In this document: piece after piece, positions 1-64,000 of the stretch
Layout: each line of letters opens with the position of its first letter
Position numbering within the stretch: the first letter of the stretch is position 1
Translations under genes and position numbers: made by a program
Notes under the pieces: generated by a model
Database searches by the model: none
Seen by the model: the letters and a program-made list of their open reading frames with translations, nothing else
What the model was told of the DNA's origin: nothing
DNA from: a filamentous cyanobacterium CCP2
GTDB lineage: Bacteria; Cyanobacteriota; Cyanobacteriia; Elainellales; Elainellaceae
Reading direction: 5' to 3'
Length of the DNA: 64,000 bases
Assembly (NCBI GenBank): GCA_003003615.1
Contig: PVWD01000004.1
Span: 1-64,000, forward strand

Positions 1-50
1 CTGGGTCGAAAGCCCCTCGCCTGCTCTGGGAGAGGGGTTGGGGTGAGGGC
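1..50. repeat. Dispersed G-rich cyanobacterial repeat (partial)
   Basis: The first 50 bases hold a C-rich/G-rich unit of the style gcccctcgcc...gggagaggggttggggtgaggg. Such units are a familiar intergenic dispersed repeat in many cyanobacterial genomes (recalled, not searched). A degenerate relative (ggggtgaggg...ggggagaggggtgg) is seen near 16239-16270. No coding potential was found. Confidence 0.4.
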
Positions 51-130
51 GGGTCGAGTTTTGTCAGTCAATCAGGGGGTTTAGCTTTCAGCCTGAGTAT
101 TGTTAAGGCAACTGCGTAAGTCCCAGGGAA

Positions 131-991
131 CTAGGAATTGACAACTTCGCCGCCATTGGGATGTAGGATTTGCCCTGAGATATAGGAAGCGTCATCCGAT
201 GCCAGGAAAACGTAGCTGGGTGCAACTTCTTCGGGCTGTCCGGCTCGCTGCATCGGCACTTGGGCCCCAAAGCTCTTGACCTGTTCTTCGGGGAAGGTGG
301 ATGGAATCAACGGAGTCCAGATGGGCCCAGGAGCAACACCATTGACCCGAATGCCCTTCTGCACCAGAGATTGAGACAACGATCGGGTGAATGCGACGAT
401 CGCCCCTTTGGTGGAAGAGTAGTCTAACAGCATGGGGCTACCCTTGTAGGCGGTGACAGAGGTGGTGTTGATGATGGCACTGCCTTCTTTAAGGTGGGGG
501 AGGGCGGCTTTGGTGAGGAAGAACATACTAAAAATGTTGGTGCGGAAGGTGCGTTCTAGCTGCTCAGCCGAAATCTCCTCAATGCTTTGTTGGGGGTGTT
601 GTTCAGCCGCATTGTTCACCAAAATATCCAGATGTCCTAACTGGTCAACGGTTTGCTTTACCGCCTGCTGGCAAAACGTTTCATCTCCCACATCACCCGC
701 GATTATGATGCAGCGTTGCCCCTCTTTCTCAACAAGTTTTTTCGTTTCTTCCGCATCCTGATGTTCATTCAGATAAACGATCGCCACATCAGCCCCTTCT
801 TTGGCATAGACGATCGCCACTGCTCTGCCAATTCCACTGTCTCCTCCCGTAATTAACGCAACCTTACCCTGCAATTTGCCACTTCCCCGATATTTAGAAT
901 CTTCAGCCTTAGGTCTTGGGGTCATTTCCGATTCACGCCCAGGTTGCTGTTCTTGATGTTGGGGGGGTTGTAATTCTTTTGTCTGAGACAT
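131..991 (-). CDS. SDR family NAD(P)-dependent oxidoreductase (YghA/GSP39-like)
   Basis: A classical short-chain dehydrogenase/reductase of 286 residues that probably reduces or oxidises a small carbonyl or alcohol substrate in the cytoplasm. The hydrophilic N-terminal extension of about 45 residues, rich in Gln and Pro, is typical of the YghA / general-stress-protein-39 branch. The cofactor motif TGGDSGIGR, the NNAA motif (usually NNAG) and the catalytic Ser plus YSSTK are visible, and the C-terminus ISGQILHPNGG is the family's usual ending. The ATG at 991 was chosen because GGAG lies six bases upstream; a GTG at 1003 would place this ribosome site inside the gene. The substrate is unknown; membership of this branch suggests a stress role (inference). 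Confidence 0.9.
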   Translation of the reverse strand: MSQTKELQPPQHQEQQPGRESEMTPRPKAEDSKYRGSGKLQGKVALITGGDSGIGRAVAIVYAKEGADVAIVYLNEHQDAEETKKLVEKEGQRCIIIAGDVGDETFCQQAVKQTVDQLGHLDILVNNAAEQHPQQSIEEISAEQLERTFRTNIFSMFFLTKAALPHLKEGSAIINTTSVTAYKGSPMLLDYSSTKGAIVAFTRSLSQSLVQKGIRVNGVAPGPIWTPLIPSTFPEEQVKSFGAQVPMQRAGQPEEVAPSYVFLASDDASYISGQILHPNGGEVVNS

Positions 992-1162
992 ACAATTCTC
1001 CACTAAAACGAAGCAATTTTTAGCTTCACTTTAGAGCAGATTTTTGATTCGCCTCTCCACCAACAGTAAGAAGGATTTGCTGCTTAATTGGGAAGGTTTT
1101 GTACGACGAAATGATGTGTTGAGAGTTACTCTATCGACTTTTTCTAAACCGCATTACAAGGA

Positions 1163-1627
1163 TCAACGATTTAAGTAAGATTCTGCTTGGGCAACCGCTT
1201 CTGATGCTCCTTTCTGATCTTCTGGCTTACGCGTATACCACCAGGCCCAAGCAATTAGTACTGCCTGAAAAGGAAGCCTAACCCAATATAAAATTGGGTG
1301 ATGTGGAATTCCGTCAATTGGGATGCTGTTAATGGCTTGGTTAATATTAGCTGGAAAGACAGCAATGAATAGAGCAATTAACCCCCAGGCAGCCACAACG
1401 CTGACGAATGGAATCATTAAACCAATGCCGCCCAAAATTTCAAAAACGCCGCTAATGTAAACCAAACCTACTGGATAGGGCAGTTGAGGTGGCACAATTC
1501 GAGCATATTGCTCAGGATGGGTGAAGTGAGTGATTCCAACAATAATAATGCAGACTGCAAGCACCCCTCGAAGAATTTCTTTGCGTCGTTTTGGCTGTTG
1601 CTTGCTCGTTTGCATGACTTTAAACAT
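1163..1627 (-). CDS. DoxX family membrane protein
   Basis: A protein of about 154 residues with four predicted membrane helices: one after a short basic N-terminus, two around GLVYISGVFEILGGIGLMIPF and VVAAWGLIALFIAVF, and one near the C-terminus (LPFQAVLIAWAWWY). Helix pattern and length match the DoxX/YoaS-type family, whose members are linked to quinone or redox chemistry at the membrane, but no enzymatic role can be read here. ATG codons at 1627 and 1615 and a TTG at 1639 are all possible starts; none has a good ribosome site. It stands alone between the SDR gene (same strand) and the divergent repeat-protein gene. Confidence 0.8.
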   Translation of the reverse strand: MFKVMQTSKQQPKRRKEILRGVLAVCIIIVGITHFTHPEQYARIVPPQLPYPVGLVYISGVFEILGGIGLMIPFVSVVAAWGLIALFIAVFPANINQAINSIPIDGIPHHPILYWVRLPFQAVLIAWAWWYTRKPEDQKGASEAVAQAESYLNR

Positions 1628-1954
1628 CGATTTAAACAATAAATCAGAAGAGGATCATCCCAGTTGGACAATATCAACCGGATCAATTTATCTTCATCTA
1701 TCCAAAGTAGCAGGTTTCTTTAAATCGAAACGTGTTGTCTTGAACAGGAAAGGTGAAAAAGGAAGGAATTCCGGCTATTCATGAACTATCTTCTATCAAT
1801 GATTTAAGGAGGTTTCTCACCTTGGGGTGATGCAAAACCGGAGGCTGAGCAGGAGGCTTAGTCTATAGGGATATTTAATTTCCTCTGCAATATACCGTGC
1901 TGCATCATCTCAAATGCCTTGCAGTTTGGAGAAGAGTTTTTTCCAGGAGTAAAT
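1628..1954. other. Divergent intergenic region
   Basis: A 327-base gap between the divergent DoxX and repeat-protein genes. It should hold both promoters, but no clear sigma-70 pair was identified. The useful signal is AGGAG at 1945-1949, five bases before the ATG at 1955, which sets the start of the large plus-strand gene. Confidence 0.5.
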
Positions 1955-4900
1955 ATGATTAAAATCACGCTAGCAACGAAACTGCTTGGAATGGTGCAAT
2001 GGATAGCACAAACTCCTGTTCCACCAGGCACAACCGTTACACCTGGTACGCCAGTTGTACCTCCTGAAACAACTTCTGTTTTGTTTTCAGGCCCTCAATT
2101 TTTTATTGCACTTGTTTCAGGTGTGCTGCTTGCTTTTGCCTTTCAGCTTGTGCTGACCAATCTTTCAGTGGCAGCCGGAGTCTCTTATCTGGGGCACTCC
2201 TCCAGTTCCAGTTCTGATTCTGACCATGAGTCGGGTGGTGGTATTTCAGTCCGCAAAATCGGGATGGGTGTCGGTATCTGGACGCTGATTACTGTGACGA
2301 TCGCCCTGTTTGCGGCGTGCTTTTTGGCAGTGCAGTTGAGCTTGCTGACTACGGCAGGGCTGGGGGCAATTGTGGGGCTGGTGATTTGGGCAGCCTATTT
2401 TTCGTTGCTGGTTTGGGTCAGTTCAACGACTGTTGGATCGCTGATTGGTTCAGTGGTTGGAGCTGCCACATCAGGTTTTCAAGCACTGTTAGGAACGGCA
2501 ACCGCTGCGATCGGGAGTCGGGCTGCAAAGCAACAAATGGTGTCTACGGCTGAGGCCGTCACCGCAGCAGTGCGAAATGAGCTAGGTTCTGGCATTGACC
2601 CAGATACAATTCGCCATTCTGTTGAAGATTATGTGCGCCGGATTCGTCTACCCGGTTTTGACACAGCAAAAATTCGTCGAGATTTTGAAGACCTGTTAAA
2701 CGATCCAGAAATTGCAACCCTGGCAGAAGACGATCGCCTTGGTCAAATCGATCGGCAAACCTTCGTGGATTTGATTAGCCATCGCACTGATTTTAGCTAT
2801 GAGGAAGTGAATCGGTTGGCTGATCTTTTAGAAGGAGTTTGGCGGCAAACGTTGGGTCGGCGGCGCAGAGTGGATTCCACCGCAGAGTTAACCGAATATT
2901 TACGTTCCACTCAGCCAGGACAGTTGCAAATTGCCGAACTCAATGCCAAGCTCGATCGGCTACTCGCTGAACAACAACGTCAGCCTCAAATGGGCGACCC
3001 GTCTGGGAGCGGATCTGGCGGCGGCATGATGCAACAGCCTATTCAGATGGGCATGAATGCACTCATTGGGATGCTGATGGGACGCAGTGACCTCTCCGAC
3101 TTGGATGTGGGAAAAATTGTCGATCGGCTGAAGAATGCACCAAGAGAGGTCGCGAAGCAATCGGATACTATCGTGCATCAGATTAAGGGCGATCGGGTCG
3201 AGGAAGAATATAGCCCGATTCGTGCTGATGTGGAAAACTATTTGCTGAACAAACCCTCCTGGCAAATGAATCAAGAGTCGATTGCTAGAGAGTTTCGTGA
3301 GGTAATCTATGATCCTGAAGCTGATCCGGCTGCGGTTGCTCAGCAGTTATCCAGGTTGAATCGATCTTACTTTGTGGAATTGCTGCAATCTCGCGGTTTG
3401 CTAACTCAAGAAAAAATTCAGCGTGTCGCTGATCAGCTAGAAGCCATTCGTCGGGAAGCGATAACGACTGCCCGGGCCGCTCAGGAACGCGAAATTGCTC
3501 TGGATTTGCGCGATCGGGTCAAAACCTATCTGTCTTTCACTCCAAAGGAGCAGCTTTACTCAGATGATGTTTTACCTGGGCTAAAAGCAATTATGGAGGA
3601 TAGAAACGCTGACTATGAAACCCTGTCTCATCGGTTAGCTCCTTACAAGCGAGCTGCCCTAGAGCAAGCTTTGATGCAGCGGCATGATATCTCCTATGAG
3701 GAGGCGCAGCCCATTCTAGATGCAATTGAGCGGACGCGCGATCGGGTTTTGTTTGAATCGGAAAGCTTTGATCAGCAAGCCAAACAGCGGTATGAGGAAT
3801 TCCGCTATCGCACGGAAGATTACTTGCGGAATACAGGCAAAGCAGAATTAGATCCGGAACGAATTAAGCAAGATTTACAAGTCTTGATTTCTGCTCCACA
3901 GGTGGGAATATCAATTTTGCGCTCCCATGCATCAGAATTCGATCGGGATACATTTGTGAAACTGTTGAGCCAGCGTGAAGATATTTCTGAAGCAGAAGCA
4001 AACCGCATCGTAGACCGAATTGAGTCTAACTGGTATACGCTAACTCACTCCCCCAGTATCGTTGTCGATACAGTGAAGGACACCTACAACCAAACCGTAA
4101 CTTCAATTTCAGATTACTTGCGGAATACGAATCTGGAAGAACTTGATCCGGAGGGTATTCAGCGGGATTTGACTCGGTTATTGGATGACCCACAGCAAGG
4201 GGCACTTGCTTTGCGGAGACGGCTTTCTCAAGTCGATCGAGAAACACTGGTACGGTTGTTGAGCCAGCGGCAAGATCTGACGGAAGAGCAGGTAAACCGA
4301 ATCATTGATCAGGTTTTGGCTGCCATTCAGCAAATCATTCGGGCACCTCGTCGCTTAGCATTGCGGGCACGGCAGCAAGTCCTTGATTTTGAAGCGAGCA
4401 TAGAAGACTATCTGCGGAATACTGAAAAAGAAGAGTTGAACCCGGAAGGAATTGAGCGGGATCTGCGGCTGTTGATGCAGCATCCAAATATTGGCATCCG
4501 CAATATCCGCGATCGGATTTCGCGATTTGACCGAGAAACGCTCATTGCTTTACTGGCGCAGCGTCAAGACATGACTCATCAAGAAGCAGAGCAGGTGGTT
4601 GCCCAAATCGAATCGGTACGCGATCGAATCTTGTCTCAAATGCAGCAGGTTCAGCAACGCATTCAAGAGATTATCGATCGGATTTTTGCCCGAATTCGGA
4701 ATTATCTCAATTCCCTCGATCGGCCTGAACTCAATTACGACAGCATTAAGCAGGATGTGCAGACGATGTTTGACGACCCGCAGGCCAGCTTTGATGTCTT
4801 GCGTAACCGTTTAAGCCAGTTCGATCGGAATACGTTAGTGGCTGTGCTTAGCTCTCGTAAAGAGATTTCTGAAGCAGATGCAAACCGCATCATTGACCAA

Positions 4901-5107
4901 ATTGAGTCGGCGCGGAACAATGTGCTTCAGCAAGCTGAGCGAATTCAAAGCGAAGCTCAAAGACGCTTGGAGATGGTCAAAATTCAAGCTCAACGGCAAA
5001 TGGAAGAAACCCGTAAAGCGGCTGAAGCGGCTGCTTGGTGGCTCTTTGCAACGGCTTTGGTTTCTGCGGTTGCATCGGCAGGAGCAGGTTCCCTGGCAGC
5101 ATTCTAA
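1955..5107 (+). CDS. Large membrane protein with seven ~98-residue tandem repeats
   Basis: The product (1050 residues) has no function I can assign. Residues ~40-180 form a hydrophobic module of about four helices containing GVGIWTLITVTIALF. This module is also seen in the small membrane protein at 24497. A Gly/Met-rich linker near residues 340-360 follows the first repeat. Repeats begin near residues 219, 422, 521, 618, 716, 814 and 912; from the second on the spacing is 97-99 residues. The later units share a pattern DYLRNT..EL.PE.I..DL, then DR.TLV.LLSQR, then an acidic helix ending in an Ile-rich IDQIE-like segment. Long charged helices join the units, and the protein ends in a Gly/Ala membrane segment (WWLFATALVSAVASAGAG). 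Start: ATG with AGGAG five bases upstream. Homologues may be labelled MFS transporter, but the topology does not support that. Confidence 0.85.
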   Translation: MIKITLATKLLGMVQWIAQTPVPPGTTVTPGTPVVPPETTSVLFSGPQFFIALVSGVLLAFAFQLVLTNLSVAAGVSYLGHSSSSSSDSDHESGGGISVRKIGMGVGIWTLITVTIALFAACFLAVQLSLLTTAGLGAIVGLVIWAAYFSLLVWVSSTTVGSLIGSVVGAATSGFQALLGTATAAIGSRAAKQQMVSTAEAVTAAVRNELGSGIDPDTIRHSVEDYVRRIRLPGFDTAKIRRDFEDLLNDPEIATLAEDDRLGQIDRQTFVDLISHRTDFSYEEVNRLADLLEGVWRQTLGRRRRVDSTAELTEYLRSTQPGQLQIAELNAKLDRLLAEQQRQPQMGDPSGSGSGGGMMQQPIQMGMNALIGMLMGRSDLSDLDVGKIVDRLKNAPREVAKQSDTIVHQIKGDRVEEEYSPIRADVENYLLNKPSWQMNQESIAREFREVIYDPEADPAAVAQQLSRLNRSYFVELLQSRGLLTQEKIQRVADQLEAIRREAITTARAAQEREIALDLRDRVKTYLSFTPKEQLYSDDVLPGLKAIMEDRNADYETLSHRLAPYKRAALEQALMQRHDISYEEAQPILDAIERTRDRVLFESESFDQQAKQRYEEFRYRTEDYLRNTGKAELDPERIKQDLQVLISAPQVGISILRSHASEFDRDTFVKLLSQREDISEAEANRIVDRIESNWYTLTHSPSIVVDTVKDTYNQTVTSISDYLRNTNLEELDPEGIQRDLTRLLDDPQQGALALRRRLSQVDRETLVRLLSQRQDLTEEQVNRIIDQVLAAIQQIIRAPRRLALRARQQVLDFEASIEDYLRNTEKEELNPEGIERDLRLLMQHPNIGIRNIRDRISRFDRETLIALLAQRQDMTHQEAEQVVAQIESVRDRILSQMQQVQQRIQEIIDRIFARIRNYLNSLDRPELNYDSIKQDVQTMFDDPQASFDVLRNRLSQFDRNTLVAVLSSRKEISEADANRIIDQIESARNNVLQQAERIQSEAQRRLEMVKIQAQRQMEETRKAAEAAAWWLFATALVSAVASAGAGSLAAF

Positions 5108-5165
5108 TTGCTGAGCGATCGTTTTGTTTTGTCCCTTTTTGTTTTGTCCCTTTAAGTGCGCTCAT

Positions 5166-5199
5166 GCCCTTCCTTTGATCCTGAGGAAGGGCTTTTCTT
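5166..5199 (+). terminator. Rho-independent terminator of the repeat-protein gene
   Basis: A perfect 9-bp stem (GCCCTTCCT / AGGAAGGGC, loop of nine bases) is followed by TTTTCTT, 60 bases after the stop codon. The next gene is on the opposite strand and converges on it. Confidence 0.85.
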
Positions 5200-5213
5200 A
5201 TGAAGGGCTGTTC

Positions 5214-7736
5214 TTATGTAGTTTGCGCCAGTTTTAGAATGGCAGTGACTAACTCACTCGAATTGACAGGTTTTGCTAAATGAGTTTGGAATCCGGCGGC
5301 AAGGGCTTGCTTCTGATCATCTTCTCTGGCATAAGCAGTGAGGGCGATCGCTGGCGTGTTTCCGCCTTGTTCCGTCGTTAACGTTCTAATCCGCCGAATC
5401 AAAGAATACCCGTCTTCTCTGGGCATGCCAATATCGCTGACCAACACATCGGGGTGAAATTCTGTGAAGGCGGCAAAAGCTTGACTTGCCGATTCAGAAG
5501 TATAAACTTCAGCATTGTACTGCCTTAGCAAAAAGGACAGAAACTCGCGGGTATCCGGCTCATCATCGACAATCATAATTCGTAGGCCACTGAGGGCAGG
5601 ACGAGAACTGGAGAGCTGCTGGCGGACGGTTTCTAAGTCACTCTGTCTGGCTTCAGCCTCCCCCTGTTTTTGCAGAGGCAACATTATCGTGAAGGTTGAG
5701 CCTTGCCCTTCTCCCTGGCTCTCAGCATAAACGCTGCCTCCATGCAGTTCGACCAGGTGATGGACGATCGCCAATCCCAGCCCTAAGCCGCCCTGGGTGC
5801 GGGTCATGGAACTGTCTGCCTGACGAAAATATTCAAAAATATAGGGGAGAAAATCAGAACTGATGCCTTTCCCGGTGTCTTTCACCTGGATTTGTGCATG
5901 GGAACCAATTTTTTCCAGAAAAATATCAATTTTTCCGCCTTCTGGAGTGAATTTAATGGCATTGGATAGCAAATTCCAAATAATCTGCTGTAGGCGATTG
6001 GGGTCGCCCAAAATTATGCCAACGGTTGGATCAAGATGAGTTTGAATTTGGATCGTCTTGGTTTCGGCCGCCAGCCGCATTGTTTCGATCGCCGCTTCAA
6101 TGGAATTGGCCAAGTTCACCGGCAGCACTTCCAGTCTAAGTTTGCCGCGAAGAATCCGCGAGACATCCAGCAAATCTTCAATCAGTTGGGTTTGCAATCG
6201 GGCATTGCGTTCAATGGTTTGTAAGGCGCGAATGGTGGTTGCATGGTCAAACTGGCGGGAACAGAGAAGCTTTGCCCAACCCAAAATGGCATTGAGGGGC
6301 GATCGGAGTTCATGGGAAAGGGTCGCCAAAAACTCATCTTTAACCCGGTTAGCCCGCTGCGATTCCTGGTAAAGCCGCGCATTATCAATTCCCAGAGCCA
6401 CCCGATCTGATAAGCTTTGCAGGAAGTTGCGATCTTCAAACGTGTAAGGTTCCCCGCCTCGATCGCGGAACATGGCCAAAGTGCCCACTGCCCGCCCCCG
6501 AACGCACAACGGAGCGATGACAAAACTGCTGATACCAAAGCGTTCCAGGTAAGGAGCCGCCTCAGGCTTTAGCCAAGACTGTAGCTGATCTAGCAATGCC
6601 ACTGAAACTAAAAGGGGTTCGCCGGAGTCAAACACGCGGGCATAGATTCCCTCATCTGCAAGCTGCTGCAGGTCGAGCAATTCTTCAATCAGGGCACGGG
6701 CTTCTGGCTTACGATGATGCATGGCAGCCAGGTTTAGCCATTTTCCATCATCAGACAGCAAGCGAATGACGCAGCCATCGCCCACCAAATCTGCAATGTA
6801 CTGAGCCGTTGTGGTTAAAACCGCTTGAAAGTCTAAAATGGCCTCTGAGAAAGCCTGGGAAATTTCCGCCAAAATTTGGGAGTGAATCGCCTGCTTTTGG
6901 ATGCGCTTTTCCGCCTGCTTGCGATCGCTCACATCCATGTAAGCCCCAATTACCCCCCGAATCTTGCCCTCTTCATCCCTGAGCGGCACCGCTCTACCGT
7001 AGATATGGCGCACAGAACCATCCTCAAAGACAAGCTCTGCCTCTTCTTCGACAGCTTCCCCCGTTCGTCCTGCCTTTTGCATCGACAACTCTTCAAGGGG
7101 AATATCCTGCCCATTGCGTTGCACCTTAAAGGGAAAGGGATACACATTATCAGCAGGGGTTGCCGTCACAGTTTTCCCTGACTCCATTCGCATGAACTCG
7201 TAAGCAGTGCGGTTTGCTGTCATCTGATGGCACTGGGGGTCGTGGGCAATCCACACGGCGACTGGCGTAATTTCCAAAAACGCTTCCAGTTCTTCGGCCT
7301 TTGCCCGCGCCAAAGCTTCACTTTCCCGCAAAGCCACTTCTGCCTGTTTGCGCTCCGATCGCTCATGGGCTTCCCGCAGGGCTCGGTTTACCGATGGTAC
7401 TAACCGTCCGAGTCGCTGCTTCAGCACATAGTCAGTGGCACCGCTTTTCAGGGTTTCGATCGCCAACTCTTCGCCCAGGGTGGCCGAAACAAAAATAAAC
7501 GGGATTTCAGGATATTGCATCCGAGCCAGATCCAGGGCAGAAATGCCATCAAAAGAGGGCAAGGAGTAGTCGGCAAGAATCAGATCGATCGGCTGTTCTA
7601 CCAGGGCAGTTAGAAAGTCTTCTTGGGTTTCCACCCGCACCAACTCACAGGGAATGCCCCCCTCATTGAGATTGACCTGAATGAGTTCTGCATCAAGTTC
7701 GCTGTCTTCAAGTAGGAGAATACGCAGATGCTTCAT
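5214..7736 (-). CDS. Hybrid sensor histidine kinase (REC-PAS-GAF-HisKA-HATPase-REC)
   Basis: A soluble hybrid kinase of 840 residues with no membrane helix. The order is: receiver domain (1-120; acidic D11 and phosphoacceptor D56), coiled linker, PAS with PAC (~150-275), GAF (~285-450), dimerisation/phosphoacceptor domain with LSHELRSPLNAI, HATPase with N, G1 and G2 boxes (NLLSNAIKFT, DTGKGI, GGLGLGLAI) and a C-terminal receiver with phosphoacceptor D768 in LVSDIGMP. A receiver at each end allows it to accept and pass phosphate in a phosphorelay. It starts 11 bases after the Rcp1-like regulator, third in a minus-strand operon. Its input is unknown; the GAF lacks an obvious chromophore cysteine, so a light role is not supported. 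Its kinase and receiver halves closely resemble the hybrid kinase at 14077. Confidence 0.92.
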   Translation of the reverse strand: MKHLRILLLEDSELDAELIQVNLNEGGIPCELVRVETQEDFLTALVEQPIDLILADYSLPSFDGISALDLARMQYPEIPFIFVSATLGEELAIETLKSGATDYVLKQRLGRLVPSVNRALREAHERSERKQAEVALRESEALARAKAEELEAFLEITPVAVWIAHDPQCHQMTANRTAYEFMRMESGKTVTATPADNVYPFPFKVQRNGQDIPLEELSMQKAGRTGEAVEEEAELVFEDGSVRHIYGRAVPLRDEEGKIRGVIGAYMDVSDRKQAEKRIQKQAIHSQILAEISQAFSEAILDFQAVLTTTAQYIADLVGDGCVIRLLSDDGKWLNLAAMHHRKPEARALIEELLDLQQLADEGIYARVFDSGEPLLVSVALLDQLQSWLKPEAAPYLERFGISSFVIAPLCVRGRAVGTLAMFRDRGGEPYTFEDRNFLQSLSDRVALGIDNARLYQESQRANRVKDEFLATLSHELRSPLNAILGWAKLLCSRQFDHATTIRALQTIERNARLQTQLIEDLLDVSRILRGKLRLEVLPVNLANSIEAAIETMRLAAETKTIQIQTHLDPTVGIILGDPNRLQQIIWNLLSNAIKFTPEGGKIDIFLEKIGSHAQIQVKDTGKGISSDFLPYIFEYFRQADSSMTRTQGGLGLGLAIVHHLVELHGGSVYAESQGEGQGSTFTIMLPLQKQGEAEARQSDLETVRQQLSSSRPALSGLRIMIVDDEPDTREFLSFLLRQYNAEVYTSESASQAFAAFTEFHPDVLVSDIGMPREDGYSLIRRIRTLTTEQGGNTPAIALTAYAREDDQKQALAAGFQTHLAKPVNSSELVTAILKLAQTT

Positions 7737-7747
7737 GATGCTTTACC

Positions 7748-8215
7748 TTATGACTGACTAGCTGGCACGATCGGCGGCAGCGATCCGGGAGGTGGCTGAT
7801 TAACAAGGGCCCAAAACAATCCGAGTTCTTTAATGGCATCTACAAATTCATGAAAATCAACGGGTTTTACGACATAAGCATTGGTTCCTAAGTTGTAGCT
7901 TTTAAACAAGTCTTGTTCTTCACAAGAAGAGGTTAACATTACGACGGGAATCAGTTTTAACCCAGGATCAGACTTAAGCTGCGCGAGTACTTCCAATCCA
8001 TCTACCTTAGGCAATTTTAAATCTAGCAGAACGGCGATCGGGTTTCCTTCCATCCGCAATCGGTAAATGCCGCGTCGAAACAGATAATCGAGAGCTTCTT
8101 CACCATCGCGAACCACCACCACCTCATTGGCCAGATTGCTTTCTGCTAGGGCCGCCAAAATGAGTTCAATATCATTTGCATTGTCCTCCACTAACAAAAT
8201 TCGCTTCAACTGCAT
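7748..8215 (-). CDS. Rcp1-type single-domain response regulator
   Basis: A stand-alone receiver of 155 residues. D11 begins the acidic pocket, D65 in LLDLKLP is the phosphoacceptor, and the conserved Thr (LTSS) and Lys (VKPVDF) follow. The stretch RDGEEALDYLFRRG and the insertion before the phosphoacceptor strand are typical of the Rcp1 family that partners phytochrome-like kinases. There is no output domain, so it acts by protein contact or as a phosphate shuttle. Its start overlaps the end of the upstream PAS kinase gene by ten bases, so translation is probably coupled and that kinase is the likely partner. Confidence 0.93.
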   Translation of the reverse strand: MQLKRILLVEDNANDIELILAALAESNLANEVVVVRDGEEALDYLFRRGIYRLRMEGNPIAVLLDLKLPKVDGLEVLAQLKSDPGLKLIPVVMLTSSCEEQDLFKSYNLGTNAYVVKPVDFHEFVDAIKELGLFWALVNQPPPGSLPPIVPASQS

Positions 8216-10815
8216 TCCACTGCCTCCCCAGACTGTGGCAGGGAAAAATAAAAAGTAGCCCCTTGTTCCACAGCCCCTTCTGCCCAGACTCGCCCCCCAT
8301 GACGATGAATAATGCGCTGCACATTGGCTAGCCCAATTCCGGTTCCTTCAAACTGTTCAGCTTTGTGGAGCCGTTGAAACACCCCAAACAGTTTGTGAGC
8401 ATATCGCATATCAAACCCAACTCCGTTATCTCGGACAAAAATGATCACTTCACGACCATTATCGTCGTTCATGCTACCAATTTCGATCGTAGCTTCTGTC
8501 CGAGGACGGGTATATTTCACAGCATTTTCGAGCAAGTTATGCAAAACAATCCGCAGCAGCATCGGATCGGCCTGCACTTCGGGTAAGGGGTGAATTTGCC
8601 AGTGGATTGACCGATCGCACATATCCAGCTTTAAGTCGCGCTTGACCTCTTGCACAAGCAGGTTTAAGTCGATCGACGTGCAGCACATTTCAGTGCGACC
8701 CATCCGCGAGAAGGTCAACAAATTATCAATTAAAGTGCCTGCCTGTTTTGCTGTTTCTGAAATGATATTGAGATACCGTTGGCTAGTGGCATCCAGGGGA
8801 GCAGACTCTGTGTGTTTTTGTAATAGATCGACAAAGCCGCTAATGTGCCGCAGAGGGGCCCGCAGATCGTGGGAAACCGAGTAGGAAAAAGATTCTAGCT
8901 CTTTATTGGCAGCCTCTAGCTGAGCCGTCCGTTCTTGAACCCGCTGCTCCAGGGTTTCGTTGAACTGTCGAATTTCAGCTTCTGCTCGTTTTCGTTCCGT
9001 CAGGTCAACTAAAAAGCAAACGCAGCGATCGTCTGAGTTGGGCAACAAGGCAGCACCCATGAGCAAAGGAATGCGGCTACCATCTTTGCGAATGTATTCC
9101 TTTTCAAAGGGAGAACAGGCTCCTTTTTGTTTGATTTCAGCAATCACTCGCTCATCCTGCGGCAGGTATTCAGGTGGGGTCATTTGCAGCCAATCCAGCT
9201 TACCTGTGTGTAGGTCTTCTTGGGTGTAGCCGACCATCTCCAGAAAGGCCTCGTTGGCTTCGCTAATGTTTCCGTTAAAGTCTACAAAAATGACTCCAAT
9301 CATATTGGAATCAATTAACCGACGCACCCGCGCCTCACTTTCTGCTAGCTCATTTTCCAGACGTTTTCGATCGCTCAGATCAACCACAAACCCGATTACT
9401 TTTTTGCGATCGTCCAGCAGAACAGAACCCAGCAAAATTGGCACACGGCTACCATCTTTGCGAATGTATTCCTTCTCAAAGGGGGTGCAAACGCCTTTCG
9501 TTTCCAGTTCCATTACCGAATATCGACTCACCTCTGCATATTCCGGTGGAGTCATTTCCCGCCAGCGAATCCGGTTTTGCTCCAAATCTTCCCGCGTGTA
9601 ACCGATCATGTCTAAGAAGGCATCGTTCGCTTCCAGAATTGCCCCATTTAAGTCTGCTACAATCACCCCAATCACATTCGACTCAACCAACCGGCGGACT
9701 CTGGCTTCACTTTGGCGCAGTTCATCTTCCAACCGTTTTTGATCAGTCATGTCCAAAGCCATTCCTGCCAGCATTCGTTTTCCAGATGCATTCTCAATGG
9801 GAAATTTGCAAGAAAGCCAGTACCGTTCTCCTCCGGAATGGGGGGAAATTTCAAATCTTTGTAGCGGTTGTCCCGTTTTTAAAACGGTTTGGTCATGCTC
9901 TCGCCACTGAACGGTTGCAGCAGCAGGAAATAAATCGGCATCAGTTTTGCCCAGCAGAGCGGCTGCTTCTTGCCCCAAAAGCTGTTCAAAGGCGCGATTG
10001 ACAAAAATATAACGCCCCTCTGCATCTTTAACAAAAGCAGTTGTGGGGCTATAGTTCATAAAATTTTGGAATAGCTGCTGGCTTTCTTTTAACGCCATTT
10101 CAGCCTGCTTGCGATCGGTAATATCTGCGGCAGCACAGGTAATGCCGACCACCCGCCCATTTTCCTGGCGCAACGGTTCCACAATCAAATCGTAGCAGTA
10201 GCGTTTGCCGTTTAGCTGACAGGAAATTTCTTCACGGGCAGGTACTCCCGTTGCCAAAACTCGCTGCTTAATCGTTGTGACTGCCTCAGCATCAACTGGC
10301 GAAAGCAAGTCCCTGTCTGTTTTGCCCAACATTGTTTCAACAGAGCGGAAAGGAGGATTATGCACCCACTGGTAGCGCAAATCTTGATCTTGCTGGGACA
10401 AGGTAATAAAAGAATTGCTCAATGCCAAACGAAACCTTTCTTCACTAGCCTGAAATCTCAATAGGTTTAATTCAGCCCGTTGCTTTGCTAGTTTTAATTC
10501 GGAGCTTAATGAACTAATGAGAATTGCAACGAGCATGAACACGCCAAAGTAGATTAAAGAACCAGGGTCAGTGGTTTCAAACGAATAGAAAGGTGGAATA
10601 AAAAAGTAATTAACAAACACCACAGATAGTGCCGCACTGAGTAACCCTGCGCCTAACCCCCCATAGCGTGCCGCAATGGCCACCGCGCCATAAAACATGA
10701 TAAATAAGGCAGATGCAAACATCATCCGCAGCAGAAAGGTCAGCAATAACGCTATGGCAGTACTTAGAACAGCTAAACCATAGCGTAATAACTGAAGACG
10801 CAAGGGGGAGGGCAT
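8206..10815 (-). CDS. Membrane PAS-repeat sensor histidine kinase with KdpD-like (DUF4118) sensor
   Basis: A kinase of 869 residues. Residues 1-110 form the compact four-helix DUF4118 domain also found in KdpD (FYGAVAIAARYGGLGAGLL...NYFFIPP). About four PAS/PAC units follow (roughly 125-240, 250-365, 370-490, 495-610), the last two very similar to each other (VRRLIDSNMIGV / VRRLVESNVIGV). A coiled coil then leads into a phytochrome-type kinase core with SFSYSVSHDLRAPLRHISGF and an HATPase with NLLENAVKYT, DNGVGFD and EGTGIGLA. It is first in an operon with the Rcp1-like regulator (10-base overlap) and the hybrid kinase. There is no GAF or PHY domain, so it is not itself a phytochrome. Confidence 0.92.
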   Translation of the reverse strand: MPSPLRLQLLRYGLAVLSTAIALLLTFLLRMMFASALFIMFYGAVAIAARYGGLGAGLLSAALSVVFVNYFFIPPFYSFETTDPGSLIYFGVFMLVAILISSLSSELKLAKQRAELNLLRFQASEERFRLALSNSFITLSQQDQDLRYQWVHNPPFRSVETMLGKTDRDLLSPVDAEAVTTIKQRVLATGVPAREEISCQLNGKRYCYDLIVEPLRQENGRVVGITCAAADITDRKQAEMALKESQQLFQNFMNYSPTTAFVKDAEGRYIFVNRAFEQLLGQEAAALLGKTDADLFPAAATVQWREHDQTVLKTGQPLQRFEISPHSGGERYWLSCKFPIENASGKRMLAGMALDMTDQKRLEDELRQSEARVRRLVESNVIGVIVADLNGAILEANDAFLDMIGYTREDLEQNRIRWREMTPPEYAEVSRYSVMELETKGVCTPFEKEYIRKDGSRVPILLGSVLLDDRKKVIGFVVDLSDRKRLENELAESEARVRRLIDSNMIGVIFVDFNGNISEANEAFLEMVGYTQEDLHTGKLDWLQMTPPEYLPQDERVIAEIKQKGACSPFEKEYIRKDGSRIPLLMGAALLPNSDDRCVCFLVDLTERKRAEAEIRQFNETLEQRVQERTAQLEAANKELESFSYSVSHDLRAPLRHISGFVDLLQKHTESAPLDATSQRYLNIISETAKQAGTLIDNLLTFSRMGRTEMCCTSIDLNLLVQEVKRDLKLDMCDRSIHWQIHPLPEVQADPMLLRIVLHNLLENAVKYTRPRTEATIEIGSMNDDNGREVIIFVRDNGVGFDMRYAHKLFGVFQRLHKAEQFEGTGIGLANVQRIIHRHGGRVWAEGAVEQGATFYFSLPQSGEAVECS

Positions 10816-10864
10816 GAACTATCTTTGGTTCTCGGCATTATGACGATAAATGACTGTACTTCAC

Positions 10865-10902
10865 CTTAAGGCAAATTTCAATCTTTTGATATATGCCTTA
10901 AG
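10865..10902. promoter_or_regulatory. Inverted repeat upstream of the PAS kinase operon
   Basis: Two perfect 9-base arms, CTTAAGGCA and TGCCTTAAG, are separated by 20 bases, 50-87 bases upstream of the kinase ATG. The spacing suits a dimeric operator better than a terminator because no T-run follows on either strand. The regulator is unknown. Confidence 0.45.
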
Positions 10903-10933
10903 AGTTATTTCCAGGTGGGGCAACAGGAGAAAC

Positions 10934-10961
10934 AAAGAAAAAGGCAGCCTTTCGACTGCCT
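10934..10961 (-). terminator. Rho-independent terminator of the cytochrome gene
   Basis: Read on the minus strand: AGGCAG, an eight-base loop, CTGCCT, then TTTTTCTTTG. It lies about 155 bases past the stop codon of the di-heme cytochrome gene. Confidence 0.85.
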
Positions 10962-11081
10962 CAGACCTCAGCAATGAAACTTTATTGATGAAACTTTGAA
11001 AGAGACTCTAAAAGAGAATGAAAACCGATCGCAATTTTAAGGTAGTGAATTAAATCGCCTGTGGGGTCGCTTTGCTTCATG

Positions 11082-11118
11082 GACTGGGGAACAAGGTACC
11101 CACCCCACAAGAGTTCTA
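11082..11118. repeat. Short dispersed repeat abutting a stop codon (copy 1)
   Basis: The sequence begins actgggg and contains CCCACCCCACAAGAGTTCT. It matches, with a few changes, the stretch 28526-28561 (actgggc...CCCACCCCACAGGAGTTTTT). In both cases the repeat runs into the stop codon of a minus-strand gene; here it covers the TAG at 11116-11118. Confidence 0.6.
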
Positions 11119-13155
11119 TCTGAGATGGCTTTCTGCAATGGCAGTGGTGATAGAACTTGGCAATACGGCTGGATCATCGTCTAGGGAAAGCAGGAATTCA
11201 ATCAATGCCGTCTGTTCTTCAGGACGATACCCAGCCCGACGATCGACCCAATATTCATGGCCGCTGCCGTCTACATTGGCTCGCTGCAAATCTGCATTGG
11301 CGCGGTTCGCTGCCACCATTGGTTTTCGCAACTTGCGATCGACCAGCATTCTTAAACTGGCTCCCGGATCAGGCTGAATACCGCGCATTAATGTACCGAC
11401 CATGCCAATTTCATCGGGGTTGGCAATCGTGTAATAGCCATCTTTACCCGGTTCAAGAGCCGTTGCACTGGCAGCCACTCCACCATCATGCAAATAGGGC
11501 ATATGCAGATACAGCCCAATCAATTTAGTAACTTTGTAACCTCCTTTAGGGTCACTCTGGGCATAGGCAAGCTCAATGTCTTCCTCTGGGAAAATATTGG
11601 TTGGCACGGCTAAAACTGGCGGGTCAGGCGGTAGGGGCACGGAAACATTGGGGGGGTAAGTGTCTGGCGAAACAAACTCCTCAGCAAATTTCTTTGAAGC
11701 AGGGGCGCGGGCGGGCTGCGTTCCCACCTCTCGTTGCGGAATGACGCGATGGTTAGTGAAGTATCGTCCACTGTGGCAACTTGCACAGTTTGCCTGGTCA
11801 AAAATGGCTGCACCTTGTTCCAGCGTGGCTCTGTCTACGGCAGATTCGTAGGGCGGCGGGGCCAGAGTGTTTTGCCAGGCGGACATCCCGTTCAGCTGGG
11901 CGGCTACAGGTAGCCCTGGAGAGGAGGCCATGAGTCCGTTTTGCATAAACAGTGTCCCCTTGGGATACTCCGGCATTTGAATGGTTTCATTAATTCCTGG
12001 TGAGTTGGGGGTGGGGTCAACCTCTGCCACAAATTCTGATGGCTTCACACCTTCCGGCAGACGGTAATGAGAACTGGATGCATTCTGGAACATGCTGCCC
12101 AAATAGGTTTCCTTGTCAATTCCGAGTACCGATTCTGCGGCATCGGCGGTGGTGGTGGGGTCAGCATTTAGCCCAAACACGGCATTGTTTAAGGTGGTTA
12201 GGCCATGAAACCAGCCGATCGACGCAACACCACTCCAGGCATAGGGCCAGGCTTCATGGGTATAGGAAGAAGGAACCTTGGCAGAATTATTTTTCAAATC
12301 GCCGTTGGAAACAAAGTTGCCAGGGGGCCACGCCAGCACCGCTGCATCCACTTCATCTTCCAACTGCTGCACATCCGGTAAAACGGCTGCTTTACCTTTG
12401 CCATTGATGTAGGAATGTTGGCCGGAGGGAATATCGACGGGATTGACATCCGTTTGGCGGAATAGGGCGGCCGTATTGGAAGCAAAGGCCAGCAGCATTC
12501 CTAAATTGACATCAATGTTGGTGGCTCCTTCCGCAATTAAACCCGTGTCTTCGTTGATGGCGGCGTGGCAGAGGGCGCAGGAAATTCCCACCTTGGGTTG
12601 GGCATGATCAATATGCGTTACCAGCCCTAAGGGAAACAGTGAACCCTTCGGTACATCCAGCCCCGTGTTAATTACTGTTCCGGCCGTAAAGGTTCGATCG
12701 CCAACGGTGATATCTTCATCTAAAGTGACTTGCAAATTATTGGTTGGCTGTCCTTTCAAAGCCAGAACCGCCTTTGCCAACCGAGGAATATTCAACGGGC
12801 CATCTAAAATGCCAACAATATCGGTAAATAAAACTTCGTTACCAAAGGTTTCTGTGTAAAACGCATTGCGTCCTAAATCGAGCAAGTCTTGAGTAATTTC
12901 GACTGCTCCATTATCCGGAGATAAAAGGTTGCGTCCTTCTTCGGTTTGCAGTAAGGCATCGGCTTCTGTTTTGTCAACACCGTAGCCCAGGACATCATAG
13001 GAACCGATACCGCTAGGGGCAGGCTGAGTATTCGGCGTATCAGTGCTGCTGAGGTTAGGAGGGCCGGTTGGTAAGGCGAGTTCAGCCTGATATCCTAAAA
13101 AGCCAGCGATTACGATTAGGGCAACTAAAATAATTACAGTACGTAAGAATTGCAT
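11116..13155 (-). CDS. Di-heme c-type cytochrome (RoxA/cytochrome-c-peroxidase-like)
   Basis: A periplasmic or membrane-anchored cytochrome of 679 residues. An N-terminal helix (VIILVALIVIAGFLGY) is an uncleaved anchor or signal. Two CxxCH heme sites are visible: CALCH near residue 197 and CASCH near residue 455. The C-terminal part has GLYLHMPYLHDGGVAAS, close to the APYLHNGS motif of RoxA-type rubber oxygenases and other MauG/CcP-like di-heme enzymes. Its length matches RoxA-like proteins rather than the ~330-residue peroxidases. The substrate is unknown. It is monocistronic with its own terminator. Confidence 0.8.
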   Translation of the reverse strand: MQFLRTVIILVALIVIAGFLGYQAELALPTGPPNLSSTDTPNTQPAPSGIGSYDVLGYGVDKTEADALLQTEEGRNLLSPDNGAVEITQDLLDLGRNAFYTETFGNEVLFTDIVGILDGPLNIPRLAKAVLALKGQPTNNLQVTLDEDITVGDRTFTAGTVINTGLDVPKGSLFPLGLVTHIDHAQPKVGISCALCHAAINEDTGLIAEGATNIDVNLGMLLAFASNTAALFRQTDVNPVDIPSGQHSYINGKGKAAVLPDVQQLEDEVDAAVLAWPPGNFVSNGDLKNNSAKVPSSYTHEAWPYAWSGVASIGWFHGLTTLNNAVFGLNADPTTTADAAESVLGIDKETYLGSMFQNASSSHYRLPEGVKPSEFVAEVDPTPNSPGINETIQMPEYPKGTLFMQNGLMASSPGLPVAAQLNGMSAWQNTLAPPPYESAVDRATLEQGAAIFDQANCASCHSGRYFTNHRVIPQREVGTQPARAPASKKFAEEFVSPDTYPPNVSVPLPPDPPVLAVPTNIFPEEDIELAYAQSDPKGGYKVTKLIGLYLHMPYLHDGGVAASATALEPGKDGYYTIANPDEIGMVGTLMRGIQPDPGASLRMLVDRKLRKPMVAANRANADLQRANVDGSGHEYWVDRRAGYRPEEQTALIEFLLSLDDDPAVLPSSITTAIAESHLR

Positions 13156-14076
13156 AATATCTAGGTTGGTTTCCGTTAGTTTAGTCTGTTAATTTAGAAC
13201 GATCGATTTCTGCTTTTTTCGCCTGAAGAACGTGCAGAAAGAAGAATCAAAATCCAAAGATAAAAATCAAGATTGGCGATCGGTTTTTGCTTTTCTATTC
13301 TATGAGCTACTCTATGAGCTACTTGAACAACTTATTTCAATCTTTTTCGCTCTACCGCTAACCTAAATCGATTTAATCAATAGGGACAATTTGAGGATCG
13401 CCCCTATTGACTAAAATGACCAGCTCAAATTCTCAATTTCCATCAAGATCTTGAGGTACTCCTCACGCGCCCATCATAGAAACTGCCAATCAGGTTATCT
13501 TCTATCAAATGGTGGAGATGCCGCCTAAACGCTTGCAGAAAAGGCTTTGCAAGCTGCGCTCCATCCTACTCTGATGCTTTTTGTGAATGCTAACAGACCT
13601 TCTAAAAAACCTTTAAGGAGGCTCTTGATTCTACCCAATTGATTCAGATAATCTAACTTGTGCAATGAAATACAGAGGGCGACGTGCCAATCATCACACG
13701 CTACTTTTACAAGGTAGTTGTTCTTTAGGTAGACGTTTCTATATCCTTAAAACTGTTATTTGTTAGTAACAGTAAAACTCCCTGGCTATATCTGGGAGTC
13801 CGACTATTCGTGTGTTAGCTCATCTGGTATCGATAACTTTTTAACTTTTAAAGTTGATGTTGATTCGATCGGGTTTTACATACCGTTAATCAGTCGTGTA
13901 CTCCCAGATTTTTGTATTTCTTACTGATTACCCTTTTCTGCTTGAGGCTGAGCCATTTTGCTTCAGACTGACCATCCCCCTTAAGAATCCACCTTAAGGT
14001 ATAGCTCTGCCTGCGCTTGTTCACTTATTCTTCTACCATAGCCATTCCCAGGTTTTCTGAGTGAGGAGCAAGCAGC
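13156..14076. other. Long non-coding region with several hairpins
   Basis: No credible gene lies in these 921 bases. They hold a 12-base tandem duplication (13299-13322, TCTATGAGCTAC twice), a hairpin at 13377-13410 (TCAATAGGG / CCCTATTGA), a hairpin at 13752-13773 (ACTGTTA / TAACAGT) and the element ATCTGGGAGT / ACTCCCAGAT, 100 bases apart (13790-13909), whose left arm can also pair locally. The right half is probably the leader and promoter of the hybrid kinase at 14077. Confidence 0.5.
13752..13909 (+). promoter_or_regulatory. Candidate structured leader of the hybrid kinase gene
   Basis: Hairpin 13752-13773 is followed by ACTCCC (13777-13782) able to pair with GGGAGT (13794-13799). The same GGGAGT can instead pair in the perfect 10-base inverted repeat with 13900-13909, which is followed by TTTTTG. 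Two mutually exclusive pairings ending near a T-run suggest, but do not prove, attenuation. Confidence 0.35.
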
Positions 14077-16212
14077 GTGAGCCATGAGGCACGGAAAAAT
14101 CCCCATGACAGCCTTTTTGCCAATGGTGGAGAAATGGGTGCGCTGATGCAGTCTTTTCACTGGGCAGCTTCCGCCTTGGGAGCGGTTGAAACCTGGCCAC
14201 AAAGTTTGCGCTTTGCAATACGCATTTGCTTGCAGTCTCCCTGTCCCATGATGATTGCATGGGGTGCAGATTTGGTATTAATTTACAACGATGCCTGGCA
14301 AACTGCATTTCATACTGAGCTGGATCTTCAAGGTTTTGGGAAACCGGCTTGGCAGGTGTGGTCGGATAATTGGTATTGTCGTTTGCAGCAACGAATGCTG
14401 CCGAATCATTGGTGTGAAATCGGCGTGCAACTGGAACAGGTTTTGGCAACTGGGCAGTCCGCTCAATTGGATGATGTGCAACTATTCCTTGAGCGATCGG
14501 GGTACTTGGAAGAAGTTTACTATACCTATTCCCACAGTCCGATCGTTGATGAAGCGGGACAGGTTAGAGGCGTGTTGACCGTTGCCGCAGAAACAACGCA
14601 ACGAGTGATGGGGGAACGGCGCATCCAGGAAGTTGCCAATGAACGCGAACACGTAGAAGAAGCTCTGCGCGAAAGCCAAACCATGTTTGAAAACTTTATG
14701 TCGCATATGCCAGGAAGTGCTTTCATTAAAGATGAGCAGGGGCGATATGTGTATGCGAATCCGGCAGTTTTAAAGTTGGCTAAGCGCGATATTACAGAAA
14801 TTATTGGCAAAACAGATTTTGATCTTGTTCCTGCTGCAATTGCAGAACAGTTTCAAGCAAACGATCGCGCTGTGATGGCAACGAACCAGGTAGTGGAAAC
14901 GCTGGAAACCCTTCCCCTGGGAGATGAAGAGCATTATTGGATGACGTTGAAATTTCCCATTCTTTTGCCCTCTGGACAACGCTTGCTGGGGGGAATGACG
15001 TTTGATATTACTGAACGCAAACAGGCCGAAGCAGAACGATTAGAGCTGTTAAAACGAGAACGAGCTGCACGGGAACAAGCCGAAGCCGCCAACCGGATTA
15101 AGGATGAATTTTTGGCAGTGCTTTCCCACGAATTGCGATCGCCCCTTAACCCGATCTTGGGATGGTCACAGCTACTCCGCAACCGCAACCCTAACCCGAC
15201 CATGCTGGCTCGCGGGTTAGAAGTGATTGAACGAAACGCCAAACTGCAAACGCAACTGATCGGAGACTTATTAGATATTTCGCGGATTTTGCGCGGCAAA
15301 TTAAATTTAAGCGTTGCCCCGGTGAATTTGACAACCACGATCGAATCGGCGATCGAAACGATTCGTTTGGCCGCAGAGGCAAAAAACATTCAAGTTGTCA
15401 GATTTTTAGATGCCCATGTGGGGCAGGTTTCTGGCGATGCGGCCCGCCTACAGCAAATCGTTTGGAATTTGCTATCTAACGCCATCAAATTTACCCCTGC
15501 TGGCGGTCGGGCCGAAATTTACCTGAAGCAGGTGAACAACGAGGCTGAACTTCAAGTGAAAGACACGGGTAAGGGCATTGACCCTGAATTTTTGCCCTTT
15601 GTGTTTGAATCGTTCCGCCAAGCCGACTCTACCATTACCCGAAAATTTGGCGGCTTAGGGCTGGGTTTAGCCATTGTGCGCTATTTGGTTGAACTACACG
15701 GCGGCACCGTTTGGGTAAACAGTCCAGGAGAAGGGAAAGGAGCCATTTTCACCGTCAGGCTACCCCTGATGCAAACTAGCCCAGCAGCCTTGATAAGGAA
15801 CACTTCCCAAAACCCTGCCAGCAATTTGCAAGGAATCAGAATTTTGGTGGTGGAAGATGAACGCGACACACGAGAATTTCTCACCTTTGTTTTGGAACAG
15901 GCAGGAGCCAATGTAACCACAGCCTCCTCTGCGATCGAAGCCCTCAACCATTTCAACCAACACCCGCCCGACCTTCTGCTCAGCGACATCGCTATGCCCG
16001 AAATGGACGGCTACACCCTGATTCAGCGAATCCGCACTCTTCCCCCAGAACAAGGCGGCCAAGTGCCTGCGATCGCCCTCACTGCCCATGCTGGAGAAGC
16101 TAGCCAAAACCGAGCTACTGCTGCCGGATTTGATCAACACATTGCCAAACCGATCGAATCTATGACGCTAATTCAAATTATTGAGAGCCAGTGGAAGCGG
16201 ATGGAGGAGTAA
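14077..16212 (+). CDS. Hybrid sensor histidine kinase (PAS-PAS-HisKA-HATPase-REC)
   Basis: A cytoplasmic hybrid kinase of 711 residues. The first PAS (about 25-175) is the type that begins W..SALGAVETWPQSLR and has MMIAWGADLVLIYNDAW. A second PAS (about 195-325) has YWMTLKFPI. The core has LSHELRSPLNPILGW, NLLSNAIKFT, DTGKGI and GGLGLGLAI, and the C-terminal receiver has the phosphoacceptor in LLSDIAMPEMDGY. Core and receiver are close paralogues of those in the hybrid kinase at 5214-7736. The start is GTG with GAGGAG about eight bases upstream; the next in-frame ATG lies well inside the first PAS. It has no partner gene, so its phosphotransfer target is unknown. Confidence 0.9.
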   Translation: MSHEARKNPHDSLFANGGEMGALMQSFHWAASALGAVETWPQSLRFAIRICLQSPCPMMIAWGADLVLIYNDAWQTAFHTELDLQGFGKPAWQVWSDNWYCRLQQRMLPNHWCEIGVQLEQVLATGQSAQLDDVQLFLERSGYLEEVYYTYSHSPIVDEAGQVRGVLTVAAETTQRVMGERRIQEVANEREHVEEALRESQTMFENFMSHMPGSAFIKDEQGRYVYANPAVLKLAKRDITEIIGKTDFDLVPAAIAEQFQANDRAVMATNQVVETLETLPLGDEEHYWMTLKFPILLPSGQRLLGGMTFDITERKQAEAERLELLKRERAAREQAEAANRIKDEFLAVLSHELRSPLNPILGWSQLLRNRNPNPTMLARGLEVIERNAKLQTQLIGDLLDISRILRGKLNLSVAPVNLTTTIESAIETIRLAAEAKNIQVVRFLDAHVGQVSGDAARLQQIVWNLLSNAIKFTPAGGRAEIYLKQVNNEAELQVKDTGKGIDPEFLPFVFESFRQADSTITRKFGGLGLGLAIVRYLVELHGGTVWVNSPGEGKGAIFTVRLPLMQTSPAALIRNTSQNPASNLQGIRILVVEDERDTREFLTFVLEQAGANVTTASSAIEALNHFNQHPPDLLLSDIAMPEMDGYTLIQRIRTLPPEQGGQVPAIALTAHAGEASQNRATAAGFDQHIAKPIESMTLIQIIESQWKRMEE

Positions 16213-16301
16213 CGGATGGGGAACGGATGAAGTGAATGGGGTGAGGGAGGCGATCGGGGAGAGGGGTGGAAAAGCTTATACCGATCGCCTGTTTGGGTTT
16301 T

Positions 16302-16550
16302 CTAAGGGGTGCTGGGGCGTTGATATATCCGCATGATCTCTCCTGCTTCTTTTACAGTTGCTTGCTGAATTTGCGAGAAGGGTAAGGGTTTTGACCAGTC
16401 TTCTACTCGGCAAAAGCTGCATTGATGTAGACGGGCGATCGTCATTTCGACATCTTCTGGTTGCCCAATGAGCAGGATCTTCACTGAGCGACGGTTACGC
16501 TGAGTTGAACGATCGCCTGATGGGGGCAGACCGATGAATTCGTCAGCCAT
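16302..16550 (-). CDS. Small conserved cyanobacterial protein, function unknown
   Basis: A hydrophilic protein of 82 residues with a central pattern KILLIGQPEDVEMTIARLHQ, then WSKPLP, then EIMRIYQR. I recall small cyanobacterial proteins with the same order (LLIG.p.DV...I..L...F, WS.PLP, GE.M.I) that carry no characterised function, so it is probably real. Candidate GGAG lies about 11 bases before the ATG, somewhat far. It is transcribed away from the hairpin array at 16575-16750, which would form its 5' leader. No domain is assigned. Confidence 0.65.
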   Translation of the reverse strand: MADEFIGLPPSGDRSTQRNRRSVKILLIGQPEDVEMTIARLHQCSFCRVEDWSKPLPFSQIQQATVKEAGEIMRIYQRPSTP

Positions 16551-16867
16551 ATCCTATTCATCTCCTTGTGTTCCAGGGTTTGAAGAAACCCTAGAGACGC
16601 GCTCTCAGCTTTTGCAGACGAAGCAAGCCGAGAGCATGGGGTGCTATCATACACCCTAGCCCGGACTAGCTCTAGTAGTCTGTGGTTAGGAGGTTAGGCG
16701 TTTGGCTTGCCAGGCGACGCTTGACCTCCGCTAGAGAAGGTTGTCTCTAGGTAGTCTGCTATCTTGTCGGGTTATGCAACCTGAAAAGACAGCTATAGCT
16801 GAAAGGCCTAGCACCAAACGATCGGGCAAATCAAGTCAAGAACGCTACCAATTTTTGATAAGTCGTT
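16551..16867. other. Intergenic region dominated by hairpins
   Basis: The 317 bases between the small gene and the saccharopine-dehydrogenase-like gene hold no coding sequence. The hairpin array 16575-16750 fills most of it, and a further AGAACG / CGTTCT inverted repeat lies near 16836-16871, overlapping the neighbour's stop. Confidence 0.6.
16575..16750. ncRNA. Array of six consecutive hairpins (candidate structured RNA or leader)
   Basis: The stems are AGGGTTT/AAACCCT (16575-16592, loop gaag), GCTCTC/GAGAGC (16601-16635), GGGTG/CACCC (16639-16656), GACTA/TAGTC (16664-16680), GGAGGT/ACCTCC with inner GCGT/ACGC (16689-16729) and CTAGAGA/TCTCTAG (16731-16750). Read on the minus strand, a TATGAT box (16646-16651) could start a leader with the first two hairpins just before the AAGGAG of the 82-residue gene. 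It matches no RNA family I know (not rnpB, tmRNA, 6S or SRP RNA). Confidence 0.4.
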
Positions 16868-18031
16868 CTAAGTCTCATGCCAGTTTTGCTGAATCACGAC
16901 ACCTCGGCTTTGCATCGCTTGTTCAAATAAATGGGTGGGTAAGGCTTGTTCCACTGCCCATACGCCTGGTTTGGATAGTTTCTCATCCAAAATTAATTCA
17001 GCTAAGCTTCCTGTTCCGTAACCAACGGCGGTTGCAGTATGTTCATGGATAAAGGATGAGATGTATTGTGCGGGTTGTCCTGCCTTTTGTCCAAACACAT
17101 CCGATCGCATTGCAACCCCGATTCCGCTAGCACCGTCGGTAACTGCCGTCATTTTATGACTGATGTTTGACAAAACCTCGACAAAGGTTGGGTTTTGAAC
17201 TAACTTAGCTGGAAACCAGTTTGCCACCATTGAGGTGAGATGATTGTAAAAATCCGGGGCAGAACCAAACTTAACGATAACTGATTTGGCTGGAAAAGCA
17301 TCCACTAACGTAAAGGCTTCTGGCATATCAAACCAGTACACGCCCACTCGCCCAAAGGGAGCCGGAAACTCGATCGGTTCTCGTCCGGTGTAAGGTTTGA
17401 CGGTTTTCCATTGTCCGTTCAGCCACACCTCAAAGGGATGCTGCAATCCCAAAAATGTGGTTCGTAACACCGTCACCCCCGCCCCGCCGGAACCGGCCAC
17501 CACATAGCTTAAATGGATTTTTTCCACTTCATCTAGCTGTTCAACGGCTTGGCGCACCATGCTGTTAGAAATGCCTGGAAAAACGCCCGAATTCACAATT
17601 GCCGTGATTCCGGCCGCTTTGGCAGCATCGTTCATGGCAAGAGCCGTTTGGGTAAACCGGCGATCGTCACTGACATCAATGTAGTTTTTGCCTTGCTCAA
17701 TGCACGTCTTCAACACTCGACCATCCCGATAGCGAAACGGCCCCGCACAGTGAATCACTAAATCACTGGCAGCAATGGCACGGGTGAGGCTGGAATGATC
17801 GTCTAAATTGAGCGGTAGAAATTTGGCGGTTTCGCTGAGGGTGGAAGCTTGACTGGTTTGAATGGTTTCATTCAGTTCTGCTGCATGATTCAGCTTCGTT
17901 TTCCAGGATTGTTTTGGGTCAGGAGTACGCCCTGTTACAGTGATTTCAGCTTGAGTATGCTGTAATAAGTCTGTGGCAATGCTGCTACCAATGCGTCCTC
18001 GACCTCCTAAAATTAGAACTTGTTTGATCAT
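16868..18031 (-). CDS. Saccharopine dehydrogenase family NAD(P)-binding protein
   Basis: An NAD(P)-dependent oxidoreductase-like protein of 387 residues. The N-terminal Rossmann motif is VLILGGRGRIGSSIA, followed by LVIHCAGPFRY and the catalytic-domain stretch GITAIVNSGVFPGISN typical of saccharopine-dehydrogenase-like proteins. Most cyanobacterial relatives are not lysine enzymes and their substrate is unknown. The ATG at 18031 was chosen so that the protein begins directly at the Rossmann strand; an ATG at 18085 would add 18 residues and overlap crtO. It follows crtO by 28 bases on the same strand, so the two are probably co-transcribed, possibly linking it to carotenoid or lipid metabolism (inference). 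Confidence 0.85.
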   Translation of the reverse strand: MIKQVLILGGRGRIGSSIATDLLQHTQAEITVTGRTPDPKQSWKTKLNHAAELNETIQTSQASTLSETAKFLPLNLDDHSSLTRAIAASDLVIHCAGPFRYRDGRVLKTCIEQGKNYIDVSDDRRFTQTALAMNDAAKAAGITAIVNSGVFPGISNSMVRQAVEQLDEVEKIHLSYVVAGSGGAGVTVLRTTFLGLQHPFEVWLNGQWKTVKPYTGREPIEFPAPFGRVGVYWFDMPEAFTLVDAFPAKSVIVKFGSAPDFYNHLTSMVANWFPAKLVQNPTFVEVLSNISHKMTAVTDGASGIGVAMRSDVFGQKAGQPAQYISSFIHEHTATAVGYGTGSLAELILDEKLSKPGVWAVEQALPTHLFEQAMQSRGVVIQQNWHET

Positions 18032-18059
18032 AATCTTCGTCAATGAGCGGTAATACAGT

Positions 18060-19754
18060 TTAGAACGATTTGAAGACAGAGCCAACCGTTGAACTCACCG
18101 ATTCGCGAACCGATTTCATCGCCTGGGAGAGCGGCTGCTGCGATCGTAAAAAGACACGCGCACAGTTTCGTCCTGGCATTCCCGAAATAGAGCCACCTGG
18201 ATGGGTTCCGGCTCCCGTTAGATACAGCCCTTCGATCGGCGTTTCATAGTTTGCCAACTCCGGCAACGGACGGAAGAGAATCATTTGCTCTAGGCTCATA
18301 TCAATGTGATAGTGGTTGCCTCTGAATGCCCCCAACCGATCGCTTAATTCGGCAGGGCTTTCAACTCGTCGGGCAATAATGGACTGCTTCACATTAGGCG
18401 CGTACTCTGCCAATTTGTCAATCAGGCGATCGGCAACCTGATGCTTCAGTTCATCCGTCCAGCCGGTGCCGTTTTGCCCTGTGCCTTCCAGTCCTTCAAT
18501 TTCGTAGGGTGCAAAAAACTCAATCCACAGCGTGTGTTTGCCTTCCGGAGCCATTGATGGGTCAAGCATGGTGGGCACAACCACATACATCGACGGATCA
18601 GAATCAGGAATGCGGCCGATCGTTGAATCATGGTGCGAAATTTCGACTTGCTTCACGGAATCAGCAATCAAAACAGAACCAATCAAAAACTGATCTTGGT
18701 GGTTGTGGTGTTCAAACCGAGGAGCTTCCGACAAAGCGCAATCCACCTTCAGAATGGATTCGTTATTGTTAACAATGCGGCGTTCTAACCGCTCTCGCAT
18801 GCCTGAATCGGCCTGGTCAACTTCGCTTTTATCCATCAAGTGCAAGAAGACCCGACGGGCATCAATGTTAGAAATCACGCCCTTGGTTGCTCGATATTCT
18901 GTTCCGCCTGCAACCCTCACCCCAACGGCTCGTCCGTCGTCAATCAAGATTCTCTCAACGGTTTGATCGGTCAACACCACACCGCCCAAATCTTTCACCA
19001 AGTTTAACAACGCCTGCGTTAAGGCTCCTGTGCCGCCGCGGGGTCTGGCCATTCCCGGACGATGCCGCATCGCCATCATAATTGCTCCGATCGCCAAGTT
19101 TTTCTGGCTGGGAGGCATTCCCAGTTCTGATGCCAATCGTGATAGCGGAGCTTTCACAAATTCTGAATCAAAATATTCGTTCAGCATATCTTCCGAACTG
19201 CTGAGCATCGTACGGAGCAAATCCAATGTCTTATTAGACAGCCCCATCACAGAAAATAAATCCTTGACCTTGCCAAAATCATAATTGCCCAAAATGTCAA
19301 TGATTGATTTAGGGGGAGCGTTAAAAATAGGAATAATTCCTTGCAGAAGACGCTGCCAAAAATCAATAAATTCTCCATATTTTTCAGCATCTCGCGCATT
19401 GTATCGGGCAATCTCTGCACAAGTTTTTTCCACCGACTGATGCGCTAAAAAATACTGACCATTGGGATTCGGACAGAAGGTTACTGGGTCGCAATAAAGA
19501 TACTCTAGCCCATACTTTCCTAACTCCAGTTCTTCCACAACGGGGCCAAGGTGAATGAACTCATGATCGATCGCACAAAGATTAAATTTGAATCCGGGTG
19601 CTTCCTCTGGTAGGCTTTCTTCAGTTGTCGCAGCCCCACCCGGAACCGATCGTTTTTCTAGCAGCAAAACGCTGTGTCCTGCTTTCAGCAAATAGGCAGC
19701 ACAAACCAGTCCATTGTGTCCTGCCCCAATCATCACAACATCATATGTTTGCAT
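18060..19754 (-). CDS. crtO: CrtO-type beta-carotene ketolase
   Basis: An FAD-dependent enzyme of the phytoene-desaturase superfamily that introduces the 4-keto group of echinenone or canthaxanthin from beta-carotene at the membrane. The 564 residues align by eye almost end to end with the Synechocystis CrtO protein as I remember it: GAGHNGLVCAAYLL dinucleotide fold, then AIDHEFIHLGPV, SSEDMLNEYFDSEFVKAPL, RPRGGTGALTQALL, VISNIDARR and the C-terminal YLTGAGTHPGGSISGMPG. A tail of about 30 residues (SQAMKSVRESVSSTVGSVFKSF) goes past the usual end and could be an amphipathic membrane anchor. Ketocarotenoids serve photoprotection and OCP in cyanobacteria; no OCP gene is in the window. Confidence 0.9.
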   Translation of the reverse strand: MQTYDVVMIGAGHNGLVCAAYLLKAGHSVLLLEKRSVPGGAATTEESLPEEAPGFKFNLCAIDHEFIHLGPVVEELELGKYGLEYLYCDPVTFCPNPNGQYFLAHQSVEKTCAEIARYNARDAEKYGEFIDFWQRLLQGIIPIFNAPPKSIIDILGNYDFGKVKDLFSVMGLSNKTLDLLRTMLSSSEDMLNEYFDSEFVKAPLSRLASELGMPPSQKNLAIGAIMMAMRHRPGMARPRGGTGALTQALLNLVKDLGGVVLTDQTVERILIDDGRAVGVRVAGGTEYRATKGVISNIDARRVFLHLMDKSEVDQADSGMRERLERRIVNNNESILKVDCALSEAPRFEHHNHQDQFLIGSVLIADSVKQVEISHHDSTIGRIPDSDPSMYVVVPTMLDPSMAPEGKHTLWIEFFAPYEIEGLEGTGQNGTGWTDELKHQVADRLIDKLAEYAPNVKQSIIARRVESPAELSDRLGAFRGNHYHIDMSLEQMILFRPLPELANYETPIEGLYLTGAGTHPGGSISGMPGRNCARVFLRSQQPLSQAMKSVRESVSSTVGSVFKSF

Positions 19755-19810
19755 AAACTAATCCTTTACCATCCCTTATCCCATGTCCCAATCCATTCCG
19801 ATGAGCAAGC

Positions 19811-20542
19811 CTATTTCTGCTTTACAAATGTCCATTCCAGTACGTTAATGGGGGCATTTTGCAATGCTTCAACCAGGGCTTTATTGCTGGTATATTTCAA
19901 CTCTGAAAGATGACAAGCTTCAACATTGACGGTGAACTCGTAATCCTCAAAGGGCCAGGGTTCAACGGTGAGCCGCCCGTCGCTAAGTTCATGCACATCA
20001 TATCGCTGTCCATCAATGCCACTGGTAATTTCTACCGATCGCCCTGCCATTGGAACTTTTCGCTGCGCCAAAATCAACGAAAGTCGATCGCACCAGCGCA
20101 TAAACTGGTAAGCGCGTTCAGCTTGTTCCGGTTTAATGTTTAGCTCTTTGCGCCAATGCTCCTGCAATTTTTCTTGCTTGTCCAAGAATTCATCCCACTC
20201 TGGCGATGTCCCTCGACGGCTTTGTTGCAAGAAACAAATATGCTTAGATGTCAACAAAGTGACCCAGCGACCCCGATATCGAGCAGTGTTAATTAATTCT
20301 TCCAGCTTGTCGATCGAGGCTTCTGAGTCCAGCATAAAATCCAGAGGTGCCCCTGCCTCTGTAAGCTGATTGCCTTCCCACTCTCGTTCTAAATCATCGT
20401 GATGGGAAATTGCTGCAATTGTTTCATAAAGCCGCTCTGGGGCATCTGCTCTCCGCCAATGTCCGGCAATTTGGGCAGCCAGGAGGGCATGGGCACGGTG
20501 ATAAATCACTTCCCATCCATCTGCAAGTAAGTTCGCAATCAT
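19811..20542 (-). CDS. DUF3891 family protein
   Basis: A cytoplasmic protein of 243 residues matching the DUF3891 family by its pattern: HRAHALLAAQIAGHW near the N-terminus, a HHDD pair (AISHHDDLEREW), HICFLQQSRRG in the middle and a RYDVHELSDGRLTVEPWPF segment at the end. The conserved His and Asp residues suggest a metal-dependent HD-like fold (inference); no activity is known to me. It lies 56 bases upstream of crtO on the same strand and could share its transcript. Confidence 0.85.
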   Translation of the reverse strand: MIANLLADGWEVIYHRAHALLAAQIAGHWRRADAPERLYETIAAISHHDDLEREWEGNQLTEAGAPLDFMLDSEASIDKLEELINTARYRGRWVTLLTSKHICFLQQSRRGTSPEWDEFLDKQEKLQEHWRKELNIKPEQAERAYQFMRWCDRLSLILAQRKVPMAGRSVEITSGIDGQRYDVHELSDGRLTVEPWPFEDYEFTVNVEACHLSELKYTSNKALVEALQNAPINVLEWTFVKQK

Positions 20543-20672
20543 GGGTTCGTATCGATGCGATTAATACACTCTTTCGGTTTACTATTCACTGACGATTCAA
20601 TGGTCAGTCCAAACGGTTGATGCATGATTTGTGATGAGTCATTTCCCATCTCACAATCATTCATATTACCCG

Positions 20673-21194
20673 TTATGGACGTTCATTTGGCCCGTAACCA
20701 ATCACGGCCACCTTATGGCGATAAACGAGTTCTGCTCCATACCAGCCAGTGATGCCTAAGGCTGCCGCCACAATCAAAGACAATGTTATCCCTACAGGTA
20801 AAATTGCCCCTGCTGGATCACCCCAGCGCAGCCCTAAGTTGACCAATGAAAGCCCAAGGGCGATGACATTACCCACCATATGCACCCATCCTGCCGTATG
20901 CTGCCGAACGCGGGTGATTTTGATGAAGTCCATCATGCCCGTCACTGCTGCAACAATTCCGATCAAAATGCCAGCCCCGATCAGCCAGACGGATGCCCTT
21001 GCCCAAAACAGATCTCGGCTGAACCAATAAGCCAAATCCGTGGCTAGAACCGCCGTTAAAAAAGCGATCGGAAAAGTCACGATGAGGGGATGAAGGGGAT
21101 GTCCGGCGATCGCCACTGTGCTGGGAACACCCGTATCACGATACTCTCGATCGTCGCTTTCAATGATGGGTGGAATATCGGGAGTCTGTGTCAT
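20673..21194 (-). CDS. DUF2231 family membrane protein
   Basis: A protein of 173 residues with about four membrane helices and the family signature GHPLHPLIVTFPIAFLTAVL after a hydrophilic N-terminus of ~35 residues. DUF2231 proteins are small inner-membrane proteins, sometimes cytochrome-associated, without an established role. The ATG at 21194 is preceded by GGAG six bases away; a GTG at 21209 would place this site inside the gene. It sits between a hemerythrin-like gene and DUF3891 on the same strand. Confidence 0.87.
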   Translation of the reverse strand: MTQTPDIPPIIESDDREYRDTGVPSTVAIAGHPLHPLIVTFPIAFLTAVLATDLAYWFSRDLFWARASVWLIGAGILIGIVAAVTGMMDFIKITRVRQHTAGWVHMVGNVIALGLSLVNLGLRWGDPAGAILPVGITLSLIVAAALGITGWYGAELVYRHKVAVIGYGPNERP

Positions 21195-21264
21195 TACTGT
21201 CTCCTGCACTAAAGTACTTGATTTTTGTCTTTAAAGCTTTGCTTCAGACGATTCCACAAAACCT

Positions 21265-21294
21265 GATCCTCCCATCCTGAAGAACAGGAGGATC
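21265..21294 (-). terminator. Terminator-like inverted repeat after the hemerythrin gene
   Basis: An 8-bp stem (GATCCTCC / GGAGGATC) with a 14-base loop lies 23 bases beyond the stop of the hemerythrin-like gene. On the minus strand it is followed by AGGTTTTG, a weak T-run, so termination may be partial. Confidence 0.55.
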
Positions 21295-21316
21295 GGAAGG
21301 TTGCTCAGGTCAAAGC

Positions 21317-22360
21317 CTATTTCATGGATGCAGACATTTGTTGCTGCAAGCGGTCTTTCGCAGCTTTAAATTCTGTGGCAAGCTGCTCACTCTGCTCACT
21401 GGAGCAGTTGTTGCGAATTGCTGTGAACATTGTGCTTTCCTCTTGGCGGACATGATCCATAACAATGTCCTTCAGGCGATTCACAGCATCTTTAAATCCT
21501 TGGGTTCCGGGATTCGTTGCTTTGATTTGATCCAGCATCGTCTTCATTTGTGCTTGCTCATCATAGAGTTCTTGCACATCACTGTCGCCATAAAAAGGAC
21601 GCACTGCCGGATAAACAACTTGCTCTTCCGCTTCAGCGTGAACCATCAGGTCTTTGTACAGCTGACCAAAGTACTCCTCAATCTTACGAGGATCATCAGA
21701 GTTAGCAATTTCGCCAAACAAGACATTCACCTTCTGGTGATCCATCCGAATCACATCTTGCAGGTTCATGTCAGACTTATCAGAGGACTGAGTCATTACG
21801 CTGCCTGCAACACCCGATAGTGCAGCAACTGCATCCTGAACCCTTGCCCACAGACCTTGATCAGCCTCTTGTCCGGTGAGTTCTCTTACACCCAAAACCT
21901 CTAAAACGCCCTTGAGTTGCTCTTGGTGGGCCCGGTTCTCAAAGTTAACCGTGTTAATGGGGGTAATTGCCGCTTCAACATCGGCTCCTACCTTTTGCGC
22001 TGCTTTGTGGATCAGCAAGCCTGTCATTACCTGTTGATGCTTCAGGGCTTCATGCTGGAAAACCTTCTCAAACAGAGAAAGCTGGGAACCAGACATCATT
22101 TCTTCGGCTTTTTGAATCATCTGGTTTACGGTTTCAGAAGGCTCTGCCCGCACACCATATTGCACGATCGCCGTATCTAAAACACCTAAATTCTTTTGAT
22201 CGTCTTCCAACATGCTTTGAAAGCGCTCACGCACCTTTTGGTCGGAAACCGATGTAATGAAACGCTTTTCATTTGTAATGAGAAAATCTTGAACAGATCT
22301 CATCTCTGCTAGCTTTCTAGCGATCGAGAGCCGTTTTGTATCATCAAGTGTCGATACCAT
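21317..22360 (-). CDS. Hemerythrin-domain protein with helical N-terminal half
   Basis: A soluble, all-helical protein of 347 residues. The C-terminal half (~205-330) carries the hemerythrin/HHE pattern of iron ligands: DHQKVNVLF, then HAEAEEQVVYPAVRP, then DHVRQEESTMF. Such domains bind a di-iron centre used for O2, NO or redox sensing or for iron storage. The N-terminal half (1-185) is a second helical bundle resembling ferritin-like tail-stress proteins (FEKVFQHEALKHQQVMTGLLIHKAAQ). GGAG precedes the ATG by eight bases. Neighbouring genes suggest an envelope or oxidative stress context (inference). Confidence 0.88.
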   Translation of the reverse strand: MVSTLDDTKRLSIARKLAEMRSVQDFLITNEKRFITSVSDQKVRERFQSMLEDDQKNLGVLDTAIVQYGVRAEPSETVNQMIQKAEEMMSGSQLSLFEKVFQHEALKHQQVMTGLLIHKAAQKVGADVEAAITPINTVNFENRAHQEQLKGVLEVLGVRELTGQEADQGLWARVQDAVAALSGVAGSVMTQSSDKSDMNLQDVIRMDHQKVNVLFGEIANSDDPRKIEEYFGQLYKDLMVHAEAEEQVVYPAVRPFYGDSDVQELYDEQAQMKTMLDQIKATNPGTQGFKDAVNRLKDIVMDHVRQEESTMFTAIRNNCSSEQSEQLATEFKAAKDRLQQQMSASMK

Positions 22361-22765
22361 GCGTGTTCTCCTTGTTATCTACGTATGTAGCGGCCTGTAC
22401 ATACCAAGAGTTTCACATCATCACTTCATCACTTCATCAATCTTATGGTTGAACCTCTGCAATACTTAACAATAAAAAGTGTTATGCAATTCAATAGAGA
22501 GATCTCCTCCCGGCAAAGCATAGGAAACTGCAACTCATACCTCTCTATATTTAGGTATAGAAATAGTGCAATTCAGGTATATGATTTGCTCAAACAATTT
22601 GTTTTTAGGCTCAATAAAATCTTTTTCCTATATAAAATCCTTGAAATGATTCGCTAGTCTTCCTATCTATAGAGCTACAAGTTATCTCAGGTGGCAGAGG
22701 TGATTTTGGTACTTATTTTCGTAAGATGAAACACAAGACTTAAGAGACAAAAATGAGGGTTTTGT
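22361..22765. other. Divergent intergenic region, nothing recognised
   Basis: 405 AT-rich bases between the divergent hemerythrin-like gene and the small acidic protein gene. They must contain both promoters, but no confident -35/-10 pair, operator or hairpin was recognised. Confidence 0.5.
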
Positions 22766-23125
22766 ATGAATACTGACTCGATGCATCGTCATTCTGAAGA
22801 TATTGAGCAACCGATGGCTCCAGAAGAAGTTGACCCAGAACAAAAGCAGGAGCAAAAAGAGGAATTAGAAAGAGCCGGAAATAGCCTAACGATTAACCCT
22901 GGCGATCGAATCGATGAGAGTAAAACCTTAGAGGAGAAGGCGAAACAAGTTGCGGTTGATGCTCCAGACATCACAGGGGATCATATTGTTGTACCGACTT
23001 ACTTTATTGTGGAAACGCCTGAAGGCGAGAAAAAAGCTCTCCACCACGTTAAAGATGCAGAAGAAATTTCTGACGTCATTCGGCAGGCTCGTATGGACGA
23101 AAATGGTGAGCGGACCTGGTGGTAG
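22766..23125 (+). CDS. Small acidic hydrophilic protein, unknown function
   Basis: A protein of 119 residues, rich in Glu, Asp and Gln in its first half (EEVDPEQKQEQKEELERAG) and probably disordered there. A more ordered second half reads DHIVVPTYFIVETPEGEKKALHHVKDAEEISDVIRQ. It has no signal peptide or membrane helix and no family I can name. A strong terminator follows, so it is monocistronic. Its place between stress-type genes is the only functional hint. Confidence 0.7.
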   Translation: MNTDSMHRHSEDIEQPMAPEEVDPEQKQEQKEELERAGNSLTINPGDRIDESKTLEEKAKQVAVDAPDITGDHIVVPTYFIVETPEGEKKALHHVKDAEEISDVIRQARMDENGERTWW

Positions 23126-23157
23126 CCTCTATTTCTAAATAAGCTCATCTAAGGGAA

Positions 23158-23187
23158 CCCCAATTTCTTTAAGAAGTTGGGGATTTT
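23158..23187 (+). terminator. Rho-independent terminator of the small acidic protein gene
   Basis: CCCCAATTTCTT pairs with AAGAAGTTGGGG (one T:G pair, very short loop), followed by ATTTTGCTTT, about 30 bases after the stop codon. Confidence 0.85.
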
Positions 23188-23439
23188 GCTTTATGAACAT
23201 TTAGAAAATCGATGCTGTTCTGCTACATTACATTAGAAAGTGATCTTTATAACAAACTTTGCTTTACATTATTTCCCAGGGTAGAAGCGCGAGTTGTGTT
23301 TTTCACAAATAGTAAAATTTGATTTTTGATAATATGCCCTTTGCCAGACGATATTGGCTGCCATCTGCGGATACGCTTAACGACAGCATCTACAAATGCT
23401 TTGAAACGTCGTTTGTAGACTGCTGTTTTTTGTATTACG
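23188..23439 (+). promoter_or_regulatory. Leader region of the first lipoprotein gene
   Basis: Non-coding stretch after the preceding terminator. It includes a TTGTG / CACAA hairpin near 23293-23310 and ends in the strong terminator-like hairpin 23383-23432, only eight bases before the ATG at 23440. A GCTG near 23357 could pair with the CAGC that forms the foot of the terminator, which would give an antiterminator form (inference). Confidence 0.4.
23383..23432 (+). terminator. Terminator-like hairpin directly in front of a start codon
   Basis: Stem arms ACAGC.TCTACAAA (23383-23396) and TTTGTAGA..GCTGT (23412-23426), with a 15-base loop, are followed by TTTTTTG when the T that closes the stem is counted. 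The run ends where a ribosome site for the ATG at 23440 would be expected. It may end a small RNA or act as an attenuator. Confidence 0.65.
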
Positions 23440-23697
23440 ATGGGCATTTCATTCATGAGAAAAGTCGCTTCTCTTTTCAAACAACTTCAAATTGCCAAGG
23501 TTTTACTCATCTTCGTTGCAGGATTCATGCTGTTTTTCAGCGTTGCTTGTAGTGCTACTGAAACGGGGGCTAGACCTCATAACCCTCCCGTTCAGGCTGG
23601 AGGAGCAAACAACCCTTACAAAGGAAGTGGGGATAGCTACACCCAATATAAACAGCCGTCTAATCCGAATGTCAGTCTTGATCAGTCCAAATCATAG
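23440..23697 (+). CDS. Small lipoprotein, unknown function (paralogue of the next gene)
   Basis: A protein of 85 residues with a type II signal: basic N-terminus MRKVASLFKQLQIAK, hydrophobic VLLIFVAGFMLFF, lipobox SVAC. The mature part of about 50 residues is Gly/Pro/Asn-rich and hydrophilic with NNPYKGSGDSY. It resembles small cyanobacterial lipoproteins seen among low-temperature or stress-induced proteins (recalled family resemblance, weak). It may start at 23440 or at the ATG at 23455; neither has a ribosome site because a terminator-like hairpin occupies the leader. Confidence 0.7.
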   Translation: MGISFMRKVASLFKQLQIAKVLLIFVAGFMLFFSVACSATETGARPHNPPVQAGGANNPYKGSGDSYTQYKQPSNPNVSLDQSKS

Positions 23698-23780
23698 ACA
23701 TGCCAGTTTATCGGCATTGGTTTTGTCAATTGGAGTCATTAAGCAATCTAAAAACCCTACATGAATGTTGGAGCAGTATC

Positions 23781-24359
23781 ATGATTAATCGCTTTTTTGG
23801 TATATTTACCAGTTGTTTCTCTTTTCTCAAACAATTCCGTCTAGAACGAATTCTTATTATTGTCCTAGCATCGGTTTTGCTTTTATCGACTGCTGCTTGT
23901 GGTGCCAAGTCTCCCCAATCTTCTGGAGGGGGCATAAACTCTCCGAGAGTTTCTGGTGAAGGTTCTTACCGGGAGCGAGTTGGTCAACCCTCAGGGGCTA
24001 GGGAATTTAGCGATCGGGCTGATGCGAAAGACCGTCCGGACTTAAGTACGTATAATGACTATGGTCAGTATGGTTCGGGAAGCCCAAGCGGGTTGCCTCC
24101 TAAGGCAAAAGAACTTGTTAAAAATGCAGATCGGAATGCAAATCGGCAAATTAAAGATCCTGGTGATCTAGTGGAAAATATTCGTGAAGGCAAGCCGTTT
24201 GACCAGCGAGTACGTGACCTCTCCGAACATGTAGGAGATAAAGCCGAGCAGCTAGGAGAAGATATTTCCGAAGGAACTCAGAAGAATCTGAGAACTCTGC
24301 AAGATAACGCTAGAAGTGCAGGAGATACTGCTCAGCGTGTCGCTGGGGATGCTAGCTGA
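23781..24359 (+). CDS. Stress-type lipoprotein with helical C-terminal half
   Basis: A protein of 192 residues with a long basic-hydrophobic signal (FRLERILIIVLASVLLLS) and lipobox TAAC. The mature N-part is Gly/Ser/Arg-rich; the second half (~100-190) is a charged, probably amphipathic helix with repeats such as DKAEQLGEDISEGTQKNLRTLQDNARSAGDTAQRVAG, reminiscent of LEA-like or low-temperature-induced proteins. The ATG at 23781 has GGAG seven bases upstream. It follows the previous lipoprotein gene by 83 bases; both share the order signal, lipobox and GXGSY segment. Confidence 0.75.
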   Translation: MINRFFGIFTSCFSFLKQFRLERILIIVLASVLLLSTAACGAKSPQSSGGGINSPRVSGEGSYRERVGQPSGAREFSDRADAKDRPDLSTYNDYGQYGSGSPSGLPPKAKELVKNADRNANRQIKDPGDLVENIREGKPFDQRVRDLSEHVGDKAEQLGEDISEGTQKNLRTLQDNARSAGDTAQRVAGDAS

Positions 24360-24496
24360 TCCTTAAACAGCAAACAGTAAAACTAGATTAGGGAATGCTT
24401 CTTTACCAAGTCAAAGTACCGTAAAGTTTTACCCTGATGTAGCTTTTCTGAAATCATCTGTTGAACTTTAAGACTAAACTCAGGAGAAATCAAATC

Positions 24497-25177
24497 ATGA
24501 CCTACGGTGATCAGCCTTACCGCGAACCAGAACGCCGAATTGTTGACCGTCCAGTTGCAGCACCTGCTGTGGTTGACTACCACGATCGAGTCCGTTGGGG
24601 CCCCATTATTGCGGGATTGTTCCTTGCAATTACCTCACAACTTGTTTTAAGTGGAATTGGAGCCGCGATCGGTTTATCAGCAATTGCCGGTGCAGATAAT
24701 CCTCAGGCTGCTGCTGCCGATGCAGGAACAGGAGTTGGGATCTGGTCAATTATTAGCTTATTAATTGCCCTGTTTTTGGGTGGATGGTTACTGACTCGCC
24801 TCTGTGGCCCCATGAACCGGAATACTGCCCTTTTGAATGGTACTGTTCTCTGGGCAACAACGATCGCCCTCAGTGCTTGGCTGTTGACGAGTGGTGTAGC
24901 GGGTGCGTTTGGTGTCATTGGAGCTAACTTAGGTGAGATTGTTAACCAGGCTCAAACTGGAACCGCAGGTGCCCCGGCCGAAGGAGTGACAGAAGAACAG
25001 ATTCGGCAAGTGGCAGAGAATGCCGCGACTGCTGGTTGGTCGTTTGCATTTGGCTCATTACTAGGATTGATTGCCACATTGGTTGGAGCAGCCTTGGGGG
25101 CACGCACTCCACGCCAGCCAGTAGTTGCAACTCAGCAAGTTCCTCCTGGTGATGTAGACAGACCCTACACCCGTTAG
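24497..25177 (+). CDS. Small polytopic membrane protein ('PhnA-like' family name)
   Basis: A protein of 226 residues with a basic N-terminus (EPERRIVDRP), then VRWGPIIAGLFLAITSQLVLSGIGAAIG, GVGIWSIISLLIALFLGGWLLTRL, a third helix pair around TVLWATTIALSAWLL and a last helix near the C-terminus (GLIATLVGAALGA). Proteins with WG.I.AG....Q..L...G.giG and G.GIW..... are often named PhnA-like although they have no phosphonate role. The same module forms the N-terminus of the repeat protein at 1955. AGGAG lies ten bases before the ATG. A terminator follows. Confidence 0.82.
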   Translation: MTYGDQPYREPERRIVDRPVAAPAVVDYHDRVRWGPIIAGLFLAITSQLVLSGIGAAIGLSAIAGADNPQAAAADAGTGVGIWSIISLLIALFLGGWLLTRLCGPMNRNTALLNGTVLWATTIALSAWLLTSGVAGAFGVIGANLGEIVNQAQTGTAGAPAEGVTEEQIRQVAENAATAGWSFAFGSLLGLIATLVGAALGARTPRQPVVATQQVPPGDVDRPYTR

Positions 25178-25237
25178 GAAACAGGTTCAAAACGAAGCGT
25201 CGTTAAAACAACCTATCAACTCCCAATTCATTCACCA

Positions 25238-25270
25238 CCCCCTGGCAGCTAAAGTTAGGGGGAATTTTTT
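25238..25270 (+). terminator. Rho-independent terminator of the small membrane protein gene
   Basis: CCCCCT pairs with AGGGGG across a 13-base loop and is followed by AATTTTTT, 60 bases after the stop codon and just before the convergent RND pump gene. Confidence 0.85.
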
Positions 25271-25329
25271 AGTTTAATTCAGGAGAGGTCTAGATAGCGT
25301 AGTTTAAGTCGATGCAAATTGCTGTAAGG

Positions 25330-28300
25330 TTAACGAGCAAACTGTTTAAGTTCAAGGTTTTCCTGTGGCAGAGCATCAATTGGACGACGGGGACGGCTGC
25401 GTCGAGCCAGCAGCAGATGGGCAGACGGAATGTAAAAGAGAGCTAAAATCGTAGCACCACCCAGTCCTCCAGCGATCGCAATGGCCAGGGGTGGCCAAAA
25501 TCCGGTTTCATCTAGGAGTAGGGGAATGAAACCAACGATCGTAGTTAGGGTCGTGGCTAAAACATGGCGAGTCGATTTGAAGACGACCGCTTGAGTGGCA
25601 TAAAGATCACCTTCACGGGCAAGGGGATCATCCCGTAAAGCAGCCAGCACCACGATCGAATCATTAATGGCTAAACCGACTAGTCCCAGCGTTCCTAGAA
25701 TTGCTGTGAAGCCAAACAGCGAATTGAATAGCCATAATGCTAATGCTGCTAAACCGATCGCGCAGACTGCCACCGTTGCAATCAGTCCTGCCAGTCCAAA
25801 GGAGTTGAATGAGAGAACTAAAGTCGCTGTCATTAACAGAATTAATACACCAATCGTGGAGAGCAGATTGGCGATCGCATTGCCCCTAGCATCGGCTTCT
25901 CCGCCGTATTCTAGACGGTATCCGGATGGTAAGATAAAATCATTTTCCTGAAGCTGTTGTTGGAAACGGGAAAGAACAGTATCCGGTAAAGCTCCTGCCG
26001 TAATGTAACCCTGAACAGTATTGATCCGCTGACCGTTACGACGAGAAATGGTAGAGAGATCGGGAACCAATTCTACATTAGCGATCGCATCTAACGGAAT
26101 TAAATTAGAACCTGAATTTTCGTTTACTGGAACCAGATCAAGAGATTTAATATTCTCTAAATGACTGCGTTGCTGATTACTTAAACGAACCTGCACAGGA
26201 ATGTTTTCGGTTCCTTCCAGGATGGAACCACCGACTGCTCCCTCTAAGGCAGCATCAAGCTGACGGGCGATCGTGCTGTTGTCAAGTCCAGTTCGCTGTC
26301 CTTGAACTTCATCGACAGTCAGAGCCAGTTTGGGTAGGGCTTCCGTTAAGGTTGCTTGGGTATGAATGACTTGATCAACCTGGGCGAGTTCACCTCGAAG
26401 CTGATTCCCTAACTGCCGCAGTTGCTCCATCTCTGAGCCGTAGATCCGCAGCTCGATCGGGGCATCAAAGGGTGGGCCCTGTTCAAGCTGTTTGACTAGA
26501 ACTTGCGCTTGGGGAAAGGCAGCATCTAGCTCTTGCTGAAGGGTTTGAATCGTATCTCTGAGCCGTTCTGTGGAATGGAGTTGCACGATCGCCTGGGCAT
26601 AGTTGGCTGCATTTTCCCGTCGTCCTGAAACGTTGTAAAAAAAGGACGGGGCACTTTTGCCAAGGAACCAATGCACATCATCGATATCAGGATGTTGGCG
26701 AATCAGATCGCGGGCTTGTAAGACTTGGGCTTGGGTTTGGACGATCGCGGTTTGGGTCGGCAAATTAAATTCAATCTGAAACTGATCACGGTTGGTGGGC
26801 GGGAAAAATTGCTGTTCCAGTGCTCCAAACTGCACAAAGCCGATCACAGGCAGTATGAATGATAAACCTACCCCCAACCAGGGTCGTCGAAAGGTTGCCC
26901 GCAGGCTCCAAAGGTAAGCGTTTGACAATTGAGCATTGCCAGCCCCATGATGCCACCAGCTTTGGCGAAATCGAAACGGTTCCCATTGTGCCAATCGTCC
27001 GACCAATGCCGGAATCACCGTGAGGGAAAGAAAAAGCGAACTGAGTAGCGCTAGAATTACCGTTAAACCGATCGTGCCAATGAATTCTCCCACACTTCCG
27101 GGTGATGAAGCGATCGGAATGAAGGCGAACACGGTGGTTAAAGTAGAAGCGACCAGGGGAACAGCTAAATGGCTCACCGTTGAACGAACTGCATCGGATG
27201 GATGGAGTCCTTGCCGCAGACTGGTTTGCACCTCATCTACGACGACGATCGCATTATCAATTAATAACCCTAGTGCAATAATGATTCCTGTCACCGACAT
27301 TTGATGGAGCGGAATCCCTAACCCCTTCATGCAGCCAAATACCATCAAGCTTGCCAGGGGTAGGGCAGAACCCACAATGAGGGCAGACTTCCAGCCCAGC
27401 ATCAGCAAAGAAATGGCGATCACGAATCCAGAACCCATCACTAAGTTAGTAATCACCCCATTCAGCCGTTGCTGCACATACTGGCTTTGATCAAGTACTT
27501 GATGCAGTCCAATCCCATCCGAAAGATCAGCTTCAAACTGGTGTAAAACTTGATGCGCCCGCTCTGCCCACAAATCAACTCGCTCCTGAGATTCCACCGT
27601 TGCAGACAGCACAACTGCTGGATATCCCTCCACGATCGCCAAACTATCCGGCGGTTCCTGCACCCCTTTCGTAACTTCTGCAATCTCTCCCAATCGGGCA
27701 ACCTGTCCGTTATTGCCGACCTGAATCGGAATTTGCCGAATCCGCTCCAAGGAATCCAGGGCACTATTAATTTCCAGCAAAAACTCACTACTAGAACTCC
27801 GCAACTGTCCTGCCGCTAATTTGGCATCACTGTTTTGAATTTGTTGCGCTAATGCTTGAGCCGTTAAGCCCAGACGAGCCAACTCAGCAGGCGAAATTTT
27901 TACCTGAATTTCTTCCTCTGGCTCACCAAACAACTCCAATCTGTCTGTCCCTGGAATCGATCGCAGTTCAGTTTCCAAACCTTTTGCCAATCGTCCCAGA
28001 ATCGTGTAGTTCGGTGGCGTATCCAGTTCCCAGGTCAATCCCACAATTAGGGCACTAGCCGAAGTGGACTCATCCCGAAATTCTGGTTCAGAGGCTCCTG
28101 CGGGCAGTTCCGGAACCACATCACTGATTTTATTGCGAACCTTTGACCAGACCGGATCAACGTTTTGAATCGATTCCTTTAATTCCACCACTACCGAAGA
28201 AAAGCCCGAACTGGAAGTCGATCGCAGCGATTCAATTTCCTCTAATTCAAACAGCTTTTGCTCCACCTTTTCCGTCACCAGGGATTCCACCCGCTCTGGG

Positions 28301-28455
28301 GTAGCCCCCGGAAAGAAGGTGACAACGCTGGCAAACCGTTGGGTAATTTCTGGATCTTCCATCCGGGGCAAGGTGAAAAACGCAGACAGTCCCCAAACCA
28401 CAATCAGGGTGAGGGTGAGGATAAGAAGCTGGCGATTGCGATAAAAAAGATTCAT
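25330..28455 (-). CDS. RND-family efflux pump permease (AcrB-like)
   Basis: An inner-membrane proton-driven pump of 1041 residues, the usual length for hydrophobe/drug RND permeases. The first helix begins at residue ~10 and the porter domain starts LPRMEDPEI...FPGATPERVE. The second half repeats the fold after a helix near residue 535. In helix 4 the motif reads LIDNAIVVVDE, so the second of the two acidic relay residues of AcrB (DD) is Asn; the matching helix of the second half has INDSIVVL. This clade is common in cyanobacteria and its substrate cannot be told. It lies 105 bases behind the adaptor gene in one operon; no outer-membrane channel gene is nearby. Confidence 0.93.
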   Translation of the reverse strand: MNLFYRNRQLLILTLTLIVVWGLSAFFTLPRMEDPEITQRFASVVTFFPGATPERVESLVTEKVEQKLFELEEIESLRSTSSSGFSSVVVELKESIQNVDPVWSKVRNKISDVVPELPAGASEPEFRDESTSASALIVGLTWELDTPPNYTILGRLAKGLETELRSIPGTDRLELFGEPEEEIQVKISPAELARLGLTAQALAQQIQNSDAKLAAGQLRSSSSEFLLEINSALDSLERIRQIPIQVGNNGQVARLGEIAEVTKGVQEPPDSLAIVEGYPAVVLSATVESQERVDLWAERAHQVLHQFEADLSDGIGLHQVLDQSQYVQQRLNGVITNLVMGSGFVIAISLLMLGWKSALIVGSALPLASLMVFGCMKGLGIPLHQMSVTGIIIALGLLIDNAIVVVDEVQTSLRQGLHPSDAVRSTVSHLAVPLVASTLTTVFAFIPIASSPGSVGEFIGTIGLTVILALLSSLFLSLTVIPALVGRLAQWEPFRFRQSWWHHGAGNAQLSNAYLWSLRATFRRPWLGVGLSFILPVIGFVQFGALEQQFFPPTNRDQFQIEFNLPTQTAIVQTQAQVLQARDLIRQHPDIDDVHWFLGKSAPSFFYNVSGRRENAANYAQAIVQLHSTERLRDTIQTLQQELDAAFPQAQVLVKQLEQGPPFDAPIELRIYGSEMEQLRQLGNQLRGELAQVDQVIHTQATLTEALPKLALTVDEVQGQRTGLDNSTIARQLDAALEGAVGGSILEGTENIPVQVRLSNQQRSHLENIKSLDLVPVNENSGSNLIPLDAIANVELVPDLSTISRRNGQRINTVQGYITAGALPDTVLSRFQQQLQENDFILPSGYRLEYGGEADARGNAIANLLSTIGVLILLMTATLVLSFNSFGLAGLIATVAVCAIGLAALALWLFNSLFGFTAILGTLGLVGLAINDSIVVLAALRDDPLAREGDLYATQAVVFKSTRHVLATTLTTIVGFIPLLLDETGFWPPLAIAIAGGLGGATILALFYIPSAHLLLARRSRPRRPIDALPQENLELKQFAR

Positions 28456-28478
28456 GGCAATAAATGGTGAAGAATAAC

Positions 28479-28561
28479 CGGTAGGGGCACACTGCTGTGT
28501 GTCCTTGCGATCGTTGGTTTATATGACTGGGCAGGCAAAATGCCCACCCCACAGGAGTTTT
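28479..28561. repeat. Dispersed repeats between adaptor and pump genes (copy 2 at the stop codon)
   Basis: Two units fill the gap. One is a palindromic ggtaggggcacactgctgtg-type unit at 28479-28501, a style often seen in cyanobacterial intergenic DNA. The other is the 28526-28561 unit that matches 11082-11118 and runs into the adaptor's TAA. They lengthen an otherwise tight operon junction to 105 bases. Confidence 0.55.
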
Positions 28562-29979
28562 TAAGGGGAAACGGTGACGGTTTGACCGGAGACAATGCGG
28601 TGGGTGCCAGTGACGATCGCCCTTTCTCCGGGTTGTAGGAGTCCTCGTACGAATACGCGCTGTTCTTGCGTGGAAGAATCATCGGCTTTGGTGTGGAGCA
28701 CTTCGACATCCCGCCGTGCTACGACATAACTACCTTTGGTTTCGTCTGCATCGTTTTCATTCACCACATACACCGACCACAAGCCCCGATCGCTTGGAAC
28801 CAGTGCAGTTGCCGGAAGCCAGTATCCGTCCTCAGGCTGAGTGTCTGAAATGAGAAGTTGAGCGGTTTGTCCGATCGCAACATCCGATTCAGGGCTGAAC
28901 TGTAAAACGATCGTCACCGTGCGCGTATTGGTATCCAATTCTGGCAGCAGGGCTGTGATCTGAGCATCATAGGACTGATTTCCCACCTGAAGTGATTGCG
29001 GACTGCCGATTGTCAAACGATTAGACATATCTACGGGCACGCCGATCCGGGCTTCCAGTTCTCCCCCTTCCACCAGCCGCAACACCGACTGCCCCCCACT
29101 GACCACCACGCCTTCATCCACTAACCGTTGGCTCACTCTGCCGCTAAAGGGCGATCGCAACACGCTTTTTTCTAACTCAATCTCGATCGCCTGGAGGCTG
29201 GCATCTAACTGTCTCACGGTTGCCTGCTGAGACATCACCTGTTCCTGCCGCGTTCCGGCTAATAACTCATCCAACTGGCTCTGCGCCTGGTTCAGCCGAT
29301 TTTGTAAGGAACCCAGGTTAAAGGTTTGCTGATCCAGATCTTCACGGGCGATCGCCCCTTCCTGATACAGTCCTTCCCGGCGGGCTTTCTGCAACTGGGC
29401 GAGGGCAACCTGCTGTTCTAAATCGGCGACGGCAGCACGGGCAGCGGCGATCGTTTCCGGACGTGCTCCGGTTTCCAATTCCTGAAGCTGTGCCAATGCC
29501 TGATCCCGTTGGGCGATTAACTGTTGCCGTTGGGCTTGTAAACTGCGGGTATCTAACCGAGCGAGGGGCTGGTTTGCTGTGACGGTATCGCCTTCTGCCA
29601 ACAAAAGTTCAATCACTGTGCCAGATTGCTCAAACCCTAACTCACTGCTGCGCCGAGCGACAATTTCTCCGGTATAAGTGCGCCTTACCTCGTAGCTGCT
29701 GGCAGGCTTCAGGCGAACCGTTTCGACTGAAAGAGGTTGAACAGATTGAGTGGGTTCGGCAGCATTGCGAAAGAACTGGGTGTGGGCGATCGCAACTCCC
29801 GGTAACGCCAGCAACAGCATGATTCCCAGCCAACTCCAACGGTTGAGCCGCCATGAAGGAATAGAAGGGGGAGTTAGAGATTCGGTCTGAGTGGCTAGGT
29901 CTGCGGCTGGATGAGCGGCTGGATCAACGGACTGCGAACTGTGAGCGAACAATTCAGACGAAACCGGATCAGAGTTCAT
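28561..29979 (-). CDS. RND efflux periplasmic adaptor (membrane fusion protein)
   Basis: An adaptor of 472 residues linking the pump to an outer-membrane channel. A Pro/Ser-rich cytoplasmic N-terminus precedes the anchor helix WSWLGIMLLLALPGVAI (~48-65). Beta-barrel and lipoyl segments (VRRTYTGEIVARRSSELGFEQSGTVIELLLAEGDTV, DTRSLQAQ) surround an alpha-hairpin coiled coil rich in Gln, Ala and Leu (~140-260). The second lipoyl half follows (LRSPFSGRVSQRLVDEGVV), then the membrane-proximal domain. It is the first gene of the efflux operon; its leader carries the palindromes at 30016-30068. Confidence 0.92.
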   Translation of the reverse strand: MNSDPVSSELFAHSSQSVDPAAHPAADLATQTESLTPPSIPSWRLNRWSWLGIMLLLALPGVAIAHTQFFRNAAEPTQSVQPLSVETVRLKPASSYEVRRTYTGEIVARRSSELGFEQSGTVIELLLAEGDTVTANQPLARLDTRSLQAQRQQLIAQRDQALAQLQELETGARPETIAAARAAVADLEQQVALAQLQKARREGLYQEGAIAREDLDQQTFNLGSLQNRLNQAQSQLDELLAGTRQEQVMSQQATVRQLDASLQAIEIELEKSVLRSPFSGRVSQRLVDEGVVVSGGQSVLRLVEGGELEARIGVPVDMSNRLTIGSPQSLQVGNQSYDAQITALLPELDTNTRTVTIVLQFSPESDVAIGQTAQLLISDTQPEDGYWLPATALVPSDRGLWSVYVVNENDADETKGSYVVARRDVEVLHTKADDSSTQEQRVFVRGLLQPGERAIVTGTHRIVSGQTVTVSP

Positions 29980-29985
29980 AGCTCA

Positions 29986-30009
29986 ATATCCATTGAGTTG
30001 ATATTCAAC
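29986..30009. promoter_or_regulatory. Degenerate operator half-sites next to the adaptor start
   Basis: ATATCCATTGAGTTGATAT (29986-30004) is a 19-base imperfect version of the operator palindrome, and ATATTCAAC (30001-30009) is a perfect half-site. They begin seven bases upstream of the adaptor ATG. Confidence 0.45.
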
Positions 30010-30015
30010 AAAGCT

Positions 30016-30035
30016 GTATTCAACTTGTTGTGTAT
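30016..30035. promoter_or_regulatory. Operator-like palindrome B (efflux operon)
   Basis: GTATTCAACTTGTTGTGTAT fits ATATNCAACNNGTTGNATAT with two changes. It lies 37 bases upstream of the adaptor ATG, centre 30025.5, exactly 33 bases from palindrome C. Confidence 0.65.
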
Positions 30036-30048
30036 TGTTTCATAGCCT

Positions 30049-30068
30049 ATACTCAACAAGTTGGATAT
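30049..30068. promoter_or_regulatory. Operator-like palindrome C (efflux operon)
   Basis: ATACTCAACAAGTTGGATAT fits ATATNCAACNNGTTGNATAT with one change. Centre 30058.5. The 13-base gap from palindrome B resembles the gap between the pair at 33161 and 33194. Confidence 0.68.
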
Positions 30069-30124
30069 GTCAATTCCTTGGCAAAAGTTTTCTGCTGCGG
30101 TAGCTTTTCCACCTTCCCTGTAGG

Positions 30125-30267
30125 GGTAGTGCCATTTCGTAAAGGATGAAGGAAAATTCGGTGCAGCGATTTGCAGCAACCGTAGCGCAGGCATCTTGTC
30201 TGCATGGGCTAGCCGTCGAGACAACTACCCTACGATTTTTCTCTACCCTTTACGGAATCGCACTACC
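30125..30267. mobile_element. MITE-like element 1 (143 bp, terminal inverted repeats)
   Basis: The ends are inverted repeats: 30125 GGTAGTGCCATTTCGTAAAG and the complement of 30267 GGTAGTGCGATTCCGTAAAG differ at two of 20 positions, and similarity extends to about 36 bases. The middle has the palindromic core GCAGGCATCTTGTCTGC within CGTAGCGCAG... starting 56 bases from the left end. No transposase is inside. Target duplications are not clear. Confidence 0.65.
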
Positions 30268-30367
30268 GAAACCCGACACAGCAAGTAGATGTTGGGCAGG
30301 ACTCATCCCGATCGACAACAATCCAGCAGGGATATGGCATACTATGTCCCTACGTCTGGGAAATGCG

Positions 30368-31762
30368 TTAACTGGAACTTGATATAAGTGCGGCTGTATG
30401 GGGGCCACGAGTTACCTCAATTTTGAAGCCCGTGCGCTCTAGTCTGGGTTCACTGCCAGCAATAACATTCCAGAATTCAACGGCACCTGTACGCGGAGAT
30501 GGCTCACGATAGTTGTAAATCAGCACTGCCAGAGATTGCCCCACTTCATCAAAAACAGCATCTTCTGGCAATAAACCCTCAAACCCATACTCTTCTAGCG
30601 TTGTGAGTTGTCCTGAATCCGGATTCAGCCGCAACAGCGACAGAGAACTATGGGACTTACCCCGCCAAGCAGGTAAAAAATTGGGGAGGTAAGTGCGCCG
30701 CAAATTCACTGTAACCACCAAAGAATCATCTGGGCTAAGGGCAAATCCTTCTGGGCCCAGCCCTACTTCTGCCCTTGAAACAATCTCAGGCTGCCCACCT
30801 GAAGCGATCGCCCCCTCAAACCGAATCGAGATCATTTCACCTTTGGGATTCATCAAATAGTTTAATTGCCGAATATTTCCCCATGTCCGCCACTTCAGGT
30901 CAGGAATCAGGTAAAACCGCCCATCAGACGTAAAGTTTCCTGCACTGAGCCAATTTCCCACCTCGATCGGTTCACCATAGGGGGTGAGGGTGATGTTTGA
31001 TGGAGCATTAAACGACACTTCGTAGAACGCCACACTGCGATTGTTCAAATTCAGGGCAAGAAAGCGTCCCGATGGATGCCAACTGATCGAATTCACCTGA
31101 GTGGGTTGCCCCGCCGCATCCGTGATGGCAAAGGACTGCGGTTCACCCAAATTGCCCTCCGAGTCAAGCGGGATCATCACCAGTTCTCGACCCACTTCAT
31201 CAATGTCGATCGCCAGCAAGTTTCCCTCTGGACTGATAGCAATCTGTTCTGGATTGCGACCGATCGCCAGCGTTTCAGTGACGACGGTTTGCGGTTGAGC
31301 CACATCGACTACCGTTAGCAGCGATCCGGGCGGCATCTCTTCAATATTGTCATATGCCTCCACGTCATCCGGTGGTCTGCTCCGCACCTCCACAACATAG
31401 GCTTTAGAACCATCGGGCGAAGTTGCAATAATCTGTGGCCAGGACATAACCGAGTTAGAAACCTGAACTTGATTTAGCGTGTAATTGCCATTTGACAGGG
31501 GTAAATCAATCACACTCAACGCATCCTCAACTCCCGGAACACGATCTAAAACACCATCCGCATAGGCAGTTGCCACCATATCTGCATCAGATGCCACCAG
31601 CAGCTTTTGTCCTGAGAACGGAGAAGTCAGAGGGTTTTGGGCAATCGGAGCGATCGCAACCGGATCAATCAATTGCAGCAATCCATAGAAAATCACTCCT
31701 AGCACGATGCCCAAAATTCCCCAACCGATCCGCTTAGACCACTTTGATTTGAATCGTTTCAT
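30368..31762 (-). CDS. Membrane-anchored beta-propeller protein
   Basis: A protein of 464 residues with an N-terminal anchor helix (IGWGILGIVLGVIFYGLLQLI) and an extracytoplasmic domain built from repeats of WD40/YncE style, e.g. MSWPQIIATSPDGSKAYVVEVRS, NPEQIAISPEGNLLAIDI, NSISWHPSGRFLALNLNN, GPEGFALSPDDSLVVTVNLR. These are binding scaffolds or lactonase-like propellers; no catalytic motif is evident. Located between the efflux operon and tetR on the same strand, but separated from the former by the MITE-like element, so a shared role is uncertain. Confidence 0.75.
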   Translation of the reverse strand: MKRFKSKWSKRIGWGILGIVLGVIFYGLLQLIDPVAIAPIAQNPLTSPFSGQKLLVASDADMVATAYADGVLDRVPGVEDALSVIDLPLSNGNYTLNQVQVSNSVMSWPQIIATSPDGSKAYVVEVRSRPPDDVEAYDNIEEMPPGSLLTVVDVAQPQTVVTETLAIGRNPEQIAISPEGNLLAIDIDEVGRELVMIPLDSEGNLGEPQSFAITDAAGQPTQVNSISWHPSGRFLALNLNNRSVAFYEVSFNAPSNITLTPYGEPIEVGNWLSAGNFTSDGRFYLIPDLKWRTWGNIRQLNYLMNPKGEMISIRFEGAIASGGQPEIVSRAEVGLGPEGFALSPDDSLVVTVNLRRTYLPNFLPAWRGKSHSSLSLLRLNPDSGQLTTLEEYGFEGLLPEDAVFDEVGQSLAVLIYNYREPSPRTGAVEFWNVIAGSEPRLERTGFKIEVTRGPHTAALISSSS

Positions 31763-32431
31763 GGTTATTCTTCAACTCTGGACTGAACAACGATTCCGTC
31801 GAGACAGGGTAAGCATAGCTAAATCCTGCGCCTCCGATGGATGCAGGTGAATGGAACAGCTTGATTCAATACCATGAGCCAATTGCCAAACGATATGCAG
31901 GTGATGGAATTTCGCTAACGGAATGAACTTTCATTCTGTAGAAAATGTAAGAAAAACTTTAAGGAGTGTCAAGTCAACGCAACACATTGAGAGCGGTTTA
32001 GTGAATTCACAGGTAGAAGCTGAAACCGTTGTTTTACATAACTTATAGCCTCATGCGCCTATGACCCATGATTGCAGCTTCTGTTATTTAGATAAATAAA
32101 ATTCATCTGGATTTTATTTGTGTTAAGGCAAATTTATAGATCGATCGTTCCAGCCTAGAGCGAATTTGCAAGCTTACCAGTACTGCTTGCCTGTTTTGTG
32201 AATAATTATTCAGGTAGTTCGCCCTGGTTGATTTTGGAGGTTAAGTTGAGCAATGTTAAACGTCAAAAAGCTAAGTAACCGATTGATGGAATTTGAAAGT
32301 TAAATTTGGTCATTGCGATCGGGCGATCGTCCCCTTTTAACTGCCATGATTCCTGGTACAAGGTGTGAAACCTATCTAATTAAATTAAACTAAGCTGCAT
32401 TCAATTTGGTTTATTGTAAATGCTTAATTGA
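31763..32431. other. Long intergenic region, one clear hairpin
   Basis: 669 AT-rich bases with no gene that I can support. A perfect 9-bp AT stem (AAATAAAAT / ATTTTATTT, loop of eight bases) lies at 32094-32119, with no strong T-run after it. A CCTGC / GCAGG pair near 31827-31850 is weaker. The promoter of the beta-propeller gene should lie at the left end. Confidence 0.45.
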
Positions 32432-33022
32432 TTAATAACGAACTGCTTCCCAACAGGCTCGCTCAGTCTGAGCAATCACTTCTGGATCAAGTTCAAAATG
32501 CCCGCGATAGCTGACTTTAACAATGCCAGTAAACATTCCCCAAACGATCGCAATTAGAAGCTTAGGCGGCATGGGTTTCGTAATTTGTTGTTGATTGGTT
32601 TTTTCAAAAAAGCTGCATCCAGGTTCCCAAAGTTTTGCCGCAACTGCTTGGCTAGATTCATCTAAATAAGACACATGATCATGAAATTCTAGAAACTGAA
32701 ACGCCAGCGGATTTTCAATGGCAAAATTGATCAATCTTTGCCAGAAAACATGAAATTGTTGACGTGCAGGTAAATCCTCAGGAAAGTCTTTAACTAAGGT
32801 TTCATATAACAGCAACTTAGCGCGTTGATACACTGCATTGGCTAACGCTTCTTTACTGTCAAAGTAACGATAGATCGTGCCTGCTCCCACATTTGCCCGC
32901 TCTGCAACAAGCGGCATCGGAGTGCCATGAAACCCAAACTCGGCAAACAACTCCAGCGCAGCCTGTAAAATCACTTCACGCTTATCCGTGCGATCGCTTG
33001 TTGATCGAGCAGGTTTTGTCAT
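32432..33022 (-). CDS. TetR/AcrR family transcriptional regulator
   Basis: A dimeric repressor-type protein of 196 residues. The N-terminal helix-turn-helix reads ILQAALELFAEFGFHGTPMPLVAERANVGAGTIYRYFDSKEALANAVY, the family's canonical pattern, with a C-terminal ligand-binding helical domain. It is divergent from padR and upstream of the efflux genes; TetR/AcrR proteins commonly repress adjacent RND pumps. It is one of two local candidates for binding the shared palindromes at 30016-30068 and 33161-33213. Confidence 0.92.
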   Translation of the reverse strand: MTKPARSTSDRTDKREVILQAALELFAEFGFHGTPMPLVAERANVGAGTIYRYFDSKEALANAVYQRAKLLLYETLVKDFPEDLPARQQFHVFWQRLINFAIENPLAFQFLEFHDHVSYLDESSQAVAAKLWEPGCSFFEKTNQQQITKPMPPKLLIAIVWGMFTGIVKVSYRGHFELDPEVIAQTERACWEAVRY

Positions 33023-33160
33023 GATACTTAGGGCTTCGTTATCGTTGGTGTTGAATCAGAGGTTGTTTGAACCGATCGTTTGAAATTTCCCTCAAATTTT
33101 CCTCAGTATACGGTGTCAGCCTGGAGATTAAGCTTCACCACCGTTCGGCGATTCGTTTTC

Positions 33161-33180
33161 ATATTCAACTTGTTGGATAT
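33161..33180. promoter_or_regulatory. Operator-like palindrome D (tetR/padR gap)
   Basis: ATATTCAACTTGTTGGATAT is the best match to the symmetric pattern ATATNCAACNNGTTGNATAT. Its TTGTTG (33170-33175) is also the -35 box of the candidate padR promoter. Confidence 0.72.
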
Positions 33181-33198
33181 GGTGCCATACTCTATACT
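33170..33198 (+). promoter_or_regulatory. Candidate sigma-70 promoter of padR
   Basis: TTGTTG at 33170-33175, a 17-base spacer, then TATACT at 33193-33198. Transcription would start about 33205, 40 bases before the ATG. Both boxes overlap operator-like palindromes D and E, so a bound regulator would block polymerase. Confidence 0.6.
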
Positions 33199-33213
33199 CA
33201 ACTTATTGGATAT
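33194..33213. promoter_or_regulatory. Operator-like palindrome E (tetR/padR gap)
   Basis: ATACTCAACTTATTGGATAT fits the pattern with two changes. It is centred exactly 33 bases from palindrome D and ends 31 bases before the padR ATG. Confidence 0.68.
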
Positions 33214-33244
33214 GTTGTGTCATCTTTAAAAACTTTTGTACGTT

Positions 33245-33796
33245 ATGGCCCTCGCTCATACAATTCTGGTCGTCCTGGCATCCGAACCTCGGAGTGGTTA
33301 TGACGTGAGCAAGCAATTTGATGAGTCGCTTGGGTGTTATTGGAAGGCGAGCCAGCAGCAAGTCTACCGAGAGCTAGCCAAGATGGAGCAGCAGGGGTGG
33401 GTGCATTTTGAAACGATTCCTCAAGTGGGTAAGCCCGACAAAAAGATTTATCACCTGACGGAGCAAGGACAGCAGGAATTGATGAAGTGGTTTGCCATGC
33501 CTACCGACCCTACTCCAATTCGGGAAGATTTGCTGGTTAAGGTGCTGGCTGGCCCCTACATTCCCCGGAAGCTATTGCTGAAAGAACTTCATCACCGGCG
33601 GCAAAAACACCTCGACCAACTGACTTTCTATCAGAAAAAGGAAGCTTCCTATCACTCCATGCCAGCGATCGATTTGGCAGAACAGTTTCGCTATCTCACG
33701 CTGCGGCGCGGACTCCGTTATGAAACTGCCTGGATTGACTGGTGTGATGAAGTACTTGCCTTTTTGGAAAAGATGCCATCCGATGAATCGCAGTAG
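33245..33796 (+). CDS. PadR family transcriptional regulator
   Basis: A regulator of 183 residues with an N-terminal winged helix (MALAHTILVVLASEPRSGYDVSKQFD, then YWKASQQQVYRELAKMEQQGWV and KIYHLTEQGQQELMKW) and a C-terminal Vir_C-like helical dimerisation part. The ATG at 33245 gives the family's usual beginning; a TTG at 33236 would add three residues. PadR proteins repress efflux or detoxification genes and often themselves, in line with the palindromes that overlap its promoter. Confidence 0.9.
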   Translation: MALAHTILVVLASEPRSGYDVSKQFDESLGCYWKASQQQVYRELAKMEQQGWVHFETIPQVGKPDKKIYHLTEQGQQELMKWFAMPTDPTPIREDLLVKVLAGPYIPRKLLLKELHHRRQKHLDQLTFYQKKEASYHSMPAIDLAEQFRYLTLRRGLRYETAWIDWCDEVLAFLEKMPSDESQ

Positions 33797-33880
33797 GCTG
33801 TCAGGCTCACGCACAATATTAAAATAAAGAGCAGTCTACAATGAAGAGCAATTTACGATCGAAGGGAATTGAACCGCTCT

Positions 33881-34156
33881 ATGACAGATGCATCCCACAC
33901 TCCACCCACTCACCCTAAAGCAGTTGATGCAGAGATGCCGCCCCATGCAAAACTGCTTTTCTACCTGGATGCTACCCTGGAATCCGATCGCGAGTTTGCG
34001 GCGATCGAATATGCGGCAAGCGGTATGCTGGACTTAACCCATGCTGAAACCCTAAAAGAGCTAGATCTAGATGGTGCCCTGAGAACCATTCAATGTAAGG
34101 CGGAAATTGCTCGGCAAATGATTCGGTGGCTCGCCGAACATCCAAACCACCTATAG
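33881..34156 (+). CDS. Small hypothetical protein
   Basis: A soluble protein of 91 residues (ATG at 33881; a TTG at 33869 preceded closely by GAAGGG is an alternative). The N-terminus is His/Pro-rich (DASHTPPTHPK); the rest is helical (LLFYLDATLESDREFAAIEYAASGMLDLTHAETLKELD). No family recognised. It precedes a two-component system by 42 bases on the same strand and may be co-transcribed with it. Confidence 0.6.
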   Translation: MTDASHTPPTHPKAVDAEMPPHAKLLFYLDATLESDREFAAIEYAASGMLDLTHAETLKELDLDGALRTIQCKAEIARQMIRWLAEHPNHL

Positions 34157-34198
34157 AGGAAACAGTGTTTGTTGCATCAAGCAAGGTTTAAAGGAGTG

Positions 34199-35656
34199 AT
34201 GAATTGGCGGTGGCGTAGAGTATTTTTATCAGCGCAAATCCGCATTTTGGGCTGGTTAGTGCTGCTATTTTTACTGTCCATTATTATTTCAATTTTTACG
34301 ATCCGCCAAATTCTATCCGCTCAACTCACCGAAAGAGTGCAGCGATCGTTAGAACAAGAAATTGAAGAAGTACAGCGATTGGTAGAGGGGCGTAACCCGA
34401 CGACAGGTGAGCCGTTTGGAGATGATGTTGCTGCTATCTTTGATGTATTTTTATCGCGCAGTGTCCCAGAAGACAACGAGTTTTTTATTACCTTATTAAA
34501 CGGTAGCATCTATCAAACGAGTCCGATCGCGCTCCCAGAAATACTCATCACTCATCCATCATTTCTAGATACGCTTGATCTAAGCCAACCGAAACTGGGG
34601 CAACAAAGCCAATTTGGCGAGACGATTATTTATCGTGTTCACCCCATTGAAACATCAGGTGATGTGCAGGGTGTTTTTGTTGTCGCCCAATTACTGCGTA
34701 GCCAGCAGCAAGAAATTGATCAGGCGGTTATCGTTGCTTCAAAGGTAATTGGTAGCGTTTTAATGATTGCCTTGGGCTTAGCCTGGTTAGCGATCGGGCG
34801 TGTCCTATCTCCCTTAAAGTTGTTAACTGAAACGGCACGATCGATTCAAGATTTTAACCAAAGCCTCACCCAACGAATTCCGGTGCGCGGGGATGATGAA
34901 ATTGCTGAACTAACCGCAACCTTTAACCAAATGCTCGATCGGCTGCAAACTTCGTTCACTACACAGCGAGAATTTATTAACGATGCCAGCCACGAATTTC
35001 AAACGCCGATTACCGTGATTCAGGGACACCTAGAAGTTTTAGGCAATTCGCTCCATCATCAGTCTGATGAACTCACTGATGCGATCGAACTGATGAATGA
35101 TGAGCTGAATCGCATGAGCCGTTTGGTAGATGATTTACTACTCTTGGCAAGAGCCGAACGCCCAGATTTCTTGAACTTGGAACTGATTGATGTGAGCCGC
35201 TTGACAGACGAACTGTATGCCAAAGCAACGGCACTGGCTCCCCGTCAATGGCAAATCGCATCCAGGGCCGCCATCCGCATTGTGGCCGATCGCCAGCGCA
35301 TCACCCAAGCAATAATGAATCTCGTGCAAAATGCCGTTGAACATACAAAAAATGGTGATGTGATTGAACTGGGTTCTCAACTGATACGAGATGAAATAGC
35401 GGATGAAGTTTGCTTTTGGGTCAGGGATAGCGGAGTAGGAATTGATGCGGTAGATCACAGACGGATCATGCAACGCTTTGCCCGTGCTGCCAATACTCGA
35501 CGGAAATCAAAAGGGGCTGGGCTGGGTTTATCAATTGTTAAGGCGATCGCCGAAGCGCATGGAGGACGAGTTAGCATCTCCAGTAAACTAGGCAAAGGCT
35601 CCCAGTTTAATGTGATTATTCCGCTTGATCCTCCCCAGGAGGTGACTGTCCGATGA
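34199..35656 (+). CDS. Membrane sensor histidine kinase (HAMP, EnvZ/BaeS type)
   Basis: A sensor kinase of 485 residues. Helix 1 (~10-30, ILGWLVLLFLLSIIISIF), a periplasmic domain of ~130 residues, helix 2 (~175-200, VIGSVLMIALGLAWLAIGRVL), HAMP (SPLKLLTETARSIQDFNQSLTQRI...DEIAELTATFNQML), HisKA with FINDASHEFQTPITVIQGH and an HATPase with MNLVQNAVEHT, DSGVGID and KGAGLGLSIV follow in order. The ATG at 34199 has AAGGAG only two bases away, so a TTG at 34169 remains possible. The stop overlaps the regulator's start by four bases (ATGA). Confidence 0.92.
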   Translation: MNWRWRRVFLSAQIRILGWLVLLFLLSIIISIFTIRQILSAQLTERVQRSLEQEIEEVQRLVEGRNPTTGEPFGDDVAAIFDVFLSRSVPEDNEFFITLLNGSIYQTSPIALPEILITHPSFLDTLDLSQPKLGQQSQFGETIIYRVHPIETSGDVQGVFVVAQLLRSQQQEIDQAVIVASKVIGSVLMIALGLAWLAIGRVLSPLKLLTETARSIQDFNQSLTQRIPVRGDDEIAELTATFNQMLDRLQTSFTTQREFINDASHEFQTPITVIQGHLEVLGNSLHHQSDELTDAIELMNDELNRMSRLVDDLLLLARAERPDFLNLELIDVSRLTDELYAKATALAPRQWQIASRAAIRIVADRQRITQAIMNLVQNAVEHTKNGDVIELGSQLIRDEIADEVCFWVRDSGVGIDAVDHRRIMQRFARAANTRRKSKGAGLGLSIVKAIAEAHGGRVSISSKLGKGSQFNVIIPLDPPQEVTVR

Positions 35657-36321
35657 GCCACATTTTAATCGCTGAAGACGAGTTTCGGATCGCATCCTTC
35701 TTGCAAAAAGGCTTGCAGGCTAACGGTTTTGCCACGACCGTTGCAGATGATGGCATTCAGGCGGCATATCTTGCCCACACAGGCAGTTTTGACCTGCTGA
35801 TTTTAGATTTAGGGCTACCTGGCAAACATGGTATCCGTGTCATTGAAGAACTACGTGGACAGGGGGTGCCGCTGCCCATCATTGTTCTGACGGTCATTCA
35901 GGATGTGCAGGACAAGGTAAAAGCCTTGGAAGCTGGGGCAAATGACTATGTGACGAAGCCCTTCTCTTTAGATGAATTAATTGCCCGCATTCGAGTGCAA
36001 CTGCGCTATCAGCGATCGCCCCAACCCGTTGAGTCAATGGTGTTGAACGTAGGAGAATTGCAAATCGATCTGCGGCAACGCACGGTTTGCTGGAAGGGGA
36101 AAATGGTTGAATTATCAACCCGTGAATTTACTTTATTAGAACTCTTAGCGCGGCATCCTGGGCGCACTTGGACACGCGAAGATTTATTAGATAATATTTG
36201 GGGCTATGATTATGCTCCTAGTTCTAACATTGTTGATGTGTATGTTGGATACTTAAGAAAAAAATTGGGGCAGGGGGTGATTAAAACAGTAAGAGGCGTG
36301 GGTTATTCCCTGGAAATTTAA
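35653..36321 (+). CDS. OmpR/PhoB-type response regulator
   Basis: A DNA-binding regulator of 222 residues and the partner of the overlapping kinase. The receiver has D9/E10, phosphoacceptor D52 in LILDLGLPGKHG, the switch Thr in VLTVI and Lys in YVTKPF. The C-terminal winged helix has ELSTREFTLLELLARHPGRTWTREDLLDNIWGYDY and the wing KTVRGVGYSLEI. The glycosyltransferase cluster begins 370 bases downstream and is a plausible target (inference). Confidence 0.95.
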   Translation: MSHILIAEDEFRIASFLQKGLQANGFATTVADDGIQAAYLAHTGSFDLLILDLGLPGKHGIRVIEELRGQGVPLPIIVLTVIQDVQDKVKALEAGANDYVTKPFSLDELIARIRVQLRYQRSPQPVESMVLNVGELQIDLRQRTVCWKGKMVELSTREFTLLELLARHPGRTWTREDLLDNIWGYDYAPSSNIVDVYVGYLRKKLGQGVIKTVRGVGYSLEI

Positions 36322-36689
36322 GTACTTTTTCATTTCCTCTTAAAAAAAACTCATTGCTCTTGACTGGCCATCCAGTAGTCTAAAAAGGTAGCTTTTACTT
36401 CTTCATAATCAGAAACGATGGCCAAACAAATTTTTCATTACATTTCCATAGACGATCGATGGTTTGGACAGAATTATGAATTTTTTCTCATGTGTTCTTA
36501 GAAAAATTCCATGAAATAACCATAACGATCGCATAACCTAGTCTTAACCCAACCCTGTCACCCAAATATTTGTTTAAGGCAGTTCAAGTCGTCAGCTTCC
36601 GAGCGTTCCTTCTACTTACTAGTCAAGCGGAATGCTTACTTTGCTGTCTCTAGAAATTGGCGGTTCTCTGTCGCTTAAGAGGTTGAGTG
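36322..36689. other. Intergenic region before the glycosyltransferase cluster
   Basis: 368 bases without a gene, terminator or operator that I can support. The promoter of the downstream cluster is expected here. AAGAGG about seven bases before the ATG at 36690 supports that start over the GTG three bases earlier. Confidence 0.45.
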
Positions 36690-38024
36690 ATGAAATTGCT
36701 AGCCCAAAATCGAGCCTCCAACGATAATAAAATGCCATATTCTGATGATCAAGATGTAGAAGAGGGTGGGTTACTTTGGCAGATGGGGAATGTTCTTCAA
36801 CACCATTCAACCGGAGAAACTCCAACTCATCCAAACCCCTTACGCATTGCGCTTTACTCCCATGACACAATGGGCTTAGGACACAAACGTCGTAATTTGC
36901 TCATTGCCCAAACCCTCGCTCGATCGCTCCCCCACGCTTCCATTTTGCTGATTACCGGCATGGAGGAGGGACGGAGTGAATATTTGCCGCGTAATGTTGA
37001 TTATTTAGCTCTGCCTGCCCTGAAAAAGGAGAGTGATGGGCAGTATCAGCCACGCCGCTTAGATCTGTCGCTTCAAGAGTTAGTCAAGATTCGATCGCAG
37101 GTGATTCAAGCCGCCTTGGGAACATTCGCCCCCGATCTATTCGTCGTAGACAACGTGCCACGCGGAGCCGTGCGGGAGCTAAATCCGACTTTAAAGCAAC
37201 TCCGCACTCAGGGAAAAACCCGGTGTGTGTTGGGGTTGCGAGATGTCTTAGACGAACCAGGGGTGGTGACTCACGAATGGCGACGTTCCCTCAACGAAGA
37301 GGCGATTCGTCGGTATTATGACGGGGTTTGGATCTATGGCGATCCCAATGTGTTTGATCTTGTAAATGAATATCGATTTGCCCCCGATATTGCAGCGAAA
37401 GTTCGTTATACCGGCTATTTTGATCAGCGGCAACGGCTACAATTCCTTGAGCCAAGCGTTGAACCAGATATCACCCTACCCGAAGGTAAATTAGCGTTGT
37501 GCCTTGTTGGGGGTGGACAGGATGGAGCGCATTTGGCGCAGACATTTGCCCAGGCACAGCTACCCGATGATATGAATGGTGTCATTCTAACGGGGCCGTT
37601 CATGCCATCAAAATACCAACAGCAGTTGTATCAGTGGGCAGCAAACAACCCGCGATTACAGGTTTTAAATTATGTCCATGAGCCAACCCAACTTTTAATA
37701 CGGGCAGACTGCGTGGTATCAATGGGGGGATACAATACCACTTGCGAACTCTTGTCCTTTGGCAAACGATCGCTAATTGTGCCGCGTGTGACTCCACGAT
37801 TAGAGCAGTGGATTCGAGCAAAGCGACTACACGATTTAGGCTGGGTGGATGTTCAACATCCTGATCAGGTGACTCCAGACAGTATTGCTCAATGGCTTTC
37901 TCAGTCCGATCGGGGTAATGAACGATCGCCTTTTTCCATTGACTTTAATGGTTTAAGTCATCTACCAAAGCTAGTTCTAGAAATCACAATGAATTCTACT
38001 TCGCATTCATGCCGTGTATCCTAG
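36690..38024 (+). CDS. GT-B glycosyltransferase, MurG/GT28-like
   Basis: A cytoplasmic or membrane-associated sugar transferase of 444 residues. The N-terminal acceptor domain starts RIALYSHDTMGLGHKRRNLLIAQTL, with the Gly-rich GLGH loop of GT-B enzymes, and includes DLFVVDNVPRGAV. The C-terminal donor domain has LCLVGGGQDGA, VILTGPFMP, VVSMGGYNTTCELLSFGKRSLIVPR, the nucleotide-sugar motif shared with MurG and related UDP-sugar enzymes. Donor and acceptor are unknown. First gene of the plus-strand run to ~46.35 kb. Confidence 0.87.
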   Translation: MKLLAQNRASNDNKMPYSDDQDVEEGGLLWQMGNVLQHHSTGETPTHPNPLRIALYSHDTMGLGHKRRNLLIAQTLARSLPHASILLITGMEEGRSEYLPRNVDYLALPALKKESDGQYQPRRLDLSLQELVKIRSQVIQAALGTFAPDLFVVDNVPRGAVRELNPTLKQLRTQGKTRCVLGLRDVLDEPGVVTHEWRRSLNEEAIRRYYDGVWIYGDPNVFDLVNEYRFAPDIAAKVRYTGYFDQRQRLQFLEPSVEPDITLPEGKLALCLVGGGQDGAHLAQTFAQAQLPDDMNGVILTGPFMPSKYQQQLYQWAANNPRLQVLNYVHEPTQLLIRADCVVSMGGYNTTCELLSFGKRSLIVPRVTPRLEQWIRAKRLHDLGWVDVQHPDQVTPDSIAQWLSQSDRGNERSPFSIDFNGLSHLPKLVLEITMNSTSHSCRVS

Positions 38025-38041
38025 TACAGGATGTTTGACCT

Positions 38042-39265
38042 ATGACACTTATCGATAAGATTAAAGTTGGATATATCCTTAAGCGATATCCGCGCTATTC
38101 TGAAACATTCGTTGTTTCGGAAATTTTAGCCCATGAAGCCGTTGGGTTAAACATACAAATATTTGCGCTTCACCCTCCTTTGGATGGACATTTTCAAGAC
38201 ATTATTTCACGGGTACGTGCCCCCGTTAAATATCTTTTATCCAATGATTTACGTGGTAGCACTCTCTGGAAAACTCTGGAAGAAACAAGCGATATCATTC
38301 CCAATTTATGGTCAAAGTTGGAATATGCCAGGGGAGAAGATATCCATCGGGTGTACAAAGCCCTTCAACTTGCTGGTGAGGTTCGTCGTCAGGGAATTAC
38401 CCATCTTCATGCTCATTTTGCCACTTCTGCGACGGTTGTTGCGCGGCTAGCAAGCCACTTTGCTGATATTCCCTACTCATTCACAACCCATGCCAAAGAT
38501 ATTTTTCATGAAAGCGTAATTCCATCAGAGTATCAGCTTAAACTGCAAGATGCGGCGGCTGTTGTCACGGTCAGTGATTATAACCTGAATTACTTACAGC
38601 AAACTTACGGAACGATCGCAGACAAAGTTCAGCGCATTTATAACGGTCTGGATTTACAGCAGTTTCCCTACCATTCTCCTCAACACTGTCCACCCAATAT
38701 TCTGGCGGTGGGGCGACTGGTGGAGAAAAAAGGATTTTCTGTGTTAATCAATGCTTGTAAGGTTTTACGGGATCAAGGAGCGCAATTTACCTGCCAAATT
38801 GTGGGAACAGGTGAACTTGAGGCAGATTTACGCCATCAGATTGTTGAATTAGGATTGCAGGATATCGTGACATTAATGGGTCCACGTCCTCAAGGGGAAC
38901 TTGTGCAACTGATGCAGTCTGCTGCCGTTTTCGCCGCGCCTTGTGTTGTTGGTTCTGATTGCAATCGGGATGGACTACCTACCGTGCTTCTGGAAGCAAT
39001 GGCATTAGGAGTACCTTGCGTTTCTACAGACGTGACGGGCATCCCAGAAGTATTACGCCACCAGGAAACCGGGTTAATGGTTCCCCAGCATAATCCGATC
39101 GCCCTTGCTCAGGCAATTTCACAACTGTTAATAGACGGCGAACTCCGGGTGCAGCTTGCCACCCAAGCTAGAAAACTAATTGAGCAAGACTTTGATATTC
39201 ATCGTAATACAGCGCATTTACGCACCGTGTTTCGATCGGCATCTGCAACGACGGTAGCCGTTTAG
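38042..39265 (+). CDS. Glycosyltransferase family 4
   Basis: A GT4 retaining transferase of 407 residues. It has YILKRYPRYSETFVVSEILAHEA at the start, HLHAHFATSATVVARLA, the donor-domain AVGRLVEKKGFSVLINACKVL and the EX7E motif region DGLPTVLLEAMALGVPCVSTDVTGIPE. The N-terminal signature is that of colanic-acid or exopolysaccharide GT4 enzymes. It starts 17 bases after the previous gene and ends 11 bases before the next GT4 gene. Confidence 0.92.
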   Translation: MTLIDKIKVGYILKRYPRYSETFVVSEILAHEAVGLNIQIFALHPPLDGHFQDIISRVRAPVKYLLSNDLRGSTLWKTLEETSDIIPNLWSKLEYARGEDIHRVYKALQLAGEVRRQGITHLHAHFATSATVVARLASHFADIPYSFTTHAKDIFHESVIPSEYQLKLQDAAAVVTVSDYNLNYLQQTYGTIADKVQRIYNGLDLQQFPYHSPQHCPPNILAVGRLVEKKGFSVLINACKVLRDQGAQFTCQIVGTGELEADLRHQIVELGLQDIVTLMGPRPQGELVQLMQSAAVFAAPCVVGSDCNRDGLPTVLLEAMALGVPCVSTDVTGIPEVLRHQETGLMVPQHNPIALAQAISQLLIDGELRVQLATQARKLIEQDFDIHRNTAHLRTVFRSASATTVAV

Positions 39266-39276
39266 GAGGTATACTC

Positions 39277-40452
39277 ATGCGAATTGCATACATTTGCGCC
39301 GATCCAGGAATTCCTGTATTTGGTTCTAAAGGATGTTCTATCCATGTACAAGAAATTATTCGCGCATTCATTCAAGAGGGTCATCAAGTTGAGCTTTTTG
39401 CGATTCGTTTTGGCGGTTATCCTCCTGCCGATTTAGCAGACTTACCCTTGCACAAACTGCCTCAACTACCCAAAGGAAATACTGCACTTCGGGAGCAAGC
39501 TGCCCTCAGCCTTAACCTGGATTTGCGGTTTGACTTAGAGCTATCAGGACGGTTTGACTTAGTGTATGAACGCTATTCCCTGTGGAGTATGAGCGGTATG
39601 GAATATGCTCAGGATCAAGAAATTCCTGGCATTCTGGAGGTGAATGCACCTTTAATTGAAGAGCAAGCAGCCCATCGCGGATTGATTCACCGACACCAAG
39701 CAGAACAAATTGCTCAGCGAGTTTTTCGGGCTGCAACGTCGATCGTGGCAGTGTCTGAAGCGGTTGCCGATTACCTGAAGGGATATGCTGAGACATGGGG
39801 TAAAGTGCATGTAATTCCGAATGGAGTCAATCCCGATCGCTTTCCGGTTGGCTTGGTTCCCACTTTGCCCAGTGATGTTTTCACGATCGGCTTTGTTGGC
39901 TCCATGAAACCCTGGCACGGCTTACCCACTCTGGTTGAAGCATTTGCCCACTGTCAAGTTGCAATTCCTGAATCGCTCCGATTGCTGATTGTCGGAGACG
40001 GACCAGAACGCAGTGCGATCGAAGCTCAACTTGCCGAACACCATTTGCTACGGGCGGCGCACTTTACAGGCAGTGTAGACCCTGCTGCCGTTCCTGGTTT
40101 GCTTGCCTCAATGGATGTGGCGGTGGCTCCCTATCCTGACCATCCCGATTTTTATTTCTCACCACTCAAAGTCTACGAGTACATGGCAGCCGGATTGCCC
40201 ACTGTCACCAGTCGGATTGGACAGTTGTGTGATGTAATTCAAGATGGCGTGAACGGGTTATTGTATGAACCGGGAAACAGTACTGAGATGGCGAATCAAC
40301 TGATCCAGCTTTATGATCAACCAACTGTTCGATCGCAGCTAGGATGCAATGCACGCAGCGTAGTTTTGCGTTCTCATACCTGGAAACGAGTTGTGCAGAA
40401 GATTTTACGCTTGGCTCAACCTGTTGTTCAGAAAGTGGAGGTACGGGCGTAA
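39277..40452 (+). CDS. Glycosyltransferase family 4
   Basis: A second GT4 enzyme, 391 residues. It has CADPGIPVFGSKGCSIHVQEIIRAF, a classical acceptor-side GSKG loop, VYERYSLWSMSGMEYA, GFVGSMKPWHGLPTLVEAF, VPGLLASMDVAVAPYPDHPDFYFSPLKVYEYMAAGLP (EX7E variant) and a short C-terminal helix. AGGAGG lies seven bases before the ATG. The stop codon overlaps the start of the ABC exporter gene by one base (TAATG), so the two are translationally coupled. Confidence 0.92.
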   Translation: MRIAYICADPGIPVFGSKGCSIHVQEIIRAFIQEGHQVELFAIRFGGYPPADLADLPLHKLPQLPKGNTALREQAALSLNLDLRFDLELSGRFDLVYERYSLWSMSGMEYAQDQEIPGILEVNAPLIEEQAAHRGLIHRHQAEQIAQRVFRAATSIVAVSEAVADYLKGYAETWGKVHVIPNGVNPDRFPVGLVPTLPSDVFTIGFVGSMKPWHGLPTLVEAFAHCQVAIPESLRLLIVGDGPERSAIEAQLAEHHLLRAAHFTGSVDPAAVPGLLASMDVAVAPYPDHPDFYFSPLKVYEYMAAGLPTVTSRIGQLCDVIQDGVNGLLYEPGNSTEMANQLIQLYDQPTVRSQLGCNARSVVLRSHTWKRVVQKILRLAQPVVQKVEVRA

Positions 40453-42311
40453 TGGGTCGTCCCCAAAAGTTGAAAGAGGTTGTACCTGGATTTGGTCGAA
40501 TTCTGCAACGATTTTATCCCTACATCCGCAAGCAGCAAGGACTCATTGCCATTTCTTTTCTGGCTTTGTTTGCAGAAATCGGGTTGCGATTATTGGAACC
40601 CTTGCCCCTAAAATTTGTTTTTGATGAAATTTTTTCAGAACAGGCGGGACGCGAGTTTACGAATCTGGCATTTATCCAATCCTTAGATACACGGATGCTG
40701 CTGATCGCCTCCGCTCTTGCCGTACTGGCTGTGGCAGGATTAAGGGCGATCGCCGCCTACTGGAACACCGTTGGGTTTGCGTTGGTGGGAAACCGGGTAC
40801 TCACCGAAGTTCGGAGTGTGCTTTACTGCCATTTGCAAACGCTTTCTCTCTCCTTCCATCACGGTGCCCGCAGTGGTGACTTAACTCTGCGCGTGATTAG
40901 CGATGTTGGTTTACTGCAAGAAATTGTTGTCACTGCATTTTTGCCCCTCCTCGCCAACTGTCTGATTTTGGTGGGAATGCTCAGCATCATGCTTTGGCTA
41001 AATGCCCAACTAACGCTGTTGGTGCTGGCTCTGATTCCGCTATTTTGGCTAACAACGCTGCGCTTAACGCGACGGATTCAAGATGTGTCGCGGCAACAGC
41101 GAAAACGAGAAGGGGCAATGGCAGCAACGGCGGCTGAGTCGATCGGTGCAATTAAAATTGTCCAGGCGTTGTCGTTGGAAGACAAGTTTGCCAATGTGTT
41201 TACTGGGCAAAACAAAAAGAACCTGAAGCAAGGGGTGAAGGCAAAACGGTTAGCAGCCAATTTGGAACGTACCGTCGATGTGTTGGTGGGCGGGGCAACG
41301 GCTCTGGTATTGTGGCGCGGTTCAGAATTGGTGCTGGACAACACCTTAACTCCAGGAGACTTGCTGGTTTTCCTGACCTACCTCAAAAATGCATTTAAAC
41401 CCATGCGCGACTTTGCTAAATACACCGGACGTTTGGCAAAAGCCACCGCAGCCGGAGAGCGGATTCTTGACCTGCTTGACCAGACCCCCGAAGTATACGA
41501 CTTACCCAATGCAAAGCCTGCTCCGCCTTTCGTTGGACTCATCCAGTTTCAATCGGTGAGCTTTGCCTACAAACCCGGACATCCTGTTCTTCAACAAATT
41601 GATTTTTTGGTCTATCCAGGGCAACGAGTGGCGATCGTCGGTCATTCTGGCAGTGGTAAATCTACGTTGGCAAACTTGCTGCTGCGGCTGTATGACCCCA
41701 CAGAGGGCGAAATTCTCATCGACCAGCACACCATTCGGGATTACACGTTGGAATCTCTCCGCGCCCAAATCAGCATTGTTTTGCAAGACAGCTTACTTTT
41801 TGCCACCAGCATTTGGGAAAACATTGGTTACGGCTCTCCCTCGGCAACCGAAGCAGATGTTATTGCGGCTGCCAAGTTGGCAAACGCCCACGACTTCATC
41901 ATGGCACTCCCTCAAGGGTATGACACCGTAATTGGAGAGCGGGGTGTCACCCTCTCTGGTGGACAACGCCAACGAATTTCGATCGCCCGTGCTGCGGTGC
42001 GGCAGGCTCCGATTCTTGTTTTAGATGAACCCACAACTGGGCTAGACAAAGAAAATGAATACGAAGTTCTGGAAGCACTGGAGCGGTTAACCGTTGGGCG
42101 AACTACGTTCCTCATTGTCCATGATCTGAATTTAGCCGCCAAAGCTGACTTTATTTTGTACCTTGAGCGTGGACGCTTACTGGAACGGGGAACCCATCAA
42201 GAATTAATGCAGATGAACGGACGTTATGCAACGCTCTATCATTTGCAGTCATCTGAACATAAACACGATCGCCGTAAAACTAAGGGAGGGTCAAATGCAA
42301 TCACCTGCTGA
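40452..42311 (+). CDS. ABC exporter, fused permease and ATPase (MsbA/HMT type)
   Basis: A half-transporter of 619 residues that would act as a homodimer. Six membrane helices lie in residues ~20-300, the ATPase in ~355-595. Walker A GHSGSGKST, Q-loop, signature LSGGQRQRIS, Walker B ILVLDEPT and the switch His in LIVHD are all intact. The start is the ATG at 40452, sharing its A with the preceding stop. By neighbours, the cargo is probably a glycosylated lipid or small glycoconjugate made by the adjacent transferases (inference). Its end overlaps the next gene by 17 bases. Confidence 0.92.
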   Translation: MGRPQKLKEVVPGFGRILQRFYPYIRKQQGLIAISFLALFAEIGLRLLEPLPLKFVFDEIFSEQAGREFTNLAFIQSLDTRMLLIASALAVLAVAGLRAIAAYWNTVGFALVGNRVLTEVRSVLYCHLQTLSLSFHHGARSGDLTLRVISDVGLLQEIVVTAFLPLLANCLILVGMLSIMLWLNAQLTLLVLALIPLFWLTTLRLTRRIQDVSRQQRKREGAMAATAAESIGAIKIVQALSLEDKFANVFTGQNKKNLKQGVKAKRLAANLERTVDVLVGGATALVLWRGSELVLDNTLTPGDLLVFLTYLKNAFKPMRDFAKYTGRLAKATAAGERILDLLDQTPEVYDLPNAKPAPPFVGLIQFQSVSFAYKPGHPVLQQIDFLVYPGQRVAIVGHSGSGKSTLANLLLRLYDPTEGEILIDQHTIRDYTLESLRAQISIVLQDSLLFATSIWENIGYGSPSATEADVIAAAKLANAHDFIMALPQGYDTVIGERGVTLSGGQRQRISIARAAVRQAPILVLDEPTTGLDKENEYEVLEALERLTVGRTTFLIVHDLNLAAKADFILYLERGRLLERGTHQELMQMNGRYATLYHLQSSEHKHDRRKTKGGSNAITC

Positions 42312-43629
42312 TTATTTACATTTAGCTCGTCGTGATCCAGATTTACCTGGGCTACAACGATTGCTGGATGTGGATGCATTTGCAGAAATCATCCAGGCGC
42401 AGTTGTCCGATGCTGATTTACGCCAGGTTCGCAGAACTTATATTCGCTATAAACCTGCAACCAGTTGTTTAGTTAGCTATGAATTGGATATTGCTGGAAC
42501 CAAAACGCTGGCATATGCTAAGGCAGTTACGGCGAGAGCAATGGACAAATTAGAAAAGTATCGGCATCGACCAGGTGTGCCTGGATTTTTCGGATTGCAG
42601 CGAACCGTGCTACTACCAGAAAAAATCATTATTTCAGGATTTCCAAATGATAATCGGCTCAAGCAATTACCGAAGCTAACCGATCCATCTGCATGGCAAA
42701 AGCGTCTTCAGAAAATGCTTCCTGATGCTCCTGATTTATGGACAGCTGAACTGCATACATTGCGGTATAAACCCGAACGCCGTTATGTTGGACAGTTGAA
42801 CATTAAAGGACAACCAAAAGCCGTTGTCAAAGCTTATACAAACGATAGCTTTCGACAAGCAAAGGCAAATGCAAAAACATTTCAGTCGATCGCCTCAGTT
42901 CAGGTGATTCCAAGATTAGGACACTCCAACCAGGATTGTTTGTTGGTCTTTCCTTGGGTGACAGGGCAACCATTGAATGACCTGGCATTCATCAGTTCAA
43001 ATTGGGATTTATTTGCTCAAACCGGAGCAACGTTAGCTCATCTTCATCAACAAAATCCTAAACACTTACTTTGCTTGAGTCGTACAGATGAGGTAACAAA
43101 TTTGCTCTCTGTCGCTGCGGATTTAAGTTGGCTCTGTCCCCAGTGGAAAAGACGAATTCAAACGATCGCTGTCACCGTGTCAGCCAATCTTTTAGACTCA
43201 CCCTCTCCATCCACTGCAATTCATGGAGATTTTAATGCTGAACAAGTGCTATGTTCTACTGATAGAAATCTAACGAAAGATGCAATTACTTTTATTGATT
43301 TCGATCGTGCGATTCGTAGTGATCCATCGGCTGATCTGGGTTCATTTATTGCAAAGCTGCACTGGGACGAATTGCGTCAGGCTTTATCAGCAGAACAGCG
43401 AGAACAGTTAGCCTCAGCTTTGATTTCAGGATACCGCACCGTTGCACCAAACCTGGTATCAAGTGAACAAATTCAGCAGTACATTACGATCGGCTTACTA
43501 CGCCTCGCCGCTGAACCATTCCGCTACTGCGATCCTGATTGGTTGAATAAAATTGATGCCATTTTACAACGAATTGAAAAGATTTTATCTCATCTTCCTC
43601 CTAGCTCTTTTCGTTCCCGAATTGCTTAA
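42295..43629 (+). CDS. APH-fold phosphotransferase with duplicated N-lobe-like segment
   Basis: A small-molecule kinase-like protein of 444 residues. The catalytic loop HGDFNAEQVL and the metal motif IDFDRAIRSDPSADLGSF are intact. Two segments look like the start of the kinase N-lobe: residues ~45-90 (YIRYKPATSCLVSYEL...LAYAKAV) and ~160-200 (LRYKPERRYVGQLN...AVVKAY). The following kinase gene has one such segment and is about 100 residues shorter. The ATG at 42295 has AAGGGAGGG four bases upstream and lies inside the ABC gene's last codons. The substrate is unknown; cluster context suggests a sugar or glycoconjugate rather than an aminoglycoside. Confidence 0.82.
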   Translation: MQSPADYLHLARRDPDLPGLQRLLDVDAFAEIIQAQLSDADLRQVRRTYIRYKPATSCLVSYELDIAGTKTLAYAKAVTARAMDKLEKYRHRPGVPGFFGLQRTVLLPEKIIISGFPNDNRLKQLPKLTDPSAWQKRLQKMLPDAPDLWTAELHTLRYKPERRYVGQLNIKGQPKAVVKAYTNDSFRQAKANAKTFQSIASVQVIPRLGHSNQDCLLVFPWVTGQPLNDLAFISSNWDLFAQTGATLAHLHQQNPKHLLCLSRTDEVTNLLSVAADLSWLCPQWKRRIQTIAVTVSANLLDSPSPSTAIHGDFNAEQVLCSTDRNLTKDAITFIDFDRAIRSDPSADLGSFIAKLHWDELRQALSAEQREQLASALISGYRTVAPNLVSSEQIQQYITIGLLRLAAEPFRYCDPDWLNKIDAILQRIEKILSHLPPSSFRSRIA

Positions 43630-43706
43630 CTCTACTTTTCCGGTTCTGATTTGCTGTTTTTACTTGTTCTCATATCTCTTTAGTTTGGCTTACTTTTGTC
43701 CTGATT

Positions 43707-44735
43707 ATGCCTCCTAAAACTTTAGCTCCTAATGTTTTTTTTGATGACCAAAAACTTCATTTTATTATTCCTGCACTTGATGTAAAAAACGTCCAGTCTC
43801 AATTCCAGACTCACTTATCTTCATGGTTAGGTCATAGCCATCTCACGGTTCACAATAGTCGTCTGGTTCGCTATAAAGCGGGTAAGCGTTGCTTAATTGA
43901 GTATGATGTTGAAGTAAACCGATCGGGGGTTTCCCAATTCATAACCTGGATTGGCAAAGTTCGCGCAAAAGGACTCGATCGCCACACCTATGAACTGCAA
44001 TGCGCCCTGTGGCAAAATGGGTTTTCCGCAGACAGCCCAGACGGAATTTCTGTACCTGAACCGATCGGCACGATTCCCGACTGGCAAATGTGGCTGCAAC
44101 GCAAAGTTCCCGGCACGACCGCCACATCCCTTCTTTCCCGTACAGAAAACACCCACCTTGCCCACCGCATCGCCGAGGCGATCCACAAATTGCACCAGTC
44201 CAACCTAATGCCTCACCGCCATCACGGCATGGAGCAGGAACTTGCCATTTTGCACGATCGCTTAGGAAGAGTCGTCCACCAACAGCCCCAGTGGCAATCT
44301 CGCTTAGAGCAGATTTTGCAACAGTGCGATCGGCTTGCTGCTCAGATGACCACCCCTCAGGTCTGCGGCATTCATCGCGATTTTTATCCTGATCAAGTGC
44401 TTGTAGATAGCTCTCGCATTTACTTATTGGATTTAGATCTTTACACCAATGGTGATCCAGGGCTTGATATTGGCAACTTTAATGGACACTTAATCGAACA
44501 CAGCATTCGGTTTCTCGGTAATCCAGAAGCACTCACTAAACAGCAAAACGCCCTTACCGCTCGCTTTACTGAACTAGCTGGAGAAACAACACGCCGATCG
44601 ATTCAGGTGTATACGCTCTTAACAATGGTGCGACACATCTATTTAAGTACTCAGTTTCCAGAACGACGATCGTTTACTGAACAAATTTTAGATTGGTGTG
44701 AACAACAGCTTTCACATCGAGCTACTAAATATTAG
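43707..44735 (+). CDS. APH-fold phosphotransferase
   Basis: A second small-molecule kinase-like protein, 342 residues. The N-lobe has LVRYKAGKRCLIEYDVEV...WIGKVRAKG, the loop WLQRKVPGTTATSLL, catalytic loop HRDFYPDQVL (Gly of the HGD motif replaced by Arg) and metal motif LDLDLYTNGDPGLDIGNF. It is a distant paralogue of the preceding gene, 77 bases away. Tandem kinases next to sugar transferases and an exporter suggest phosphorylation of an intermediate (inference). Confidence 0.85.
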   Translation: MPPKTLAPNVFFDDQKLHFIIPALDVKNVQSQFQTHLSSWLGHSHLTVHNSRLVRYKAGKRCLIEYDVEVNRSGVSQFITWIGKVRAKGLDRHTYELQCALWQNGFSADSPDGISVPEPIGTIPDWQMWLQRKVPGTTATSLLSRTENTHLAHRIAEAIHKLHQSNLMPHRHHGMEQELAILHDRLGRVVHQQPQWQSRLEQILQQCDRLAAQMTTPQVCGIHRDFYPDQVLVDSSRIYLLDLDLYTNGDPGLDIGNFNGHLIEHSIRFLGNPEALTKQQNALTARFTELAGETTRRSIQVYTLLTMVRHIYLSTQFPERRSFTEQILDWCEQQLSHRATKY

Positions 44736-44773
44736 TCAACCATTTCTTTACCTAATTTACACATTACAAACGA

Positions 44774-46351
44774 ATGAAAAATTTCTCGGTATGGGGTCTT
44801 TTAGTCACTAGCTCAATCTCTACAATTTTATCCTCACCATCACTGGCAGAAGAAATTGAATACCCTTCATTTAGTGAGCAAAATCTAGAAGAAATAAGCG
44901 AAGTTTTATCTACCCCAATTACGCCAGTGTCTCATCTTACAGATGTACGACCCGACGACTGGAGTTTTCAGGCTCTACAATCTTTCTCCGAACGATATGA
45001 TTGTCTAAGCGGATATTCTAACGATCGTTTTTTAGGAGAAGAGTTTGCAGGAGAACAGTTACTCACGCGATATGAATTTGCAGCAGCTCTATCTGCATGT
45101 ATTGATACAATCACTGCACAAATTACGACATTATCTGAAGAATTAAACTCGGATGATTTACTTACACTTCAACGATTGCAGTCAGACTTTACTGCTGAAC
45201 TTGCTACCGTTCAAGAACAAGTGGATGTATTGGAAGCACAGACAACAACACTGGAAGCGCAATCTTTCTCCACCACCACCCGACTGGAAGGCGAAGTAAT
45301 TCTTGCTCTGGCTGGCGTAACGGGCGATCGCAGAACGGATGAAAGTGATGAACCGATCGATCGTTCCATCACTGGCGGCAACCGAGTCCGCTTGGAAATG
45401 ACGACCAGTTTCACCGGATCTGACCAATTACGAATGCGGTTCCAGGCTCGCGATATCCCTGAACTGGAAACCGCCACGGGAACTCAAATGGCAAACCTCG
45501 GATTTGATGGCAGCAATGAAAACAACATTGAACTCAATCGATTGGATTATGAATTTGAAATTGGCGATCGAGCCTTTGCAGTCGTGAGTTTAGTAGGGGG
45601 TGGATTGGGAGATTATGTCAGCACGGTGAACCCGCTCTTTAGCGGCAGTAGTGACGGTTCAATTTCCACCTTTGGGCGGGAAAATCCAATCCGCCGACAG
45701 GGAGGAGCACCAGGAATTGGCTTGACTTATGAACTGAGTGAAGCGGTGAATTTTGAGATTGGCTATGTTGCGTCACAAGCGACAGATCGAGAAGTAGGCA
45801 TCGCCCGCAGCCCCTATGGTGCGATCGCGCAACTCACCATTGAACCCACCGACGCAACTCGGTTTAGTTTGACCTATCTTCGATCGTTTAATAGCCTCGA
45901 TACGGGAACCGGAAGTTTTCTATCGGCTGATCCGTTTGAAGATGAATCTGATGCCATTACGGCAAATTCCTTGGGGGCAGAAGTTTCCTTTGAAGTGGGT
46001 GAGTCTGCCGTTTTGGGAGGACGCATTGGTTTTATCCAGGCAACCGCAGAGGATTTAGCCGACAATCCGCAGGCAGACATTTTTACCTGGGCAGTGTTAG
46101 CCGGACTGCAAGATTTGGGCGGAGAAGGTAATCTGGCAGGATTAATTGTGGGTCAGCCGCCCAGAGTCACCCGCAATGAGTATGGGACAGCAGAACAGGC
46201 AGCATCCTGGCATTTGGAGGCGTTTTATTGCTGGCAACTGAGCGATCGCATTTTCATCACTCCAGGTATCATCACGCTACTGAATCCAGAAAATAATGCA
46301 GCCAATGATCCGATTTACATTGGCACAGTTCGGGCGACGTTTACGTTCTAG
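44774..46351 (+). CDS. SLH-domain OprB-type outer-membrane porin (iron uptake porin family)
   Basis: An outer-membrane beta-barrel of 525 residues. Signal peptide of ~25 residues (LLVTSSISTILSSPSLA), SLH-like domain (~50-115, LTDVRPDDWSFQALQSFSERYDCLSGYSNDRFLG...LTRYEFAAALSACI), a coiled coil (~115-160) and a barrel with the OprB pattern to the terminal Phe (VRATFTF). Cyanobacterial members of this family pass inorganic ions such as iron and anchor the outer membrane to peptidoglycan through SLH. It starts 38 bases after the second kinase, as the last plus-strand gene of the cluster. Confidence 0.9.
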   Translation: MKNFSVWGLLVTSSISTILSSPSLAEEIEYPSFSEQNLEEISEVLSTPITPVSHLTDVRPDDWSFQALQSFSERYDCLSGYSNDRFLGEEFAGEQLLTRYEFAAALSACIDTITAQITTLSEELNSDDLLTLQRLQSDFTAELATVQEQVDVLEAQTTTLEAQSFSTTTRLEGEVILALAGVTGDRRTDESDEPIDRSITGGNRVRLEMTTSFTGSDQLRMRFQARDIPELETATGTQMANLGFDGSNENNIELNRLDYEFEIGDRAFAVVSLVGGGLGDYVSTVNPLFSGSSDGSISTFGRENPIRRQGGAPGIGLTYELSEAVNFEIGYVASQATDREVGIARSPYGAIAQLTIEPTDATRFSLTYLRSFNSLDTGTGSFLSADPFEDESDAITANSLGAEVSFEVGESAVLGGRIGFIQATAEDLADNPQADIFTWAVLAGLQDLGGEGNLAGLIVGQPPRVTRNEYGTAEQAASWHLEAFYCWQLSDRIFITPGIITLLNPENNAANDPIYIGTVRATFTF

Positions 46352-46373
46352 CCTCTGCGAATGAAGCTCTGCC

Positions 46374-46399
46374 AGACAGAATAGATTCTGTCTAGTTTG
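46374..46399. terminator. Hairpin after the porin gene
   Basis: A perfect 8-bp stem, AGACAGAA / TTCTGTCT with a 4-base loop, lies 22 bases past the porin stop and is followed by AGTTTG. The T-run is weak, so termination is likely but not certain. Confidence 0.5.
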
Positions 46400-46567
46400 A
46401 TTAACGCACGAAGCAATCCATTTTCCCCTTGAACAATATCAATCTCTTTCTGTTCACGTTCTAATACAAGATCCTGTTCCATATGCAATTTCACACATAC
46501 AGCTAAATTTTGGCGCGATTGGTATTATCGACTTGCAGTTCGACGATTACAGTGGGTTAGGGAACCT

Positions 46568-47833
46568 CTAATCATGTTCAATGTTCCGCAGTGCCGGCAA
46601 TGTGTAACCCACAATCCCCATCAACAGCATACCGATCGCACATAGCACATACAAAAGCGCAATTCCTGCCCCCTCCTCGGTGCCAAACAGCTCACCAAAT
46701 GGTGCAAGCATTTCCCCAGACTGCACTGTAGGCTCAAAAATACGATCGGCTAAGGGCCCAGCAATGAGGGTGGCGATCGCAGAGCAACTTTGCAAAATCA
46801 AGGCACTGGCGGCAAAGACTCGCCCCTGGATCTCTGGTATAACATTGGCAAACCAGAGGGCATCTTCAGAACTGCTGAGGAGGGGAAAGTTGAGTGATGA
46901 ACTGCACTGGGCGGGTATCCAAACTTTTGAAGACTGCCCCAGCCCAAATATCGTTTTGCTGATTCCTGCTCCAATCATGCCATTCAGCAACCCTCGAATC
47001 CGCCGCTTCGGGCCACCCCAGAGGCTAACCAAAACTGCTCCAGTCACTCCACCGATTCCCGCTGCAACGGATGTGCTAGCTAAAACCGCTGCATTACCAT
47101 TGCTCCGAGCTAAAATCATCGGGTCATACACTGCTTCGCCAAGGTCATGCACAAACCAAAAAGCAGCCGTAATGAATAATAAAATTCGCAGATTGGCATG
47201 TTGAAAAACATACTGAAACCCAAAGAAAATATCTTGCCAAATACTAGTCATAGACATGCGATCGTCTTTTAGTTGAGGTTGAGGAACTCGTACGACAATT
47301 AACGTAGCAAATGCTGCAAAAAAGGTAAAAATGTCTATCAATAAAATTCCACCTAAACCAATGATGGGATACATACTTCCTGCCAAAGCTGGAGCAAAGA
47401 TCGCGGGGCCATAATTTAAAGCCGATCCCATACTGCTGACCCGCGTATATTGCTGAGGTGGGACTAATAACGTGAGGGAAGTTGTGTAAGCAAGTTGTTG
47501 AACTTGACCAAAACTACTGTTGATGGCTCCAATCAGGTAAAGATGCCAAATTTGTAAGGCGTGAATGGAATATAGAAGCAGAATAACCACGCTGGAAAGA
47601 ACGGCGATCGCATCTGCCAGGATCATCAAATATTTGCGGTTAAAGCGATCAACAATGACACCCGAAAAGAGGGTGACAAACACTCTTGGTAGCTGAGAAA
47701 AGAATCCCACCAGTGCTAATGCCGTTGCCGAACCAGTCACTTCCCATGCCCATAGGGTCAGGGCAAAACTGGTCATGTAACTGCCCACTGTGGACACCAG
47801 TTGCCCCAGCCAAATGATAATAAAAGTACGCAT
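46568..47833 (-). CDS. MFS exporter (EntS-like)
   Basis: A 12-helix major facilitator of 421 residues. The N-terminus (FIIIWLGQLVSTVGSYMTSFALTLWAWEVTGS) and the loop VDRFNRKYLMILAD follow the EntS/TIGR00900-type exporters. EntS itself exports enterobactin. The later part keeps PEIQGRVFAASALI and a last helix GIALLYVLCAIGMLLMGIVGY. Its neighbourhood of siderophore receptor and binding-protein genes makes siderophore export plausible, although no siderophore synthesis gene is in view. Convergent with the porin gene. Confidence 0.87.
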   Translation of the reverse strand: MRTFIIIWLGQLVSTVGSYMTSFALTLWAWEVTGSATALALVGFFSQLPRVFVTLFSGVIVDRFNRKYLMILADAIAVLSSVVILLLYSIHALQIWHLYLIGAINSSFGQVQQLAYTTSLTLLVPPQQYTRVSSMGSALNYGPAIFAPALAGSMYPIIGLGGILLIDIFTFFAAFATLIVVRVPQPQLKDDRMSMTSIWQDIFFGFQYVFQHANLRILLFITAAFWFVHDLGEAVYDPMILARSNGNAAVLASTSVAAGIGGVTGAVLVSLWGGPKRRIRGLLNGMIGAGISKTIFGLGQSSKVWIPAQCSSSLNFPLLSSSEDALWFANVIPEIQGRVFAASALILQSCSAIATLIAGPLADRIFEPTVQSGEMLAPFGELFGTEEGAGIALLYVLCAIGMLLMGIVGYTLPALRNIEHD

Positions 47834-47929
47834 AGATTAAAGATTGCGGGTTCGTAAACAACGATCGCTTGGAGATCATTCTTTTGCTACATTCACGTAG
47901 AAATAGCTTGTTGATTTAATCCTTCCAGT

Positions 47930-48741
47930 GTGAAAACCGATAGCCTCTTCTACGAAATCTTCCAGACTGATCCCAGCATTGTCTTTGACCTGATTGGTAG
48001 ACCCCCTGAGAGAAATGTGACGTATCACTTTGCTTCCCAGGAAGTCAAACAAACCAGCTTTCGGATTGACGGTATCTTAGTGCCACCAACAGAGGCGATC
48101 TATCTGCCGATCGTATTTGTGGAGGTGTAGGGTTATCGAGACCGTAATCATGTTTTATATTCCAGTTTTTTTAGCCGAATTTTTCTATATTTGCATGATT
48201 ATCAACCTTCAAATGATTGGTATGCCGTTCTCATCTTCACCAAACGATCGCTTGATCCAGGGTTCCAAGACCCTATCGAGTTTTTGAAGCAAGCCCTCAG
48301 TTTCAACAAATTTATTTAGAGGAACTCAACGAAGCCGAGAACCTTTCGCTAGGACTGAGCTTGTTGCGTCTGATTGGCTTACAGGAGGATATTGCTCCTA
48401 TGGAGGGTAGAGAATTGGTTGCAAGAACACGGCAGGAAGTGAATGATGCTGAAATGCAGGAAAAGTTCATAGAATTGATAGAGACTATCTTGGTCTACAA
48501 GTTTTCTAAGTTGAGCCGGGAGGACATTGCAGCCATGTTGAGATTAGATGATCTGAAGCAAACCAGGGTTTACCGAGACGCTCTGGAAGAAGGTCGCCAA
48601 GAAGGCAAGCTGGAAACAGTGCCGTTGCTGTTGAAAGCGGGGTTGACGGTGGAACAAATTGCTGAACAACTACAGTTAGACTTGGCGGCAGTGCAGCAAG
48701 TGGCTGAACGAGGCTCCGAGCCGAAGCTAAAAGAAAACTGA
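47930..48741 (+). pseudogene. Degraded Rpn/DUF2887 family nuclease gene
   Basis: The start MKTDSLFYEIFQTDPSIVFDLIG...FRIDGI is the DUF2887/Rpn N-terminus. Frame one stops at a TAG (48128-48130) where relatives have Gln, yet the same frame continues beyond with SFFSRIFLYLHDYQPSNDWYAVLIF, the expected next segment. Around 48285-48300 the frame shifts, and the C-terminal part (IYLEELNEAENLSLGLSLLRLIG...EGKLETVPLLLKAGLTVEQIAEQL) runs in another frame to 48741. One nonsense and one frameshift make it non-functional. Its last bases overlap the convergent binding-protein gene. Confidence 0.85.
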
Positions 48742-49734
48742 AATCATGCTTTCAATTCGGGCACCATTCACTAAATACCTGAATAAATCATCTATCACCG
48801 CATCCGCAGCCAAGGGATTTCCACCTCTCCAGGTTGGGTAATTCACTGGATAAACTTGATTCTGTTGCACAGCCCTCAGATTCTTCCACAGTGGGTTTTG
48901 TTTCAGCGATTCTAGTTTCTGTGTAGATTCCTCACCATCGGTTGCAACAAACAAAATATCACCATCAATATCCATCAGTCGTTCCTCCGAAAGCGATGTA
49001 ATTCCGCCCGCAATGGGAACTGCTTGAGCAGAAGGACGGCGTACCCCAACATCAGCTAGAATGCTGCCGTTAAACGAATTCTGTAAGTCAACGTCGATCG
49101 TGCCGCAGCAAATATGCACAAACGAGATTTCTAGTTCTTGAACCCGCTCCCCCAAAGCCGCCTTTAAAGAATCAATTCGTTGGTGATAATTTTCCCAAAC
49201 CTGCTCTGCCTCCTCGGTTTTACCCAGCACTTCAGCCACAAAATTAAAATGCTCACGCCAGGATGGGTATCCTTCCCAATCGTCTGCTACGGTGGGTGCA
49301 ATTTGAGAAAGTTGAGGATAAATGGCTTCAGTGGAATATTTGATGCCAATAATCAAATCAGGTTTTAATGCCAGCACTTTTTCCAGGCTAGGCTGTTCCT
49401 CTTTGCCAAGAATCTCAATCGATTCTAGATGTTCTGCTAGATAGGCAGGCGGCTCGTCAAAGTAGACAATGGAAGCGATCGGTTTAACGCCCAAAGCCAG
49501 CGCATCGCCCAAGGTAGGTACACTCAATGCAATCACCCGTTGAGGTTGATTGGGAACACAGGTTTCCCCCAGTGCATGCCGAATCATGCGGCAATCCGCA
49601 GTCCCAGAAGAGGAAGGAAGTTGAACCGATCGCCCACTACAGGCTGATACAATTCCGAAAGCTAGAATGACCAGAAAGATGAATCGAAGCAAACGAAGAA
49701 GGTTCATCATAGCGTGTATGTTGCTGAATCCCAT
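48727..49734 (-). CDS. Iron-siderophore ABC transporter binding lipoprotein (FecB/FhuD-like)
   Basis: A periplasmic solute-binding lipoprotein of about 335 residues. The signal (LLRFIFLVILAFGIV) ends in lipobox VSAC. The mature protein has the class III pattern: QPQRVIALSVPTLGDALALGVKPIAS, LEKVLALKPDLIIG, IAPTVADDW, LMDIDGDILFVATD. The ATG at 49734 overlaps the receptor's stop by one base; ATGs at 49710 and 49707 give a shorter signal. Directly after the TonB receptor in the same operon, so both probably handle one ferric siderophore. Its ABC permease and ATPase are not in the window. Confidence 0.9.
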   Translation of the reverse strand: MGFSNIHAMMNLLRLLRFIFLVILAFGIVSACSGRSVQLPSSSGTADCRMIRHALGETCVPNQPQRVIALSVPTLGDALALGVKPIASIVYFDEPPAYLAEHLESIEILGKEEQPSLEKVLALKPDLIIGIKYSTEAIYPQLSQIAPTVADDWEGYPSWREHFNFVAEVLGKTEEAEQVWENYHQRIDSLKAALGERVQELEISFVHICCGTIDVDLQNSFNGSILADVGVRRPSAQAVPIAGGITSLSEERLMDIDGDILFVATDGEESTQKLESLKQNPLWKNLRAVQQNQVYPVNYPTWRGGNPLAADAVIDDLFRYLVNGARIESMISVFF

Positions 49735-52310
49735 CAAAACTGTACAGAGATGTTTGCCAACACGGTGAGAGGAGCTTGGGGCGTAATGAAAAATCCTTGT
49801 GTGTTGTAGTACTCAACATCGAAAAGATTTTTGATGTTTACAGCAGCTTGCCAATTATCGCGTCGATAAAAGAGACGGGCATCAGTACGGAAATAGGAAG
49901 GAAGTTGAACATCTGTATTGGGTAATCGCGCTTCGCGTTCATCAACGAAAACTAGACCCAGACCAAATCCTAACCCTTGTAAATCTCCACTCTGAAGTTC
50001 ATAGGTCGTCCATAGACTAGCCGTATTTCTGGGAATTCCAGCCAGACGATCGCCTTCTGGGATATCGTTATCTTCGCTGACAAAAGCATCAGTAAGGGCA
50101 TAGGTGGCAATGATATTCCAACCGGGCAACACCTCTCCCGTCAGGTCGAACTCAATCCCTCGGCTGGTTTGCGCTCCGGTTTGAATGCTGAAATTAGGAT
50201 CTTCTGGGTCAGTCGTTAGAACGTTTCGTCGAGTGAGATGGTAGAGTGCCAGGGTCGCAGAGAGGCGATCGTCAAAAAATTCCTGTTTGACTCCAATTTC
50301 AAATTGTTCTCCCCGTTCAGGTTCAAAGACTTCTCCGGTACGGCTGCTGCCCCCAAAAATATTGGGTGTGAAGGCATTCGACCAATTGAAGTAGAGCGAC
50401 GTATCCTCACCGGGTTGATACACTAACCCCAAGCGAGGCGAAAAAGCAGTATCGGATTCCTCGTTATTAGTGATATCGTTCAGGGTGTCCCGATAGAAGG
50501 AATCATTAAAATCGAGCCGTCCTCCCGCTAACACAATCAAATCGGGCGTGAGATAGATTAAATCCTGTACATAAATACCAATATTTCGAGTGCCATATTC
50601 TTCAAAGAAGCTCGGCTCAAACGCTCCTGGCTCGGCACCATAATCCGGATCAAAGATATCAATCGGATCGAGAGGTGCATTAAAAAAGTCATAGGCAAAT
50701 TTGTAGCGAGCGTATTCAACGCCAAATAGGACATTATGTGCGATTGATCCGGTGTTGAATTCGCCAATCACTTCCGTTTGAACAGAATAGTTTTCTTGGA
50801 ATTCATCTGTTCGATTAGCCTGACGGGTAAGCGTTCGACCATCCGGTTCGAGGAACGGTGCTGAGAAATTGCCCAGCGTAACTTCATTAATGCCACCATT
50901 AATGATCAAACCACCAAACCCCTGACGGATACGCCACTGATCATTAAAGCGGTGCTCGAAGTTGTAGCCAAAGTAATAGGAATCAAACTCTGCACGGCTA
51001 AAATCGGGTTCACCTAGAAATCGGCTAATCGGCAAATCAAAGATAACATCAGAGGGAAAAAAGCCGCGATCGAATACATAATCGTAGTTTTGATATTCAA
51101 ACTCTGTGGTGAGGGTGGTACGCGGACTAATGTTCCAGGTTAGCACTGGAGCCACAAAAACACTCTGGCTTTCATTAAAGTCACGAAAACTATCAGCATT
51201 GGTATAGGCAAAATTGAGCCGATACAGCAAAAAATCATCTTCGGTAAGGGGGCCTGTCAGGTCAACGGTAGAGCGGTAGAATCCATAGTTGCCGATCGTG
51301 CCATCAACTTCATAACGCGGCTCTGCCAGAGGACGTTCTGTAACCGTATTGACGACTCCACTCAGGTTAAACCCGCCTCCATACAGCACAGAAGCTGGGC
51401 CTCTCAAAAATTCAACTCGCTCCACATTCGCCGGATCGCGGGGACTGATGAACGTGAAGTCGCGAAATCCATTGCGGAAACTTTCCCCAGTATTGAATCC
51501 CCGGATGTAGTAGTCATTCGATGGCAACCCGCCATACCCCGAATAGGGTTCCACACCGGGAACATTGTCCGCCAGTTCAGTTAAACGAACGATTTGTCGA
51601 TCGTCAATGACTTGGCGAGGAATCACTTGAAGCGTCAGGGGAATATCGCTTAAGGGTGCTTCAATGCGGGTTCCTGTGGTTGCAGTTGAAGGGTTATAGC
51701 CCTCATCCTGTTCTCCTGCAACGACAATCTGAATGGCTTCCTCCTCCGTGCTGGCAGTTTCCATTCCCGGAGTTATACTCAACACAAATGACTGTGAACT
51801 TGTATTCACCTGAGCCGTTGGGGGAGCCTCTGTTCCCGTAATGGCAATGCGAACGCCATCTCCACGCGGGACAACCGTCACCAAGGCGATCGATTCTGCG
51901 GGGTTGGCTGCCTGAAAGGTTTCTCCGTCTGGGAGAGCAAGTACCACATTGGGAATATCGGCAATCAGGGCATTTCCGACGATCGAAGTCGTAACAGCAG
52001 GCAACTCTCCTGTCGTTTCCAGCACGAGTTCTAATTCATCGGCGATCGGATTCACTTGAACACCCGTAATTTGAATTATGGACTGAGCCAGCCATTCTTC
52101 AACGGTAGAGGCAGACGGCTCCATCTCCTGCAAACGGGGCATCTCATCCCCCTGAACCACTTCGGGTAATTTATCCTGTTGCGACTCAGATACAGCATGA
52201 CGGGTTAAACCGCCATTCCCTGAAACTGCTCCCTCTGCCCAAACCGGAAGGGCGATCGGTGCAATTAATCCAGTTATCCACAAGCCCAACAGCAGTTTTG
52301 TTTTCCCCAT
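49734..52310 (-). CDS. TonB-dependent siderophore receptor with AMIN domain
   Basis: An outer-membrane ferric-siderophore receptor of 858 residues. Signal peptide ends near PVWAEG; an AMIN domain (~80-180, ITGVQVNPIADELELVLETTGELPA...VRIAITGTEAPPTA) may bind peptidoglycan; then a TonB-box-like stretch (IQIVVAGEQDEGYNP), plug (~210-330, IPLTLQVIPRQVIDDRQ...VEFLRGPASVLYGGG) and 22-strand barrel ending in Phe. The AMIN front is typical of cyanobacterial siderophore receptors. The ATG at 52310 follows GGAGG by four bases; a GTG at 52322 would precede the site. Direct repeats at 52418-52453 lie upstream. Confidence 0.93.
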   Translation of the reverse strand: MGKTKLLLGLWITGLIAPIALPVWAEGAVSGNGGLTRHAVSESQQDKLPEVVQGDEMPRLQEMEPSASTVEEWLAQSIIQITGVQVNPIADELELVLETTGELPAVTTSIVGNALIADIPNVVLALPDGETFQAANPAESIALVTVVPRGDGVRIAITGTEAPPTAQVNTSSQSFVLSITPGMETASTEEEAIQIVVAGEQDEGYNPSTATTGTRIEAPLSDIPLTLQVIPRQVIDDRQIVRLTELADNVPGVEPYSGYGGLPSNDYYIRGFNTGESFRNGFRDFTFISPRDPANVERVEFLRGPASVLYGGGFNLSGVVNTVTERPLAEPRYEVDGTIGNYGFYRSTVDLTGPLTEDDFLLYRLNFAYTNADSFRDFNESQSVFVAPVLTWNISPRTTLTTEFEYQNYDYVFDRGFFPSDVIFDLPISRFLGEPDFSRAEFDSYYFGYNFEHRFNDQWRIRQGFGGLIINGGINEVTLGNFSAPFLEPDGRTLTRQANRTDEFQENYSVQTEVIGEFNTGSIAHNVLFGVEYARYKFAYDFFNAPLDPIDIFDPDYGAEPGAFEPSFFEEYGTRNIGIYVQDLIYLTPDLIVLAGGRLDFNDSFYRDTLNDITNNEESDTAFSPRLGLVYQPGEDTSLYFNWSNAFTPNIFGGSSRTGEVFEPERGEQFEIGVKQEFFDDRLSATLALYHLTRRNVLTTDPEDPNFSIQTGAQTSRGIEFDLTGEVLPGWNIIATYALTDAFVSEDNDIPEGDRLAGIPRNTASLWTTYELQSGDLQGLGFGLGLVFVDEREARLPNTDVQLPSYFRTDARLFYRRDNWQAAVNIKNLFDVEYYNTQGFFITPQAPLTVLANISVQF

Positions 52311-52417
52311 AGTTCCTCCCACGACACTCTTTCACCCACTCACAATGCCAAAAGCAGGTAAATATGAATGGGAATAAATCTCATCTAATGAGGATAGGGG
52401 ATCAGGGCGATCGGATT

Positions 52418-52453
52418 TTGCCCGAAACGGATTTTTATTTGCCTAAAACGGAT
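52418..52453. promoter_or_regulatory. AraC-type direct repeat upstream of the TonB receptor
   Basis: TTGCCCGAAACGGAT (52418) and TTGCCTAAAACGGAT (52439) are 21 bases apart, two helical turns, as expected for an AraC/PchR dimer. They lie 108-143 bases upstream of the receptor ATG and touch the stop codon of the araC-type gene. Confidence 0.65.
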
Positions 52454-52466
52454 CACGCCCGTTTTA
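52444..52466. repeat. Inverted repeat at the end of the AraC-type gene
   Basis: TAAAACGG (52444-52451) and CCGTTTTA (52459-52466) form a perfect 8-bp inverted repeat spanning the AraC stop. The left arm is shared with the second direct repeat. It could be an extra inverted half-site or a weak stem; no T-run follows. Confidence 0.45.
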
Positions 52467-53475
52467 AGCCCATTCGATAAGTTCTGGGGCTAACGTCGAA
52501 CTGTCGCTTAAACGCATCACAAAAACGGCTTTGGCTGGTGTATCCCACCCTTTGTGCAACCCCTGCCACACTTAAGTTTGAGTCGGCTAAAAGTTGCTTA
52601 GCCTGAATCATCCTCTGCGTTTGCAAGTAGCCAAACACGGTCGTTCCAAAAACCTGACGAAATCCTTGCTTGAGCTTGTAATCATTCAACCCGACTTGCC
52701 GCGCTAAATCTAGCAATGACGGAGGATACTCCAGACTTTGGATTAATATCTCTCTAGCGTGGTGCAGTCGTTCAATCTCATCTGGACGTAGTGAACGAGG
52801 GAGTTTATTGATTGAATTGGTTTGGTGCTCTGTCCACTGGTAAATCTGTAACGCCAGCAGTTCTAAAACTTTGCTTTCCAGATAAAGCCGTTTCATTGTT
52901 CCCTGGTAAGGGCACTCTAAAATTTGCTGTAGTGCTGTCTGCATCGCAGGCGTAATCCGCCCGATCGATTGATGAAACCGATCGCCTTCATCTCCTTCTA
53001 GCAAACGCTGAAGTGGTAACGGCAGTTTACTGTTTTCTGAGTCAAATATGGTTAACAAATGAGGATCAAATTCAAGGCGAATGAGATGCATTCGCTGATT
53101 GGCAAAAAACTGCTCTGTTTCCAGGATATCGGGTAGGAAAAACAAATAGTTGTAGCCTGCTTTCTCAATGTAATCTTCAGGAATTCCTGGAACGTTTGGC
53201 GTTAATACCCGATGAAAGCCATCCAAATAAAACTTGGAAACTAAAGTTTTATAGTTCGAGTGATCGGATTCTTGACTTAAGTCAGCATAGTAGTAATCAT
53301 CGATCCTTTCAAAGCAGAGTTCAGGACGAAAGGACATCAGCCAAAATTGTTCCCTAGCAAACTGATGTTCATGCTGCTCAATGCGATCGTATCCGTCACA
53401 GCATTCGACGACCACACTCTGACTTAAATTTTGCTGCCGTAATTCGGAAAACTCCTGTTCATAAAGCTTTGTCAT
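52453..53475 (-). CDS. AraC family regulator (PchR-like)
   Basis: A regulator of 340 residues with a C-terminal AraC DNA-binding domain: first helix-turn-helix PSLLDLARQVGLNDYKLKQGFRQVFGTTVFGYLQTQRM, second NLSVAGVAQRVGYTSQSRFCDAFKRQFDVSPRTYR. The N-terminal ~230 residues are a sensing domain of the type seen in PchR, which activates receptor genes when ferric siderophore is bound. It sits between sucrase-ferredoxin and the TonB receptor on the same strand; the direct repeats at its 3' end are its probable target. Confidence 0.92.
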   Translation of the reverse strand: MTKLYEQEFSELRQQNLSQSVVVECCDGYDRIEQHEHQFAREQFWLMSFRPELCFERIDDYYYADLSQESDHSNYKTLVSKFYLDGFHRVLTPNVPGIPEDYIEKAGYNYLFFLPDILETEQFFANQRMHLIRLEFDPHLLTIFDSENSKLPLPLQRLLEGDEGDRFHQSIGRITPAMQTALQQILECPYQGTMKRLYLESKVLELLALQIYQWTEHQTNSINKLPRSLRPDEIERLHHAREILIQSLEYPPSLLDLARQVGLNDYKLKQGFRQVFGTTVFGYLQTQRMIQAKQLLADSNLSVAGVAQRVGYTSQSRFCDAFKRQFDVSPRTYRMGLKRA

Positions 53476-53507
53476 TTTAAGTCCGTCATTCGATTCGCTT
53501 TAGTTGT

Positions 53508-54488
53508 TTAACTTACCTCTATCAGTACAGGAGAAGATTCCTTGAGTGCTTCAATCCGGTACTGCTCAACCAGAGATGTCTTTTCACTATTACATGAGCC
53601 TTTCAGGTATAGTATTTTCGCTTCGTCTAGCAAAATTGTTGCAGTATAGTGATATCGATCGCCCTCTGGCGTTTCCACAACTAACTCAACCTGATTCACG
53701 CTTTCATCTTCATTGCGTTCTAGTACACGACCTTCCAATCGATAGTTAAACCATTCCCAATTGCGATTCAGTATTATTTCCCGCTCCAAGACTTGAACCG
53801 CCCAAGGCAACATTCCACACCCCCGGTATTGTTGCGTAATCCAGTCAAGATCACCCGTTTGGGTCAGAATAGAGGAGATTGATTCTGGAGTTAGGTAGCC
53901 ATAGTAGCGCGCATCAGGGAAGGTGACTGCTGTCGGAGCCATGCGATGTCCACCAATGTGGCTGGCTTGCCAGATGCGAATGTTACCTAAAGACAAATCA
54001 TCAACCACCTTTTGCGCCTGGTGGTAAATAGAATTGCCAAAGCGGGCACAACACCGATCGCGGCTGCCGTGAGTACAAATTAAGATATCTCTGGTGGAAT
54101 CCTCGATCGGTAATCCATCAATGGGTTTTTCCATCAAATAGCGTTTAATTAAAGGTGCCGCCGCCTGAATATCAGCCAGGTGAAATTCTCGCTTGGCATA
54201 ACGGTTTGATAGACCAGACTGTTTGTGAAAGATGAGCAACCTGGTGTAATCTTCTTGCTTCAGGTGTTCATTATGGATGAGCAAAAAGCGAGTTTGGAAG
54301 CGATCGTAGTCATCGTAGATTGCTTCGCTGAGTTCGCGGAGGTTATCCGGAATCCCTTTAGACTCCATATCGTTGGATGCCCAGGGGGGCGAACATTCGA
54401 TCGCCACATAAATCTGGTGTTCCGAGGCAGAGCCAATAATATCCACTCCAGATTCGCGGGACTGCTCAGCGCAGAAAAAGTTTTCCAT
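53508..54488 (-). CDS. Sucrase/ferredoxin-like family protein
   Basis: A protein of 326 residues with thioredoxin-like [2Fe-2S] ferredoxin character. It has CTHGSRDRCCARFGN in the middle and HIGGHRMAPTAVTFPDARYYGYL, the conserved iron-sulfur and glycine motifs of the Suc/Fer-like family; an early Cys is in ECSPPW. Plant and fungal members are poorly understood. In cyanobacteria it is often found beside siderophore uptake genes (recalled), where it might help release iron (inference). First gene of the run to 48727, with a Fur-like site upstream. Confidence 0.87.
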   Translation of the reverse strand: MENFFCAEQSRESGVDIIGSASEHQIYVAIECSPPWASNDMESKGIPDNLRELSEAIYDDYDRFQTRFLLIHNEHLKQEDYTRLLIFHKQSGLSNRYAKREFHLADIQAAAPLIKRYLMEKPIDGLPIEDSTRDILICTHGSRDRCCARFGNSIYHQAQKVVDDLSLGNIRIWQASHIGGHRMAPTAVTFPDARYYGYLTPESISSILTQTGDLDWITQQYRGCGMLPWAVQVLEREIILNRNWEWFNYRLEGRVLERNEDESVNQVELVVETPEGDRYHYTATILLDEAKILYLKGSCNSEKTSLVEQYRIEALKESSPVLIEVS

Positions 54489-54778
54489 GAGCTAACCTTT
54501 CTCATTTCTACCAAAACGTGATCAATATAGGAGCCAATCAGATGCGAATTATTATCATTTATTTGCGATCGTTCGTCAATGGAGACAGCAGTGCGTTGAG
54601 GTTGCTACGGAACAGATGCTTTCCTCAAGTTACATCTAGCCAAACTTGCGCCTCGATCTTTAGTTTGAGTTAATACATTTCTTGACGGAAGGAGCTTGTT
54701 AAACTATCAAGGAATTGCTGTCGCGATTTCTTTCCGTTTCGATTGCCCATTGATTCACACCAACAATTGCTGAGCCAC
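54489..54778. other. Divergent iron-region promoter area
   Basis: 290 bases between the sucrase-ferredoxin gene (minus) and the Rieske oxygenase gene (plus). It carries the Fur-like site at 54545-54565; the rest shows no confident promoter or hairpin. Confidence 0.5.
54545..54565 (-). promoter_or_regulatory. Candidate Fur box
   Basis: On the minus strand the site contains AAATGATAATAATT, matching most of the Fur consensus centre TGATAATCATT. It lies about 57-77 bases upstream of the sucrase-ferredoxin ATG, a fitting position for iron repression of the siderophore-uptake operon. Confidence 0.5.
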
Positions 54779-55939
54779 ATGATCAACTATCAACTTGGGA
54801 AGATTGAGAAAACTGAGAAATCTAGTACCTTTTTACTGGAATGGCAACCACAACCCCTGGAACAAGCCACAACCCTCCCAGCCGAAATGTATTTAGATCC
54901 AGCAATTTACCAGTTAGAGAAAGAGCGGATCTTCGGAAAAACCTGGTATTACGTCGGACATCTCAACCAGTTAAATGGGGCTGGTTCCTACTTTACCGTT
55001 GACATTGCCGAGCAACCCTTAGTCATTCTCAAGAATAAAGCAGGGGAACTGCGAGCTTTCTTCAATATTTGTACGCATCGAGGCGGGCCGTTAGCAACGG
55101 GTAGTGGTAACTGTAATCGGCTGACCTGTCTTTACCATGCTTGGAGCTTTGATTTGGATGGCAACCTGCGGTATGCACCCGACATGGAATCAGCCCACAG
55201 TTTTGATAGTGCAGCTCACTCATTAACGTCTGTCAAAGTAGAGACTTGGGGCCCCTTTATTTTTGTTAACCTTGATCCTCATGCACAGCCCCTAGCAACA
55301 AAGCTAGCTGAACTACCAGAAATGTTTCAGCGATACCAATTTACCAATCTTGCCAGAGTTCATACCGTTGATTACAACACTGAGGTGAATTGGAAAGTTT
55401 TCAATGAAATCACAGTTGAAGGATACCATGAACCGATAGTCCATCAAGCCACTTTAGGACATTTTCAGGATTGTAATGGCATTGTTGGAGAGGCAAAACA
55501 TTACTACTATTTACAACATTCTCCGTTGGATTTTGATTACCAGCTAAATTCCGGATTTGAATCAGGGCTATACATTGACACCCTTAATCAATATGAAATG
55601 GAGCACTTTCAAATTGTGTGCTTGTTTCCAAACTTCACCCTAATCATGAGTCCAAATCACTGCGCCACCTTTTTGATTGATCCACAAGGCATTAAGAAAA
55701 CGCACGTGCGCCTTGATCTGCTTGTTCCTGATACAGAAGCAGCCAAATCATCAAAAAACCTGGAATCATTGATTCAGTTCTATGCTGATTTGATGCAGGA
55801 AGACTTTGATTTTGTCCCAACTGTGCAAAAAAGAATTCAATCGCTCCATTATCGCCCAGGACGACTTTCACCGAAGCGAGAAATGGGGGTACATTTATAT
55901 CAAGAGCTTGTCATGAAGCACATTCTTGAGAAAGAATAG
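54779..55939 (+). CDS. Rieske non-heme iron oxygenase, alpha-subunit type
   Basis: A ring-hydroxylating or N-demethylating type oxygenase of 386 residues. The Rieske centre is CTH...CLYH with 16 residues between (CTHRGGPLATG...NRLTCLYHAWSFDLDG). The mononuclear iron site has NEITVEGYHEPIVHQ, giving two His ligands. YLDPAIYQLEKERIFGKTWYYVGHL is the family's usual front. An ATG at 54779 was chosen over a TTG at 54743. No reductase or beta subunit is nearby. It is divergent from the iron operon and convergent with two binding-protein genes; its substrate may be what these bind (inference). Confidence 0.88.
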   Translation: MINYQLGKIEKTEKSSTFLLEWQPQPLEQATTLPAEMYLDPAIYQLEKERIFGKTWYYVGHLNQLNGAGSYFTVDIAEQPLVILKNKAGELRAFFNICTHRGGPLATGSGNCNRLTCLYHAWSFDLDGNLRYAPDMESAHSFDSAAHSLTSVKVETWGPFIFVNLDPHAQPLATKLAELPEMFQRYQFTNLARVHTVDYNTEVNWKVFNEITVEGYHEPIVHQATLGHFQDCNGIVGEAKHYYYLQHSPLDFDYQLNSGFESGLYIDTLNQYEMEHFQIVCLFPNFTLIMSPNHCATFLIDPQGIKKTHVRLDLLVPDTEAAKSSKNLESLIQFYADLMQEDFDFVPTVQKRIQSLHYRPGRLSPKREMGVHLYQELVMKHILEKE

Positions 55940-55977
55940 GTTGCTGCTTAAAAACAATCTCTCTGCCGCGTTATAGA

Positions 55978-56124
55978 ACCGTCAACGAGACTAAGCACTG
56001 GTTGGATGTATCCATTTTGCATTTGCGTGACAAATCGCTCATTGGCAGGCAAGAGGTCTGCGCTACGAAAATCGATCTATTTGCATAAATGGGTGTTCTC
56101 GTGCTAATTAATCTCGTTGACGGT
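55978..56124. mobile_element. MITE-like element 2 (147 bp, terminal inverted repeats)
   Basis: The left end ACCGTCAACGAGACTA and the complement of the right end ACCGTCAACGAGATTA differ at one of 16 positions; AGCAC follows in both arms with a three-base offset. The complementary strand holds CGTAGCGCAGACCTCTTGCC starting 57 bases from its end, matching the core and its position in the element at 30125-30267, although the termini differ. Confidence 0.65.
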
Positions 56125-56140
56125 ATGCAATTTTTAAAAC

Positions 56141-57187
56141 TCAAGCATTGTTTGCCGCAATGACAAATTGTGGATCAATGTATTGAGTAATATCTAGAGT
56201 GTTTTGAATTTGCCCTTGCCCTTCGAGGAATTCTGAAATTTCCGTTAGAGGTTTCACTAAATGCAAATCACTTTGAGCATTGCTCAACATTTCAACATTA
56301 GTTTGTAGATTAGGAAGATTCACCCCTTGGAGTTGTTGTTCAACTTCTTGCGGCTCAATTTCAAGACGGCTCGCTACAATGCTTAAGGCTTCATTGGTAT
56401 TCGTATTCAAGAACTCTAAACCTTTAAAAACACCATTTATAAACCCTTGAACCGCCTCAGGGTTGCTAACAATGAATTCGTTACTGAAATAGTAAAGGTC
56501 AACAATTGCCGTTGGCATCATAGAGGTGTCATAAATGACGCGACCATCTGTTTGAACAGCATTTGCTTCGTCTGATAAAGGAGGGTAGGAGTAGGCAACA
56601 TCGACATTACCTGCTTTATAGGCAGCAGCAGCAGTTTCAGGAGATACATCAACAATTTGTACATCCGATTCGCTTAATCCGACTTCCGCTAGAACTTGTA
56701 GCAGAAAGAAATGTCCAAGACCACCCTTTTGCACGCCAATCCGCTTTCCTCGAAGGTCATTAATTGTTGCAACACTGTTTCTGGCTAGAAACACATCAGC
56801 ACCATTGGATGTATCCATGACTCCAACAATCCGGAAGTCTACCCCCTGGTCTGCCTGTAAAACGGCTTCAGAACCGGCTGAGAACATCCCTTGTAGCTGA
56901 CCAATGGCAAAAGCAGGAAAGGCTTCAGCCATAGAACTATAGGTTCTAACCGATAAATCGAGTCCTTCTTCCTGGAAAAAATTCTTTGCTTCAGCAATGT
57001 AAATCGGAGCACAGCCAATCCAAGCGGTAATTCCAAAGGAGACAGAAGTAAGATTTTCTGCTGTAGGAGTGGAGAGCGTTTGTGCTGCTCGACCACAAGC
57101 GTGTAATCCGGTAGCGGCAGCAGTTCCAGCCATGAACCGGAGGGCTTGACGACGAGTCCAGCGTTGATGTAAAAGAATGTTCTTCAT
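56141..57187 (-). CDS. NitT/TauT-type ABC binding lipoprotein (paralogue 1)
   Basis: A periplasmic binding protein of 348 residues. It has a twin-arginine signal (TRRQALRFMAGTAAATG) that ends in a lipobox-like LHAC, so it may be a Tat-exported lipoprotein. The mature part follows the SsuA/TauA/NMT1 pattern: VSFGITAWIGCAPIYIAEAKNFFQEEGLDL, DLRGKRIGVQKGGLGHFFLLQVLAE, AYKAGNVDVAYSYPPL. The ATG at 57187 gives a normal signal length; a GTG at 57250 adds 21 residues. It closely resembles the next gene (tandem duplication). No permease or ATPase is adjacent; the substrate is unknown. Confidence 0.88.
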   Translation of the reverse strand: MKNILLHQRWTRRQALRFMAGTAAATGLHACGRAAQTLSTPTAENLTSVSFGITAWIGCAPIYIAEAKNFFQEEGLDLSVRTYSSMAEAFPAFAIGQLQGMFSAGSEAVLQADQGVDFRIVGVMDTSNGADVFLARNSVATINDLRGKRIGVQKGGLGHFFLLQVLAEVGLSESDVQIVDVSPETAAAAYKAGNVDVAYSYPPLSDEANAVQTDGRVIYDTSMMPTAIVDLYYFSNEFIVSNPEAVQGFINGVFKGLEFLNTNTNEALSIVASRLEIEPQEVEQQLQGVNLPNLQTNVEMLSNAQSDLHLVKPLTEISEFLEGQGQIQNTLDITQYIDPQFVIAANNA

Positions 57188-57499
57188 AGGGTGTCTTGCA
57201 TGATTTAGTAAATCTGAGGCTTGTTCATTGCACCCGATACTAAAGCGCACCCTGTTCGCTTACTGATTTGGCGATGTTGTTTTCAGCACCTTCAGAATTA
57301 TTTCAATTTCCTCACCCAAACAACAGCATCAGGAAAATTCCTATTCTTCTTTAACCTTGAATTTGGCAAAATGAGTAGAGACCCCAATGGAAATTGAGAC
57401 TTTGAAACCTTCTATGCGTTTTTTGCAAGGACATCCGATCGCTATATCATTGATAGTTTAATGAAATAACTATCAACCTGAAGGACAATGAACCAACTG
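57188..57499. other. Gap between the two paralogous binding-protein genes
   Basis: 312 bases, non-coding. A perfect 9-bp inverted repeat TTGATAGTT / AACTATCAA (57450-57476, loop of nine bases) lies 24 bases past the stop of the upstream paralogue. It has no T-run on the minus strand. The promoter of the downstream paralogue is expected in the left half. Confidence 0.5.
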
Positions 57500-58552
57500 T
57501 TAAGTATCATTGCTCAACGCCATAACAAATTGTGGGTCAATATATTGGGCTGCATCTGGAACCGTTTCAATTTGCCCTTGCGCTTCCAAAAACGCTCCGA
57601 TTTCGTTCAGGGATTTAGCAACATACAAATCGCTTTCAGTATTACTCAACATCTCAATATTGGTTTGCAAGTCAGGTAAGTCAACTCCCTCCAATTGTGT
57701 TTTAAGCTCATCCGGCGTAATTTCAAGGGGTTTCGCGGCGATCGCAGCTGCTTCATCGGGATTGGTTTCAAGAAAATCTAAAGCTTTGAAGACTCCGTTG
57801 ACAAATGCTTGCACGGCTTGGGGATTGCTTTCGATAAAGTCCGATCGAAATGCATATACATCGACGATCGCCGTTGGCATCCGAGCAGTATCGTAGATGG
57901 TGCGCCCATCTTTTTGAACCGCATTGGCTTCTTCAACGAAAGGAGAATAGGAATAAACAATGTCGATATTCCCAGCTTGATAGGCGGCAGCAGCGGCATC
58001 CGGCAACATATTGACGATCGTGACATCATTTTCACTGAGTCCTGCTTCAGCCAAAACCTGTAATAGGAAAAAGTGGCCAACGCCTCCTTGCTGAACACCA
58101 ATTTGCTTACCCCTGAAGTCCTGGATGTCTGCAATACTGTTTCGTGCCAAGATTGCATCAGCCCCAACAGAGGTATCCATAATTGCCACAATGCGGTAGT
58201 CCGCTCCTCTGGAAGCCAATAGTTGAGCTTCTGCCGCAGCTAATAAACTGCCCTGAATTTCTCCTGTCAAGAAGACCGGAAAGCTTTCAGCGACGCTAGG
58301 GAAGATCTTTAGATCAAAGTCCAATGCTTCGTCTTGAAAAAATCCCTGTTCCTGAGCAATGTAAATCGCAGTATTCCCAATCCAAGGGGTCGTTCCAAAA
58401 GAAACAGCAGTCGAATTCGTTTCCGTTGAGGCATCAGATGTTGTTGTGGCAGATCGAGCACAAGCATTCAGTCCTACACTACTGGCGGCTCCGGCAATAA
58501 ACCAGAGAGCTTGGCGACGAGTCCAGTGTTGATACGATGAAACTTGATTCAT
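57500..58552 (-). CDS. NitT/TauT-type ABC binding lipoprotein (paralogue 2)
   Basis: A binding protein of 350 residues. Tat motif TRRQALWFIAGAASSVG and lipobox-like LNAC, then VSFGTTPWIGNTAIYIAQEQGFFQDEALDFDLKIF, DFRGKQIGVQQGGVGHFFLLQVLAEAGLSENDV and AYQAGNIDIVYSYSPF. It shares the same motifs in the same order with the gene at 56141-57187. The ATG at 58552 follows GGTGAGAG; a GTG at 58564 adds four residues. Both lie on the same strand with a 312-base gap, so they may be expressed separately for different ligands. Confidence 0.88.
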   Translation of the reverse strand: MNQVSSYQHWTRRQALWFIAGAASSVGLNACARSATTTSDASTETNSTAVSFGTTPWIGNTAIYIAQEQGFFQDEALDFDLKIFPSVAESFPVFLTGEIQGSLLAAAEAQLLASRGADYRIVAIMDTSVGADAILARNSIADIQDFRGKQIGVQQGGVGHFFLLQVLAEAGLSENDVTIVNMLPDAAAAAYQAGNIDIVYSYSPFVEEANAVQKDGRTIYDTARMPTAIVDVYAFRSDFIESNPQAVQAFVNGVFKALDFLETNPDEAAAIAAKPLEITPDELKTQLEGVDLPDLQTNIEMLSNTESDLYVAKSLNEIGAFLEAQGQIETVPDAAQYIDPQFVMALSNDT

Positions 58553-58688
58553 TGGTGCTCTCACCCTTAATTAGGTCGGCCACTACTATACGTTATCTGC
58601 ACGAATGACATAAAGTAGCCAATGTTACTGCTTGCTAACAACTTATTCTCGATTCTCAGTACTGATCAATTAAGTTGAGCAAGATGGG

Positions 58689-59530
58689 ATGAATCGGGCG
58701 ATCGCGTCTGCTACAAAACAGAATTTCTCAATCACTCAGCAGAATGTTTGCAGCTTTTTCCCTCAAGTTATACTAAACGCAGTACCACCGGAGCGTCTGG
58801 CTATGGTTCGTCTGGATGAAAATCTCCCTGAGGTTGGTGAGAATATTGCTGACGAAATTGTCCTGCCTCCGAGTAACTTGTACAGCGATGAGCCACCCTT
58901 GGAAAGCGACCTGCACCGCCATCAGATTGACCTGCTAATTCGACTGTTGAAAGCCTGGTGGCACGATCGGCAAGACTTCTACATTTCTGGCAACCTGACG
59001 GTGTATTACAACCTGCAGCAGTTGAAGTCGCGGGACTTCCGGGGCCCCGATGTGTTTGTAGTGTTGGGAACCGAAAAGAGAGATCGTCGCAGTTGGGCGA
59101 TCTGGGATGAGGGGGGCAAATATCCTAATGTGGGGATTGAACTGCTTTCTAGCTCCACTGCCAGGGTGGATAAAGACGCGAAGAAGACCCTGCATCAAGA
59201 TGTGTGGCGATTGCCAGAGTATTACTGGTTTCATCCAGAGACGCTAGAGTTTGCCGGGTTTCATCTAGTGCATGGGCACTATGAGCCATCGCTCCAGTGG
59301 AGAATGGACGATTGCCGAGTCAGCAGTTGGGGTTAGAGTTGGGGATTCATGAGCGGCAGTTGCGCTGGTTTACGGCACAAGGGGAGTTGTTTCCCTTACC
59401 GGAAGAGGCAGAGCGACAACGGGCAGAACAGTCCCAGCGACAGGCAGAACAAGCCCAACAGCGATTAGAGCAGCTAGAAGCCTATCTGCGATCGCAAGGC
59501 ATTGACCCCAATCAAATCCCTGAATCCTAA
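58689..59530 (+). pseudogene. Uma2 family endonuclease-like gene with a frameshift
   Basis: The first frame (58689-59336) encodes a normal Uma2/DUF820 core: PPSNLYSDEPPLESDLHRHQIDLLIRLL, FRGPDVFVVLG, GKYPNVGIELLSSSTARVDKDAKKTLHQDVWRLPEYYWFHPETLEFAGFHLV. It then stops at 59334-59336, while a frame starting before 59297 continues with the expected tail QQLGLELGIHERQLRWFTAQGELFPLPEEAERQRAEQ to 59530. A single-base shift near 59290-59310 explains this. The core is intact, so the short product could be active; a sequencing error cannot be excluded. Confidence 0.8.
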
Positions 59531-59609
59531 TTTGAGTAGGAGCAAATCAAAAGTAGCTGCTTTTCTAAGATTTTAAGGATAATAAACACATCGGGTTCTG
59601 AAACTGCCA

Positions 59610-60437
59610 ATGTCTCAATACCTTCCAGACCCTGAAGAAATTGTCACTGAGCTTGACATCAGCCATCTCGTCATTGAGGACGACACCCCTGTGGACAATT
59701 TTCAGTCAGAGTTGCAGCAGCGACTATTAGTAGAGCCAATTTATAGTGCCAAGGCACTCTCGTTACCGATTCTAGCGGCTGCCAATGTTGGATTGTTCTA
59801 TAAACTCAAGGGCGATCCTATTGTTCCCGATATGATGCTGAGTTTAGGCGTACAGCGACCTGCGGACTTTTCTGAGCGGCGCAATCGGTCTTACTTTGTG
59901 TGGGAGTTTGGTAAGGTGCCAGAAGTGTGCATTGAGATTGTCTCAAATGCAGAAGGCGATGAACTCATCTTGAGCAAAAAGTCACAACAGAAAGGCAAGG
60001 TTGCCAGCAAGAAGGACATCTACGCTCAAATTGGTGTGTCTTACTACGTTGTGTTTGACCCACTCCAGCAGATTCAAGGGGAGCAGGAGATGAAGGGGGC
60101 ACTGTTGCGAGTGTGGACGATTTCCCCTGTCGGTTACACCGAGCTAACCCCGCCTCAAGGCATTGTTACAGTGGGAGAATCGGTCTGGTTAGAGGGTGTG
60201 GGATTAGGGCTGACTTTGTGGGAAGGGCCGTATGAAGAAGACATCTCAAGGCTGTGGCTGCGCTGGTGCGATCAGGATGGTCAGGTGATTCCCACGGGGG
60301 CAGAGGGACAAGCATTTGAGCGCCAACGGGCTGAGCAGGAACACCAACGGGCTGAACAGGAACGCCAACGGGCTGAGCGACTGGAGAATTATTTGCGATC
60401 GCAGGGAATTGACCCTAATCAACTCTCTGATCTGTAA
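59610..60437 (+). CDS. Uma2 family endonuclease-like protein
   Basis: A protein of 275 residues of the PD-(D/E)XK-like Uma2/DUF820 family, very abundant in cyanobacteria and without established function. The core has DPIVPDMMLSLGVQRP, VWEFGKVPEVCIEIVSNAEGDE, KKDIYAQIGVSYYVVFDP; the tail is a QRAEQER heptad-like repeat (21-base DNA period) ending YLRSQGIDPNQ. The same tail ends the frameshifted neighbour, so the two are related or share a recombining 3' end. Confidence 0.87.
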   Translation: MSQYLPDPEEIVTELDISHLVIEDDTPVDNFQSELQQRLLVEPIYSAKALSLPILAAANVGLFYKLKGDPIVPDMMLSLGVQRPADFSERRNRSYFVWEFGKVPEVCIEIVSNAEGDELILSKKSQQKGKVASKKDIYAQIGVSYYVVFDPLQQIQGEQEMKGALLRVWTISPVGYTELTPPQGIVTVGESVWLEGVGLGLTLWEGPYEEDISRLWLRWCDQDGQVIPTGAEGQAFERQRAEQEHQRAEQERQRAERLENYLRSQGIDPNQLSDL

Positions 60438-60459
60438 GTTGATTTGAATCATTAACAAT

Positions 60460-61455
60460 TTAACGATCCAGAAGATCTTGAAATTGCTGAATAAAAATCT
60501 CAGCGGCGATCGGGCCTCGAATGCGGGCCAGTTGGTAATCCATAAAGTAGAGCTTCTCCGCTTTTGCAGCAGGAATAGAATTCAAAATTGGATCACTTTG
60601 CCACTGCTGCTTTGCATTGTCAATGCTGTTATCGCCAGCAGGCATCACCAGAATATGATCGGCTTCTATTTGGGCTGTGGCTTCAATGGAGATGCTGGGA
60701 CGATCGGATGCTCCCACAATTACCTCAAACCCCAGGGCTTCTAACAGTTCAGTGATGAAATCAGAGGCAAAAACAAAGGATTGATTGGAGATACGGTGCC
60801 AGCCTAAAACAATGATTGTTTGTCCTGATACGAGGGGTGCGAGTTGCTGCTTCGTGGTTTGCAGACGCTGATTATACGCAGAAATGACCTGTTGCGCCTG
60901 CTGTTCGCGTTCCAATCCTTGGGCGATCGCTTGTAATGCAGGCTTCCATCCCGTCCCTCCGCTAATTTCAAAAGCCGCAGTGGGTGCAATGTTTGATAAC
61001 AGTTTGTGATTGGCTTCTAAGTAAAAAGCTTCACCTAGAATTAAATCAGGCTTGAGTTGCAAAAGGGTTTCGATGGCAGGATTGTGGCGATCGCCCAGGT
61101 TCACAGGCTGGGTTGTAATGCGATCGCCCAGGTAGGGAATCTGCTGGCTAGGATCATCAAAAGTCTGACGGTTGATCAAGTCTACTTCTGCATAACCAGC
61201 AGGCTGTACTCCGAGCGACAGCAAAATATCTAACAGGGGTGGACTCAAAGCAACTACTTTTTGTGGTTGTCCACAAACTTCAGTTTCACCTCCGTCATGC
61301 TGAATTACACGACAATCGGAAGAAATATTGTCTACACTTTGACTATTAGATTGAGAGTTTCCAGATTGAGATAAATTACTGTTGCAAGCAACGACAGCAA
61401 CACATACAAAAATTGCCAACAGCCACACATTCCATCGTCTAAACCAATACTTCAT
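60460..61455 (-). CDS. Iron-siderophore ABC transporter binding lipoprotein (second copy)
   Basis: A binding lipoprotein of 331 residues. Signal VWLLAIFVCVAV with lipobox VVAC, a Ser/Asn-rich spacer, then CRVIQHDGGETEVCGQPQKVVALSPPLLDILLSLGVQPAGYAE, IETLLQLKPDLILG and IAPTAAFEISGGTGW. It has the same layout as the binding protein at 48727 but is clearly diverged. It follows the second TonB receptor by 11 bases. No permease or ATPase is in view. Confidence 0.9.
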   Translation of the reverse strand: MKYWFRRWNVWLLAIFVCVAVVACNSNLSQSGNSQSNSQSVDNISSDCRVIQHDGGETEVCGQPQKVVALSPPLLDILLSLGVQPAGYAEVDLINRQTFDDPSQQIPYLGDRITTQPVNLGDRHNPAIETLLQLKPDLILGEAFYLEANHKLLSNIAPTAAFEISGGTGWKPALQAIAQGLEREQQAQQVISAYNQRLQTTKQQLAPLVSGQTIIVLGWHRISNQSFVFASDFITELLEALGFEVIVGASDRPSISIEATAQIEADHILVMPAGDNSIDNAKQQWQSDPILNSIPAAKAEKLYFMDYQLARIRGPIAAEIFIQQFQDLLDR

Positions 61456-61466
61456 TTTCTTATGAC

Positions 61467-64000
61467 TCAGAATTGCCAGGAAACCGTACCTCTTACCTCA
61501 AAAGGCGCACCGGGTACAACTGCAAACCGATTTTGTGAACCTGCAAAATACTCAGTGTCGAACAAATTTTTGAAATTCAACGCAGCTCGAAAATTATCAC
61601 GGTTGTAGTAAAGGGCTGCATCGAACCGAGTATAGCCTGGAATCATAAAACTATTAGCCAGATCCCCCGCACGTTGATCCACAAAAAAGACTCCTGCACC
61701 GAAACCAAGTCCTCTTAAATCACCCGATTGAATAGTGTAGGTTGTCCATAAACTTGCTGAATTGCGAGGCGCATTATTGAGTTGATTACCGACCTCGAAA
61801 TTATTATCTCTAGTAATTGATGCATCCAGATAGGAATAGCCAGCAATGACATTCCAACCAGGCAAGATTTCACCAGCGATATCAAAATCAATTCCTCGTC
61901 CTCTTTGTTCACCCACTTGAATCGAAAAATTAGGATTGTCAGGATCAGGAGTGGTGATATTGCTTCGGGTAATGTCATAGGCAGCCAGGGTTGAGGAAAG
62001 GCGACCGTCTAGAAAATCGGCTTTAACTCCAATTTCGTACTGGGTTCCTCTGGTTGGCTCAAATGGCGTATTTGTGGCATTTCGCCCTCCGACTGGAACA
62101 AACGATCGGGAGTAACTGGCATAGAGCGATAAAATCTCATTCGGTTGATAAACAATTCCAAACCGTGGAGAAAAAGCAGTATCGTCAATATCTTGTCTGA
62201 AGTCTCCAAACCGTTCCTCAGAGTTAACGTAATCAAATCTACCGCCCAATAACAAGATAAGGTTATCCAATACATTAATTTGGTCTTGTACATAGATACC
62301 TAGCGTTCTTTGATCTTGACGCTCACCCCCCAAGTAAAAATCGTAGCCACCTGTATAGGTAATGGTATCGTAGTCTGGCTCAAAAATGTCGAGTACCCCT
62401 CCAGTCAGGGCTTGCCGTCCTTCAGGAGCGGAAGATCCAAATCGGGCACTATTGCTTGCCAACTCTACACCAACCAACAGGGTGTGATCGATCGACCCTG
62501 TGCTAAATCCCCACGTCAAATCATTTTGAAAGGTATAGGTTTCAAAGAATTGCTCACCAAAATAAGCTTCAATTTCAACCGTGCGATTGTCATCTCGCAA
62601 CCGGGTGATTTGCGATGTTCCTTCCCGATCGGACTCAAAGCTAGTAGTGTACCGAAAGGCACTACGAATGGCAAGGTTATCAGAAAACTCGTGATCGAGG
62701 TAAAGATAGGCGCGGGTTTCGTCAAAGTTATTTCTAGAGAATCTGGGATCATATAAGGCTCGACTCAAGGGTAAATCGGCTGGGCGATCGTCACCGTTCA
62801 ACACAATCAAACCGCGATCGAATGTGCGTCGGTCTTGCAGATAAGAAGCCTCTAAGGTCAGCGTTGTATCTGCACCAATTCGCCACGCTAAGGTGGGAGC
62901 AATAAAATAACGTCTTGAATCGGCAAAATCTCGAAAGCTATCGGTATCTTCGTAGACCAAATTCAAACGGTAAGCCAGCGCACCATCATCCGTTAATGGG
63001 CCGGAAAAATCTAGTGTAGGGCGATAAAAGTTAAAGTTTCCAGCCGTAAAGTCAATATCGTAGTAAGGCACGGTAAGGGGTCTTTTGGAAACAAGATTAA
63101 TCACTCCTCCCGGTTCACCCTGTCCAAATAAAACCGAAGCAGGGCCTCTAAGGACTTCAACCCGCTCAATATTTGCCGTTTCTTGCACAGTACGATTAAC
63201 AAAGGAACCACCACCGCCCGCATCTTCCCTTAACCCATTTCTAAACTGTGTCGCACCAAATCCTCGAATTCGGAAATCCTGCCCTCGATTCCCAAAAGAA
63301 CTGGAGAAAGTTACTCCACTTGCGTTACGCAGTATCTCATCGAGTCGAACGGCTCCCTGATCTTCAATCACCTGACGAGGAATCACTGTAATGGAGGCTG
63401 GGATATCGCGCAAGGGAGTATCCGTCCGTGTAGCAGTGGTGGCTCTGGAAGGGTTATAGCCGTCATCTTGTTCACCCGTCACGACTACCTGGATCGCATC
63501 TTCGCCAGTGCCAGCCGCTTCCGTTCCCGGAACCACGCTGAGAACAAATTCCTGACCTTCCCCGCGCACGTCTGCCATTGGGGGAGCCTCTACCCCTGTA
63601 ATGGCAACGCGCACTCGATTATCTGGCAAACTCGTCACGCTCACCAGCGCAATCCCCTCGATCGGATTTGCTTGAGAAAACTCATCTCCATTGGGCAGTG
63701 CCAATGTGACTCCAGAAAAATCAACAATCAAAGCATTACCCACCGATCGCATTGCGGGAGTTGGCAGTTCGCCCTCGGCAACGTCCAGCACCACCTGTAA
63801 ACCGGATTCCGTCACCTCCACCCGAACTCCTGTCACCTGGACGAGAGCCTGAGCGATCTGAGCCATCCAATCTGCGATCCTGGTAGCGGGTTGCTCCAGT
63901 TCACTCAGTTGAGGAATTGTCACCGTTGCAGGATCAGAGGTGAGAGCGGACGCAGAAATCGATTCACCTTCGCTTCCAGCTTCCACATCTGCGGTTTCTG
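61467..64000 (-). CDS. TonB-dependent siderophore receptor with AMIN domain (5' end outside window)
   Basis: A second outer-membrane siderophore receptor, at least 844 residues visible. The frame is open to the window edge with no stop, and the signal peptide is missing, so the true start lies past 64000; a GTG at 63984-63986 is only an internal codon. The AMIN domain (VTGVRVEVTESGLQVVLDVAEGELPT...VRVAITGVEAPPMADV), plug (IPASITVIPRQVIEDQGAVRLDEIL...VEVLRGPASVLFGQGEPGG) and barrel ending VSWQF are complete. GQGEPGG is the usual catecholate/hydroxamate receptor form, whereas the first receptor has GGGFNLSG at this place. Operon with the binding protein 11 bases downstream. Confidence 0.93.
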   Translation of the reverse strand, partial: ETADVEAGSEGESISASALTSDPATVTIPQLSELEQPATRIADWMAQIAQALVQVTGVRVEVTESGLQVVLDVAEGELPTPAMRSVGNALIVDFSGVTLALPNGDEFSQANPIEGIALVSVTSLPDNRVRVAITGVEAPPMADVRGEGQEFVLSVVPGTEAAGTGEDAIQVVVTGEQDDGYNPSRATTATRTDTPLRDIPASITVIPRQVIEDQGAVRLDEILRNASGVTFSSSFGNRGQDFRIRGFGATQFRNGLREDAGGGGSFVNRTVQETANIERVEVLRGPASVLFGQGEPGGVINLVSKRPLTVPYYDIDFTAGNFNFYRPTLDFSGPLTDDGALAYRLNLVYEDTDSFRDFADSRRYFIAPTLAWRIGADTTLTLEASYLQDRRTFDRGLIVLNGDDRPADLPLSRALYDPRFSRNNFDETRAYLYLDHEFSDNLAIRSAFRYTTSFESDREGTSQITRLRDDNRTVEIEAYFGEQFFETYTFQNDLTWGFSTGSIDHTLLVGVELASNSARFGSSAPEGRQALTGGVLDIFEPDYDTITYTGGYDFYLGGERQDQRTLGIYVQDQINVLDNLILLLGGRFDYVNSEERFGDFRQDIDDTAFSPRFGIVYQPNEILSLYASYSRSFVPVGGRNATNTPFEPTRGTQYEIGVKADFLDGRLSSTLAAYDITRSNITTPDPDNPNFSIQVGEQRGRGIDFDIAGEILPGWNVIAGYSYLDASITRDNNFEVGNQLNNAPRNSASLWTTYTIQSGDLRGLGFGAGVFFVDQRAGDLANSFMIPGYTRFDAALYYNRDNFRAALNFKNLFDTEYFAGSQNRFAVVPGAPFEVRGTVSWQF

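Follow-up and report, generated by a model that had tools for sequence, protein, structure and literature searches.

What does a very large membrane protein, built mostly from one repeated unit, do in a cyanobacterial cell, and by which route has it been formed? The question is raised by a gene of the filamentous cyanobacterium CCP2, which lies in the 64,000-nucleotide stretch of contig PVWD01000004.1 that was analysed here as a whole and is called the window. The coding frame of this giant gene is simple to place: the ATG start at 1955 is preceded by GGAG, and an alternative TTG start lying 12 codons upstream of it is possible and not needed. The parts of the gene, together with a small homologue encoded in the same window, are collected in Table 1, in which residue numbers refer to the giant protein.

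Table 1. Coordinates of the giant gene, its parts and the small homologue in the window.
Feature	Position	Strand	Basis
Giant gene, 1,050 aa, 118 kDa, pI 5.2	1955..5107	+	ORF intact
TM1 (residues 47-80)	2093..2194	+	hydropathy, model helix, homology to TM1 of small 4-TM family
TM2 (residues 97-129)	2243..2341	+	hydropathy, model helix, homology to small 4-TM family
TM3 (about residues 134-160)	2354..2434	+	hydropathy, model helix, homology to small 4-TM family
Repeat unit 1 (residues 223-298)	2621..2848	+	repeat profile
Repeat unit 2 (residues 312-395), with Gly/Ser/Met-rich insertion	2888..3139	+	self-comparison, repeat profile, relatives' lengths
Gly/Ser/Met-rich insertion in unit 2 (residues near 345-365)	about 2987-3049	+	length-variable part of rod
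Repeat unit 3 (residues 426-500)	3230..3454	+	repeat profile, two-unit model
Repeat unit 4 (residues 521-596)	3515..3742	+	repeat profile, two-unit model
Repeat unit 5 (residues 620-694)	3812..4036	+	repeat profile
Repeat unit 6 (residues 718-792); best Pfam HU match at 762-803, second hairpin	4106..4330	+	repeat profile, Pfam
Repeat unit 7 (residues 816-890)	4400..4624	+	repeat profile
Repeat unit 8 (residues 913-989)	4691..4921	+	repeat profile
Long charged helix (residues 973-1026), from unit 8 to TM4	4871..5032	+	full-length model
TM4 (residues 1027-1048), final helix of membrane module	5033..5098	+	small-family profile
Small 4-TM homologue, separate gene, module without strap; 238 aa from TTG 24461, 226 aa from ATG 24497	24461..25177	+	

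A previous reading of this DNA, made from the letters alone (the sequence-only reading), had described seven units of a tandem repeat of about 98 residues. Self-comparison of residues 200-1010 gave the strongest offset at 98 residues (z 8.3), followed by 196 and 294, and units scored against one another at up to z 33 with shuffled sequence as the control; the tandem repeat of this length is thus confirmed, and the similarity between its units is significant. A repeat profile was built on units 5-8 from 40 family members, in which the window protein's own units 5-8 are among the rows, and the independent test is given by units 1-4. With this profile eight units were detected in the protein, with domain E-values from 5e-38 to 5e-07. 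The starts of the seven units proposed before agree with the profile, but the count has to be raised to eight, unit 2 having been overlooked because it is a weak unit into which a Gly/Ser/Met-rich stretch is inserted. In all 39 relatives compared, units 6 and 7 have the exact length of 98 residues, and the length of the unit-2 region seen in the window is matched in just 1 of the 39, so the phase of the rod is mostly fixed with one site left free to vary. The two halves of a unit could not be aligned with significant similarity, and the idea that the unit was born from one duplicated hairpin was therefore dropped.

The unit was then compared with known families. The NCBIfam and PDB sequences gave nothing usable for it, and no family of Pfam or NCBIfam covers the whole unit. 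The sole Pfam match above cut-off in the window protein was to PF00216 (HU), at model positions 3-44 of 90, and it falls on the second helical hairpin of the unit (DRxTLVxLLSQRxDLSEExxNRIIDQIE); the same family was matched by all 40 members scanned. The statement of the sequence-only reading that the unit has no named domain is thus right for the unit as a whole, with a partial exception in its second hairpin, and the Pfam check of the repeat run yielded this partial match and nothing larger. Membership of HU/IHF was rejected, since the hairpin alone matches and the DNA-binding part is missing: the match ends at position 44, and in the two-unit model described below there are no strands which could correspond to the beta-sheet body and arms of HU. 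The Pfam matches to apolipoprotein and YtxH lie under the curated cut-off where one is given and were taken as generic amphipathic-helix matches. A PADLOC search gave no match, and an anti-phage defence reading was dropped.

The full-length AlphaFold2 model was poor overall (pLDDT 58) and good at residues 420-625. A separate AlphaFold model of two units (residues 417-629), for which the alignment had 138 in-register rows with the unit pairs 5-6 and 7-8 included, reached pLDDT 94.5 and pTM 0.80, and the structure prediction proposed earlier has in this way returned a confident helical fold. In this model a unit contains four short helices; where it ends, an unbroken helix of 44-47 residues leads on towards the following unit. 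When it was searched against the PDB the best match had an E-value of 1.0, and the TM-scores listed, when normalised to the query, all stayed below 0.3. The modelled fold is novel in the sense that no solved structure of the PDB, to which the comparison was limited, is like it. The repeat unit belongs to no sequence family and has no similar solved structure.

How the rod is held in the membrane was analysed through the small 4-TM homologue. Its 238-aa protein matches the N-terminus of the giant (BLAST E 1.6e-8), and its family, which has no Pfam or NCBIfam name, occurs in cyanobacteria; remote relatives exist outside this phylum, one of them encoded on an Azospirillum plasmid. The small-family profile matched TM1-3 of the giant in order (columns 47-157, E 5e-10), and the C-terminal helix was matched separately and again in order (columns 179-213) with a score of 30.7, whereas 200 column permutations gave no score above 23.5. 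The probability of the C-terminal helix as a single match is modest (59%); over 91 relatives, 89 such C-terminal matches were counted, and their register is the same in almost every case. On this profile evidence one four-helix module is made up of the N-terminal helices, as TM1-3, and of the C-terminal helix, as TM4; because both ends match one small family in order, the rod is read as an insert of about 850 residues in the TM3-TM4 loop. For this architecture taken by itself, a double-tethered insert within one 4-TM module, our confidence is high. The sequence-only reading had placed a four-helix module at the N-terminus and a Gly/Ala helix at the C-terminus, with a rod that may be tethered at both ends. 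The membrane helices, the terminal helix and the two tethers are all retained, but the N-terminal part consists of three TM helices and an uncertain N-terminal helix, the terminal helix is by the profile TM4 of the same module, and the two anchors are parts of one split module and not independent.

Natural variants of this arrangement are also present. In L207 (370 aa) TM1-3, one unit and TM4 follow each other, and in L057 (1,227 aa) ten units lie between TM3 and TM4. The plasmid search gave one Azospirillum match to the giant and none to the small protein; in the Azospirillum relative L211 the TM3-TM4 loop gives a weak, suggestive match to the HU-like hairpin (5.6 bits).

In membrane proteins positive charge marks the cytoplasmic side, which is known as the positive-inside rule. 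The mean R+K of the giant is about 10 on the side of the rod and about 2.5 on the opposite side, and in the small family the corresponding means are about 3 and 9, so that the bias is reversed. By this charge bias and the rule the strap is predicted on the cytoplasmic side, and the small homologue is predicted to be inverted in the membrane relative to the giant. The cytoplasmic location of the rod, which had been suggested before, is in this manner supported as probable. Cysteine is absent from the rod in 87 of 92 rows.

Of the 386 cyanobacterial genomes in the sample, 57 (40 of 143 genera) carry relatives of the giant, and the repeat profile alone retrieved the identical set of listed genomes with no extra ones. 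The relatives split into clades A and B at 100/100 support, both of which are present in several genomes; the clades are ancient paralogues which are often both kept. In the genome of the window the clade-A copy is the window gene and the clade-B copy (L055) lies on another contig. The same genome has L056 (5792-7030; on contig C336), a repeat-only protein of 412 aa in which two units are present but no membrane part; three copies of a WSTWG-like motif occur in its tail. The giant is present in 32 of the 37 genomes having the small protein, a co-occurrence which is inflated by shared ancestry. At L054 of genome G064 the giant gene appears split (5375-7609 and 9252-10076, ORFs of 744 and 274 aa) and is probably a decaying copy; the sampled congeners of that genome are without a giant gene.

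The neighbours of the window gene are an SDR oxidoreductase, a DoxX-like protein and a hybrid histidine kinase. Of 91 clade-A loci, 64 have at least one hli (high-light-inducible) gene upstream; none was found in the 23 clade-B loci or beside the window gene. These hli genes are directed away from the giant gene where orientation was tabulated, and the divergent arrangement with HLR1 sites can be seen for example in the clade-A loci L036, L103 and L137. HLR1 sites at hli genes are bound by RpaB (PMC6331805). With at most one mismatch, HLR1 occurs between hli and the giant gene in 47 of the 64 clade-A loci, as compared to 5 of 570 shuffled sequences. After a tblastn rescan just one truncated locus had HLR1 without hli; since the motif is otherwise absent where hli is absent, it cannot be credited to the giant gene, and the RpaB site is unassignable as the gene's own regulator. 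Giant or small copies also have genes for DUF2382, PRC-barrel, YflT, hemerythrin and Dps-type ferritin proteins in their vicinity, and in L206 the giant and small genes are adjacent, tail to tail.

Some further observations were made around these loci. In three genomes (window 21317-22360, L210 2731-3768, and L204) a hemerythrin-domain gene lies close to that of the small 4-TM protein, and the best NCBIfam match of the hemerythrin-domain protein, below cut-off, is to the PA2171 family ribosome-binding persister protein. In 18 clade-A loci a conserved run of genes including a Ras-like small GTPase is found upstream of hli (L103 2051-6731, L137 2129-6671, L141 2269-6953). By their translations, two proteins of the window are TonB-dependent siderophore receptor-like (49734-52322 and 61467-63986), each adjoining a likely iron-siderophore binding protein, and an AraC-type regulator is located at 52453-53475.

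The explanation which we prefer, and hold tentatively, is that the giant is a membrane scaffold with a role in stress, the link to stress being drawn from the gene neighbourhood. Tandem amplification of the helical unit would have filled the TM3-TM4 loop of a four-helix membrane protein, and the eight units would together make a strap in the cytoplasm, stiff and segmented, which starts and finishes at one membrane module and is flexible at unit 2. On the thylakoid or plasma membrane such a strap may act as a spacer or structural scaffold whose binding surfaces recur along its length, and it may be needed mainly when the cell is under stress from light, oxidation or other causes. The small homologue, predicted inverted, is a candidate antiparallel partner. 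The eight units, the split module and the variants with 1, 8 and 10 units argue for a scaffold, as do the continuous joining helices of the confident two-unit model, the fixed phase of 98 residues, the charge bias which places the rod inside and the co-occurrence of the small protein. The stress role is suggested by hli upstream of most clade-A copies and by the DUF2382, PRC-barrel, YflT, hemerythrin and Dps-type neighbours. Against it, hli is missing at the window and at all clade-B loci, HLR1 follows hli and not the giant, and the neighbours vary among lineages; we infer the shape of the strap, as the full-length model is poor.

The membrane module could instead be the working part, as a small 4-TM channel or transporter gated by a strap which senses crowding, membrane bending or a cytoplasmic ligand. 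The conservation of the module in proteins without the strap and the adjacency of the two genes in L206 fit with this, and within the same idea the giant and the small protein may form an antiparallel heterodimer, by analogy with YdgE/YdgF, paired 4-TM homologues with opposite charge bias (PMC3962082). No transporter or channel family of Pfam was matched, however, and we consider gating rather unlikely. A stronger version, in which the eight-unit strap reaching from TM3 to TM4 of an antiparallel giant-small pair would be a mechanical or ligand-sensing lever on the module, is a long shot; if it were true, it would be a new design of sensor or gate, obtained by tandem duplication within one loop.

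It is distinctly unlikely that the giant belongs to the cytoskeleton or septum of filamentous cyanobacteria, like SepT or ZicK/ZacK, and acts in cell shape or at cell-cell junctions. Long, membrane-anchored helical proteins of such kind do exist (PMC10653889, PMC7002697), and the named holders of the giant are mostly filamentous. The exceptions include Gloeocapsopsis, which is no filament former, the gene is missing from many sampled genomes, and its neighbours are stress genes and not division genes. The giant is also not SepT (All2460), a protein with a TerB-C domain and a pair of TM helices at its N-terminus (PMC10653889); by Pfam no TerB-C domain is present in the giant, and weak TerB matches were obtained in 5 of 40 members.

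The hairpin suggests another role, that of tying a partner protein or the nucleoid to the membrane, with each HU-like hairpin pairing with an HU-type or similar hairpin. The N-terminal hairpin of HU is its dimerisation element, and it is this part which all scanned members match. The match nevertheless leaves out the DNA-binding arms, the rod is acidic (142 D+E vs 114 K+R), and such hairpins can converge, so that the likeness may come from common descent or from convergence; a tether of this type is highly doubtful. We give next to no credence to a cyanobacterial relative of chloroplast Tic110, a kinship suggested by a general resemblance (a long helical rod and TM helices at the N-terminus) and rejected because the Tic110 model (PF16940) has no match in the giant gene, the best match of the genome lying elsewhere and below cut-off, with control genomes matching also, and because among the matches listed by sequence or by fold there was none to a Tic110 structure.

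Membrane-anchored helical-repeat scaffolds are already known as a kind, and in a brief literature search no published description was found of this repeat family or of its expansion within a small membrane protein's loop. The interest of the case is that it concerns a conserved membrane protein of about 118 kDa, without usable annotation and often in two copies, across many cyanobacteria. The tandem growth inside one loop can be traced through the natural variants, and both the origin of large repeat proteins within membrane proteins and the role of a double-tethered strap for photosynthetic or envelope membranes become testable.

The proposed strap can finally be placed beside known systems. 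With the HU/IHF N-terminal hairpin it shares the second hairpin of the unit, which matches HU above the Pfam cut-off, but the giant has no beta arms or DNA-binding part, is acidic and repeats the hairpin within a membrane protein. Spectrin-type rods offer a working resemblance, as tandem helical units of about 100 residues, a continuous joining helix and fixed spacing would give a stiff segmented rod. The spectrin repeat is a three-helix bundle of about 106 residues, whereas the unit here has four short helices and a long joining helix; Foldseek listed spectrin chains among its poor matches, with E above 4 and a TM-score to query of 0.15-0.22, and membership is not supported, given the four-short-helix unit of the model and the lack of a significant structural match. 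SepT (All2460) and other coiled-coil-rich cyanobacterial proteins are likewise membrane-anchored, mostly helical and typical of filamentous cyanobacteria (PMC10653889), and the giant is set apart from the described architecture of SepT by its split module of TM1-3 and C-terminal TM4, and by its regular repeat. A parallel for the possible pairing is given by the antiparallel pairs of YdgE/YdgF type: no family match links them to the present proteins, but in both cases two homologous 4-TM proteins of one genome have opposite charge bias, and here one candidate partner bears an insert of about 850 residues.
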